Positions 1 to 52,343 are shown, counted from the first letter of the stretch. The stretch: DNA of 52,343 nt from Flavobacteriaceae bacterium (GCA_027080135.1 JALWUJ010000112.1:1-52343), one strand, 5' to 3'. Notes: generated from the letters alone by a model not told the origin. Numbers and translations are program-made.

Positions 1-1
1 A

Positions 2-994
2 AGACCCGATTTAGCACAAGAATTAGTTTCAGATTTAACCGAAGAAATTCTAGCAGGACATTTGTACGACTCTCTTCGAAAAAAAATAATGCCTTTAAGC
101 GACCACTTAATTGTATATCCAAATCACGGTGCGGGGTCTGCTTGTGGTAAAAACATGAGTGCCGAAACTACCGATACTTTAGGACATCAAAAAGAAGTAA
201 ATTACGCTTTACGAGCCAATATGAATCGTGAGGAATTTATAGAAGAAGTGCTAGCAGGTTTATCAGCACCACCTAAATATTTTCCACAAAATGTAATGAT
301 GAACATTCAGGGTTATGAAAGCATAGATTCAGTAATGGAAAAAGGAAAAACACCTTTATCTCCTGAAGCTTTTGAAGTAGCAGCCAACGAAACGGGTGCT
401 ATTGTTATTGATGTTCGTCATCAACACGAGTACGCTAAAGGACATATTCCCAGTTCAATTTTTATAGGTTTGGATGGTGAATTTGCTCCTTGGGTTGGTG
501 CACTTATTGCAGATGTTAAACAACCTATTTTATTAATTGCTCCTAAAGGAAGAGAAAACGAAGCTTTAATTAGACTTTCAAGAGTTGGTTTTGATAATAC
601 CATCGGTTATTTAAATGGAGGGTTTGAAGCATGGAAAAATGCAGGAATGGAATACGATAAAGTTTCGGCAGTTTATGCCTTAGATTTAAAAAATGCTATT
701 GAAAATGAAAAAGCAATCGTTTATGATGTAAGAAAAGAATCTGAATACAAAGCAGAACACGTGATTGGTGCAAAACATACCTGTTTAAGTACTTTAGTAA
801 ATCATATATCTGAATACCCAACAGACCAAAAATTTTACCTTCATTGCGAAGGCGGTTATCGTTCAATGATTGCTTCATCTATATTAAAAAACAGAGGCAT
901 ACATAATTTAATTGATGTTGACGGAGGATTCGAATCTATTAAAGAAGTAGGAATTCCGTTAACCAATTATGTTTGTCCATCAACTTTAAATTAA
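2..994 (+). CDS. MBL-fold hydrolase / pseudo-rhodanese / rhodanese fusion (CstB-like persulfide dioxygenase-rhodanese), 5' truncated by window
   Basis: Open frame continues upstream of the ORF-track start to base 2 (RPDLAQELVSDLTEEILAGHLYDSLRKKIMPLSDHLIVYPNHGAGSACGKNMS, MBL-type C-terminal region), followed by two rhodanese-like domains. The first lacks the active Cys (LIAPKGRENE), the second has it (HCEGGYRS). Confidence 0.88.
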   Translation, partial: RPDLAQELVSDLTEEILAGHLYDSLRKKIMPLSDHLIVYPNHGAGSACGKNMSAETTDTLGHQKEVNYALRANMNREEFIEEVLAGLSAPPKYFPQNVMMNIQGYESIDSVMEKGKTPLSPEAFEVAANETGAIVIDVRHQHEYAKGHIPSSIFIGLDGEFAPWVGALIADVKQPILLIAPKGRENEALIRLSRVGFDNTIGYLNGGFEAWKNAGMEYDKVSAVYALDLKNAIENEKAIVYDVRKESEYKAEHVIGAKHTCLSTLVNHISEYPTDQKFYLHCEGGYRSMIASSILKNRGIHNLIDVDGGFESIKEVGIPLTNYVCPSTLN

Positions 995-998
995 TTAA

Positions 999-1322
999 AT
1001 GAAAAATATAAACTATCAAGAGTGGAAAGAATTAGTAGCAAACGATGAAAAAGCAGTCATCATCGATTGCAGATCTGAATTTGAATGGAACGATGGCGTT
1101 ATTGAAAACGCCAACTTAATAGACATTTTCGACTCGCAAGGTTTTATGCACAAAACCAGTAAATTTAACAAAGACAATAACTTTTATGTATATTGTAGAA
1201 GTGGTGTAAGAAGCATTTCTGCTTGTCATTTATTAGAATCTTTAGGATTTAAAAACACATATAACCTTATGGGTGGAATAATGAGTTGGCAAGGGAAAAT
1301 TGTTGCACCTCAGCATAACTAA
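999..1322 (+). CDS. Single-domain rhodanese-like sulfurtransferase
   Basis: IIDCRSEFEWNDG and active-site loop YCRSGVRS; GG near C-terminus. Confidence 0.92.
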   Translation: MKNINYQEWKELVANDEKAVIIDCRSEFEWNDGVIENANLIDIFDSQGFMHKTSKFNKDNNFYVYCRSGVRSISACHLLESLGFKNTYNLMGGIMSWQGKIVAPQHN

Positions 1323-1374
1323 ATTATTTTAATAACGAAAATATATAAACGCTTTATTGGTTGGTTAGTTAGTT

Positions 1375-1410
1375 AAGGAAGTGGTTTGTTTTTTACGGCC
1401 ACTTCCTTTT
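1375..1410 (+). terminator. Hairpin aaggaagtgg...ccacttcctttt
   Basis: 10-bp inverted repeat 1375-1384/1399-1408 followed by T-run, between two rhodanese genes. Confidence 0.6.
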
Positions 1411-1453
1411 ATTATTAATCAAATTGCAATATTTTTACATAAATTTAAAAATC

Positions 1454-1837
1454 ATGAAAAAATTACCCTTATTATTATTATTCGTTTTTACTTCATTTAT
1501 GGCAACTTCACAAGAAGTAGCTCAAAAAACTATTATTAAAGTTGATAACGTTGCAACTTTTAAAAGCGAAGTTCTTGGAAAAAATGTGCAACTTGTAGAT
1601 GTTCGTACTCCAGATGAATACAACGAAGGAAAAATAGACGATGCTATAAACATCGATTATTTTGATCAAGATAACTTTGCCAAAGCTTTCGAAAAATTAG
1701 ATAAAAACAAACCTGTTTATGTATATTGTCGCTCAGGACATAGAAGCCATGAATCTGCAGTTTTATTAGAGAAAATGGGCTTTAAAGAAATTCACGATTT
1801 AGATGGTGGATACCTTGCTTGGAGTGCTAAAAATTAA
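1454..1837 (+). CDS. Exported rhodanese-like protein
   Basis: Signal peptide MKKLPLLLLFVFTSFMATSQ; VDVRTPDEYNEG and YCRSGHRS loop. Start moved to ATG 1454. Confidence 0.9.
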   Translation: MKKLPLLLLFVFTSFMATSQEVAQKTIIKVDNVATFKSEVLGKNVQLVDVRTPDEYNEGKIDDAINIDYFDQDNFAKAFEKLDKNKPVYVYCRSGHRSHESAVLLEKMGFKEIHDLDGGYLAWSAKN

Positions 1838-1841
1838 AAAT

Positions 1842-2111
1842 ATGACCTCATCTCTCATTGTGCAAAATTTAAAATGCGGTGGTTGTGCTAATACAATTAC
1901 CACTAAAATCTCCGCTTTAGAAAACATAAGCAATGTTACTGTAGATATAGAAACTTCTACGGTTACTTTTGAAGCTGTTTCAGAAGAAAATATCGTTCAA
2001 GTAAAAACAAAATTAGCAACAATTGGTTATCCCGAAGTGGGTGATTCTAACTCGGTGGTTTCAAAAGCAAAATCGTTTGTAAGTTGTGCTACTGGGAAAA
2101 TGTCTAACTAA
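1842..2111 (+). CDS. Heavy-metal-associated (HMA) domain protein
   Basis: MTSSLIVQNLKCGGCANTITTKI with CxxC metal site; start moved to ATG 1842. Confidence 0.85.
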   Translation: MTSSLIVQNLKCGGCANTITTKISALENISNVTVDIETSTVTFEAVSEENIVQVKTKLATIGYPEVGDSNSVVSKAKSFVSCATGKMSN

Positions 2112-2122
2112 ATTTAATTTTT

Positions 2123-2734
2123 ATGAAAACTCCTTTTTACCTTTCAATTTTAGTAATACTTTTTTTCACTTCTTGTAAAAACGAAACTAAAGAAATTGAT
2201 AGTTCAAAAAAGGCTAAAGAATTAAAAGAAATGGTTTCTAAGATAAACCCTTCCAATGCACAAATAGGTTTGGATATGGTTTTTACTACCAAAGCCCAAT
2301 TAGGGAAAACCCTTATGGAAACTATAGCAAAAAAAGGCACTAACGAAGCTTTAAAATATTGTAATATAAAAGCAATTCCACTTACAGATAGTATGGCAAC
2401 GGTTCATTTGTCTAGAATTAAAAGAGTTTCAGATAAAACAAGAAACCCAAATAATAAGGCGAATGAAACCGAATTAAAAAATATAGAAGCATTCAAAAAA
2501 ATGCTTTCTAATGGAAAAGATATTTCTCCCATTTTAGAAACTAAAAACGATAGTGTATATTTTTACTATCCCATTGTTACCAATGGAATGTGCTTAAAAT
2601 GTCACGGAAATCCAGATACCATAGAAAAAGATGTTTTAGCAAGTTTAAAAGAGCTTTATCCTTATGATACCGCCTTGGGTTATTCGGAAAATGAAGTGCG
2701 AGGAATTTGGAGTATTCAGTTTAAAAGTAAGTAA
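2123..2734 (+). CDS. DUF3365-type c-type haem lipoprotein
   Basis: Lipoprotein signal (FFTSCKNE), [10 protein letters not shown] haem c motif (CxxCH), [17 protein letters not shown]-terminal motif. Confidence 0.82.
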
Positions 2735-2738
2735 ATTT

Positions 2739-3035
2739 ATGAGTAGTTTTTTTGAAATTACTGCCAGTGAAAAACCTGTTTTAATCGATTTTTTTGCCGA
2801 ATGGTGCGGTCCTTGTAAAATGATGTCTCCCATTTTAAAAGAAGTAAAAGATACTATGGGCGACAAAATTAAAGTGCTAAAAGTAGATGTAGATAAAAAC
2901 CAACGATTAGCAACTGCCCTAAATGTGAAGGGCGTTCCTACACTCGTACTTTATAAAAACAACAAATTACTTTGGCGACAATCGGGAGTGGTTCAAAAAA
3001 ATGATATTATTTCAAAAATTAATGAATATCTTTAG
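2739..3035 (+). CDS. Thioredoxin family protein
   Basis: [24 protein letters not shown]; start moved to ATG 2739. Confidence 0.93.
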
Positions 3036-3087
3036 ACTTTAATTAAAGTCATTCTTTACAATCATTAATTTAACTTTCATTTTAATT

Positions 3088-3558
3088 ATGAAAAATTTCT
3101 TTTTTATTATTATTCTCATTTTTAGTTTCCATATTTCAATTGGGCAAAATTTCAAACAAATAGCAAATTACGAATTTCAAACAACCGAAAGTTACAGCAC
3201 AGAAAAGCCTAAAGTTCTAGCCTGTGCCAATTACTTGTTTGAAAACCCTGCTGACAAAAATGAAATAAATAGATTGACTTCCATTCAATACATTATAAAA
3301 TGGATGACAGGTACACCAGACTATACTTTTGATATTGGAGATGAAGCTTCAGAATTAACAAAAGGAAATTCAGATTTGTTAGGACTTTATATGGCTGCTA
3401 TGACAAAAGTGGTACTTGAAAATAATGGTGAGAATTTGACAAGTGTAGAAATTTATAATCAATCAGAAGAAATTTTGGTTAATTATTGTTCAAATCCAGA
3501 TAATAAGATGAAACCTTCAAAAAAAATAAAAAAGATAATTAAAAGTAAAAAAGGCTAA
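3088..3558 (+). CDS. Hypothetical exported protein
   Basis: Signal peptide MKNFFFIIILIFSFHISIGQ; no recognised domain. Confidence 0.65.
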   Translation: MKNFFFIIILIFSFHISIGQNFKQIANYEFQTTESYSTEKPKVLACANYLFENPADKNEINRLTSIQYIIKWMTGTPDYTFDIGDEASELTKGNSDLLGLYMAAMTKVVLENNGENLTSVEIYNQSEEILVNYCSNPDNKMKPSKKIKKIIKSKKG

Positions 3559-3576
3559 AACAAATTGTAATGAACA

Positions 3577-4158
3577 ATGATGTTAGATGAAAATTTTTGG
3601 GACAGCCGCTATCAATCCGACAATACAGGTTGGGATTTAGGACGAATTTCTACTCCGTTAAAGGAATATTTTGACCAACTCAACAACAAAGATTTAAAAA
3701 TTTTAATCCCAGGTGGCGGGAATTCTTATGAAGCAGAATACCTGCATAACAAAGGATTTACAAATGTTTATGTAGTCGATTTATCGAAAACTGCTTTGAA
3801 GAATATTCAAAAAAGAATTCTGAGTTTTCCCAATGAACATTTAATTCATGCAAACTTTTTTGAACTTCAAGATACTTTCGACCTCATCATAGAACAAACT
3901 TTTTTTTGTGCTATAAATACCGATCTTCGTCCGAAATATGCTATTAAAGCAAGTGAATTATTAAACCCAAAAGGGAAGCTGGTGGGTTTATTTTTTAATG
4001 TTCCTTTGTATGATAATCGCCCACCATTTGGCGGAAATAAAGAAGAATATATTCCTTACTTTCAACCTTATTTTAATCTTGAAATTATAGAACCTTGTTA
4101 TAATTCGGTTTCAGAAAGAAAAGATCAAGAATTATTTATTAAATTCATAAAAAAATAA
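3577..4158 (+). CDS. TPMT-family SAM-dependent methyltransferase
   Basis: FWDSRYQSDNTGWDLG start typical of thiopurine methyltransferase family, ILIPGGGNSYEAEYL SAM motif. Confidence 0.88.
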   Translation: MMLDENFWDSRYQSDNTGWDLGRISTPLKEYFDQLNNKDLKILIPGGGNSYEAEYLHNKGFTNVYVVDLSKTALKNIQKRILSFPNEHLIHANFFELQDTFDLIIEQTFFCAINTDLRPKYAIKASELLNPKGKLVGLFFNVPLYDNRPPFGGNKEEYIPYFQPYFNLEIIEPCYNSVSERKDQELFIKFIKK

Positions 4159-4162
4159 TTCG

Positions 4163-4801
4163 ATGATTTCAAAAGCCCTTGAAACCAATTTTCCAGATTT
4201 GGCAAAAATGCCAGATTTAAAAAAGGAATTAATTGCCATAAGCAGCATTCATACTTTTGAAGCGGGAACGGTAATTTTAAAACAAGGCGGTTATATTAAA
4301 GTGATACCCTTATTAATTTCAGGATTGGCAAAAGTGTTTAAAGAGGAAGCCGAAAACGGAAACGAGGTGCTTTTATACTACATAAAACCTGGGGAAAGTT
4401 GTGCGATGTCTATGCTCACATTACTTAGAAATGATAAAAGTAAAATCAAAGCTGTAATTGAAGAAGATGCTGAGGTGGTTGTAATTCCTTCAGATAAAGC
4501 TTTAAAAATTGCTCAGAAATATCCTGTTTGGAACGCGTTTGTTTATGAACTCATTAACCAAAAATACGATGAACTTTTAAACGTAGTAGAAATTTTAACT
4601 TTTTCAAATAAAGACAAACGTCTTTTAGAATACCTTAAAAAAGAAGCCCGACTAAAAGGAAATTCTATTTTAAAAACTACTCACCAACACATTGCCTACG
4701 ATTTAGGCTCTTCACGGGAAGTGATTTCAAGACTTTTAAAAAAATTAGAAAATGAAGGAGTTGTAAAACTTCGACAAGGGGAAGTTGAAATATTAAGATA
4801 A
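4163..4801 (+). CDS. Crp/Fnr family transcriptional regulator
   Basis: cNMP-binding-like fold (GLAKVFKEE..YIKPGESCAMSM) and HTH HQHIAYDLGSSREVISRLLKKLENEG. Confidence 0.93.
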   Translation: MISKALETNFPDLAKMPDLKKELIAISSIHTFEAGTVILKQGGYIKVIPLLISGLAKVFKEEAENGNEVLLYYIKPGESCAMSMLTLLRNDKSKIKAVIEEDAEVVVIPSDKALKIAQKYPVWNAFVYELINQKYDELLNVVEILTFSNKDKRLLEYLKKEARLKGNSILKTTHQHIAYDLGSSREVISRLLKKLENEGVVKLRQGEVEILR

Positions 4802-4808
4802 GCTGTTT

Positions 4809-5504
4809 ATGAATAAAAAAATCTGCATTACAGGAGCGAGTAAGGGAATTGGTTTAGCGGAAGCAAAACTACTTTCCGATAATAATGAACTGTTTCTACA
4901 CGCTTCAAAAAAAGCATCTTTTAACAACCTCTCTTTTCCAAATGCTTCTTTTTTTAGTCACGATTTTACACAATTAGAAAATATTGATGTTTTTGTAAAA
5001 GAACTTCAAGAAAAAACAGAATCGTTGGATGTTTTGGTAAATAATGCAGGTTTGATGTTTATTGAAAATTTCTCAGAATTTCCAGATAAAGACATCAATA
5101 CTTTACTTACTTTAAACCTACATGCACAATTATTGGTTACAAAAAAACTGATTCCGTTACTTTTACAAAGTAAAGATCCTCATATTATTTTTATGTCCTC
5201 GATGTCAGCAAAAAACCGAATAATCGGCGAATCTGTTTACGCTGCCACCAAAGCTGGAATTATGCAATTTGCTCACGTTTTACGTAACGAACTTGCTGGT
5301 AAAATTCGTGTTTCTACCATTCATTCTTGGGGAGTAAATACCTGGAACGACACTGAAGGAGCTGAAATCCTCACTCCCGAAAACATTGCAGAAACCTTAG
5401 AATTTATCATCTCTAGAAAACGTCCGTTTTTGGTTGAATCTATAGACCTTGGACATGAGTCTCATTGGAATGGTGCGGCTGCTCCTTGGTCGCCGGAGGT
5501 TTAA
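4809..5504 (+). CDS. SDR family oxidoreductase
   Basis: ITGASKGIG nucleotide motif, NNAG, YAATKAG catalytic motif. Confidence 0.92.
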   Translation: MNKKICITGASKGIGLAEAKLLSDNNELFLHASKKASFNNLSFPNASFFSHDFTQLENIDVFVKELQEKTESLDVLVNNAGLMFIENFSEFPDKDINTLLTLNLHAQLLVTKKLIPLLLQSKDPHIIFMSSMSAKNRIIGESVYAATKAGIMQFAHVLRNELAGKIRVSTIHSWGVNTWNDTEGAEILTPENIAETLEFIISRKRPFLVESIDLGHESHWNGAAAPWSPEV

Positions 5505-5514
5505 TTTTCCTCCT

Positions 5515-5541
5515 CCTGCAAGGTTTTAAAAACCTTGTAGG
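5515..5541. repeat. Palindromic repeat cctgcaaggttttaaaaaccttgtagg
   Basis: Near-perfect inverted repeat with gtttt-a-aaaac core; degenerate relatives follow to ~5632. Confidence 0.75.
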
Positions 5542-5638
5542 TATTATTTCAAGACATTCAACTTTATTGGTTTCCAAAGCCTTGTAGGGATTCCAAGAAA
5601 CAAGACCTCACAGATTTCCAAAACCAGTGAGCTCTTAA

Positions 5639-6514
5639 TTAATCCTTCCTAAAACCAGTAAACAACTGACCAATAAATGTTTTAGGGAATGTATCCTCAT
5701 CAGGAAAACCCAACTCGATTGTACCGCTTTCTTCAGGAACATAATTAGTTTTAAAAATATAATCCCAAATACTTAAACTTATCCCAAAGTTGATACCTTG
5801 CGGTTTATCTTCAGGAAGTGCTTTTACGTGATGATATAAATGCATTACTGAGTTGTTGAAAATGTATTTAAATGGCCCCCAAGTTATTTTAATATTCGCG
5901 TGATTTAAATGTCCAATACCAATGGCGATAAAGTGAACGATGTAGGCTTGTTCGGGTTCAAAACCACCCAAAATCATTACACCAAAAGTTTTAAGAGGTT
6001 TGTACAAAATATTCTCCATCCAATGGTACCGAAGATGTGCTGCAAACCCCATTTCTTTTACCGAATGATGCACTTTATGAAATCGCCAAAGAATTTCATA
6101 TTTATGAAGCAAGACGTGTGTGAGCCATTGCACAAAATCCAAAACAATAAAGAAAATCAATAGCTGAAGCCAATTAGCCCAATTTGAAATGTCGATTAAT
6201 GATAGGCTTTTGTTGGAGAGTCCTGCCTCAGAAAAAAAAACTCCTAAAACATTATATACTCCATTAATAATTATTGAAAAAATAAAGAAATTAAAAAACA
6301 TGTAAAACCCATCCAACCAAAAATCTTTTCGAATAATCGACTGTTTTTTACGCCAAGGAAAAGCAATTTCCAATAACCAAACCACTATCGATATAGCCAT
6401 CAAACCCCAAAAATAATTGGTGTACCAAGGCACATAAAATAAAATGGAATCCCAAGTCCATTGGAGAGTTCCCATAAATCCTTCGATAAATGCGTTGCTA
6501 TATTTTTCCATCAT
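5639..6514 (-). CDS. Sterol desaturase / fatty acid hydroxylase family protein
   Basis: His-box motifs HVLLH, HKVHH, HLYHH in a multi-TM protein. Confidence 0.9.
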   Translation of the reverse strand: MMEKYSNAFIEGFMGTLQWTWDSILFYVPWYTNYFWGLMAISIVVWLLEIAFPWRKKQSIIRKDFWLDGFYMFFNFFIFSIIINGVYNVLGVFFSEAGLSNKSLSLIDISNWANWLQLLIFFIVLDFVQWLTHVLLHKYEILWRFHKVHHSVKEMGFAAHLRYHWMENILYKPLKTFGVMILGGFEPEQAYIVHFIAIGIGHLNHANIKITWGPFKYIFNNSVMHLYHHVKALPEDKPQGINFGISLSIWDYIFKTNYVPEESGTIELGFPDEDTFPKTFIGQLFTGFRKD

Positions 6515-7112
6515 ATGGTTTTTGAAGTACTAAAGTCGTCATTACTCTCAAATCATTAACATTAACGGTCTTAAAAGTTTCTAACATTTTGAATTGATGT
6601 TTATTTTGCAATTCTAAAAATAATGCTTTGGTTAATAGAAAACGGGTAGTTCCGTCGGGAAGTTGGAAAACTCCTTCGGAAACAGAAATTAATTTATCTT
6701 CAATTCCGATATCTGAAGCAACTCTAATAAAAATGGAGCCTTTGGGTTTTAGTACTCGAAATAATTCAGAAAACATTTTTTTAAAATGGGAAGTATTTTC
6801 AGCAAAATGTAACACTGCATTGCATATTATATGATTGAAAAAATCTGTTTCAAAAGGTAATGTATCAACATTAGCGACGGAAAAATTAGTAGCTTGATTG
6901 GGATACAAGGATTTCAGTTTTTCTATTTGTGTTTTGTTTTGGTCAACTCCGAAGATTTCGAAATTATTATGGTAAAACCAATGCAAGTTTCTTCCACTTC
7001 CGCAGCCAGCATCTAAAATTATTTCAGAAGAAAAGTATCTGCCCTTAACAATCTGATCTATTAAATAAATGTCAGTGTTTCCTAATATTTTGTTTATCAT
7101 GTTGTTTTTCAT
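6498..7112 (-). CDS. Class I SAM-dependent methyltransferase
   Basis: ILDAGCGSGRNLHWF, HIICNAVLHF, LFRVLKPKGSIFIR. Confidence 0.88.
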   Translation of the reverse strand: MKNNMINKILGNTDIYLIDQIVKGRYFSSEIILDAGCGSGRNLHWFYHNNFEIFGVDQNKTQIEKLKSLYPNQATNFSVANVDTLPFETDFFNHIICNAVLHFAENTSHFKKMFSELFRVLKPKGSIFIRVASDIGIEDKLISVSEGVFQLPDGTTRFLLTKALFLELQNKHQFKMLETFKTVNVNDLRVMTTLVLQKPYDGKI

Positions 7113-7123
7113 ATATTTATGCT

Positions 7124-7168
7124 TGTGACCAATGTCACATGATTTTATAATTTCAACCTTTACTTTTA
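7124..7168 (+). promoter_or_regulatory. Putative Crp/Fnr operator TGTGACCAATGTCACA plus -7 element TACTTTTA (7161)
   Basis: Perfect 6-bp arms with N4 spacer; -7-like element starts 37 bp after the palindrome start. Confidence 0.65.
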
Positions 7169-7172
7169 CTTT

Positions 7173-7259
7173 ATGAATTTAAACAAAATAATTAAACTTG
7201 TTCTGTCTTGTATTATCTGCATTGGTATTATAACAGTAATTGTTTTGTTGTTTAAATAA
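7173..7259 (+). CDS. Possible 28-aa single-TM micropeptide
   Basis: ATG ORF MNLNKIIKLVLSCIICIGIITVIVLLFK between the predicted promoter and the DUF2892 gene; too short for the ORF track. Confidence 0.35.
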   Translation: MNLNKIIKLVLSCIICIGIITVIVLLFK

Positions 7260-7282
7260 CAAATCTTTTAAATATTTATATT

Positions 7283-7483
7283 ATGAAAAAAAATATGGGC
7301 GGTGTAGACCGCATGATTCGAATTATTATTGCTGCAATAATTGCTGTTCTTTATTTCTTAGACAAAATCCCTGGTACATTAGGGATTGTATTATTGGTTG
7401 CTGCTGGGGTTTTCTTACTTACTAGTTTTATTAACTTTTGCCCATTGTATGCTGTTTTGGGTATTAACACAGGTAAAAAATAA
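7283..7483 (+). CDS. DUF2892 (YgaP-like TM) protein
   Basis: MKKNMGGVDRMIRIIIAAIIAVLYF..FCPLYAVLGINTGKK. Confidence 0.85.
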   Translation: MKKNMGGVDRMIRIIIAAIIAVLYFLDKIPGTLGIVLLVAAGVFLLTSFINFCPLYAVLGINTGKK

Positions 7484-7635
7484 AATATTTTTAGTATTTT
7501 TACAAAAGAAGCCTTATAAAATTGTTTGTTATTTATCACTATTTTTTAGTTGAATAGGTAAAATAGTGGCATTTTAAACGGGCTATTTTTGTGCTAATTT
7601 TCAGCTTACAAATTAGAAGACTAGAGACTCTTCTC

Positions 7636-7680
7636 TGTAACAATAGTTACCCTTTAAAAGTTGAAATATTTGTACTTTCG
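7636..7680 (+). promoter_or_regulatory. Putative Crp/Fnr operator TGTAACAATAGTTACC plus -7 element TACTTTCG (7673)
   Basis: Palindrome GTAAC-N4-GTTAC; -7-like element starts 37 bp after the palindrome start. Confidence 0.6.
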
Positions 7681-7708
7681 TATAGTTAAATTTAAAAAAA
7701 CAACCAAA

Positions 7709-8956
7709 ATGAGTTCACATCATCAAGTACTAGTTATAGGTGGAGGTACCGCAGGAATTATGGTAGCTTCTCAACTACAGAGAAATCACAAAAACATTAA
7801 TGTAGGTTTAATAGAACCTGCAGACACCCATTATTATCAGCCGGCCTACACACTTGTTGGAGCAGGTACTTATGATTTTGACAAACTAAGCCGTCCTATG
7901 GCTTCATTAATTCCTAATGGGGTTACTTGGATTAAAGATTTTGCCACAGAGTTTAAACCTGAAGAAAATACAGTTTCAACAAAAAATAGTGGTGATATTA
8001 CTTATGATTATCTTGTTGTTGCAGCTGGTATTGCTTACGATCATACTATGGTTGAAGGGTTGCCAGAAGCTATAGATAAAGGTGTTGTTTGTAGTAATTA
8101 CACAGATTCTAAACACACATGGGAAGTAGTTAAAAACTTTAAGGGTGGTGTTGCTTTATTTACTCAACCTACTACTCCTATTAAATGTGGAGGAGCTCCT
8201 CAAAAAGCGTTGTATATGTCTGAAGATTACTTCAGAAAATCGGGAGTTAGAAAAGACTCTACTGTAATTTTTGCAACCAATGGTGGTGTAATTTTTGGGG
8301 TTAAAGAAATTGCCGAAACATTAATGAATGTCATCGACAGAAAAGACATTAACGTTAAATTTGGTCATCAATTGGTAAAAATAGATGGAGAAAAACAAAT
8401 TGCTTGGTACAAAATGGGCGATAATGTTTCCGAATACAACCATAAAGATGTAAAAATTTCTGAAGAAAATGGTTTGGTAGGTATTCATTATGATATGTTA
8501 CATTTAGCACCACCACAAACCACTCCTAAATACATAAAAAACTCACCATTGGTAAATGCTGAAGGATGGGTTGATGTAGATATTAATACACTACAACACA
8601 ACAAATATCCCAATATTTTTAGTTTGGGTGATGCTGCCGCTTTACCAACTGCTAAAACAGGTGCTGCCGTAAGAAAACAAGCTCCATTAGTGATTAATAA
8701 TATTGTGAGCATGATGAATAACAACAAAGTATCTGATAAAAAATACAATGGTTATTCTTCTTGTCCACTTGTTACTGGCTACGGAAAAATGGCTCTAGCA
8801 GAATTTGATTATCAAAACAACTTTACTCCAGACCCAGGATTAAAAATGATGTTAATATTCGATTCTTCAAAAGAACATTGGAGATTATGGATGTTAAAAA
8901 AATATATGCTCCCTTACCTATATTGGAATAAGATGATGAAGGGAAAAGAAGTATAA
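7709..8956 (+). CDS. sqr: Type II sulfide:quinone oxidoreductase (FAD-dependent)
   Basis: VIGGGTAGIMVA FAD motif; Cys contexts TTPIKCGGAPQK and YSSCPLVTGYGK resemble SQOR/type II SQR. Start ATG 7709. Confidence 0.9.
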   Translation: MSSHHQVLVIGGGTAGIMVASQLQRNHKNINVGLIEPADTHYYQPAYTLVGAGTYDFDKLSRPMASLIPNGVTWIKDFATEFKPEENTVSTKNSGDITYDYLVVAAGIAYDHTMVEGLPEAIDKGVVCSNYTDSKHTWEVVKNFKGGVALFTQPTTPIKCGGAPQKALYMSEDYFRKSGVRKDSTVIFATNGGVIFGVKEIAETLMNVIDRKDINVKFGHQLVKIDGEKQIAWYKMGDNVSEYNHKDVKISEENGLVGIHYDMLHLAPPQTTPKYIKNSPLVNAEGWVDVDINTLQHNKYPNIFSLGDAAALPTAKTGAAVRKQAPLVINNIVSMMNNNKVSDKKYNGYSSCPLVTGYGKMALAEFDYQNNFTPDPGLKMMLIFDSSKEHWRLWMLKKYMLPYLYWNKMMKGKEV

Positions 8957-8985
8957 TATCCCCAATTAGATTAATAATCTTATTG

Positions 8986-9029
8986 AAACTGTCTAAAAAA
9001 GAAAAGTAACTTTTTTAGACAGTTTTTTT
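8986..9029 (+). terminator. Rho-independent terminator
   Basis: aaactgtctaaaaaa..ttttttagacagttttttt stem-loop with T-tract directly after sqr. Confidence 0.85.
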
Positions 9030-9032
9030 GTT

Positions 9033-9077
9033 TCTGACAATTGTTATTTAAAATCCGTATCTTCGATAGTATCTTTG
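9033..9077 (+). promoter_or_regulatory. Degenerate operator TCTGACAATTGTTATT plus -7 element TATCTTTG (9070)
   Basis: Weak palindrome, but a perfect TAnnTTTG element starts 37 bp after the palindrome start. Confidence 0.5.
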
Positions 9078-9097
9078 ACTTATTCAAAATAAATATT

Positions 9098-9238
9098 ATG
9101 TCTGTTATGTTAGATAAATTTTTACCTCTTTATAATTATAATATGGGTGTTGCCATCATCGGTGTCTTTGCTTTGGTTTGTGTGGCTCTTGTAGTAATTT
9201 TAATTTCATTTATGAAAGGTGGCAAGAAGAAAAAATAA
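9098..9238 (+). CDS. Small single-TM protein
   Basis: MSVMLDKFLPLYNYNMGVAIIGVFALVCVALVVILISFMKGGKKKK; start moved to ATG 9098, 16 nt after the predicted TSS. Confidence 0.7.
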   Translation: MSVMLDKFLPLYNYNMGVAIIGVFALVCVALVVILISFMKGGKKKK

Positions 9239-9241
9239 CTC

Positions 9242-11242
9242 TCACCTAATTAAATAAGAAACATTTATATAACCATTTCTTCCCATTCTTGATATGTTAT
9301 TCCAATCTGCATAGGTAGAATAATTAGTGTCAAAAATATTCTCTACCCCAGCTTTTACAAATAACTTTTGACTTCCGAAGTAAAAATTATACGAAGCACT
9401 CACATTTAATACCATATAACTTTCCGTTTCATTTTCACCAAAATAAGCACTGTAATTAGTTTGTTTTCCAGCACCATTGACGTTCAAATCTGCATCAAAT
9501 AAATTTTTCTTAAAATGAAGGGTTGCTCGATAAGTAAACGGACTAATCAACGGAAGGTTGTTGCCATTGTTATCATTCCCTAAGTTATAGCCAATCATTC
9601 CATTTATATTTAAAGAAGGAATAATCTTATAACTCGCATTAAAATTAGTGGTTAAAATAGTAGCATCATCCAACGCTTCATAAATACGAACTCCATCTGC
9701 ACCAATAGTCATACCCACCAAATCTGGATCGGTTTTTCCGATAATATAATCCATCATATAAAAACCTGAAACCTCAGCACCAAAAGTCCATTTTTTAACA
9801 GACCGATTGACCGAAATATTTGCTTCTAAGGATTTTTCATTCTTCAAATAAGGGTTTCCAATATAATCGTAATTATCAAAACTATTGTATAAATAAAATC
9901 CATAAGCCTCGGTTACTGAAGGAACTCGCTCACCATAACCAACATTGAAGAATAATTTTGTTTTCTGAATTGCCATTTCATATTGAGAAGAAAGATTAAA
10001 GGTAAATCGTGTTTTTGAATTTTCTAAATCGGGATAAAAAATCCGAAGGCTATTCAGTCCAAAATCATCTGCAATTGTCGCATTTTGAACGCCAAAACGT
10101 GCCGTAAATTTTAAGGTTTTATTGTTTCCTATTAAAAACTCATCTTCACCATATAATCCCGTATAAAAAGTACGAACATCTGGCCAAGTAAGCATAAACA
10201 TTAAGTTTTCATTAGGATCGTTGGGGTACATTGTCATTTCTGCCAACGACTTATTATAATAGCCATTAAAGTTAAATAACAAATTATGCTTGTCTTTTTT
10301 AGCGTACATTTTTGAGTAAAATCCAAAAGTATCACTCCAACCTGGCATATCCATATGTACAGGTACATCGGGGCGTTTGGTATCGTCCATAATATGCGTA
10401 ATGGTATTGTAATACACCTTGGTTTCCCATTTATTGATGATTTCTAAAATGCTGTCTTTTTCAAAACTAACCGAAGCAATTAAAGCCTCCGCTAACGAAA
10501 CATCCATGGTTAAAGCAGGGTAACCCACATTGGTTGCTTTATCGTAAATCACCGAACCTATTAAAGTTGAATGATCTCCTGTTTTAACTCCTGCAACTCC
10601 CGAAACATTATACTTTTCGAATTGTGAAAATAAAATTTCTTTGCCTCCTCCAGCAAAATAATTATCCGATTTTCTGTAGATTCCATCTATATTGGTAAAG
10701 AATTTATTGTTGGAATAGTTTAGCTCAGAACTGATGTTTCTGGAGTTACTATTTCCTTCATATCCCATATCTACTCCTATATTAAATTCTTCTTTTTCTA
10801 AACTGCTTTTCTGAAGTTTTAAATCAATACCTCCTCCAATAGTCGATCCATTTTTAGCTCCCTGCTGACCAGAAGTTATTTCTACTTCAGATAAATTTGA
10901 AACATCTACATACGAAGTAATAGGATCCATTTTATCGGTACAAGCACCAAATATTTGCATCCCGTCAATGGTAATGGAAAGTCGTTCAGAAAGCATATTG
11001 TTTATAGAAGCTTCCCAAGCATAATTGCCACGTTTTATCATGGTAATTTTATTGGATTGTTCCAAATAATCATCAATAGACGAAAGTGGTTTTACTTGCT
11101 TTTTATTTTTTAAAGTTCTTTTTCCTATGACAATTACCTCTGTTAAACCTACTGTAGCAGTAGAATCTATCTCTATATTTTGTGCGTAGAATTTTATAGA
11201 AAACGACATCACAAAAGCTATAAAAACGAATTTGTTTTTCAT
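9242..11242 (-). CDS. TonB-dependent receptor, probable copper receptor (OprC/NosA-like)
   Basis: Signal peptide, plug motifs (LSITIDGMQIFGACTDKMDPITSYVDVSNLSEVEITSGQQGAKNGSTIGGGIDL), C-terminal beta strand NGYINVSYLIR. CTDKM (CxxxM) and THIMDD (HxM). Confidence 0.85.
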   Translation of the reverse strand: MKNKFVFIAFVMSFSIKFYAQNIEIDSTATVGLTEVIVIGKRTLKNKKQVKPLSSIDDYLEQSNKITMIKRGNYAWEASINNMLSERLSITIDGMQIFGACTDKMDPITSYVDVSNLSEVEITSGQQGAKNGSTIGGGIDLKLQKSSLEKEEFNIGVDMGYEGNSNSRNISSELNYSNNKFFTNIDGIYRKSDNYFAGGGKEILFSQFEKYNVSGVAGVKTGDHSTLIGSVIYDKATNVGYPALTMDVSLAEALIASVSFEKDSILEIINKWETKVYYNTITHIMDDTKRPDVPVHMDMPGWSDTFGFYSKMYAKKDKHNLLFNFNGYYNKSLAEMTMYPNDPNENLMFMLTWPDVRTFYTGLYGEDEFLIGNNKTLKFTARFGVQNATIADDFGLNSLRIFYPDLENSKTRFTFNLSSQYEMAIQKTKLFFNVGYGERVPSVTEAYGFYLYNSFDNYDYIGNPYLKNEKSLEANISVNRSVKKWTFGAEVSGFYMMDYIIGKTDPDLVGMTIGADGVRIYEALDDATILTTNFNASYKIIPSLNINGMIGYNLGNDNNGNNLPLISPFTYRATLHFKKNLFDADLNVNGAGKQTNYSAYFGENETESYMVLNVSASYNFYFGSQKLFVKAGVENIFDTNYSTYADWNNISRMGRNGYINVSYLIR

Positions 11243-11361
11243 AGTTTTTTCTTTAAAAAGAGACTGTTTTATACAAGAATTCATCCTTAATGAAGAACTA
11301 TCAAAAAATCATTAAACAGAAATTCATAAGTTACAAAACAGCCTCTCGGTTTGTTGCTTTA

Positions 11362-12213
11362 TTAAAATTCTATCTCTAAATAAAGGCTACTACTTTCGTT
11401 ATCATTGGTTACTTCTTCTCCTTTTAACACCTCTCCATTTTCATTTTGAAGCATTAAATTTAACTTCCAATAACCCGTCATGGTTAAAGATAATTTTCCA
11501 TCGTACAACTTTGAGGAAGCATTATAAACTAAATCTTCATTATTAGGCGAAGTATGATTTCCCATACTTGGCATACGAGGGTCAAGCATTACTTTGTAGT
11601 TTTCAACCACTGGAAAACTCATCATATTTTCCATTTTAAAAAGTCCAACAGTCATATCGTTAATAGCCACTTCTGGAGTTTGTGGTTCTATAAAAGCAAG
11701 AATGTATTTTACTTCGTCTGCTCCTATAAAAACCGTTACTGTTTTTTTAGGCGACATAGGAACGCTAATATCTCCTACGGCTTCAAATTCCTCTCCATTT
11801 ATTGTGTAATTAAAAGTTAAATCCCATCCTTCTTCTGCATTTTCGGGCATCTGAAAAATGATAAATCCGTTATAAATGGTTTCTTTTCCTGTTACTTTTA
11901 CTAATTCAGATTTTGGACAAGAATGGCTCATTTCAACCATATGCATCATGGGTTTCCAAGTAAAGGTTGCATTTTCAATAAATTCGTTGGAAGTTTTATC
12001 CTTTAACCGAATGGTAATATCATTATAACCTTGAATTAACTCACCTGTTTTAGTAAATAATTCAATAGTATGTGTATCGTTAGAAATTTCCTGAACAAGC
12101 GTTAAATTTTCTACTTCGCTTACAGGGTCTGTATTATTGTCGTCATTATCGTTTGAACAAGAAACAATTGTGCTAACAAACAGAATTGGCAATATGTATT
12201 TTAAAATTTTCAT
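11362..12213 (-). CDS. Met-rich lipoprotein with two YtkA/FixH-like beta domains
   Basis: Lipobox STIVSCSND; WKPMMHMVEMSHSCP and GLFKMENMMSFPVVENYKVMLDPRMPSMGNHTSP. Confidence 0.75.
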   Translation of the reverse strand: MKILKYILPILFVSTIVSCSNDNDDNNTDPVSEVENLTLVQEISNDTHTIELFTKTGELIQGYNDITIRLKDKTSNEFIENATFTWKPMMHMVEMSHSCPKSELVKVTGKETIYNGFIIFQMPENAEEGWDLTFNYTINGEEFEAVGDISVPMSPKKTVTVFIGADEVKYILAFIEPQTPEVAINDMTVGLFKMENMMSFPVVENYKVMLDPRMPSMGNHTSPNNEDLVYNASSKLYDGKLSLTMTGYWKLNLMLQNENGEVLKGEEVTNDNESSSLYLEIEF

Positions 12214-12332
12214 TTTTTTATAGTATTGTATGCGCCAGTAAACCTATATTTTGGCGGCAATTATTTAAATTGTTTTTTTACTTTACAAGAAGGCACAAGC
12301 ATTTTTTCTTAATAATTAAGTGCAAGTAACCT

Positions 12333-12358
12333 TTCCGAAGTATAAACTTACATCGGAA
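12333..12358. other. Intergenic hairpin ttccga-a-gta..tac-a-tcggaa
   Basis: Inverted repeat between the Cys-rich gene and the Met-rich lipoprotein. Confidence 0.5.
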
Positions 12359-12370
12359 ATGTGAAATTAA

Positions 12371-12754
12371 TTATGAAAACAAAATTTGGGGAGGATGATC
12401 TAAATTATATTCACTTAAATAAGAATATGAATTTAAATAATTAAGGGGTTGTTTTTTAGTGTAAACGATAAACCCAAAGTCTATTTTTTCTTTTTCCTGA
12501 ACAAATAAGTTCACCTCTTTGGTAAGTGTAACTTTTGTTGGAGCTTTATCGTTTGTTGCGTCTTTTTTGGAAACTTCTTTTAAGTGACATTTCCCATTAC
12601 ATTTCATTTCGGGTTTGTCTTTATTTACACAAAACTGTTCGATAAAGTCCGACTGATCTAAATAATAATAAGCATAGGTAATAGACACGTACAGAGTGTT
12701 CCACAGCATCGCAGCGATAAGAATTACAGAAAATGTGTTTCTATACCTATTCAT
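12371..12754 (-). CDS. Small Cys-rich membrane-anchored protein
   Basis: N-terminal TM and CVNKDKPEMKCNGKCHLKE metal-ligand-like motif; start ATG 12754. Confidence 0.7.
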   Translation of the reverse strand: MNRYRNTFSVILIAAMLWNTLYVSITYAYYYLDQSDFIEQFCVNKDKPEMKCNGKCHLKEVSKKDATNDKAPTKVTLTKEVNLFVQEKEKIDFGFIVYTKKQPLNYLNSYSYLSEYNLDHPPQILFS

Positions 12755-12843
12755 AATCTGCAAAATTAAATTTTTAAAATATTTCTTTAACTGATAATTG
12801 TCAGTAAACCCTTTATTTATATGTAACAAAAGTAGCACAGCCG

Positions 12844-12888
12844 TGTATCTAAAGTTACCGTAAACTCTTATTTGCTGTTGTAATTTTG
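12844..12888 (+). promoter_or_regulatory. Putative Crp/Fnr operator TGTATCTAAAGTTACC plus -7 element TAATTTTG (12881)
   Basis: Same 37-bp phasing; lies between the divergent Cys-rich/TBDR operon and the RND operon. Confidence 0.6.
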
Positions 12889-12912
12889 CCGAAATTATTA
12901 ATGTTAAACAAG

Positions 12913-14223
12913 ATGAAATATTTATATAAAATCATTTTTGGATTTTTTTTATTTTCTGCTAGCATTCAAGCACAGGAAGTAAAATCTATTTCAAAATCAG
13001 AAGTACTCTCTAAAGTATTAGAAGAGAATACTTCCCTTAAAATTTCGGAACAAGAGTTTTTAAAAGCTCGTGCCGATTACCGACAAACCAATTCGGTTTT
13101 TTTGCCAAGTGTAAATGCTTCTCATTCGGGAATTGCAACTACCAATCCTTTAATGGCTTTTGGAACCAAGTTGAATCAAGGAATTTTAACTCCTGAAGAT
13201 TTTAACCCAGACCTTTTAAACAATCCAGAGGAAGTAACTGGGTTTGCAACCAAATTCGAAGTTCAACAACCACTAATTAATTTGGATGGTTTTTACCAAC
13301 GAAAAGCTGCCAAAAACAAAATGGATGCAATAGAGTTACAGTCGCTTCGTACCAAAGATTACTTAACTTTTGAGGTAGAAAAAGCTTATATGCAATTGCA
13401 ATTGGCTTATAAAGCGGTGGAAGTTTTGGAAAAAACTTACCAAGCAACTTTAGAAAATAAGAAGGTTGCCGAAAACAGTTTTAAACAAGGATATCTTCAA
13501 AAAGCTGATGTTTTATCGGTAGATGTTCGGGTGAATGAAGTTCAAAATCAGTTGCAATCTGCAAAGAGTGCGGTTCAAAATGCATCCGATTATCTGGCTT
13601 TTTTAATGAATGAAAAACAAGGTGCTGTCTTAATGCCTTCCGATAGTTTAACCATTGCAACAATAGTTGATAAAAACACGATTGCTCTTTCCGAAGAACG
13701 GTTAGATATTAAAGCAATGCAATTGACAACTGAAGCATACGAGTCACTTTACAAAGCAAATAAAATGGCTTTTTTACCTCGATTAAATGCTTTTGGAAGT
13801 TACGAATTGTACGATGAAAAAATATTTCAAGGAAGTGCAAGTGGATATTTAGTAGGTGCTCAACTAAACTGGAATTTATTTGACGGTTATAAAAACGTCG
13901 GAAAAACACAAAAAAGTAAAGCACAATACGACCAATCGATGTTGGAATATGAACAATATGTTTCACAAAGTAACTTAGATTTAAACAAAGCAAAACGAAT
14001 GGTTTCGGATGCAGAAAACAAACTAAAATTAACCAATTTAGCATTGGAACAATCCAAAGAATCACTACGTATTAGAACCAATAGATTTAAAGAAGGATTG
14101 GAAAAAACAACCGATTTACTATTGGCAGAATCTCAATACGCTCAAAAGCAATTACAATATTATCAAACCATATTTGAATACAATTACGCATTTCAATACC
14201 TACAATTTTTAACCAAAGAATAA
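12913..14223 (+). CDS. TolC family outer membrane efflux protein
   Basis: MKYLYKIIFGFFLFSASIQAQ signal peptide, coiled-coil OEP repeats. Start 12913 (or 12901). Confidence 0.9.
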   Translation: MKYLYKIIFGFFLFSASIQAQEVKSISKSEVLSKVLEENTSLKISEQEFLKARADYRQTNSVFLPSVNASHSGIATTNPLMAFGTKLNQGILTPEDFNPDLLNNPEEVTGFATKFEVQQPLINLDGFYQRKAAKNKMDAIELQSLRTKDYLTFEVEKAYMQLQLAYKAVEVLEKTYQATLENKKVAENSFKQGYLQKADVLSVDVRVNEVQNQLQSAKSAVQNASDYLAFLMNEKQGAVLMPSDSLTIATIVDKNTIALSEERLDIKAMQLTTEAYESLYKANKMAFLPRLNAFGSYELYDEKIFQGSASGYLVGAQLNWNLFDGYKNVGKTQKSKAQYDQSMLEYEQYVSQSNLDLNKAKRMVSDAENKLKLTNLALEQSKESLRIRTNRFKEGLEKTTDLLLAESQYAQKQLQYYQTIFEYNYAFQYLQFLTKE

Positions 14224-14224
14224 G

Positions 14225-15295
14225 ATGAAAAAATATATTACCTTAATAGTACTGTCCTTGATTTTAGTAAGTTGTGGCAGCGATGACAAAAAAATAGCCG
14301 TTAATAGTACTCCAGCAATTGCTGTAAAAGTAAGCTCGGTGAATGCAGAAAATAACAGTCCGTTTTTTACAGCTAGTGGAAAAATTAAAGCGACCAATCA
14401 AATAACGTTAAGTACTCGTACCAGCGGTTATGTAGACAAAATTTATGTAAAAGTAGGTGATAAAGTAGCTAAAGGAAAATTACTTTTATCTATTAATAAT
14501 GCAGATTTGCAAGCAAAACGCGCTCAAGTAAACGCTAATATTACACAAGCAAAAGCTGCTTATACTATTGCTGAAAAAGATTACAATCGTTTTAAAAATT
14601 TATTTGCAGATAATTCCGCTTCTCAAAAAGAAATGGATGATATGACGGCAAATTTCGAAATGGCAAAAGCACGTTTAGAAGCTGCCAATCAAATGAAAAA
14701 CGAAATTAATGCACAGTTTAAATATGTAAATATCACCGCTCCTTTTAGTGGTGTTATAACTAACAAGTTTATTGAAGAAGGAGATTTGGCTAACCCAGGA
14801 ATGCCTTTAATTGCAGTAGAAGCTCCAACTCATTTTGAAGTTTCTCTTTCAGTTCCCGAATCAGAAATATCTCAAATTAAATCAGCGATGAAAGTGGATG
14901 TTTTGGTAAAATCTATCAACCAAACCTTAAAAGGTGAAGTTACAGAAGTAAGTACTTCCGCAGTAAATACAGGTGGACAATACAAAGTTAAAATAACTTT
15001 AGAAAAAACAGATGCAGCTATTTTATCAGGAATGTATACCACAGTTAAATTTCCCAATAAAAGAAAAAGTAAAAACAACGCGATTTTAATTCCTTCAAAT
15101 GTAATAGTAAACAACGGTCAACTTACAGGTATTTATACGGTAAGTTCAACAAATACAGCCATTTTACGTTGGTTGCGTTTAGGAAAAACTTATGGTGATC
15201 AAGTAGAAGTATTATCGGGATTAAATTCCGAAGAACAATACATTGTTTCTGCTGAAGGAAAATTATATAACGGCGTAAAAGTGTCTATAAAATAA
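14225..15295 (+). CDS. RND efflux membrane fusion protein (HlyD/AcrA type lipoprotein)
   Basis: Lipobox LILVSCGSD; lipoyl/hairpin SGYVDKIYVKVGDKVAKGKLL, ITAPFSGVIT. Confidence 0.93.
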   Translation: MKKYITLIVLSLILVSCGSDDKKIAVNSTPAIAVKVSSVNAENNSPFFTASGKIKATNQITLSTRTSGYVDKIYVKVGDKVAKGKLLLSINNADLQAKRAQVNANITQAKAAYTIAEKDYNRFKNLFADNSASQKEMDDMTANFEMAKARLEAANQMKNEINAQFKYVNITAPFSGVITNKFIEEGDLANPGMPLIAVEAPTHFEVSLSVPESEISQIKSAMKVDVLVKSINQTLKGEVTEVSTSAVNTGGQYKVKITLEKTDAAILSGMYTTVKFPNKRKSKNNAILIPSNVIVNNGQLTGIYTVSSTNTAILRWLRLGKTYGDQVEVLSGLNSEEQYIVSAEGKLYNGVKVSIK

Positions 15296-15302
15296 CTAAA
15301 AG

Positions 15303-18300
15303 ATGAAAGAAGGATTAGCAGGTAAAATAGCCAAGAGCTTTATAGGCTCTAAGCTTACAGTACTTCTAATGATCGTGTTTATGGTTATTGGAGTCTATAG
15401 TTCGTTTTTAATTCCGAGGGAAGAGGAGCCACAAATCGATGTGCCAATGGCAGATATATTTGTTGGTTATCCAGGAGCAAGCCCTTCCGAAGTGGAGTCG
15501 AGAGTCGTAAAACCTTTAGAGAAATTAATCTCGAATATCAAGGGAGTTGAATATGTGTATTCTACTTCTATGAAGGAACAAGGAATGGTCATAGTACAGT
15601 TTTACGTGGGTGAAGACATTGAGCGTTCGTTCGTGAAATTATACAACGAGATTAATAAGCATATGGATATTATGCCCGAAGGGGTTACATTTCCGTTAGT
15701 AAAAACTCGTGCGATTGATGATGTTCCAATGTTAGGATTAACACTTTGGAGCGATAATTACAACGATTATCAATTAAATTTAATAGCACAAGAGCTGTCT
15801 AATGAAATTGAAAAAGTAAACGATGTTTCTATCACCAAACGAATTGGAGGGCGTAATCGTCAGCTTCGCATTGTTTTAGATAAAGATAAAATGGCGGAAA
15901 GCGGATTGGATTTCCTTTCTATTTCGCAAATGATAAAAGCCAACAATCAACAATTAAGTTCAGGAAGTTTTAATAAAAGTGACACGGAATTTTTAGTAAA
16001 TACCGGAGACTTTTTAAGTTCTGTAGAAGATGTAGAAAACTTGGTAGTAGGTGTTCAACAAGGGCAACCCATTTATCTGAAGCAAATTGCTACCGTTTTA
16101 GACGGTCCCGAATTATCAAAAGATTATGTAGCATTAGGTTTTGGTCAGGCAAGTAAATTAGTTTCAGAATATAGTGGAGAATATCCCGCTGTAACCATTT
16201 CTGTTGCCAAAAGAAAAGGTGCTGATGCTATGAAAATATCTAGCATTATTTTGGATAAAGTGGAACATTTAAAAACCACTTTAATTCCAGATGACGTTCA
16301 CGTAGAAGTAACTAGAAACTACGGAGAAACCGCTTCGCAAAAGGTATCTGAATTACTTTTACACTTATTAGGTTCTATTTTGGCAGTAACCCTTGTAGTG
16401 ATGTTGGCGATGGGCTGGCGTGGTGGATTGGTCGTGTTTTTATCGGTTCCAATCACTTTTGCATTAACCTTATTGAGTTACTATATGCTCGATTATACAC
16501 TTAACAGAATTACGCTATTTGCCTTGGTTTTTGTAACAGGAATTGTCGTCGATGACTCCATTATTATTGCTGAGAATATGCACCGGCATTTTAAGATGAA
16601 ACGATTGCCTTTTAAACAGGCAGCTTTGTACGCAATTAATGAAGTAGGAAATCCAACTATTTTAGCAACTTTTACGGTTATTGCTTCGGTGTTACCAATG
16701 GCTTTTGTATCAGGATTAATGGGTCCTTATATGGCACCAATGCCCATTGGAGCTTCAATTGCCATGATACTTTCATTATTTGTTGCCTTGACTATTACTC
16801 CTTATTTAGGTTATATTTTCCTTCGTGAAAAAGACAAAAAAGGAGCTAAGAAAAAGAAAGTACACAAAGAGTTAGAAGAAACTTTTATCTATAAGATTTA
16901 CAACAAATTTGAAAAACCATTAATTGAAAAACCTGTTGTAAGATGGGCATTTTTAGGAGGAACTTTTTTGGTATTGTTCGGAACTATAGGAATGTTTTTT
17001 ACAAATTCGGTAGCTGTAAAAATGCTTCCTTTTGATAATAAAAATGAATTTCAAGTAGTCATAGATATGCCTGAAGGAACTACTTTAGAACGTACCGCAG
17101 TGGTTGCTAAAGAGATTTCACAATACTTAGCGCAACAACCTGAAGTGGTAAATTACCAAAGTTATGTGGGTGCTTCGGCTCCCATTACTTTTAATGGTTT
17201 GGTACGTCATTACGACCTTCGTGGTGGAAGTTATATGGCAGATATTCAGGTGAATTTAACAGACAAACATGACCGAAAATTACAAAGTCACGAGATAGCG
17301 AGTTCGGTTAGACCAGAAATTCAGAAAATTGCGGAAAAGTATAATGCTAACGTGAAAATTGTGGAAGTTCCACCAGGACCTCCAGTTCTTTCAACTATTG
17401 TGGCTGAAGTTTATGGACCTGATTACAATACTCAGATGGAGGTTGCGAATCAGCTTCAGAATTTATTAAAAAACACCGATGATGTAGTAGATGTAGATTG
17501 GATGGTAGAAGCAGATCAAACCGAATATAAATTCATTATCGATAAAGAGAAGGCTATTTTGTACGGTGTAACACCTCAGCAGATTGCTCATACGATGAAT
17601 ATGGCACTTTCAGAAAGAGCCGTCACCAATTTATACGATGAAAATGCCACTAAACAAGTGGGATTAATATTGGCGTTGGATGAAACTGAAAAGTCTTCCA
17701 TTGCAGATATTTCACAACTGAAAATCCTTTCAAAACAAGGAACATTAATTACTATTGGAGATTTGGTTGAAATAAAAGAAACCACTAGAGAGAAGAATAT
17801 TTTCAGAAAAAATCAAAAACGGGTGGTTTATGTAACGGCAGATATGGCGGGTGAATTGGAAAGCCCTGTGTATGCAATTTTAGGAATGACAGACCGATTA
17901 AAAGAAATTAATCTGCCTGAAGGATATACCATAGATGAGCTTTACCTTTCGCAACCTGCTTATGAAGATGATTACACCGTAAAATGGGATGGAGAATGGC
18001 AAATTACATTAGAAGTGTTTAGAGATTTAGGAATGGCTTTTTTGGTCGCAATTATCTTTATTTATATTTTGATTGTAGGTTGGTTCCAAAGTTTTAAAGC
18101 ACCGATGGTGATGATGGTAGCAATTCCACTTTCCTTAATCGGAATTATTTTAGGGCACTGGATGATGGATGCATTTTTTACAGCAACTTCCTTTATCGGA
18201 ATGATTGCTTTGGCAGGAATAATGGTGAGGAACTCGGTCTTATTAATTGACTTTATCAACCTTCGTTTAGAAGAAGGAATTCCGTTGAAAAAAGCAGTAA

Positions 18301-18500
18301 TTGAAGCAGGTGCGGTACGAACTACCCCTATTTTATTAACAGCAGGAACCGTAGTAATCGGGGCATTTGTAATTTTATTTGACCCAATTTTCCAAGGATT
18401 AGCCATCTCGTTAATGGGAGGAACTATCGTATCGACTGTACTTACTTTATTGGTAGTACCGTTGGTATATTATTTAATTGAAAGAAAGAATTATAAATAA
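15303..18500 (+). CDS. RND family efflux permease
   Basis: 1065 aa, IPREEEPQIDVPMADIFVGYPGASPSEVE, TM segments, GIMVRNSVLLIDFI. Confidence 0.95.
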   Translation: MKEGLAGKIAKSFIGSKLTVLLMIVFMVIGVYSSFLIPREEEPQIDVPMADIFVGYPGASPSEVESRVVKPLEKLISNIKGVEYVYSTSMKEQGMVIVQFYVGEDIERSFVKLYNEINKHMDIMPEGVTFPLVKTRAIDDVPMLGLTLWSDNYNDYQLNLIAQELSNEIEKVNDVSITKRIGGRNRQLRIVLDKDKMAESGLDFLSISQMIKANNQQLSSGSFNKSDTEFLVNTGDFLSSVEDVENLVVGVQQGQPIYLKQIATVLDGPELSKDYVALGFGQASKLVSEYSGEYPAVTISVAKRKGADAMKISSIILDKVEHLKTTLIPDDVHVEVTRNYGETASQKVSELLLHLLGSILAVTLVVMLAMGWRGGLVVFLSVPITFALTLLSYYMLDYTLNRITLFALVFVTGIVVDDSIIIAENMHRHFKMKRLPFKQAALYAINEVGNPTILATFTVIASVLPMAFVSGLMGPYMAPMPIGASIAMILSLFVALTITPYLGYIFLREKDKKGAKKKKVHKELEETFIYKIYNKFEKPLIEKPVVRWAFLGGTFLVLFGTIGMFFTNSVAVKMLPFDNKNEFQVVIDMPEGTTLERTAVVAKEISQYLAQQPEVVNYQSYVGASAPITFNGLVRHYDLRGGSYMADIQVNLTDKHDRKLQSHEIASSVRPEIQKIAEKYNANVKIVEVPPGPPVLSTIVAEVYGPDYNTQMEVANQLQNLLKNTDDVVDVDWMVEADQTEYKFIIDKEKAILYGVTPQQIAHTMNMALSERAVTNLYDENATKQVGLILALDETEKSSIADISQLKILSKQGTLITIGDLVEIKETTREKNIFRKNQKRVVYVTADMAGELESPVYAILGMTDRLKEINLPEGYTIDELYLSQPAYEDDYTVKWDGEWQITLEVFRDLGMAFLVAIIFIYILIVGWFQSFKAPMVMMVAIPLSLIGIILGHWMMDAFFTATSFIGMIALAGIMVRNSVLLIDFINLRLEEGIPLKKAVIEAGAVRTTPILLTAGTVVIGAFVILFDPIFQGLAISLMGGTIVSTVLTLLVVPLVYYLIERKNYK

Positions 18501-18520
18501 GCTCTGCGGGGCTCTTGCTC

Positions 18521-18587
18521 TCTGCGTATCTCAGTGTAATAATTGTTTCACAGAGATACGCGGAGAAAACACAGAGTTGCACAGAGA
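18521..18587. repeat. ctctgcgtatctcagtgt / cacagagatacgcggag inverted repeat with cacagag direct repeats
   Basis: Arms 18521-18538 and 18550-18566 are near-complementary; CACAGAG recurs at 18550, 18571, 18581. Confidence 0.75.
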
Positions 18588-18608
18588 AAAATAAATAAAT
18601 ATTTACAC

Positions 18609-18914
18609 ATGAAACTAGTAATTATTACAGCCGTAGAAGAATTTCACAGCGATGTTCTTCAATTATTAAAAGAATCTGGAATCAATAATTTTAGTGAATC
18701 TGGAATAGATGGATATAAAAATATACCTGCTGTTTTAACGGGTTCCAATTGGTTTGCTGCAAATAAAGGAGCGACTAATTCCATTATGATTTTTTCGTTT
18801 AATACAGAGGAAAAAATCGAAAAACTATTCAGCTTGATAAAAAAATATAACAACGATTTAGAAACCAATAATCCCGTAAGAGCGATTATGTTGCCTATTG
18901 AAAAACACATATAA
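18609..18914 (+). CDS. PII-like small protein linked to RND pump
   Basis: MKLVIITAVEEFHSDVLQLLKESGINNFSESGIDGYK..FSFNTEEKIEKLFSLIKKYN..PVRAIMLPIEKHI; PII/CutA-like ferredoxin-fold pattern. Confidence 0.65.
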   Translation: MKLVIITAVEEFHSDVLQLLKESGINNFSESGIDGYKNIPAVLTGSNWFAANKGATNSIMIFSFNTEEKIEKLFSLIKKYNNDLETNNPVRAIMLPIEKHI

Positions 18915-19003
18915 ATAAAAAATACTAAAGACCGCTGTCGCTTAAAGACATAAGATAAAAGACTTGTGTTGATGCAACAGTTGACAATTAAAAAAACAGT
19001 ATT

Positions 19004-19210
19004 ATGATAAATAGATTTATTAAAGCAATCGCAGGAACTTTTATAATAATCAGTGCATTATTAGCTATGTATGTAAACATCAATTGGCTTTGGTTCACCA
19101 TTTTTGTTGGTACTAATTTGGTGCAATCTTCATTTACCAAATGGTGTTTGATGGAAGATATTTTAAAGAAATTAGGAGTAAAAGATTCTGAGGGAGATAA
19201 TTGTTGTTAG
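19004..19210 (+). CDS. DUF2892 (YgaP-like) protein, second copy
   Basis: MINRFIKAIAGTFIIISALLAMYVNINWLWFTIFVGTNLVQSSFTKWCLMEDILKKLG. Confidence 0.82.
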   Translation: MINRFIKAIAGTFIIISALLAMYVNINWLWFTIFVGTNLVQSSFTKWCLMEDILKKLGVKDSEGDNCC

Positions 19211-19212
19211 GC

Positions 19213-19253
19213 AATCAACTTTGCCAAAGTTTAAAACTTTGGCAAAGTTGATT
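19213..19253. repeat. Perfect 20-bp inverted repeat with 1-nt centre; likely bidirectional terminator
   Basis: aatcaactttgccaaagttt-a-aaactttggcaaagttgatt between convergent genes. Confidence 0.85.
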
Positions 19254-19650
19254 ATTTTTTTAGTTTAAATTCATTTCCACAAGATTTACATTTATAAACG
19301 GTTTTATAATAAATAGGGAAAACCATAAATAAAAATGAGATTATAATGGAAATAATCCCTTTTGTTCCTTTCATAGATTTAAATCCTGTATATAAGTCTT
19401 TCGATTCACATTTAGGGCATTTAATAACTTGACCTTGTTCATCAGTAGGTTTTGAAGTATTGATTAATTCTAAAATTTCATTTGCTTTATCATAATCAGA
19501 TTCATTTATTTTTAACTTAATACCTCCAACGGTAATATTATATAATGGATAAAGAGACACCATATTTTCGTCAAAAATATAACAAGTAATTCCTTCACTT
19601 TCTAGTTTTGATTTTAGTAAGTGAGTATCGATTGAATTATCAAAAGTCAT
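19252..19650 (-). CDS. DUF2007-like protein with C-terminal zinc ribbon
   Basis: MTFDNSIDTHLLKSKLESEGITCYIFDENM, CPKC..YKCKSCGNEF. Confidence 0.75.
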   Translation of the reverse strand: MTFDNSIDTHLLKSKLESEGITCYIFDENMVSLYPLYNITVGGIKLKINESDYDKANEILELINTSKPTDEQGQVIKCPKCESKDLYTGFKSMKGTKGIISIIISFLFMVFPIYYKTVYKCKSCGNEFKLKK

Positions 19651-19658
19651 TATTGTTA

Positions 19659-19814
19659 TTAATCCCATATTGTTTTATGTAAAAAGGCTTTCCCTTTATT
19701 CACTTTACAAATTTGATCACCGATGTAAGTGGAATTCCCTTTATAAACATTGGTTTGTGAAATACTATTGGTAATTAAAAATAGTGTTTGAAGAATAGAA
19801 AACAGATATTTCAT
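19659..19814 (-). CDS. Small exported hypothetical (possibly truncated)
   Basis: MKYLFSILQTLFLITNSISQTNVYKGNSTYIGDQICKVNKGK; signal peptide then short tail. Confidence 0.4.
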   Translation of the reverse strand: MKYLFSILQTLFLITNSISQTNVYKGNSTYIGDQICKVNKGKAFLHKTIWD

Positions 19815-19854
19815 TTTAATATTTAAATTTGGAGTTTGAACCATTGTAAATCAT

Positions 19855-20340
19855 TTATCGTATTCTTTTTAAAACTAGTACTATTTTATCATCATAATCT
19901 ACAAGTGTTTTTACAACAAATGTATCTTCAATTTGGTTTTTATAAATAACGTCTAGAATGATATCTTGTTTTGAATTAGTTACATCAATATAATAAAACT
20001 TATTGTTTGCACTTATTTGTGTTGGTTCTTTACACATTTCAGCAAAAGTTAACACAAATTCATTCTTCTTATAAAAACTCCAATTTATGGAAGAGCAGAT
20101 ATTGGATTTATTTTTATGTTTTTTAAAATTCACAAGTTTTATCTCGTCTGCTTTAAAATATAAACTATCCTTATTTTCCGAAACCCAAGGGTTTGAATAG
20201 CTACTTATTCGGTTTTTCTCATTTTGTTTTATAGATTCTCTAAAAACTTTATAAATCTTCTTTTTGGTAAAATATTCTTTTTGACTTAAAACTTTTGTTC
20301 CAAAAATTAAAATAAAAAATATTAATAAATAATATTTTAT
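19855..20340 (-). CDS. Exported hypothetical protein; reading frame opens at ATA
   Basis: In-frame extension upstream of the ORF-track GTG start (20133) encodes IKYYLLIFFILIFGTKVLSQKEYFT..., a clear signal peptide, with ATA where ATG is expected. Confidence 0.6.
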   Translation of the reverse strand: MKYYLLIFFILIFGTKVLSQKEYFTKKKIYKVFRESIKQNEKNRISSYSNPWVSENKDSLYFKADEIKLVNFKKHKNKSNICSSINWSFYKKNEFVLTFAEMCKEPTQISANNKFYYIDVTNSKQDIILDVIYKNQIEDTFVVKTLVDYDDKIVLVLKRIR

Positions 20341-20342
20341 TC

Positions 20343-21575
20343 TTACAACTTATAAATCCAACTAGCTGGGTTCATCTTTTTCTTATTCTGATACACCAAA
20401 AACTTTAGGATTGTTTTACCACTAGACTTGGTATATACTGTACCTAATTCTTGTTTGGTAGTTACTTTGTCTCCTTTTTTTACCATTACATTTTTAATGT
20501 TTTGATAAATAGTAATGTAATTTCCATGAAGGATGTAAATAGCATTATTAGCTCCTTTTATTTTTTGAATTTCCAAAACTTCTCCATTAAATACAGCTCT
20601 TGCTTTAGCTCCATTTTGTGTAGCGATTTCTACTCCACTACTGTAGGTAGTAACATTGGGTAATTGTGGATGTTGGGTTTTTCCAAACCGTTTTACCACC
20701 ACACCACTTTTTACTGGCCAAGGTAATTTTCCTTTGTTTTTGGTGAAATCATCTGCCAATAATTTAGCTTCTGGAGAAAGTGCAAAGGTGGCTGAAGAAC
20801 TTACTTTTTTTCCTGTTTTTTTAGCATTTGCTTTGTTTGAAGCAGCGATTGCATCTCGTATTAATTTGTCTATTTCTCTATCAATTTTAGCAGCTTCCTT
20901 TTCTTTTTTATTTATCTGAGATGCATATTTTCCTTCGTCTTTTTTTAAAGTGGCGACTAAATCCTTTTGGGTTTGTAGTTCTTTTGAAAGCTTTGTTTTG
21001 GCAACTTTATTTTCTTCAATTAAGGCTTGTTTTTTCTTTTTATCGTCTATCAATCCTTGATTTAATCCTTGTAAAGCAACTGTTTTTTCCTTAATACTTT
21101 CGCCTTGTAATTTTCTGTGTTTGGCATATTGTTTCATATACTGCAAGCGTTTGTAGGCTTGCGTAAAGTCTTCAGAAGACATTAAAAACATGATTTTGTT
21201 TTGGGTAGATTTGCTTTTGTACGATTTTACAATCATCGAAGCATAATCTTCTTTCAGCTCTTTTAATTCGGCTCGCAATTGTTCCATTTTTGCGAGATTA
21301 TTGTTGATTTCTCGCGATAAATAATTGGCTTGTTGGTTGGTAACTCGTATTAAATTTTGTCGAGCAGTAATTTTACTATTCAAATTTTCTACCTGAGTTA
21401 AAACCGATTTCTCTTCCTTTTTAGTTGTAAATAAAAGACTGTTAATCTGTTGTATTTCTTTCAGAATTGCTTGCCTTTTTTCTTCTAATTTTTGCTGTTT
21501 TGTGGTTTGTGCCGCAGCAGAATTCAATAAAAAAATTGAAAATACTAAAAGTAGATATGTTCTAAATTGCTTCAT
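20343..21575 (-). CDS. M23 family murein hydrolase activator (EnvC-like)
   Basis: Signal peptide, long coiled coil, C-terminal degenerate M23 domain (GNYITIYQNIKNVMVKKGDKVTTKQELG). Confidence 0.9.
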   Translation of the reverse strand: MKQFRTYLLLVFSIFLLNSAAAQTTKQQKLEEKRQAILKEIQQINSLLFTTKKEEKSVLTQVENLNSKITARQNLIRVTNQQANYLSREINNNLAKMEQLRAELKELKEDYASMIVKSYKSKSTQNKIMFLMSSEDFTQAYKRLQYMKQYAKHRKLQGESIKEKTVALQGLNQGLIDDKKKKQALIEENKVAKTKLSKELQTQKDLVATLKKDEGKYASQINKKEKEAAKIDREIDKLIRDAIAASNKANAKKTGKKVSSSATFALSPEAKLLADDFTKNKGKLPWPVKSGVVVKRFGKTQHPQLPNVTTYSSGVEIATQNGAKARAVFNGEVLEIQKIKGANNAIYILHGNYITIYQNIKNVMVKKGDKVTTKQELGTVYTKSSGKTILKFLVYQNKKKMNPASWIYKL

Positions 21576-22355
21576 TTATTTCAACTGAATTTCTTCGTAA
21601 CCACTAGGAATGTTAAACGGAAAACGAATGGAAACATTATAATCTATCTTTTTATAATTGACCACAATTTTGGTTCTTTCTTCTTTTTGAAGGGCATTTA
21701 TTTTTATTTCGGAAGGATAAAAACCTCCCTTTAAACTTTTATAAGATCCGTAACTAATGGTGAAATTTCGCCTGTTAGAAGGTTGTGATAGTGTTTCGGA
21801 AGCAATTTTAAAATTATCGGGGTACAACAGCAAAGAATGAATAAAATTTTGTGGCTGTGGTTTAGGCTGAAGCTCATAATTATTGCCAACAACTTTAACT
21901 TTGTACTTGTTATCCAAATTAAAAATACTTTGTCCCAACAAAATTGCTTGTGCTTTTTCAAAATCTATTTCAGTACCTAACCAATTGCTTAAAAGTGAAA
22001 AATCGCCATCGAAATATGTATTCGAAATGGTTTCGTAAAAACGAACCGATTTGGGAGTGATGTATAATTTTGCCAAAGTAATTCCCAAAAGGGACGCTTT
22101 AATCCAAATTTTTTGATCTTTCTCCATTCTCATACTTACCGTAAGGCTTTGCATATCGTCTCCGTTTTCATACAAAACGTGCATTCTTGCAGCGATGGTA
22201 TTAAAGTTTGGAAGTGCAGCTTCATGGGTTTTTATAATCTCTTTTGAAGACAAAGAACGATTTGCTTTATCGGAACCAATTACTGCTTTTCCTCCTTTAC
22301 AGGAAGTAGCCAAAAGGGAAATTAAAAAAAATAATATAAAATAAATCCGCTGCAT
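21576..22355 (-). CDS. DUF4292 family lipoprotein
   Basis: Lipobox LLATSCKGG; position before EnvC-like M23 and after TPR gene is typical of Flavobacteriia. Confidence 0.75.
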   Translation of the reverse strand: MQRIYFILFFLISLLATSCKGGKAVIGSDKANRSLSSKEIIKTHEAALPNFNTIAARMHVLYENGDDMQSLTVSMRMEKDQKIWIKASLLGITLAKLYITPKSVRFYETISNTYFDGDFSLLSNWLGTEIDFEKAQAILLGQSIFNLDNKYKVKVVGNNYELQPKPQPQNFIHSLLLYPDNFKIASETLSQPSNRRNFTISYGSYKSLKGGFYPSEIKINALQKEERTKIVVNYKKIDYNVSIRFPFNIPSGYEEIQLK

Positions 22356-23740
22356 TAATTGTCTGTTTTTTGGTTGCTAATACTTAATTCTGAAGCCTTT
22401 TTTGAATAGTAATTTGCTTTTTGTTTGTTTCCTTTAAGCTCATAAGCCAATGAAAACTGAAGGTAATAATCGTATTCCATTTGCGGATTGTCAAACAAAT
22501 AATCCAAACCTGTTTCTAGACTTTCAATAGCTAAATCTGCTTCTTTTAAATGGTTGTTTGCTACTGCATTTGTTAAGTATAATAGGGGTTGTGACGGAAA
22601 TATTTCTAATCCTTGATTACTTAATTTCACTGCATCTTCGTATTTTTCTACTTCAATCTGAAGCAAAATGGTATTCTTCAACAAACCGTAATTATCCGAA
22701 TCTATTTCAATTCCTTTTAAATAATAATCCAAAGCCTTTTCTTTATTTCCTTCCGAAAGATAATAATCTCCCAAAAGCATAAAAGTCTGCCCGTTATTAT
22801 TATTTAAAAGAGGCTTACTTACCTTCTCTATTTCAGATTTATACGAAGGATTTTTTTTGGTATAAGCCAAAAAATCATCCAATACCTGAATCTTACTTTT
22901 CTTTTCAATTTCTTGAGCCGAAAAAACTATTTTCATAGAGTTCATAGCTTCTTTTAAATTGCCTTCCTCCAAATAATATTTGTACAAGGCTAAATGTGCC
23001 AATTTGGAATTTGGTTTTTGTTTGACCAATTCTTTAGCGGTTTCAAAAGCTTTTTTGTTGTTGCCTTCATCGCTATATAAAAAAATGAGATTGAGATATT
23101 CCTGTTCACTTTTTGGGTTTTTATTTATCTTTTTTTCTAATTTATCAATGGCTTTTGAAGTGTTTCCCGTTATGCGATAAATTTGGGTTTTTAAGGCATT
23201 TCGGTAATTACTTTCTCCCCACTCTTCGTCCAACTCCTCTAAAAGTTCTAAGGCTTTATCGTATTGTTTCGTGCGATGATAAAGGTTGGCAAGATCTTCT
23301 TTATAATCTGAATCGTGAACGATTAATTTTTTTACCAAGGGAATGGCAGCTTCGTAATTTTTAGAATCGTAATACATATCGTATAACTTTTCCATTACTT
23401 CAACTCTTTCTGGATCCCATTCTAACACTTTTTTATAGTGTGTTTCTGCTTCGTTATAGCGTTTTAAACTGGCGAGGTTTTTACCTTTTTCAAAATTAAT
23501 AACCGCTAAATTTTCTTGATTTCCATTTGCTGCTGCTTCCGCTTTATGAAGAGCTTCGAGAGCGAGTTCGTAATTTTCAATTCCTTTTTGTTTTAAGGCT
23601 TCGAAGAAATATTCTTGAAATTCGTCGGTAACATTTCCGAGGTCGTCGGTGGGTCGTCCTTGAATTTCTTGGGCGTTTATTTCTTTCGGAAGGATTAGTA
23701 TTCCGAAGAGGAAAAGAAATATTTTTATTTTAACGTTCAT
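22355..23740 (-). CDS. Tetratricopeptide repeat protein
   Basis: Multiple TPR-like repeats; signal peptide after MNVKIKIFLFLFG. Confidence 0.88.
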   Translation of the reverse strand: MNVKIKIFLFLFGILILPKEINAQEIQGRPTDDLGNVTDEFQEYFFEALKQKGIENYELALEALHKAEAAANGNQENLAVINFEKGKNLASLKRYNEAETHYKKVLEWDPERVEVMEKLYDMYYDSKNYEAAIPLVKKLIVHDSDYKEDLANLYHRTKQYDKALELLEELDEEWGESNYRNALKTQIYRITGNTSKAIDKLEKKINKNPKSEQEYLNLIFLYSDEGNNKKAFETAKELVKQKPNSKLAHLALYKYYLEEGNLKEAMNSMKIVFSAQEIEKKSKIQVLDDFLAYTKKNPSYKSEIEKVSKPLLNNNNGQTFMLLGDYYLSEGNKEKALDYYLKGIEIDSDNYGLLKNTILLQIEVEKYEDAVKLSNQGLEIFPSQPLLYLTNAVANNHLKEADLAIESLETGLDYLFDNPQMEYDYYLQFSLAYELKGNKQKANYYSKKASELSISNQKTDN

Positions 23741-23789
23741 AAGTTTTATTTCAAACACATCCCTAATTATTCGCCTTCAAATATTGAAT

Positions 23790-24806
23790 TTATTTTAATA
23801 CAGAATAATCTCCAATACTCACATTGGTAAAATTACCATCAAATGTTGCGTGATTACCTATCATAGCGTTGTCCAAAGTAGCATTTTTAATTAATGTGTT
23901 GGTTTGGATTATACTATTTTTAACATTGCTGTTTTCAATTTTAGTATTTGCTCCAATGGATGCATAAGGTCCCACAGTACTATTTTTTAGTACAACTCCT
24001 TCACCAATAAAGCAAGGTTCTATAATTTCTGAATTTTCTAAAGTGATTTTTTCTGAAATTAATTGCTCATTACTTTCTGCTAAAAAACCTAACATTCTTC
24101 GGTTGGTTTCTATGGTAACTTCTTTGTTTCCACAGTCCATCCATTCGTCAACTGTTCCGGTTTTAAATATTTTTCCGTCAGCCATCATACGTTTAATACC
24201 ATCGTTTATTTGATATTCTCCTCCGTTGATGATGTTGTTGTCGATTACGTATTGTAATTCCTTTTTAAGTACCGAAACATCTTTAAAATAATAAATTCCG
24301 ATAACGGCTTGATCGCTTACAAACTCGGTTGGTTTTTCGACAAGCTCGGTAATCTCTTCTTTTTCATTCAGGTTTACAACACCATAAGCTTCTGGATTAT
24401 TAACTCTTTTGGTCCAGATAACACTGTCTGCTTCTTTATCTAAATCGAAATTTGCACGAATTAAGGTGTCGGCATAAGCAATTACGGCTGGGCCAGAAAG
24501 CGACGGTTCGGCACACATAATGGCGTGTCCTGTTCCTAAAGGATTTAATTGTCTGTAAATACTCGCCTTGGCTCCTAAACTTGATGCAAGAGATTTTAAA
24601 CTTTCTATTACCTCATCGCCAAACCAAGCTGGATCGCCTAAAATAAAGGCGATTTCTTCAATAGGTTCATTAAGTAAACCAGCAATATCGGTAACTAAAC
24701 GATGAACAATGGGTTTTCCAGCTACTGGAATTAATGGTTTTGGAACTGTTAAACTGTGTGGGCGTAATCGTGAACCACGACCTGCCATGGGTACTATTAT
24801 TTTCAT
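23790..24806 (-). CDS. Sugar-phosphate nucleotidyltransferase
   Basis: MKIIVPMAGRGSRLRPHSLTVPKPLIPVAGKPI; hexapeptide-like C-terminus. Start ATG 24806. Confidence 0.92.
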   Translation of the reverse strand: MKIIVPMAGRGSRLRPHSLTVPKPLIPVAGKPIVHRLVTDIAGLLNEPIEEIAFILGDPAWFGDEVIESLKSLASSLGAKASIYRQLNPLGTGHAIMCAEPSLSGPAVIAYADTLIRANFDLDKEADSVIWTKRVNNPEAYGVVNLNEKEEITELVEKPTEFVSDQAVIGIYYFKDVSVLKKELQYVIDNNIINGGEYQINDGIKRMMADGKIFKTGTVDEWMDCGNKEVTIETNRRMLGFLAESNEQLISEKITLENSEIIEPCFIGEGVVLKNSTVGPYASIGANTKIENSNVKNSIIQTNTLIKNATLDNAMIGNHATFDGNFTNVSIGDYSVLK

Positions 24807-24890
24807 AATTATTCCCTGCATTTCTACTACGCTCAATGTGAACTCCAGCAGGTATCTTTTTAATTAAACTTCTAGTTTTATACTTTACGA

Positions 24891-24911
24891 TTCCGCAACA
24901 AGTGCGGAATG
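24891..24911. repeat. Hairpin attccgca-acaag-tgcggaat
   Basis: 8-bp perfect arms between dut and the nucleotidyltransferase. Confidence 0.6.
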
Positions 24912-24916
24912 AATTT

Positions 24917-25351
24917 CTACTTTATTCCTGTACTCCCAAAACCACCTTCGCCTCTATCTGTTTCAGATAAAACGCTTACTTCTTCCCAATCGGCACGTTC
25001 GTGTTTTGCAATAACTAATTGTGCTATGCGTTCGCCGTTTTCTATGGTAAATTTTTCGTTGGAAAGATTCACTAAAATCACGCCAATTTCTCCACGATAA
25101 TCTGCATCGATAGTTCCAGGTGCGTTTAAAACAGTGATTCCTTTTTTTGCTGCCAATCCACTTCTGGGGCGTACTTGTGCTTCAATACCAATAGGTAATT
25201 CTATGAAAAGTCCTGTTTTTATAATGGTTCTTTCTAAAGGTTTCAAAGTTACTGAATTCTCCAAATTTGCACGTAAATCCATTCCTGCCGAAGCCATGGT
25301 TTCGTAGGATGGTAATGGATGGTTTGATTTGTTGATTATTTTTATATTCAT
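24917..25351 (-). CDS. dut: dUTP diphosphatase
   Basis: [49 protein letters not shown] motifs. Confidence 0.97.
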
Positions 25352-25352
25352 A

Positions 25353-26813
25353 TTAAATTTTCAAAATTCGTTTAATTTCATTCCGTTCCATTAAAAACAG
25401 AATAGATACAAATCCTATTAATAACGCTGTTCCTGTCCATAAATTACTTTCAAAAACATAAAATGAAAGTACCGAAAACCCAACGGATAACAATACATAA
25501 AATCCTATTTTTTTTACGTTGTATGGAACTTTGTAATATTTTTTTCCAAGGAAATATGAAATCGTCATCATACTTCCGTAAGCCGCCAATGTTGCAATAG
25601 CAGAACCTTTATAACTGATAATCGGAATTAATGTAAAATTTAAAACCAAGGTAATCACCGCACCAAAAACCGAAATATAGGCACCAAATTTTGTGCGATC
25701 CGTTACCTTATACCAAACGGAAAGATTGTGATAAATTCCCAAACATAAATTAGCAAGTAAGATGATGGGGACAATCACCAGAGCTTCCCAAAAACTGGAA
25801 TCTGGAATTAAAATTTGTTTAAAAATATCTAAATAAACCACTACAAAAAGCAGAATTAAACTTCCGAAAATGGTAAAGTATTTGGTAATAGTGGCGTAGG
25901 TTTCTTTGGCGTTTTCAGCTTTGGAATGATTAAAGAAAAACGGTTCGATCCCCAAGCGAAAAGCCGTAGCAAACAGGGTCATAAATACTCCGAGTTTGTA
26001 ACAGGCAGCATACATTCCTAATTCAGAATCTGCAATATCTGAAGGCAATAAATAACGCAATAATATTTTATCGAAGGCTTCATTTATTGAAAAAGCAACT
26101 CCTGCAATAAGTACCGGAAATGCATAGCGAAGCATCTTTTTCCAAATAACTTTATCTATGGATAGCTTCATTTTAAAATAAAGTGGTAACAAAATTAAAA
26201 AGGTAATTCCGCTAGCGATTAAATTTGAAATAAACACATAAGCTACTTTGCCTTCGTCCAGATTTATCGAAGCCCAAAACGAAGTTGCATCTTGTTTTGC
26301 CAATACTGGAAGTAATAAAAAGAAAAACAGATTAAACCCTAAATTAATACAGACATTTACAATTTTTATAATGGCGTAACGCATTGGTTTTTCATTGGCA
26401 CGGAGCCAAACAAAAGGAATTACTACCAAAGCATCTAAGGTTAAAATTAATAATCCGTAAGTGATGAATTCTGTTTTAAAATTTAAAAATTCAGCAATTT
26501 GTTGTTTGGCAAATAGGGTGATTACTAAAAATAATAAACTTGTAATTGTTAAAGAAGTTAAAGCTGTTGCTTGTACTTTTTCTTTCTGAAATCCTTCTTT
26601 GTTGATAAATCTAAAAAAGGCGGTTTCCATTCCGTAGGAAAGTAGTACGTTTCCTAAAATCAAGAATGCCATAAGGGAAGCATAAATTCCAAACTGCTCT
26701 TTTCCGAGTACCATTACGTAAAGAGGTACTAAAAAAATCGCCAAAGCTCTTGGTAAAACAGTGGCTAAACCATAGATAAATGTTTGTTTAAAAAGTTTTT
26801 TAAAGACGGTCAA
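25353..26813 (-). CDS. Polysaccharide flippase (Wzx/MurJ-type MATE superfamily)
   Basis: ~12-14 TM protein, [26 protein letters not shown]. Confidence 0.88.
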
Positions 26814-26867
26814 TACTACTAAAAAATTAAGTTTTAAAAGTATAGAATTTCTGTGGGTCTTACACTA

Positions 26868-27359
26868 TTAATTTTCGATTTTAGTATTTGCATTTGGATA
26901 GGCTAACATCTCTTTTTCTTCGATGTTAGAGATTTTATAAAAATAGGTTTTCCCGTTTTCAGAATAACTTATAACAGCTTCGTTTTCTTTTAATTGAAAC
27001 GGAATTTTTTCTGGAGGAATATTGGCAGCTTCTTTGGTAGCATCTCCGTCCATAATTACATCGCGATTGTTTTGGTTTTTAAAATAACCTATCACTTGGT
27101 CTTTGGAAATTGATACTTCAGTTTTCTTATTTCTGAAATACAAATCTTTAAACACGACACTTTCTGAAACTTTAGAAAAAGCAATGTATAAATTGGTTCC
27201 TGAACCTCCACCTTTTACTCCTGCTACCCATTTCTGACTGTAAATTTTCTCGATAGAAAAAGGAGGGTTTTTAGTGAAATTTGTTTCGGGTTCTTTTTGT
27301 TTTGATGTTCCGCAACTAATTTGCGATAAAATGAAAATAGTTAAAAATAAGTGCTTCAT
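26868..27359 (-). CDS. Hypothetical lipoprotein
   Basis: Lipobox ILSQISCGTS; no recognised domain. Confidence 0.65.
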   Translation of the reverse strand: MKHLFLTIFILSQISCGTSKQKEPETNFTKNPPFSIEKIYSQKWVAGVKGGGSGTNLYIAFSKVSESVVFKDLYFRNKKTEVSISKDQVIGYFKNQNNRDVIMDGDATKEAANIPPEKIPFQLKENEAVISYSENGKTYFYKISNIEEKEMLAYPNANTKIEN

Positions 27360-27373
27360 TTGTTTATATCGTT

Positions 27374-27967
27374 TTAATCCATTTCCCTTTTAAATTGGTC
27401 ATTTATCGTAAGAAACTGAATTGCAATTATTAACTGATAATTTGGATTATTCAAGTCAGATTTCGATAATGATTCTATAAAATAATATATAAACTTTAAT
27501 GAAGGTGTAAAATCTCCCGACATATTTAATTCATTTACATAGTGTTTTATATATTTATTTTCATTTCCAATAATATTTAAAAATTCTGAATACTTTTTAT
27601 TAAATCCTCCATAACAAATACTTTTGCTTTTACTATTTTCTTTTAAGTTATTAACTTGACAAAAATTCCAAATTTCATTAAAAGTACTTTTTGAAATTGA
27701 GTGGTACATTGTTTTTTGTTCTTCAAAATCAACTAGTTCATAAATTATTTGATATTCTTTTTTTCTTAGTTCTGGTATTAAAATTTTTATCGTGGAAGTA
27801 AAGTCTGGAGTCTTTTCATTTGAAACTTGTTGAATAAAAAAGTTTGTAATTTCTTCTAATTCATGAATTTGTTTAGTTGAAAAAACCTGTTTCATTTCTG
27901 TGGTTTCAAATTGAGCCAAACAAAATACATTAATTAATAGAGTAAAAATTAAAATTAATTTTCTCAT
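27374..27967 (-). CDS. Hypothetical exported protein
   Basis: Signal peptide MRKLILIFTLLINVFCLAQ. Confidence 0.6.
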   Translation of the reverse strand: MRKLILIFTLLINVFCLAQFETTEMKQVFSTKQIHELEEITNFFIQQVSNEKTPDFTSTIKILIPELRKKEYQIIYELVDFEEQKTMYHSISKSTFNEIWNFCQVNNLKENSKSKSICYGGFNKKYSEFLNIIGNENKYIKHYVNELNMSGDFTPSLKFIYYFIESLSKSDLNNPNYQLIIAIQFLTINDQFKREMD

Positions 27968-28094
27968 ATTTTTTTATCAAAATTTTCAAAGATAAAAATA
28001 CAAAAACCTCCTTAATTTTTTATTATTTTATGATATATGATTGTTTTTGCCTAATTTTTTGATAGTACCTTTGTGTAAAATTAACCACACAATT

Positions 28095-29357
28095 ATGTAC
28101 AAGTCTAAGTCACCCGAAGAAGCAGTAAAAGTTATTAAATCTAACGATCGAGTTTATATTCAAGCAGCAGCAGCAGCACCTCAAGCGTTGATTAATGCAA
28201 TGTCTGCAAGACATGAAGAACTCCGAAATGTAGAAGTTTGCCATCTTCATACCGAAGGAGCTGCACCTTACGCAGACCCAAAATTTAAAGATAGTTTTCA
28301 TGTAAATTCCTTTTTTATTGGTCCTAATGTTCGACATACATTAAAGGCTGGAAATGGTTCTTATACACCTGTTTTTTTAAGTGAATTGCCTATTTTATTT
28401 AAACGAGGCATTATTCAGTTGGATGTAGCTTTAATTCAGGTTTCGCCTCCAGACAGACACGGATATTGCTCTTTGGGGGTTACCGTTGCTGCAACTTTGG
28501 CGGCAATTAGCAATGCAAAACATGTGATTGCGCAAGTAAATCCGCAAATGCCAAGAACTCATGGCGACGGAATTATTCACTACACCGAATTAGACACTTT
28601 TGTAGAATTTGACGAACCACTTCATTATCACGAACCTGCAAAACCTACTGAAAGTGAAGAGAAAATAGGTGATTTTGTAGCTGAATTAATTGAAGATAGA
28701 TCTACCCTTCAAATGGGAATTGGAAACATCCCAAATGCAGTACTTTCTCGTTTAGGAAATCATAAAGATTTAGGTTTACATACCGAAATGTTTTCCGATG
28801 GAGTGATTGATTTAATTCTGAATGATGTAATCAACGGAAACTACAAAGGTATTAACCCCGGAAGAGCCATGGCGACTTTTTTAATGGGATCTAAACGACT
28901 TTTTGATTATGTAGATGACAATCCTTTTATCGAAATGCGAGAAGCAGATTTTGTAAACGATGTAGCAATAATTCGTCAAAACCCGAAAATGGTGGCGATT
29001 AATTCTGCTATCGAAATTGATGTTACAGGTCAGGTTTGTGCAGATTCTATTGGCTCAAGAATGTACAGTGGCGTTGGTGGACAAATGGATTTTATTCGTG
29101 GAGCGTCTTTAAGCAAAGGCGGAAAAGCAATTATCGCATTGCCTTCAGTTACTGCAAAAGGAGTGAACAGAATTGTTCCTTTCTTAAAACCTGGAGCGGG
29201 CGTTGTAACCACCAGAGCTCATGTTCATTATGTGGTGACAGAATATGGTGTTGCAAATCTCTACGGAAAAACAATTAAACAACGTGTAAAAGCATTGACT
29301 GAAATTGCACATCCTGACTTTAGAGAGCAAATTGCTCGGGATTATTTTGATAACTAA
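28095..29357 (+). CDS. Acetyl-CoA hydrolase/transferase family protein
   Basis: VQVSPPDRHGYCSLG-like (IQVSPPDRHGYCSLGVTVAA), GIGNIPNAVLSRL, GGQMDFIRGA. Start ATG 28095. Confidence 0.93.
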   Translation: MYKSKSPEEAVKVIKSNDRVYIQAAAAAPQALINAMSARHEELRNVEVCHLHTEGAAPYADPKFKDSFHVNSFFIGPNVRHTLKAGNGSYTPVFLSELPILFKRGIIQLDVALIQVSPPDRHGYCSLGVTVAATLAAISNAKHVIAQVNPQMPRTHGDGIIHYTELDTFVEFDEPLHYHEPAKPTESEEKIGDFVAELIEDRSTLQMGIGNIPNAVLSRLGNHKDLGLHTEMFSDGVIDLILNDVINGNYKGINPGRAMATFLMGSKRLFDYVDDNPFIEMREADFVNDVAIIRQNPKMVAINSAIEIDVTGQVCADSIGSRMYSGVGGQMDFIRGASLSKGGKAIIALPSVTAKGVNRIVPFLKPGAGVVTTRAHVHYVVTEYGVANLYGKTIKQRVKALTEIAHPDFREQIARDYFDN

Positions 29358-29496
29358 TTATTGAAAGAATTAAGACTTGTTCATTACTATTATTCAAACA
29401 ATAGGTTTCATTATCATGGTTAATAAATGAAAATCGTAAATTCGTCTTTTATTTGAACCATCAAAATAAAGCACTTTGACTATTAAATATTTTTAT

Positions 29497-31407
29497 ATGA
29501 AAAAATCTGTAGCAACCTTACTATTAATCTTCATTAGCACTATGACTTTTGCACAAAAAACAAATATGACTCCCGAACGCCTTATCCAATTAGGAAGGGT
29601 TAGCGGAAAAGGAATTTCAACCGAAGGAAACCAAATTATTTTCGGAGTTTCAAAATACAGTTTCAACACTCAAAAGAAAACCAATAGTACTTATTCGGTA
29701 GGTATTGATGGGGACGAAGTGAAAAAAATTGCTAAAAAAGATGCTAATCTTCACGACAAATCTATCTCTCCCGATGGAAAATATAAAATTGTAGTGAAAA
29801 ATGAAAAACTGAAAAAAGTTTCAGGAACCGACTTTCATCCCGATGTAGAAAACTCTAATGTGATGATTTACGATGAGCTTAATTATCGCCATTGGGATAC
29901 TTGGGAGGACGGAAATTACAGTCATATTATGTATCGTTCTGCTTCCGATAAAAAAGGAAAATTGATTGATATTATGAAGGGTGAACCTTTTCATTCTCCT
30001 CAAAAACCTTTTGGCGGTGACGAAGATTATTTATGGTCTCCAGACAGTAAAAGTATTTTGTACGTTACCAAAAAAGCAAGTGGAGTGGATTATGCGATTA
30101 GTACCAATACCGATATTTTTCAATATGAATTAGCTACCCAAAAAACCACCAACTTAACCGAATATAATAAAGGTTACGACACTTCACCCGCTTTTTCAAG
30201 CAATGGAACTTTGGCTTGGTTACAAATGAAACGCGATGGTTACGAGTCTGATAAAAACGATATTATTGTTCGAGTAAAAGGAAAAGACCTCAACCTTACC
30301 AAAGATTGGGACGGAACCGTAAACAGTTTTAATTGGTCCAACGATGGAAAGAAAATCTATTTTGTAGCTCCTGTTTTAGGAACGGTACAGATTTTTGAAA
30401 TGAAGGTTCCAACTTCAGAAAAAGGAATTTCTTCTCCAAGACAAATTACCGAAGGACAGTTTGATGTCACTTCCATCATTGGAGAAGTTGGCGATAAATT
30501 GGCGGTGATAAGGCGTGATATGAATCATGCCAACGAAGTGTATTCTGCGGAAATTTCTTCAGGAAAAATGAAGCAGTTAAGTCACGTTAACGATAAGGTT
30601 TATGCAAAAACCAATCTTGGAAAAGTGGAGAAACGCATTACCAAAGCTACCGACGGAAAAGATTTGCTTTCTTGGGTAATTTATCCACCAGATTTTGATG
30701 CTTCAAAAAAATACCCTACGCTTTTATATTGCCAAGGTGGTCCTCAAGGAGCCTTGAGTCAGTTTTACTCTTTCCGTTGGAATTTTCAATTAATGGCAGC
30801 TAATGGTTATATTATCATTGCTCCAAACAGAAGAGGAATGCCAGGTTATGGAGTAGAGTGGAACGAGCAAATTAGTAAAGATTATGGTGGTCAAAATATG
30901 GATGATTACCTTTCTGCAATCGATGACCTTTCGAAAGAAAGTTATGTAGATAAAGATCGTTTGGGATGTATTGGTGCAAGTTATGGAGGATACTCAGTAT
31001 TTTATTTAGCGGGGCATCACGATGGAAGGTTTAAAACTTTTATCTCTCACGATGGTATTTTTGATTGGAGAAGTATGTACGGAACCACCGAAGAAGTTTT
31101 CTTTCCTAATTGGGATTTAGGAGGTGCGTATTGGGATAAAAACAATACCGCAGCACAGAAGGCCTATAACGAATTTAATCCTACTACCTATGTTGATAAA
31201 TGGGATACGCCTATATTAATCATACAAGGTGGAAAAGATTATCGTGTGCCAATAGGACAAGGATTAGCGGCATTTCAAGCAGCTCAATTAAGAGGAATTA
31301 AAAGTAAATTAATGTACTTTCCAGATGAAAATCACTGGGTTTTAAACAATCAAAATAGTTTGATCTGGCAACGGGAGTTTTATAAGTGGCTTGCAGAGAC
31401 TTTGTAA
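29497..31407 (+). CDS. S9 family serine peptidase (DPP IV / acylaminoacyl type)
   Basis: GASYGGYSVFYL nucleophile motif, beta-propeller N-terminus, DENHWVL His motif. Confidence 0.93.
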   Translation: MKKSVATLLLIFISTMTFAQKTNMTPERLIQLGRVSGKGISTEGNQIIFGVSKYSFNTQKKTNSTYSVGIDGDEVKKIAKKDANLHDKSISPDGKYKIVVKNEKLKKVSGTDFHPDVENSNVMIYDELNYRHWDTWEDGNYSHIMYRSASDKKGKLIDIMKGEPFHSPQKPFGGDEDYLWSPDSKSILYVTKKASGVDYAISTNTDIFQYELATQKTTNLTEYNKGYDTSPAFSSNGTLAWLQMKRDGYESDKNDIIVRVKGKDLNLTKDWDGTVNSFNWSNDGKKIYFVAPVLGTVQIFEMKVPTSEKGISSPRQITEGQFDVTSIIGEVGDKLAVIRRDMNHANEVYSAEISSGKMKQLSHVNDKVYAKTNLGKVEKRITKATDGKDLLSWVIYPPDFDASKKYPTLLYCQGGPQGALSQFYSFRWNFQLMAANGYIIIAPNRRGMPGYGVEWNEQISKDYGGQNMDDYLSAIDDLSKESYVDKDRLGCIGASYGGYSVFYLAGHHDGRFKTFISHDGIFDWRSMYGTTEEVFFPNWDLGGAYWDKNNTAAQKAYNEFNPTTYVDKWDTPILIIQGGKDYRVPIGQGLAAFQAAQLRGIKSKLMYFPDENHWVLNNQNSLIWQREFYKWLAETL

Positions 31408-31419
31408 GACACAATCAAA

Positions 31420-31446
31420 CCTAACAGGTTTTAAAAACCTGTTAGG
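31420..31446. repeat. Perfect palindrome cctaacaggtttt-a-aaaacctgttagg
   Basis: 13-bp perfect arms; degenerate copy at 31509-31535. Confidence 0.85.
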
Positions 31447-31461
31447 AAGTGTATAAAACCA

Positions 31462-31497
31462 AAATATGCCTTCTAAAAAATTTCAGAAGGCATATTT
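31462..31497. terminator. Hairpin aaatatgccttct..agaaggcatattt
   Basis: 13-bp perfect arms between the convergent S9 peptidase and peroxiredoxin genes. Confidence 0.75.
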
Positions 31498-31508
31498 AAC
31501 TATATAGA

Positions 31509-31535
31509 CCTAACAGGTTTTGGAAACCTATGAGG
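31509..31535. repeat. Degenerate palindrome cctaacaggttttggaaacctatgagg
   Basis: Second copy of the 31420-31446 element with GG in the core. Confidence 0.75.
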
Positions 31536-31542
31536 TGTTTTT

Positions 31543-32199
31543 TTAAAGATCTTTTTTACAAAGATAAAAATCAACTCTTTCACAGGAATCATCATTTAAT
31601 CTATCATTCATTTCATCTAAATTTTTTGGTGGTGGAATGATTACTTTATCGCCTTTTTTCCAATTTAGTGGCATCGCAACTCCGTTTTCGTCTGAAACTT
31701 GAAGCGCTTCTAAAGCTCTTAATATTTCATCCATATTTCTACCAACATTTAGTGGGTAATACATCACCAAACGTATTTTTTTAGAAGGATCAATAAAAAA
31801 TACAGCTCTTACAGCAGCTGTTTCACTTTCGTTAGGTTGTAACATTCCATAAAGTTTTGAAACTTTCATATCAATATCAGCTATGATTGGAAAGTCAAAG
31901 TAAACTCCTGTATTGTTTTTTACATTGTTAACCCAAGCTAAGTGAGAATGAATACTATCAATACTTAATCCTATAAGTTCTGTGTTAAGAGCTTCAAATT
32001 CTGATTTTCTTTTAGCAAAACCGCTCATTTCTGTGGTACAAACTGGTGTGAAGTCTGCTGGATGTGAAAAAAGAATCACCCATTTATCTTTTGCAAAATC
32101 AGAAAATTTAATTGTTCCCTTTGTAGTAACTGCTGTGAAATCTGGAGCTTGATCTCCAATTCTTGGCATTACATTCATTGTTTGTTCTTGAGTTTCCAT
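31543..32199 (-). CDS. Peroxiredoxin (1-Cys/Prx6-like AhpC-TSA)
   Basis: HPADFTPVCTTEMSGFA, C-terminal Prx6-like domain. Start ATG 32199. Confidence 0.93.
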   Translation of the reverse strand: METQEQTMNVMPRIGDQAPDFTAVTTKGTIKFSDFAKDKWVILFSHPADFTPVCTTEMSGFAKRKSEFEALNTELIGLSIDSIHSHLAWVNNVKNNTGVYFDFPIIADIDMKVSKLYGMLQPNESETAAVRAVFFIDPSKKIRLVMYYPLNVGRNMDEILRALEALQVSDENGVAMPLNWKKGDKVIIPPPKNLDEMNDRLNDDSCERVDFYLCKKDL

Positions 32200-32317
32200 T
32201 CTATCTAATTTTTTAAGTTTTAACTGGTACAAAAATAAGACGGTTTCAAGCAAATATCACTATTATGTAAATTGATTGTTTTTATTTTATTATCGATATT
32301 TACTATAGTGATGTTAA

Positions 32318-32446
32318 TCAGCACAACTAAAAGACATTAAAAGTAAATTGGTATTCTTTCCAGAAGAAAATCATTGGGTATTAACCAATCAAAACAGTTT
32401 AATCTGGCAACGGGAGTTTTATAAGTGGTTGGCAGAAACGTTGTAA
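32318..32446 (+). pseudogene. 3' remnant of an S9 peptidase gene
   Basis: Encodes SAQLKDIKSKLVFFPEENHWVLTNQNSLIWQREFYKWLAETL*, closely matching the end of the 29497-31407 product (AAQLRGIKSKLMYFPDENHWVLNNQNSLIWQREFYKWLAETL*); in-frame stop immediately upstream. Confidence 0.88.
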
Positions 32447-32485
32447 TTAAGATGTAAGACCGATTCGCTTGAAGATGTATGAATT

Positions 32486-32519
32486 TTCAACTTTGCCAAA
32501 GTTTGGAACTTTAGCAAAG
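32486..32519. repeat. Degenerate copy of the caactttgccaaagttt palindrome
   Basis: tcaactttgccaaagtttggaactttagcaaaga; same arms as 19213-19253, different core. Confidence 0.7.
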
Positions 32520-32609
32520 ATTTTAGATCGAAAGAATTAAGTCTTGATTGTAAAAAAAATTAGCCTCTTTTTATAATATTTAGTTTTCTGTAACTCTTTA
32601 TACCAAATT

Positions 32610-32645
32610 AAAAACGCCTTCTGAAATTTATCAGAAAGCGTTTTT
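32610..32645 (-). terminator. Terminator of the atp operon
   Basis: aaaaacgccttctgaaatttatcagaaagcgttttt inverted repeat just past the atpG stop. Confidence 0.75.
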
Positions 32646-32669
32646 AATATTGATTTTATTTTAGCTAAA

Positions 32670-33533
32670 TTAACCAGCTAATGCTTCAGCACCACCAACA
32701 ATCTCAAGGATTTCGTTAGTAATAGAAGCTTGTCTTGCTTTGTTGTATTGTAAGTTAAGTGCATCTCTCAATTCGGTTGCGTTGTCGGTTGCTTTGTGCA
32801 TTGCCGTCATACGTGCTCCGTGTTCACTTGCAGACGAATCTCTAAGTGCTTTGAACAATTGCATTTTTAAACTCTTCGGAATTAACTCCTCTACAATTTT
32901 TGCTTTTGAAGGCTCAAAGATATAATCTGAAGCATCCGAAGTTTCTTCAGAATTAGTAGAAACAATTGGTAAAAATTGCTCCTTCATAATAATCTGAGTC
33001 GCTGCATTTTTGAATTTATTATATACCAAAACGATCTTATCGTAAGTTCCTTCGGTAAATAAATCCATTAAATTTTGAGCAATAACCGCATTGTTAGCAA
33101 AGGTTAAATCGTCAAAGATTTCAGTATTATTTTCGATAACGTGGTGTTCTTTAACAAGAATATCGTGTGCTTTTTTTCCTAAAGTTACAAAATCTACTTT
33201 TGCATTGGAAAACTCTTCCTGAATTAAAGAAGTACATCCTTTCACAATGTTAGAATTAAATGCTCCTGCTAATCCACGATTAGAAGAAATAGCGACAAGT
33301 AATACATTTTTTACTTCGCGTTGGGTGGTGTAATCACTTCCTACATCGCCGTCTAAACTTGCGCTTAAATTTTGTAATAACTCCGATTGTTTATCAGCAT
33401 AAGGTCGCATGGTTGTAATTGCATCTTGTGCTTTTTTTAGCTTTGCAGCAGATACCATTTTCATGGCACTGGTAATCTGCATCGTCGAAGATACCGAAGC
33501 TATTCTATTACGTATTTCCTTTAAATTGGCCAT
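32670..33533 (-). CDS. atpG: F1 ATP synthase gamma subunit
   Basis: MANLKEIRNRIASVSSTMQITSAMKMVSAAKLKKAQ; conserved C-terminus ARQASITNEILEIVGGAEAL. Confidence 0.98.
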   Translation of the reverse strand: MANLKEIRNRIASVSSTMQITSAMKMVSAAKLKKAQDAITTMRPYADKQSELLQNLSASLDGDVGSDYTTQREVKNVLLVAISSNRGLAGAFNSNIVKGCTSLIQEEFSNAKVDFVTLGKKAHDILVKEHHVIENNTEIFDDLTFANNAVIAQNLMDLFTEGTYDKIVLVYNKFKNAATQIIMKEQFLPIVSTNSEETSDASDYIFEPSKAKIVEELIPKSLKMQLFKALRDSSASEHGARMTAMHKATDNATELRDALNLQYNKARQASITNEILEIVGGAEALAG

Positions 33534-33620
33534 TTTTTTCAGTATGCAGTCTTCAGTTTTCAGTTCTCAATATTCAGTCAGTTTTCTACCAACTGAATAC
33601 TGTTTACTGATTACTGACTA
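33534..33620. repeat. CAGT/ACTG-rich repeat tract between atpA and atpG
   Basis: Reiterated cagt/actg words at 5-13 bp spacing (cagtcttcagttttcagttctcaatattcagtcag...ctgaatactgtttactgattactgactac) with internal inverted repeats. Confidence 0.75.
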
Positions 33621-35201
33621 CTAGTTATTATACTTGGCTGCTAAATCTTTAGCAACATCTGTTAATACTTTTGTAGCTTCATCGGTTAATTTACCAGCTT
33701 TTAAAGTATTTAATGTATCTCTATGTTTTGCGTTTAAGAATTCGATATAGTCTGCTTCAAATTCTTTTACTTTATCAACAGGAACACTACTTAATAAGTT
33801 TTTAGATCCTGCATAAATTATTGCAATCTGATCTTCTACTGTAAAAGGATCGTTTTGTGCTTGTTTTAGAATTTCAACATTACGTTTTCCTTTTTCAATT
33901 ACACTTAATGTTGCTGCATCTAAATCGGAACCAAACTTAGCAAAAGCTTCTAATTCACGGAACTGTGCTTGATCTAATTTTAATGTTCCCGATACTTTTT
34001 TCATAGATTTTACCTGAGCATTACCACCTACACGAGATACTGAAATACCTACGTTAATTGCTGGTCGAACACCCGAGTTAAACAAATCTCCGTCTAAGAA
34101 AATCTGACCATCGGTAATTGAAATTACGTTGGTTGGAATATAGGCAGAAACATCTCCTGCTTGTGTTTCGATAATGGGTAATGCCGTTAAAGATCCTCCT
34201 CCTTTTACTTTGTCTTTTAAGGATTCTGGAAGGTCATTCATTCTTTTTGCGATATCATCGTTGTTAATCACTTTCGCAGAACGCTCTAATAATCTAGAGT
34301 GAAGGTAGAACACATCACCTGGGTATGCTTCACGTCCTGGTGGACGACGAAGTAACAATGATACTTCACGGTAAGCAACTGCTTGTTTCGATAAATCGTC
34401 ATAAATAATTAAAGCAGGACGACCTGTATCTCTAAAATATTCACCAATTGCAGCACCTGCAAATGGAGCATATACCTGCATTGGAGCTGGGTCTGATGCA
34501 TTAGCCGCTACAATAGTTGTGTATGCTAAAGCACCTCTTTCTTCTAATACTTTTGCGATATTTGCTACGGTTGATGCTTTTTGTCCGATGGCAACATAGA
34601 TACAATAAACAGGTTCACCAGCATCATAAAATTCTTTTTGATTTAGGATGGTATCGATACAAACGGTTGTTTTTCCTGTTTGACGGTCACCAATTACCAA
34701 CTCACGTTGACCTCTACCTACAGGAATCATCGCGTCGATAGCCTTAATTCCTGTTTGAAGTGGTTCGGTTACTGGTTCACGAAAAATTACACCTGGAGCA
34801 ATACGCTCTAAAGGCATTTCGAAAGTTTCACCTGAGATGGCTCCTTTACCGTCTATAGGTTCTCCTAAGGTATCTACCACACGACCAACAATTCCTTCAC
34901 CTACATTAATAGATGCAATACGTTGAGTACGTTTTACGGTGGAACCTTCCACAATATTTTTTGAATGACCTAACAATACAACACCAACATTATCTTCTTC
35001 AAGGTTAAGAACAATTCCTTCCAATCCATTTTCGAATTCAACTAATTCACCATATTGTGCATTTGAAAGTCCGTATACACGTGCAATTCCATCACCTACG
35101 GTTAATACACTTCCTACCTCGTCTAATGACGCGGTAGATTCGTAACCCGATAATTGTTTTTTTAATATTGCTGAAACTTCAGCTGGTTTAACTTCTGCCA
35201 T
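33621..35201 (-). CDS. atpA: F1 ATP synthase alpha subunit
   Basis: GDRQTGKT Walker [24 protein letters not shown]. Confidence 0.99.
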
Positions 35202-35212
35202 TGTAATCTTAT

Positions 35213-35755
35213 TTAAATACTCTTATTAAATTCTCTTTTTATTCTTGCTAGATTGTTTGAAATACTAGCGTTATATTGTAAATCGCCTACTCGTAGTATA
35301 AAACCTCCAATAATCGATTCGTCAACTGTGTTTTCTAATGTTACTTTTTCGCTTCCTGTAAGTTCTTTTACTTTGGATAAAACTTTGGTTTCTATTTCTG
35401 AAGAAAGAGGAACTGCTGTAATAACCTTTGCTACTTTTATACCTTGTGATTCTTTATAAATATTGACAAAACTAGTTGCAACATCACTTAATAAAGAAGT
35501 TCGTTTGTTAATAACTAAAGTAGAAATCAGTGATTTTGTTGTTTCTGTTTGGTTTGAAAAAATTTGCAATAAAGCAGATTTTTTATCTTCTTCAGTATAA
35601 ACAGGACTTTGAAGCATTTCACTCAACTCATTACTATCGGTAATGGTGTTGTAAACCACTTGCATATCCTCAAACACTTCTGAAGCGTTATTTGCTTCAT
35701 TGGCTTGTAATAAAACTGCTTTTGCGTAACGTTTGGCTGCTCTGCTTCCGCTCAT
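35213..35755 (-). CDS. atpH: F1 ATP synthase delta subunit
   Basis: [12 protein letters not shown]-terminus; [33 protein letters not shown]. Confidence 0.96.
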
Positions 35756-35759
35756 AATA

Positions 35760-36260
35760 TTAATTTAAAGTAGCATCGTTTAACATGCTTTCTACTAATT
35801 TTAATTGCTTGTCTTTATCGGCTAATTCGTTTTTAACCACTTTTTCAGCAATTTCGATAGAAAGGTTTGCTACTTGGTTTTTTATTTCAACGATAGCTGC
35901 TTTCTTTTCGCTTTCGATTGCTGCTTGTGCGTTAGCAATTAATTTATCGGCTTCAACTTGTGCCTCACCTTTTGCATCCGAAATCATTTTTTCTTTGATT
36001 TCGCGAGCTTCTTTAATCATTGTTTCTCTTTCTGCACGAGCTTCTTGTAGCAATTTTTGATTGTCTGCTTGAAGGTTTTGCATTTCTAATTTAGCGTTTT
36101 CAGCTGCATCTAATGCATTTTTAATCCCTTCTTCTCTAGTATTTAATGCATTTAATATAGGGCCCCAAGCAAATTTTTTCAATAATAAAAGTAACAATAC
36201 AAAAAGTATCATTTGCCAGAAAAAAAGTCCAAAAGAGAAATCGTTAATTAACTTTTCCAT
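35760..36260 (-). CDS. atpF: F0 ATP synthase B subunit
   Basis: N-terminal TM, long helix [25 protein letters not shown]. Confidence 0.97.
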
Positions 36261-36341
36261 GATTTTATTTTAAATAATTTTTTAATTTAAAAATTAAACT
36301 ACAATTGCAACCAACCGTTGCAACTGTAGTTTTGGGTTTTG

Positions 36342-36533
36342 TTATACTGCAAATAAAGCAGCAAATCCAATACCTTCAATAAGCGCAGCTGCAATTAGCA
36401 TTGCTGTTTGAATTTTTCCGTAAGCTTCTGGCTGACGAGCAATAGCGTCCATTGCTGAACCACCAATTCTACCGATACCGATACCGGCACCAATTACTAC
36501 TAAACCTGCACCTACAATAGCTGGAATTTCCAT
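36342..36533 (-). CDS. atpE: F0 ATP synthase C subunit
   Basis: GAGLVVIGAGIGIGRIGGSAMDAIARQPEAYGKIQTAMLIAAALIEG. Confidence 0.98.
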   Translation of the reverse strand: MEIPAIVGAGLVVIGAGIGIGRIGGSAMDAIARQPEAYGKIQTAMLIAAALIEGIGFAALFAV

Positions 36534-36570
36534 AAATATATATAATTAAAAATTAAACATTCAAAACTTA

Positions 36571-37668
36571 CTAATGGTCATCTTCAGGACCGTGATCTTC
36601 AACAGCAAAGCCAAAATAAAGGGCTGAAAGCATAGTGAAGATATATGCTTGTAATAAAGCAACTAACAATTCAATCATTGAAATAGCAAAGGATAACACA
36701 AATGTTAAACTACTACCAATCCAATTTTGAAAAACAAATATTAAACCTATCAAACTCATTAAAACAATGTGTCCTGCCATAATGTTTGCATATAAACGAA
36801 TCATTAATGCAAAAGGTTTAATAATTACTCCTAATAATTCTATGGGAGCTAATATTATTTTCATTGGTACAGGTACGCCTGGCATCCAAAAAATGTGTTT
36901 CCAATAATTTGCGTTTCCAGAAAACTGTGTAATGATAAATGTGATAATTGCCAAGCCAAATGTTACCGCTATATTTCCGGTTACATTTACTCCTAATGGA
37001 GTTAACCCAAATAGGTTTAAAAACCAAATAAAGAAAAATATAGTTAATAAATATGGCATGTATTTTTTATATTTAGTTTCGCCAATATTTGGAATAGCTA
37101 TCTCATCTCTTACATATAATATAATAGGTTCAAAAAATCTTCCTGCTCCTGTAACAATTGGTCCTTTCTTGAAGGATTTTGCCATTCCTGCAAATACCCA
37201 AAACATAAGAAGACCTGTGATTAACATCATTAATACACTTTTAGTGATTGAAAAATCTAGTGGTTTTTCGTTTTTTGGGTGATGATGTTCGTCTAAATTA
37301 ATAGTTCCTTCAGCGTCTGTTTTATAAATTTTATTGTGAAAAAGCGTGTAGTAATTCCCATTGTTTTCTGCAACTTCTTCTCCGTGGTGAAACTTTGAGG
37401 AAGAGAACATTTGTAAACCATCTTCATTATCCCATAAAATTACTGGTAGGGGAAAGCCATAATGTTTACCTGTTTTGCTATCACTAAAGAAAGTAAAATC
37501 ATGCGAGTCTAAAATATGATGATGAATACTCTCCTTGATCTTCTCTTTTAAACTTACTTCTTCTGGTGTACCCTCATGTTCTTCATTAACTTCGTTTTGA
37601 GCTCGCACATTTACGGCAAAAACTAAAAGGACAACGGTAAGTAATTTTACTAAATAATTGCTTTGCAT
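36571..37668 (-). CDS. atpB: F0 ATP synthase A subunit (N-terminally extended, signal peptide)
   Basis: LIKPFALMIRLYANIMAGHIVLMSLIGL-type motif (IIKPFALMIRLYANIMAGHIVLM); start ATG 37668. Confidence 0.97.
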   Translation of the reverse strand: MQSNYLVKLLTVVLLVFAVNVRAQNEVNEEHEGTPEEVSLKEKIKESIHHHILDSHDFTFFSDSKTGKHYGFPLPVILWDNEDGLQMFSSSKFHHGEEVAENNGNYYTLFHNKIYKTDAEGTINLDEHHHPKNEKPLDFSITKSVLMMLITGLLMFWVFAGMAKSFKKGPIVTGAGRFFEPIILYVRDEIAIPNIGETKYKKYMPYLLTIFFFIWFLNLFGLTPLGVNVTGNIAVTFGLAIITFIITQFSGNANYWKHIFWMPGVPVPMKIILAPIELLGVIIKPFALMIRLYANIMAGHIVLMSLIGLIFVFQNWIGSSLTFVLSFAISMIELLVALLQAYIFTMLSALYFGFAVEDHGPEDDH

Positions 37669-37774
37669 AGTAAACAAATTATATTGGCTTTAAAAATCCG
37701 TGCAAAAATAGGGTTATTTCTTAAAAGAGAAAACTATTTATCCTCTTTTTTAATTCGCTTAAAAAATGTAGATA

Positions 37775-38158
37775 TTACTGATTATTAAGCTGTTTGGAAA
37801 GGTAGATGACTTCTGCAATTAAACAGATTGCGTAAGGAATAAAAAAGGCTGCAAATTCGATGGTCTGCATCTCACCATCTGTTTTGTATATTGGGTAAAA
37901 CACCAAAAAGAAAACCAAAAACTTCAACGCACTCCCTGCCATAAAAACAAATCCTGCTTGTGCCGAATTTTTATTTAATGTTTTTTCGACAATCACCAAA
38001 ACCACTGCTGCTAAAAAATAATTTATCACATAGGAAAGGATTATTTGATTTCCGAAGAGGGAATAATCGGTAAACGAGTTAGCTAAAAGGTGAATTCCGA
38101 ATGTAATTAGTAACAAAATTGCTAAGAATCCTAAAAACTTGAAACTTGAATTTTGCAT
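37775..38158 (-). CDS. Multi-TM protein, AtpI-position (DUF6168-like)
   Basis: Four hydrophobic segments; position between atpZ-like and atpB. Confidence 0.7.
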   Translation of the reverse strand: MQNSSFKFLGFLAILLLITFGIHLLANSFTDYSLFGNQIILSYVINYFLAAVVLVIVEKTLNKNSAQAGFVFMAGSALKFLVFFLVFYPIYKTDGEMQTIEFAAFFIPYAICLIAEVIYLSKQLNNQ

Positions 38159-38162
38159 ATAC

Positions 38163-38381
38163 CTATTTATTTAATCTATTGGTTTGTTGAAGCACTAAAA
38201 ACAACGAAATTGCAACTCCTATTAATGTAAAAATAATTGTGTAAAGCTTTCCTTCAGGGTTGTAAGATTGATCCAACCAAACGCCACTTTTTACAAACAA
38301 ATAAATAATAACACCCATTTGTATTCCAATTCCAGATAGAATTGCCCAGCGTTTAATACTGTTTTTGTCTTTAGAAGACAT
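38163..38381 (-). CDS. AtpZ/AtpI family protein
   Basis: AILSGIGIQMGVIIYLFVKSGVWLD..FTLIGVAISLFLVL two-TM protein. Confidence 0.8.
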   Translation of the reverse strand: MSSKDKNSIKRWAILSGIGIQMGVIIYLFVKSGVWLDQSYNPEGKLYTIIFTLIGVAISLFLVLQQTNRLNK

Positions 38382-38385
38382 TCTA

Positions 38386-38856
38386 TTAGGATTCGGCTTG
38401 TTGTGAAGGTTTGTTTATGATTGATCTTTGTTGACGATCGTACGGGTTGGGTTTATTTTTTTCCTGTTCGGTTTTTATTGAAAGCGATTCTTTTTTTGAG
38501 CCTTTCATTAAACAAGTTGCGTTAAAACTAGCTCCAGGTTCTACGGCTAATTTACCGATTACAACTTCGCCTTCTATTTGAGCTGTTGATTTTAAACTTA
38601 ATGTTTCGGAAATAGCAATTATTCCTTTTATTTTACCTTCGACATCTGCATTTTTACAGGTTAAAGTTCCTATAATTTTTCCTGTTTTTCCAATAACAAC
38701 TTTAGCGGGTGTTTTTACGTTCCCTTCAATAGTTCCATCAATCCTAAAATATCCATTGGAAGAAATGTCTCCTTTTAAAGTAGTTCCTTCGTTAATACGG
38801 TTTTGATTGGTTCTTTGAGTTTCGGGTAGTTCTTTATTTTTTTTATCTGAAAACAT
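38386..38856 (-). CDS. Bactofilin family protein
   Basis: TTLKGDISSNGYFRIDGTIEGNVKTPAKVVIGKTGKIIGTL repeats. Confidence 0.95.
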   Translation of the reverse strand: MFSDKKNKELPETQRTNQNRINEGTTLKGDISSNGYFRIDGTIEGNVKTPAKVVIGKTGKIIGTLTCKNADVEGKIKGIIAISETLSLKSTAQIEGEVVIGKLAVEPGASFNATCLMKGSKKESLSIKTEQEKNKPNPYDRQQRSIINKPSQQAES

Positions 38857-38867
38857 AATTTTATTTT

Positions 38868-41576
38868 TTAACCCTTTCTTCCTGGAGATTTTTTTCCGGA
38901 TTTTGAGTTTGATTTTTGCCTTTCTCTATTTGAAGGTTTTTTGGGGTTTCTATTGTTCTTTTTCTTTGCTTCTTTTATGGCTTTGTTTTTCTTAATTTCT
39001 TTCTGTGATAGCTTACTTTTTTGTCTTCCTTTTCCGTTTGAAAAATCGGTAGTTAGGTATTCTTCAAGGTTTTTATGAATTTGGATTAATCTATAATTCA
39101 TCGAGGAAATTTCAAAGAAGAAGTCTTTTACTTTATACTTTTTGTTTTCCGATAATATCTCTGCAAACCCTCTGGCTCCTAGCCTTGAATTAAGTCCGTG
39201 AATTACAACAAACACAGTATCTTGTACATAATAATCTACAGAAGTACTCATGTTGGTATATTTATAATCAGAGAGTGCTTTATCTAATTTTTTCTTTAAT
39301 TTATTGGCGATTTCTCTGTCGGTTTTATTGAATCTATAAACTATTTTCCATCTATTACTAACGGTGTCTGAATAAAACTCCTTGTTAGCAATTTGCGGAA
39401 TTAAATTACTGTATAAAGATTGTGCTTCTTTACCTTCTTTTGTATTTGGATAAGTAAGCCCTATGTAATTAATGGCTTTTTTATAAGCTTCAAAACCTTG
39501 TTGTCTTCCTAATGCATCTGCTTTTAAAAATTCGAATTTAGGTACAATTGGATTTCCAAAATAAGCTGTTATATATTTTTCGCAATTTTCTATTACGTAT
39601 TGATAATTTGTTTTTTCAAACTCTGTATATAATTCTTTATACTTAAATTCTGGACTTGATTCATCGGTTGCTAAGATTGTATTAGGGTTTCTTAGTATTT
39701 CTGCATAGCGAGAATCTGGGTATCTTGTTAATATTTCATTTTTATATCTATCTGCCAACTCTTGGTTTCCAGTGGTTTGATAAATTTTAAACAAATTATA
39801 TAATGAAGGTAACACCAATCGTTCTTCAGGATTAAAAGATAGTAAGGTTTCAAAACGATTAACTGCTAAATCGTATTCTTTAAATTTTTCTTTATAAATT
39901 CCTCCTAATTGGTAATAGGCAAAATCGCGTTCTTTGGTAATACTATCTATTACTGCGTCATCTGTAGGAATTAAGGCAACATAGGATTCTGGTTTGTAAA
40001 TATCGCTCTCGGAAACACTTGCTATTACAGTCTCTTCTTCTAAATCTCCTATTTTACTTAACTTATCAGAAAGTCTCCAGTTATCTTCTAGTTTTCTGTT
40101 TCCCCATCTCTTTTTAAATTCTTGCTTTCCGTATGAAATGGTTGTGGAAGAATAAAAATAAAAAGTACCACCTGCACTGGGTCCTTTTCCTCCAATTCCA
40201 GAATTATTGTTTTTAAAGAACTCTTTGTTTTCAATTTCTTTATCTATTTTAACTTGTGCAATCGAGTCTTCAATTGCCTTTTGTTTTAGAGCTGAAGTAT
40301 ATTTGGTAAAATAGGCTAAGCGTTCGGTTTCATTCATATTAACCAAACCAAGGATACTGTCGTTTGCTATTGCGATGTCTTCATATTTAATTACATCGTC
40401 TAGGTTATCTCTTCTCTTTTTAATTCTTCTCCAAGGTCTTGAGTTCTCGGTAAGATTTGTTAATGTGCTATCGTAATAAGATCCTGCTAATTTATATTCG
40501 GCTTCATCAAAATATATTTCTGCTAAGGATTGGTAATTTACCGCTTGCATTTTTCGGTCGTCACGATAAGCATCAAGAGATTTGTTATAAAATTCTATGG
40601 CTAAATCTGTACTGTCTGTTTTTAAGTAATAATCTCCAATCTGGTTATAAATTTTATCCAGAAAAGGTCTGTTTTCTCTATCCTTTTCTAATTTGTAAAG
40701 CAGGTCTAGAAAAGCCACCCGATCTTCTTTTGTAAAATCGAAATTTTTGGCTTTTTCAATATATGCATTAATCATATAAATTCTTGGTGACTTTCTTTTT
40801 AGTGCAATTACTTTGTCGAAAGTTAGGTTTGCACTATCTATTTTTTCAAGCCTATCGTATAATTGTCCTGTAATATAAAGGTACCTTCCTTCTAACTCAT
40901 GGTCTTTTACATTTTCAGAGGCTCTTTTAATATAAGGCAATGCTGCTTCTAAAGAATCTAGGTTGATATACGCTTGAGCAACGATTGCCGAAGCATCTGC
41001 GTAATCTTCTTTACTTATTTCTTGGAGTTTAAACATTTTTTTTAGATCCTCGATTGCAATCTCTTCATTATTTAAACGAATATTTGTTTTGGCTTTCCAA
41101 ACTTTTGCAAGGTTTATGCTATTACAAGTAGGGTAGGTTTTTAAAATAAAATTAAATGCATCTAAGGCCTGAACAAAACGACTATCGTAATAACGTGCTT
41201 TACCAAGAAGAATAAAAGCTTCGTCTATTTGAGGATTGTTTTCTTTTCCGTCTATATAAATAGAATGTTTTTGAATTGCTTTAGTAGCTTTTTCTTCGGC
41301 TCTATTAAAATTTTGATTTTCAGTTTCGCCAGGTAGTCCTTTTTTGTTGTCCGAATCAAATCGTTCAACAGGAAGAATTTCCCAATAATCGTCTCTATAG
41401 GTTTGTGTAACTTGTTTTAGCCCTTCTTCAAAAGCAAGATTTCCATTATATAATGCATTGTATTCTGCAAATACTGCATGTGAATTTCGGCTTAAAAATG
41501 TATTTTTTTTACGAGAACAGGCTGCAAAAAGCAATACTGTAATAAAAAATAAAGTAACTTTAAATATCCCCTTCAA
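38868..41576 (-). CDS. sprE: TPR lipoprotein, SprE/PorW-like (gliding/type IX secretion)
   Basis: Lipobox LLFAACSRKKNTFLSRNSHAVFAEYNALYNGNLAFEEG, TPRs, basic C-terminal tail. Confidence 0.82.
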   Translation of the reverse strand: MKGIFKVTLFFITVLLFAACSRKKNTFLSRNSHAVFAEYNALYNGNLAFEEGLKQVTQTYRDDYWEILPVERFDSDNKKGLPGETENQNFNRAEEKATKAIQKHSIYIDGKENNPQIDEAFILLGKARYYDSRFVQALDAFNFILKTYPTCNSINLAKVWKAKTNIRLNNEEIAIEDLKKMFKLQEISKEDYADASAIVAQAYINLDSLEAALPYIKRASENVKDHELEGRYLYITGQLYDRLEKIDSANLTFDKVIALKRKSPRIYMINAYIEKAKNFDFTKEDRVAFLDLLYKLEKDRENRPFLDKIYNQIGDYYLKTDSTDLAIEFYNKSLDAYRDDRKMQAVNYQSLAEIYFDEAEYKLAGSYYDSTLTNLTENSRPWRRIKKRRDNLDDVIKYEDIAIANDSILGLVNMNETERLAYFTKYTSALKQKAIEDSIAQVKIDKEIENKEFFKNNNSGIGGKGPSAGGTFYFYSSTTISYGKQEFKKRWGNRKLEDNWRLSDKLSKIGDLEEETVIASVSESDIYKPESYVALIPTDDAVIDSITKERDFAYYQLGGIYKEKFKEYDLAVNRFETLLSFNPEERLVLPSLYNLFKIYQTTGNQELADRYKNEILTRYPDSRYAEILRNPNTILATDESSPEFKYKELYTEFEKTNYQYVIENCEKYITAYFGNPIVPKFEFLKADALGRQQGFEAYKKAINYIGLTYPNTKEGKEAQSLYSNLIPQIANKEFYSDTVSNRWKIVYRFNKTDREIANKLKKKLDKALSDYKYTNMSTSVDYYVQDTVFVVIHGLNSRLGARGFAEILSENKKYKVKDFFFEISSMNYRLIQIHKNLEEYLTTDFSNGKGRQKSKLSQKEIKKNKAIKEAKKKNNRNPKKPSNRERQKSNSKSGKKSPGRKG

Positions 41577-41757
41577 AATAATGATTTGTTTATTGTATAA
41601 TAATGAAACTTAAAAGCTTCAACTTTAGTGTGTATTGTTCAAAATTAACGGTAAAAATACGTTTCTTTTTAAAATTTGAAAGAGTTATTAGTGTAAAAAT
41701 TGAAAACATTATAAATTATTGATATTATAAATTTCAGTTAATAATAACTATTTGAAG

Positions 41758-41787
41758 TTTGTTCCATAAAAAACCTTTGTATTTTTG
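41758..41787 (+). promoter_or_regulatory. Bacteroidota sigma-ABfr-type promoter TTTG-N18-TATTTTTG
   Basis: TTTG at 41758-41761 and TATTTTTG at 41780-41787, 15 nt before the ferredoxin ATG. Confidence 0.7.
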
Positions 41788-41802
41788 CCAAAATTTTTAG
41801 CA

Positions 41803-42093
41803 ATGAGCAATATAAAAACAACCCTAACTATACTAGTAGATGAGGAAACCCATGTAATTGAAATGAAAGCAAAACAGTCGGTTTTAGAAGCGGCTTTAAA
41901 AAATGATATTGATGCTCCTTACTCTTGTCAAGGCGGAGTTTGTTCTACTTGTATTGCAAAAATTACCGAAGGCGAAGCTACCATGGCAAACAACCAAATT
42001 TTAACCGATGGCGAAATTGCTGAAGGATTAATATTAACTTGCCAAGCACATCCTACTACTCCTACTTTGGCTGTTGATTATGATGATGTTTAA
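41803..42093 (+). CDS. [2Fe-2S] ferredoxin
   Basis: APYSCQGGVCSTCIAKITEG..LTCQAHP. Confidence 0.95.
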   Translation: MSNIKTTLTILVDEETHVIEMKAKQSVLEAALKNDIDAPYSCQGGVCSTCIAKITEGEATMANNQILTDGEIAEGLILTCQAHPTTPTLAVDYDDV

Positions 42094-42122
42094 AAATGAC
42101 TTACGATACTAAGATGTATGAT

Positions 42123-43199
42123 TTACGACTTGTTCTGTACTATTAAAATAAGCTTATCTATAATTTTTTGAGGTAAAATTGTTTTCATTGAATCCTCATA
42201 ACCTTCTGGGAACTTATTTCCGTAAATTGAAGTTGGAAGCAAAGGATATTTTTCTCTATCGGAAACCAAGCTATTTTCTAAAGCATTCCCATAAGGTACA
42301 AAACCTGCAAACGGATGGGTAACTCCCCAAAGTGTAATTGTTGGAATCCCGTACATTGCTGCTAAATGTCCGTTACCACTATCCATTGAAAGCATAACAT
42401 CGAGGTTGGAAATAAGTGCTAATTCTTCTGTGAAATTTAATTTTCCTGCTGCGTTTTTTACCGAAAGGAAATCTTTTTCAAAAATGTTTAATTGTTTAAT
42501 TTCTTCTTTCCCTCCACCAAATAAAACGATATGAAATTTTTGAGTTTTGTCTAATCCTGAAATTACTTCCCGCATTAAATCTAACGGATACATTTTGCTT
42601 TTATAAGCTGCAAAAGGAGCAATACCAATTATTTTTTTTGATGTGGCACCAACTAGTTCTTGTAATTTCTTATTAAAATCTTTACGTAGTAAAGGTTTAA
42701 ATTTTGATAAATCTAGTGAAAAACCTAACTTTTCAAAAACATCTGCATAGCGTTGATGCGTTGTTTTTAATTGTTTGAATATTTTATTGGTTTCTCTAGT
42801 AAGTGCTTTTTTTTCTGCTCTTCCCTTATTTACCGTTGCTGCTTTCTTTCCCGAAAACCACAGGCATTTAGTGATGATTTTTGAACGGATTACATTGTGT
42901 AAATCTGCAACAGCATCAATTCCTAAAGCTTTTGCTTCTTTTGATAGTTTTAAAATTCCTAAAAAACCTTTGTGTTTTCCTTCTACCTCAGCTTCTAAAA
43001 AATTTACATTTGGAAGGTCTTCAAAAAAAGGTTGAAAAAACTTTCGGGAAAGTACCGTTAACTTTACTTTGGGATAAGTTTCGGAAAACACCCGAAGTAC
43101 AGGTACAGTCATGGCAACGTCTCCCATTGCTGAAAGGCGGATGACGAGTATGTGTTCGGGTTTTTTCAAAGGTATTAAATTAACCCTTACAGAGTTCAA
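42123..43199 (-). CDS. Glycosyltransferase family 9 (heptosyltransferase-like)
   Basis: KPEHILVIRLSAMGDVAMTVPVLR, MSMDSGNGHLAAMYGIPTITLWG. Apparent TTG start inside a palindrome. Confidence 0.9.
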   Translation of the reverse strand: MNSVRVNLIPLKKPEHILVIRLSAMGDVAMTVPVLRVFSETYPKVKLTVLSRKFFQPFFEDLPNVNFLEAEVEGKHKGFLGILKLSKEAKALGIDAVADLHNVIRSKIITKCLWFSGKKAATVNKGRAEKKALTRETNKIFKQLKTTHQRYADVFEKLGFSLDLSKFKPLLRKDFNKKLQELVGATSKKIIGIAPFAAYKSKMYPLDLMREVISGLDKTQKFHIVLFGGGKEEIKQLNIFEKDFLSVKNAAGKLNFTEELALISNLDVMLSMDSGNGHLAAMYGIPTITLWGVTHPFAGFVPYGNALENSLVSDREKYPLLPTSIYGNKFPEGYEDSMKTILPQKIIDKLILIVQNKS

Positions 43200-43215
43200 A
43201 ACTCTAGAAGGGTTT
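43182..43215. repeat. Imperfect palindrome aacccttacagagttcaaaactctagaagggttt
   Basis: Inverted repeat overlapping the GT9 5' end. Confidence 0.7.
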
Positions 43216-43229
43216 TAAGTAGTTGAGTA

Positions 43230-43838
43230 TTATTTTTCACCACGAAGAACAGGGTTCAGCTCATCGTCGTTGTACATTTTCATTTGCTTGTACACTTTCA
43301 TATATTTACTTCCTTCAGAAATGTCGTTTAATAATTGGTCGATAGCAGTACTTAAATCTACTCGTTGTTCTAGCAAAACATTTAGTTTTACTTGACAAGC
43401 GTTTCTGTGTTCTTCGGTGGCATTTTCGCGAGTTGCTTCCTCGTTCATATGATACACTTTTAAAGCTAAAATAGAAAGACGATCTACTCCCCAAGCTGGA
43501 CTTTCGGTATTGATAGTAGCGTTTTGTTTTACAGTTACATTCTTGTATTTTTCTAAGAAATAACTGTCTATATATTCTACCATATCGGTTCGGTCTTGGT
43601 TAGAAGCATCTATTTGTCTTTTTAATGTCAATGCACTTACGGGATCGATATTTGGGTCGCGAATAATATCTTCGTAATGCCATTGTACCGTATCTATCCA
43701 GCATTTACGATACAATAAATGTTCTAAGTTTTGCAATTTAGCATCGTAAGGATTGCTAAAAGGTTGATCTACCGTATTTATGATGTGGTACTTATCGATT
43801 ACTTCTTTAAAAATGGCGTTTGCTTTTTCTGAAAACAT
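43230..43838 (-). CDS. DUF4254 domain-containing protein
   Basis: WHYEDIIRDPNIDPVSALTLKRQIDASNQDRTDMVEYID; adjacent to GT9 as typical. Start may be 43868. Confidence 0.85.
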   Translation of the reverse strand: MFSEKANAIFKEVIDKYHIINTVDQPFSNPYDAKLQNLEHLLYRKCWIDTVQWHYEDIIRDPNIDPVSALTLKRQIDASNQDRTDMVEYIDSYFLEKYKNVTVKQNATINTESPAWGVDRLSILALKVYHMNEEATRENATEEHRNACQVKLNVLLEQRVDLSTAIDQLLNDISEGSKYMKVYKQMKMYNDDELNPVLRGEK

Positions 43839-43896
43839 GGTGCTTGTAATTTTAGACACGAATTTCACTAATAATTTAGACGTGTTATTTATTATT

Positions 43897-44895
43897 TTAT
43901 TTTTTTTCTAATATATGTAAATATTCAAAAGTATGATTGGCTTTATGATTTCTGCTCTCGGTTTTATCTGCTTTAAAACGTTGGTATTTGGTGGTTTCTA
44001 AATGGTAATTCCCAAATTGTTTCATTGCTTTTTTAACCGTTTCTTCCGACATTAATCCTTCGTTATTATAACTTAAAAAAATGTATTTGAATTGTGCGTT
44101 TTTCAGTAATTCAGTAAATGAATTAAGCACTTCTCCTTTTTTACAATAATCGCTTTTATAATAATCTCGCAAGCCTGTCACTCCCTTGGGTACAAAGGTA
44201 TCATATTTTGCGATAGTATTTAGCAAATGGTAATTTGCACCATATTGCCTTGCGTTGTAGGGAGGATCGAGGTATAAAATATCGCCTTCAATTTTTTTAA
44301 TTAAAGCATTGCTATCTTCCTGAAACACTTGATGTTTCCTTTTTGTTTGCTGAAAAGTTGCGGGTTTTATTTCTAATTTTTTTGCTGCCGAAGGTTTAAT
44401 TTTTTTTAAATACGCTCCATAAACCGAAGCGGTGTTTGCTACCTTATCGGCACTTTCTAAAAGACTCGCTAACAAGAAAAAATATTGGTCTTCGTTTATG
44501 GTTGAAGCTTCTTTCCATTTTTTAATCTGAAGCCTTATTGCATCAATTTTTTGTCCGTTTTGAGAAGTAAAATAGTTTCTTCCTGCTTTTCCGTTTTCGG
44601 AATAATGCTGAAAAATAAATCCTTTTACTCCTTTTAAGTTATTGAGTTCTTCTAAAAGTTCTTCGGAAGGAATTGCTTTATAATTCCCAATATAATTTCT
44701 GTTTAAAACAAAGCTGTAATACTCTACATCGTTAGCGATTACTTGTTTTACTTGGGTTTTAAAATTTCTGCCCACAATACCTGTTCCTGCAAAAAGATCA
44801 CAAAATGTTTTTTGAGAAAGGTCTTCGCCAACTACTTCTGAAACGGTTTCGGAAATAAAAGAGGAGAGTTTATGTTTGGAGCCTATGTAGTTCAT
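43897..44895 (-). CDS. DNA adenine methylase (D12 class)
   Basis: MNYIGSKHKLSSFI, FCDLFAGTGIVGRNF, ILYLDPPYNARQYGANYHLLNTIA (DPPY). Confidence 0.93.
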   Translation of the reverse strand: MNYIGSKHKLSSFISETVSEVVGEDLSQKTFCDLFAGTGIVGRNFKTQVKQVIANDVEYYSFVLNRNYIGNYKAIPSEELLEELNNLKGVKGFIFQHYSENGKAGRNYFTSQNGQKIDAIRLQIKKWKEASTINEDQYFFLLASLLESADKVANTASVYGAYLKKIKPSAAKKLEIKPATFQQTKRKHQVFQEDSNALIKKIEGDILYLDPPYNARQYGANYHLLNTIAKYDTFVPKGVTGLRDYYKSDYCKKGEVLNSFTELLKNAQFKYIFLSYNNEGLMSEETVKKAMKQFGNYHLETTKYQRFKADKTESRNHKANHTFEYLHILEKK

Positions 44896-45527
44896 TTTTC
44901 AATCCAAATTATATCGCTAAATGTTTCGGTTTGGTCTGTAAAAATAAACTTTTGTAATTGATGAGGAGTAAAATTTAAAACATAGTTTTTTATTTCTTTT
45001 TCTATTAATTTAAGTTCCGATTTTAGCTTCCAATGTGCTCCGTTTTTGCAGTAAACAACAATAAATAATCTGTTTTTAAAATGATGACGTTGTTGATTGC
45101 TTTGGTTTTTATATAGCCATTTAATTAATTCTCTTGGATTCTTTTTTGCATATTCAAAGGAATGATTAAATCCTTTGGGGAATACCGAAGTTTTATGGTC
45201 AAATGAAACTCCTTGTAAACAAAAATCTATCCATCTGTTTTTTGTGTTTTTTTCTGGTACAATTCCGTCGCAAGTACTAAAAACATGTTCTATTGCCATA
45301 GCAGACCAGAAGTTGTACCAACGATTAATTGCGTAATAAAACAGTTCTTTTTTGTCAAGGTTTTCCCTTTCTACAACTTTTGCCATTAATGGAATTAACG
45401 CTTCCCATTTGTTTGTATTATAAATAAAATTGGTGTATCCATCCCAAATATTATTTTGTTTGCGATACCATTTATAGGGATATTTTAAACGATTTTTTAG
45501 TTGATTTTCGATTTCTTCTAAATTCAT
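44892..45527 (-). CDS. Putative restriction endonuclease (PD-(D/E)xK-like) partner of the methylase
   Basis: Overlaps methylase start by 4 nt (ATGA); WIDFCLQGVSFDHKTSVFP resembles a D..DxK core. Confidence 0.5.
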   Translation of the reverse strand: MNLEEIENQLKNRLKYPYKWYRKQNNIWDGYTNFIYNTNKWEALIPLMAKVVERENLDKKELFYYAINRWYNFWSAMAIEHVFSTCDGIVPEKNTKNRWIDFCLQGVSFDHKTSVFPKGFNHSFEYAKKNPRELIKWLYKNQSNQQRHHFKNRLFIVVYCKNGAHWKLKSELKLIEKEIKNYVLNFTPHQLQKFIFTDQTETFSDIIWIEK

Positions 45528-45528
45528 T

Positions 45529-46452
45529 TTATAAAAAATAAATTAGAACTGGCAGTAAAACAGCAACCCATAATATAGCTTCTGAAATCCATCGTTTTTT
45601 AACGGTTTCAATATAATAAGTTGCAAAAATGGAGAGAGGAGCAAAAAGGAAAATAAATTCGCTTCCGTTTTTAATTGGAGAAATAACAATTATTAAAATT
45701 CCTATTAACAGAGTAAAGAAAAGCAATCTATTTTTTAATTTTTCCTTTAAAGGAATCATGGCACTTTTAAGTCTTTTTTGAATCATAGAAACTAAAAAAA
45801 CAATTGTTATAAAAATTATCGAGATTGTTAATTGAGGTGATTTATATTCAGAAAAATCAAATCCAATGGTAGTATTCAACTCTAAAAACCATATAAACGA
45901 ATTGTTTACAAATAAATAATAAACCGTTGTTAGCGTAAAAACAGATAAAAATCCTACGAAAGGAATTAGAATATACTTAAAATTTTTAGTGGCTTTTTGA
46001 AAAACTGCTATAAATAAAACCGCAAAAAAAAGGATGCTCCAAAAATTAAAAAGCGATGCGATAGAAATCCAAAGTGATGCATCTAGTATTTTCTTTTTGG
46101 TATTAATTTTAGAAGGTAAACTTAGTATTCTTCTTAAAGCTAATAGCAAAAAAACATTCGATAATACCATACTATATTCAACAAATACAGAAGGAAATAT
46201 AACTAAAAAGGTACTAAATAATACTATAGAATAAGTATTGTTTTTAGTGAGTTTGTTTTTCTTATTAATAAAATTTAATAAAAAAAGAAGAAACAAATAA
46301 GTAAGTGTAAATAAAGATATTTGAAGTATGGTTGGAATACTAAAATCTATAATTCCTTTAAAAAACAAATAGGAGAAATATCCTAAAATTAGGTATGTGC
46401 TTACTAAAATAAAGTTGAAAGGTTTAGATTTACCAAAAAAACTTGTGAGCAT
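45529..46452 (-). CDS. Polytopic membrane protein, DUF6427-like
   Basis: Multiple TM segments; begins MLTSFFGKSKPFNFILVSTYLILGYFSY; adjacent to purD. Confidence 0.75.
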   Translation of the reverse strand: MLTSFFGKSKPFNFILVSTYLILGYFSYLFFKGIIDFSIPTILQISLFTLTYLFLLFLLNFINKKNKLTKNNTYSIVLFSTFLVIFPSVFVEYSMVLSNVFLLLALRRILSLPSKINTKKKILDASLWISIASLFNFWSILFFAVLFIAVFQKATKNFKYILIPFVGFLSVFTLTTVYYLFVNNSFIWFLELNTTIGFDFSEYKSPQLTISIIFITIVFLVSMIQKRLKSAMIPLKEKLKNRLLFFTLLIGILIIVISPIKNGSEFIFLFAPLSIFATYYIETVKKRWISEAILWVAVLLPVLIYFL

Positions 46453-46494
46453 ACTTCTTAATTTATACTTTTGCTATCTTAAAATCATAAAGAT

Positions 46495-46728
46495 ATGACT
46501 TGGACAGGTTTTTTTAAAGGAATAGAATCTTTTTTTGTGGATTTTGCATTTGGTCCTTACGATGCATTAAGAAAAATAGACCCAACAAACTGGACATTAA
46601 GCAATGTGGTGTCTTGGATATTTTTAGCGGTGTTTTTTGTTTTGCTTTTTTATTGGTTAGGGCAACTTAAAAAGTTTAGCGTTAACGAACCTGAAGACGA
46701 AACGCTTACTTCGCAATCTTTTTTATAA
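46495..46728 (+). CDS. Small membrane protein, DUF6341-like
   Basis: MTWTGFFKGIESFFVDFAFGPYDALRKIDPTNWTLSNVVSWIF. Confidence 0.8.
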   Translation: MTWTGFFKGIESFFVDFAFGPYDALRKIDPTNWTLSNVVSWIFLAVFFVLLFYWLGQLKKFSVNEPEDETLTSQSFL

Positions 46729-47994
46729 ATCGAAGCCAATATCACGACGATAATTCATCGTATCAAAATGTAGTTTTTCTATGTTTTGATACGATTTTTT
46801 TAGTGCCTTTTGGTAATCTTTATCTAAGGAAGTAATTGCTAAAACCCTTCCGCCATTGGTTAAAACCTCATCTTTTTTAAAGGTTGTACCTGCGTGAAAA
46901 ACGATAGAATCTTTTACCTCTGAAATCCCCGAAATCGGCTTTCCTTTTTCATAGGCTTCTGGATAACCTCCCGAAACCAACATTACAGTTGCGGCAGCTC
47001 GCTCATCTATTTCTATTGAAACCTCATCCAATTTTTGAATGAAAGTCGCTTCAAATAAATCTACCAAATCTGTTTTAATTCTTGGTAGTACAACTTCGGT
47101 TTCTGGATCTCCCATTCGTACATTGTATTCAATTACCATAGGTTCGCTATTTACATTTATCAAACCTATAAATATAAAACCTTTATAATCTATGTTTTCT
47201 TTTTGAAGTCCGTTAACAGTAGGTTTTACAATTCGTTCTTCAATTTTTTTCATTAACACTTCATCTACAAATGGCACGGGAGAAATAGCTCCCATACCTC
47301 CCGTATTTAATCCTTTATCGCCTTCTCCAATTCGTTTATAATCTTTTGCTGTGGGTAATATTTTATAATTTTTACCGTCGGTTAATACGAAAACACTTAG
47401 TTCAATTCCGTCTAAAAACTCTTCAATTACAACGGTTTCACTTGCTACTCCAAATTTTGCGTTAGAGAGCATATTTTCCAGCTCTTGTTTTGCTTCGTTG
47501 ATGTCTTCCAAAATCAAAACTCCTTTTCCTGCCGCTAATCCGTCAGCTTTTAAAACGTAAGGAGGTTTTAAGGTTTCTAAAAATTGTTTTCCTTCGGCTA
47601 AGGTTTCATTGGTAAAACTTTGGTAGGCAGCCGTTGGTATTTTATGGTCAATCATAAACTCTTTGGCTCGTTCTTTACTCCCTTCTAATAAAGCCCCTGC
47701 TTTTGAAGGACCAATCAACATCACATTTTTTAATTCTGAATTTGCCAAAAACTCATCGGCAATTCCATTAACCAAAGGGTCTTCTGGACCGACGATAACC
47801 ATTTTTATTTGGTTTTCTAAAACACACTTCTTTATGGCTTCAAAATCGTTTACAGAAATTGAAACATTGGTTGCAATTTGGGAAGTTCCTGCGTTTCCGG
47901 GAGCAACAAAAAGTTGCTTGCATTTTTTACTTTCTGCAATTTTATATGCAAAGGTATGTTCACGACCTCCAGAACCTAAAATTAAAATATTCAT
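46723..47994 (-). CDS. purD: Phosphoribosylamine--glycine ligase
   Basis: MNILILGSGGREHTFAYKI, GPEDPLVNGI, KADGLAAGKGV, NVRMGDPETEVVLPRI. Confidence 0.98.
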   Translation of the reverse strand: MNILILGSGGREHTFAYKIAESKKCKQLFVAPGNAGTSQIATNVSISVNDFEAIKKCVLENQIKMVIVGPEDPLVNGIADEFLANSELKNVMLIGPSKAGALLEGSKERAKEFMIDHKIPTAAYQSFTNETLAEGKQFLETLKPPYVLKADGLAAGKGVLILEDINEAKQELENMLSNAKFGVASETVVIEEFLDGIELSVFVLTDGKNYKILPTAKDYKRIGEGDKGLNTGGMGAISPVPFVDEVLMKKIEERIVKPTVNGLQKENIDYKGFIFIGLINVNSEPMVIEYNVRMGDPETEVVLPRIKTDLVDLFEATFIQKLDEVSIEIDERAAATVMLVSGGYPEAYEKGKPISGISEVKDSIVFHAGTTFKKDEVLTNGGRVLAITSLDKDYQKALKKSYQNIEKLHFDTMNYRRDIGFDL

Positions 47995-48112
47995 AGCTTT
48001 GTGTTTAAAAACTATTGCAAAAATACAGTAATTTTAAGATTACAATTCGTTTAATTTGTAAATTGATGTCCTTAATAGTTAACGATTGAATTTATTTGAA
48101 TTTACACTTAGA

Positions 48113-49399
48113 ATGAACAACTTCCCGATGAAGGAGGCTAAAGAGCATTTGGCGAAAATTCAAGCAATTCCAGAAAGTGAGTATGAAGAGTACATTAAAA
48201 AACAACGTCTAGAAATTGTAGATTATCATTTAAAAAACAATCTATTTTATAAAAATTTTATTGAAAATGCTTCGGTTGAAAACTGGGAAGACATTCCGAT
48301 ACTAACAAAAAAAGATTTACAAATTCCTTTACAAGAAAGGCTTTCTAAAGGCTTTAAAATTAAAGATTGTTATATAAATAAAACTTCGGGTTCTAGCGGA
48401 CATCCATTAATTTTTGCAAAAGATAAATATTGCCATGCCATGACTTGGGCAGAAATTATAAACCGTTTTGGTTGGTTTGGCATTGATTTTAACAGCTCGT
48501 ATCAAGCTCGGTTTTATGGAATCCCTTTGGACTTTATCGGCAACAAAAAAGAACGAATAAAAGATTGGTTAAGCCGTCGGTTTCGGTTTCCAATTTTCGA
48601 TTTATCGGAAGCTAAATTGGAGGCTTATTTTAAAATATTTCAGCAAAAAAAGTTTTATTACATTAATGGTTACACAAGTTCTATTGTTTTATTTGCTAAA
48701 TATTTAAAAAGCAAGAATGTGGTGTTAACTAGTGTTTGTCCCTCCTTAAAGTATTGTGTAGTCACCAGCGAAATGCTTTTTGAAAAAGATAAAATTCTAC
48801 TAGAAAAATGGTTGGAGGTTCCAATTATTAACGAATATGGAGCGGCAGAATTAGACCTTATTGCATTTACCAATCCACATGATGAGTTGATAGTAAATAG
48901 TGAAACCCTATTTGTGGAAATTTTAGATGAAACTAATCAACCTGTTTCAAATGGAAAAACAGGTAAAATTGTTATTACTTCCCTTTATAACAAGGCACAA
49001 CCGTTTATTAGGTATGAAATTGGTGATATCGGAATCCTTTCAGAAAAAAGCACTTTTAAAACCCCTGTTTTAGAGAAATTAATTGGTCGTACTAACGATA
49101 TTGCAAAACTCCCGAGTGGAAAAATTGTACCAGGACTTACCTTTTATTATGTTACTAAAAGTGTAATTGAGGACGACGAGAATGTAAAAGAATTCATTAT
49201 TGAACAACACGAACTAACAGATTTTCATGTCATTTATGTTTCTGAAAGAGAATTAAATTCTGAAGAAATCTCTAAAATTAAAAAAGCATTAAGTAATTAT
49301 TTGGAAGGTAATTTGAATTTAACATTTGAAAGAGTTGAAGTTCTTAACCGAAATAAAAGGGGGAAACTGAAACAGTTTGTATCAAAGTTAGAAAGTTAA
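48113..49399 (+). CDS. Phenylacetate-CoA ligase-like (CapK/PaaK) protein
   Basis: INKTSGSSGHPLIFAKD, INEYGAAELDLIAF, RYEIGDIGIL. Start may be 48113 or 48128. Confidence 0.88.
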   Translation: MNNFPMKEAKEHLAKIQAIPESEYEEYIKKQRLEIVDYHLKNNLFYKNFIENASVENWEDIPILTKKDLQIPLQERLSKGFKIKDCYINKTSGSSGHPLIFAKDKYCHAMTWAEIINRFGWFGIDFNSSYQARFYGIPLDFIGNKKERIKDWLSRRFRFPIFDLSEAKLEAYFKIFQQKKFYYINGYTSSIVLFAKYLKSKNVVLTSVCPSLKYCVVTSEMLFEKDKILLEKWLEVPIINEYGAAELDLIAFTNPHDELIVNSETLFVEILDETNQPVSNGKTGKIVITSLYNKAQPFIRYEIGDIGILSEKSTFKTPVLEKLIGRTNDIAKLPSGKIVPGLTFYYVTKSVIEDDENVKEFIIEQHELTDFHVIYVSERELNSEEISKIKKALSNYLEGNLNLTFERVEVLNRNKRGKLKQFVSKLES

Positions 49400-49438
49400 A
49401 CAAGTTATTCCCTATTTTTACTTTTTATAAAAGCTATT

Positions 49439-50536
49439 ATGAAAATTACAATTATTGCAGGAGCTCGTCCTAATTTTATGAAAATTGCTCCTATTATACA
49501 AGCAATTCAGCAAAAACAAAATCAAGGTTTTTCTATAAATTTCAGGTTAGTGCATACAGGACAGCATTACGATAAAAATTTGAGTGATACTTTTTTTAAA
49601 GAATTAGAAATTCCAGAACCTCATAAAAATCTAAATGTCCATAGCGGAACTCAAGCGGAACAAACTGGGGCTATAATGGTTGGTTTTGAAAAAGAATTAA
49701 AAAAAAACCCAACCGATTTGGTGTTGGTTGTTGGTGATGTAACCTCGACTATGGCTTGTACCATAGTTGCAAAAAAGGCAGGAATTAAAGTTGCTCATAT
49801 TGAAGCGGGGATTAGGTCTGGAGATTTAAAAATGCCTGAAGAAATTAACAGAATGGTAACCGATAGTATCACCGATTATTTTTATACTACTTCAAAAGAA
49901 GCTTCCCAAAAACTAATTCAGCTTGGAAATTCAAAAGAAAACATATTTTTTGTAGGAAATGTAATGATCGACACCCTTTTAAAAAACCTTCCGAAATTAA
50001 TAAAACCAAAAGCTTGGAACGATTTATCTTTAAAAAATAACAATTATTATGTATTAACATTGCATCGCCCTTCCAATGTAGATTCTATGGATTCTTTTTC
50101 AGAATTATTACATCTTATAGTGAAAAAATCTAAGGATTTACCAATAATTTTTCCGGTGCATCCTCGTACTAAAAAAATATTGGAACAGTCCAAACTTACT
50201 TTTAAAAACCTCCATTATATTTCTCCACTAGGGTATTTATCATTCATTTATTTAGTGAAAAATGCAAAAGCTATATTAACAGATTCTGGTGGGATTACGG
50301 AGGAAGCATCTGTTTTAAATATTCCTTGTATTACTTTTAGAGACAGTACAGAACGTCCTGAAACTTGTAGTTTAGGAACGAATATTATTGTAGGCAATGA
50401 TCCTATAAAAATTAATGAAGCATTTACTACTTTAGACCGAAACCAATGGAAAAAAGGACAAGAAATTCCGTTGTGGGATGGAAATGCAGCAAAAAGAATA
50501 GTTGCAAGTATTCTGAAAATATATGGAAAAGAGTAA
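49439..50536 (+). CDS. wecB: UDP-N-acetylglucosamine 2-epimerase (non-hydrolysing)
   Basis: GARPNFMKIAPI, VHTGQHYDKNLSD, AHIEAGIRSGD, LTDSGGITEEA. Confidence 0.96.
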   Translation: MKITIIAGARPNFMKIAPIIQAIQQKQNQGFSINFRLVHTGQHYDKNLSDTFFKELEIPEPHKNLNVHSGTQAEQTGAIMVGFEKELKKNPTDLVLVVGDVTSTMACTIVAKKAGIKVAHIEAGIRSGDLKMPEEINRMVTDSITDYFYTTSKEASQKLIQLGNSKENIFFVGNVMIDTLLKNLPKLIKPKAWNDLSLKNNNYYVLTLHRPSNVDSMDSFSELLHLIVKKSKDLPIIFPVHPRTKKILEQSKLTFKNLHYISPLGYLSFIYLVKNAKAILTDSGGITEEASVLNIPCITFRDSTERPETCSLGTNIIVGNDPIKINEAFTTLDRNQWKKGQEIPLWDGNAAKRIVASILKIYGKE

Positions 50537-51698
50537 GGAAATATTATTTATAACCAATTATTTTCCTCCTGAAAAAGGAGCTGCTTCCAATAGGGTTTTT
50601 TCTATGGTGGAAGGTTTTTCTGAAAACAATTATAAAGTTACTGTTGTTTGCCCATTACCTAATTATCCTCAAGGAAAAGTGTTTAAAAATTATAGAGGAA
50701 AACTATACAAAAACACGGAAGAATCGTTTGGAAAATTATATCGATTATGGTTGTGGCCTACCAAGTCTAGTAATAAATTTATTCGGCTTTTTTCAATGCT
50801 TTCTTTTTCGTTTAGTTTGACCTTATTTCTTCTGTTTAAAAAAACACCAAAATTAGTATTTATACAGTATTCTCCCGTTTTTGTTGGATTTACTTCGGTT
50901 TTTTGGGCAAAAAAATTAGGTAAAAAACTAATTCTAAATGTATCGGATTTATGGCCTTTGGCAGGATTGGAAATGGGTTTATTAAACAAAGGATTCTATT
51001 ATAATATACTTACTAAAATGGAACGCTTTTGTTATAAAAAATCGAATTTAATTTTAGGACAATCTGAAGAAATTCTAAATCATATTAGAAAAAATAAAAT
51101 AAATTCTCCTTTATTTTTATATAGAAATTATCCCGATTTTAATCCTCCGAATATTTCTGAAATAAAAACCGAAAAAACCGAAATTAAATTTGTTTATGCT
51201 GGTTTATTAGGCGTAGCACAAGGGCTTTTAAAAATTTGTAGAGAGATACGTTTTTCTGAAAAAGTTAGTCTTCATATTTATGGTACAGGTCCTGAGGCTG
51301 AAAAAATTAAAAACTTAAATAAGCCCCATATTTACTATTATGGAGAAATTGAAAGAGCACAACTTCATAAAGAATTGCAAAAATATGATATAGGTTTTGT
51401 GCCTTTAACTAATAGAATTTATGGTTCGGTACCTTCCAAAATTTTTGAATTGAGTAGGTTGGGACTGCCCTTACTTTATTTTGCAGGGGGCGAAGGCGAA
51501 AATGTGGTTTCAGAAAATAAATTGGGTTGGGTACTTCCTGTAAATGATATTAAAAAATTACAGTTTTTTATAAATGAATTTAGTAGTATTAAACTTAAAG
51601 AATTTCCGAAAGTTGTGGTTCAAAAAAATGCAGTGGAGAGCTTTCATTTTAAACAACAATTTTTAAAGTTAATTATGCAAATAGAAGAATTGCTTTAA
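50523..51698 (+). CDS. Glycosyltransferase family 4
   Basis: TNYFPPEKGAASNRVFSMVEGF, FVYAGLLGVAQG, GSVPSKIFELSRLGLPLLYF. Confidence 0.93.
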   Translation: MEKSKEILFITNYFPPEKGAASNRVFSMVEGFSENNYKVTVVCPLPNYPQGKVFKNYRGKLYKNTEESFGKLYRLWLWPTKSSNKFIRLFSMLSFSFSLTLFLLFKKTPKLVFIQYSPVFVGFTSVFWAKKLGKKLILNVSDLWPLAGLEMGLLNKGFYYNILTKMERFCYKKSNLILGQSEEILNHIRKNKINSPLFLYRNYPDFNPPNISEIKTEKTEIKFVYAGLLGVAQGLLKICREIRFSEKVSLHIYGTGPEAEKIKNLNKPHIYYYGEIERAQLHKELQKYDIGFVPLTNRIYGSVPSKIFELSRLGLPLLYFAGGEGENVVSENKLGWVLPVNDIKKLQFFINEFSSIKLKEFPKVVVQKNAVESFHFKQQFLKLIMQIEELL

Positions 51699-52343
51699 TA
51701 TGCTTTTTCATCGCCACCTAGAGCGTTAAATATGGTTTTTAAAACAATTTTAACATCTAATAAAAGAGACCAATTTTCCAAATAAAAAATATCGTATTTT
51801 ACTCTATTGGTAATAAAATTATCATCTTCTACTTCGCCTCTAAAACCACTAACTTGGGCCAAACCAGTAATTCCTGGTTTTATAAAATGACGTACCATAA
51901 ATTTATCGATTTTTTCGGCATACATATGAGTATGACTTACCATATGAGGTCTAGGTCCTACAACAGACATATCTCCCATTAATACATTTATAAATTGTGG
52001 AAGTTCATCGATACTTGTTTTTCTAATAAATTTACCAATTTTGGTAACTCTTGGGTCTCCTTTTTTAATTTGGTGAATATGTGCTTCAGGGTTGGGACGC
52101 ATAGATCTATATTTGTAACAATAAAATTCTTTATAGTCCAATCCATTTCTTTTTTGTTTAAAAAACACAGGTCCTTTAGATTCTAATTTTATTATTATTG
52201 CAATAATTGGGGTTAACCAAGATAATATACCAACAATTACAAATAATGAAAGAATAACATCAAATAACCTTTTTAAAAACTTATTTAAAGGGTTATCTAT
52301 TGGTATTTTTCTTAAAGATAAAACAGGAATATAACCGTAATAA
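51695..52343 (-). CDS. Undecaprenyl-phosphate sugar transferase (WcaJ/PglC-like), 5' end outside window
   Basis: Frame open to the window edge: LKRLFDVILSLFVIVGILSWLTPIIAIIIKLESKGPVFFKQKRNGLDYKEFYCYKYRSM..DELPQFINVLMGDMSVVGPRP. Confidence 0.95.
   Translation of the reverse strand, partial: YYGYIPVLSLRKIPIDNPLNKFLKRLFDVILSLFVIVGILSWLTPIIAIIIKLESKGPVFFKQKRNGLDYKEFYCYKYRSMRPNPEAHIHQIKKGDPRVTKIGKFIRKTSIDELPQFINVLMGDMSVVGPRPHMVSHTHMYAEKIDKFMVRHFIKPGITGLAQVSGFRGEVEDDNFITNRVKYDIFYLENWSLLLDVKIVLKTIFNALGGDEKAY

Follow-up and report, generated by a model that had tools for sequence, protein, structure and literature searches.

The locus considered here, a 52,343-bp stretch of a marine flavobacterial genome (the window), raises the question of whether promoters that share one operator geometry also share a regulator, and to what signal such a regulator would respond. 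At 7124, 7636, 9033 and 12844, palindromes read directly from the sequence each begin 37 bp ahead of a -7 box resembling TAnnTTTG, as the initial annotation had described, and rescanning returned the same coordinates and offset for all four. The putative operators are TGTGAC-CAAT-GTCACA at the DUF2892 promoter (7124..7139, plus strand, with -7 box TACTTTTA at 7161..7168), TGTAAC-AATA-GTTACC at the sqr promoter (7636..7651, plus; TACTTTCG, 7673..7680), TCTGAC-AATT-GTTATT before a 46-aa membrane protein (9033..9048, plus; TATCTTTG, 9070..9077) and TGTATC-TAAA-GTTACC at the RND operon (12844..12859, plus; TAATTTTG, 12881..12888). No other site was returned when the whole window was scanned on both strands, at offsets 36-38, for TGTRAC-N4-GTYACA (12 positions) plus TAnnTTTG (6 positions) with a threshold of at least 15 out of 18. 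Offset 37 accounts for four window matches, against 14 in total for the remaining 73 offsets of 17-90 (mean 0.19 each), giving P = 5e-5 for the named offset and 0.004 after correction for all offsets; the dinucleotide-shuffled window yielded 0.13 matches on average. Across the genome, no enrichment of the palindrome without its spacing was found (17 matches with at most one mismatch, 16 in the control); the signal is carried by the spacing.

The window opens with the 3' part of a persulfide dioxygenase (MBL fold plus rhodanese; 1..994, plus), the phased promoter of which lies on contig C28 (7525). C28 immediately precedes the window, sharing 127 bp with its start, and contains the genes for SulP and two persulfide dioxygenases, all three behind phased sites. 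Further along the plus strand are the Crp/Fnr regulator gene crpA (4163..4801; PF00027, PF13545), a DUF2892/YgaP-like membrane protein (7283..7483; PF11127, E 3.5e-22), the sulfide:quinone oxidoreductase sqr (7709..8956; PF07992, with similarity to NF049943 under its cut-off) and an RND efflux operon made up of an outer-membrane protein (OEP), an HlyD-type adaptor and an AcrB-type permease (12901..18500; PF02321, PF16576, PF00873; NCBIfam). For the OEP, in-frame ATG codons occur at 12901 and 12913, and the latter gives the 5' spacing that is usual among orthologues.

Recurrence of the phased site and its target genes

The pattern was followed through 201 genomes of Flavobacteriaceae, with most genera represented once. 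When GTNAC-N4-GTNAC plus TAnnTTTG was searched at offsets 21-51, offset 37 took 82 of the 150 matches listed from these genomes, with 14 at 36 and 8 at 38, while the offsets outside 36-38 averaged 1.6 each; of the 98 matches listed for the GTRAC/GTYAC form (201 genomes), 75 lay at 37, these tallies being compiled by hand. A scan of relatives, the check named in the initial annotation, spoke in favour of its pattern, since the exact 37-bp form occurs at 342 sites in 147 of the 201 genomes and the reversed pattern that served as control at 2. In a phylum-wide sample the pattern extended to further families within the class and, outside the class, to one genome only.

The genes behind these sites were surveyed at 60 family loci picked by DNA pattern alone, by reading the first downstream gene. 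In at least 39 of the 60 this gene is homologous to sulfur-cluster genes of the window's own genome, the targets being persulfide dioxygenase, DUF983, SulP, DUF2892, thioredoxin, rhodanese, CrpB and the RND OEP; at 11 loci it is orthologous to the window's OEP gene (58-70% identity). Among the other targets TauE is frequent, and CydA and peroxiredoxin also occur. Taken gene by gene, a phased site stands before sqr in 25 of 29 other genera, before OEP orthologues in 13 other genomes and before crpB itself in 7, and a SorA-like sulfite dehydrogenase divergent from sqr in L049 has one as well. Close relatives keep the site before DUF2892, sqr, OEP, SulP and both persulfide dioxygenases; DUF2892 stands without it in about 10 of 30 genomes.

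The palindrome at fixed spacing very probably marks a sulfide-response regulon, apparently undescribed, no published account of it having been found in a literature search that covered few subscription journals. The proposal of a single regulon for all four promoters stands for DUF2892, sqr and the RND operon, given the sulfur-gene targets of pattern-picked sites, and falls for 9033. Control of sulfide oxidation appears undescribed in Bacteroidota, which are major degraders in sulfidic marine sediments. A defined operator with fixed promoter geometry can be used for regulon prediction in hundreds of genomes, and its target list connects sulfide handling with the RND pump and with several membrane proteins that are uncharacterised.

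A Crp/Fnr clade and its possible signal

The genome has four Crp/Fnr genes: crpA at 4163, crpB on contig C84, outside the window, an Fnr-like gene on C49 that adjoins a copper ATPase of the cbb3-assembly type (named by eye), and one on C58. CrpB is 38% identical to CrpA. As counted by hand, 340 of the 342 exact-phase sites fall in the 169 genomes with a gene of the CrpA/B clade, and such sites occur in 145 of these 169 genomes, against 2 of the 32 without the clade (Fisher P 1e-18), a co-occurrence that is partly confounded with genome size; among genomes of at least 2.2 Mb the figures are 136 of 158 and 2 of 13. We consider it likely, and hold this reading with good confidence, that the sites at 7124, 7636 and 12844 are class II operators of CrpA/CrpB-clade activators driving a sulfide and persulfide oxidation regulon.

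Both proteins belong to the Crp/Fnr superfamily. PF00027 and PF13545 score above their cut-offs in CrpA and CrpB, a Foldseek comparison with CRP-family structures gave E 1e-15, and their structure models show the Crp/Fnr fold (pLDDT 90 for CrpA and 86 for CrpB, the pocket loop of the latter being poorly ordered). Among solved structures, 3dv8, a Crp/Fnr protein of E. rectale, comes nearest in both sequence and fold and is 27% identical in structural alignment. With E. coli cAMP-CRP in its class II mode the system has in common the fold (PF00027 plus HTH_Crp_2), the TGTGA-type half-sites and the centre at -41.5; it differs in a polymerase that uses the TAnnTTTG -7 box, in the pocket cysteine and in a regulator that is not an orthologue. 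CrpA and CrpB score 46 and 54 bits against the NCBIfam equivalog cut-off of 266, and they have Lys-Ser in place of CRP Arg82-Ser83, Arg82 being the residue that contacts cAMP (alignment by eye). FNR and FixK regulators of cbb3 and anaerobic genes share the promoter geometry, but neither CrpA nor CrpB has the N-terminal Cys cluster for a 4Fe-4S centre, and the helix and site of CrpA are CRP-like. The regulons of FisR, SqrR/BigR and CstR in Proteobacteria and Firmicutes likewise control sqr, persulfide dioxygenase, rhodanese and transporter genes; their families (sigma-54 activator, ArsR and CsoR, respectively) and operators differ from those of CrpA/B, which match Crp/Fnr-type models only.

These comparisons bear on the alternative that survives best, namely that the promoters are genuine Crp/Fnr class II promoters answering a general cue (low oxygen, NO or a nucleotide), with the sulfur genes as part of the response. 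The geometry shared with Fnr boxes, the presence of CydA and peroxiredoxin genes among the targets and the match in fold to cAMP-CRP would all agree with such a cue, but sulfide oxidation dominates the target set, and CrpA and CrpB score low against the CRP model and have lysine at the cAMP-contacting position, so that we regard this alternative as rather unlikely.

For the sulfide-specific reading, the signal would probably be persulfide at the pocket cysteine. CrpA has a single cysteine, Cys80, in the loop of the phosphate-binding cassette, at the start of its helix; this residue is invariant in CrpA and CrpB. The cysteines of CrpB (Cys77, 83 and 84) all lie in the pocket loop, Cys83 and Cys84 being invariant additions. 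Persulfidation is extensive in a Crp-like Acinetobacter protein exposed to sulfide (PMC7315123), so that thiol sensing through the pocket cysteine of CrpA and CrpB is plausible by analogy. More tentatively, the two proteins might represent a new class of sulfur sensor, in which persulfidation of the invariant cysteine (Cys80, or Cys77 with Cys83/84) would take the place of nucleotide binding and turn on sulfide oxidation throughout Flavobacteriaceae, and a Glu/Val difference in the recognition helix would split the targets of the paralogues; this is possible, although we would not yet bet on it.

A proposed division of targets between CrpA and CrpB

The initial annotation had linked all four promoters, as one regulon, to the gene at 4163. 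CrpA orthologues are restricted to Aquimarina, Lutibacter and related MAGs (three sampled genera), and most genera with phased sites have CrpB and no CrpA orthologue, which means that across most of the family the sites at sqr and RND must work without CrpA. CrpB-type genes are widespread and lie among sulfur genes, often with a phased site of their own. With four Crp/Fnr genes in the genome besides, 4163 as the sole regulator finds no support: CrpB is the better candidate for the sqr and RND sites, and CrpA is unlikely to be their regulator. Sole control of the four promoters by CrpA, in a single regulon, would suit its position within the cluster and the adjacency, in relatives, of crpA and a DUF2892 gene with a phased site; this is improbable, however, in view of the sites in genera without CrpA, of the Fnr-type box at 9033 and of the operator type at sqr and RND.

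Operator type was judged from half-site position 4. In E. coli CRP, Glu181 reads the G:C pair of TGTGA, and the aligned residue of the recognition helix is Glu in CrpA (SSREVISR) and Val in CrpB. At CrpA-linked DUF2892/FAH sites position 4 is G in 20 of 29 half-sites (20 G, 9 A), against 3 of 60 (3:57) for the remaining genes of these loci (P 3e-10, a statistic that ignores kinship). At sqr and RND the sites belong to the A:T type, as found in CrpB-only genomes, and are most likely bound by CrpB. CrpA more likely acts on DUF2892 through the G:C-type site TGTGAC/GTCACA at 7124, its most likely target, to which both the G:C pair at position 4 and the phased site before DUF2892 in CrpA-bearing relatives point.

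We infer that the Glu/Val difference divides the targets of the paralogues as a tendency and not as a rule, since G018, G032 and G121 have G:C-type DUF2892 sites and, among the Crp genes inspected, V-type proteins only. Likewise, G:C sites at persulfide dioxygenase genes in CrpB-only genomes indicate that CrpB may bind both types. A strict rule, by which a G:C-type DUF2892 site means an E-type Crp in the genome, was discarded because it is not significant across genomes (P 0.16); the pattern holds, with exceptions, where an E-type Crp adjoins DUF2892. A third Crp clade, which has the Glu-type helix GTAREVITR but lacks the pocket Cys, is present in 15 of the 201 genomes (e.g. L153, L156 and L160), in each of them directly beside DUF2892, and the neighbouring DUF2892 typically has a GGTGAC-N4-GTCACT site. 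The CrpA/CrpB pair constitutes a natural test of one recognition-helix residue dividing targets.

Promoter geometry and mode of action

Class II operators are centred at -41.5, as established for E. coli CRP. In a published map of transcription starts for Flavobacterium psychrophilum, the sigma-A TAnnTTTG box occupies -12 to -5 (PMC9723704), so that with an offset of 37 the 16-bp palindrome spans -49 to -34 and is centred at -41.5, the start position being taken from the box placement in that species. No conserved -33 element was found in 166 aligned promoters, which therefore look activator-dependent. Both the assignment of TAnnTTTG as the Bacteroidota -7 box and the class II geometry, proposed earlier from the window alone, agree with these data.

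CrpA and CrpB would accordingly be activators of one small flavobacterial clade, whose dimer at -41.5 would replace the missing -33 contact and recruit sigma-A RNA polymerase to the -7 box. The regulon would comprise SQR, persulfide dioxygenases, rhodaneses, SulP and TauE exporters, DUF2892, DUF983, thioredoxin and the RND pump. CrpB, with its V-type helix and TGTAAC/GTTAC sites, would drive the metabolic promoters, often including its own; crpA, downstream of a CrpB-type persulfide dioxygenase promoter, would feed forward on DUF2892 via the G:C-type site.

The opposite mode, repression by covering the -33 region and release by sulfide, would fit the overlap of operator and -33 region, and repression is the mode of the known sensors of persulfide SqrR, BigR and CstR. 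We consider it very unlikely, because no -33 element is conserved and the spacing is fixed to 1 bp, as expected for contact with polymerase, and activation by the bound protein is what we infer. That degenerate palindromes merely line up by chance in intergenic DNA rich in A and T, to which the control-level frequency of the palindrome alone might point, is refuted by the family-wide spacing peak at 37; the 342-to-2 ratio over the control, the co-occurrence with the Crp clade and the conservation at sqr also speak against it.

Between operator and DUF2892 lies a 28-codon ORF (7173..7259, plus; MNLNKIIKLVLSCIICIGIITVIVLLFK) for a CxxC membrane micropeptide. Similar hydrophobic peptides of 28-32 aa, with Cys-x-x-Cys at the same place, occur in at least 10 relatives, and the coincidence of the ATG (7173) with the predicted +1 suggests a leaderless start.

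The 9033 box and neighbouring observations

The site at 9033 had been described as a degenerate member of the same operator family. It is real and degenerate, but its orthologues in L002, L018, L054 and L071 (TCTGACAATTATCATT, TGTGATAAATGTCATA, TCTGACAAATGTCATA and AATGATTTTTATCATA, each at offset 37) read TGAY-N4-RTCA, so that a weak copy of the main operator had to be rejected; orthologues of 7124, 7636 and 12844 keep TGTRAC-N4-GTYAC. By sequence, 9033 is a conserved Fnr-type box with the same geometry and a different operator. Fnr-type boxes peak at this geometry too, with 22 of the 150 matches listed (61 genomes; tallied by hand) at offset 37 and a mean of 4.3 elsewhere, and an FNR/FixK-type regulator probably acts here. 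The downstream ORF (9098..9238, plus) encodes the 46-aa membrane protein, which has homologues in L002, L018, L054, L071 and L143 and no match in Pfam or NCBIfam. A terminator-like hairpin 3' of sqr (8987-9030, plus; ACTGTCTAAAAAA ... TTTTTTAGACAGT, then a T-run) directly precedes the 9033 site, suggesting that the 46-aa gene has its own promoter.

Elsewhere in the same genome, a further exact-phase site precedes a thioredoxin gene (G000:C3:4387, L151). On the minus strand of the window, 12371-12757 encodes a small Cys-containing, secreted-looking protein of no family, whose homologue in L098 carries a phased site of the G:C type; the idea that the 12844 palindrome also serves this gene as part of a divergent phased promoter was rejected, the minus-strand -7-like box standing at offset 25 (by eye). 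In L117, L132 and L139, too, a phased site stands before the gene for a small protein with cysteine, which is about 105-120 aa long and without a Pfam family (L117 tested).
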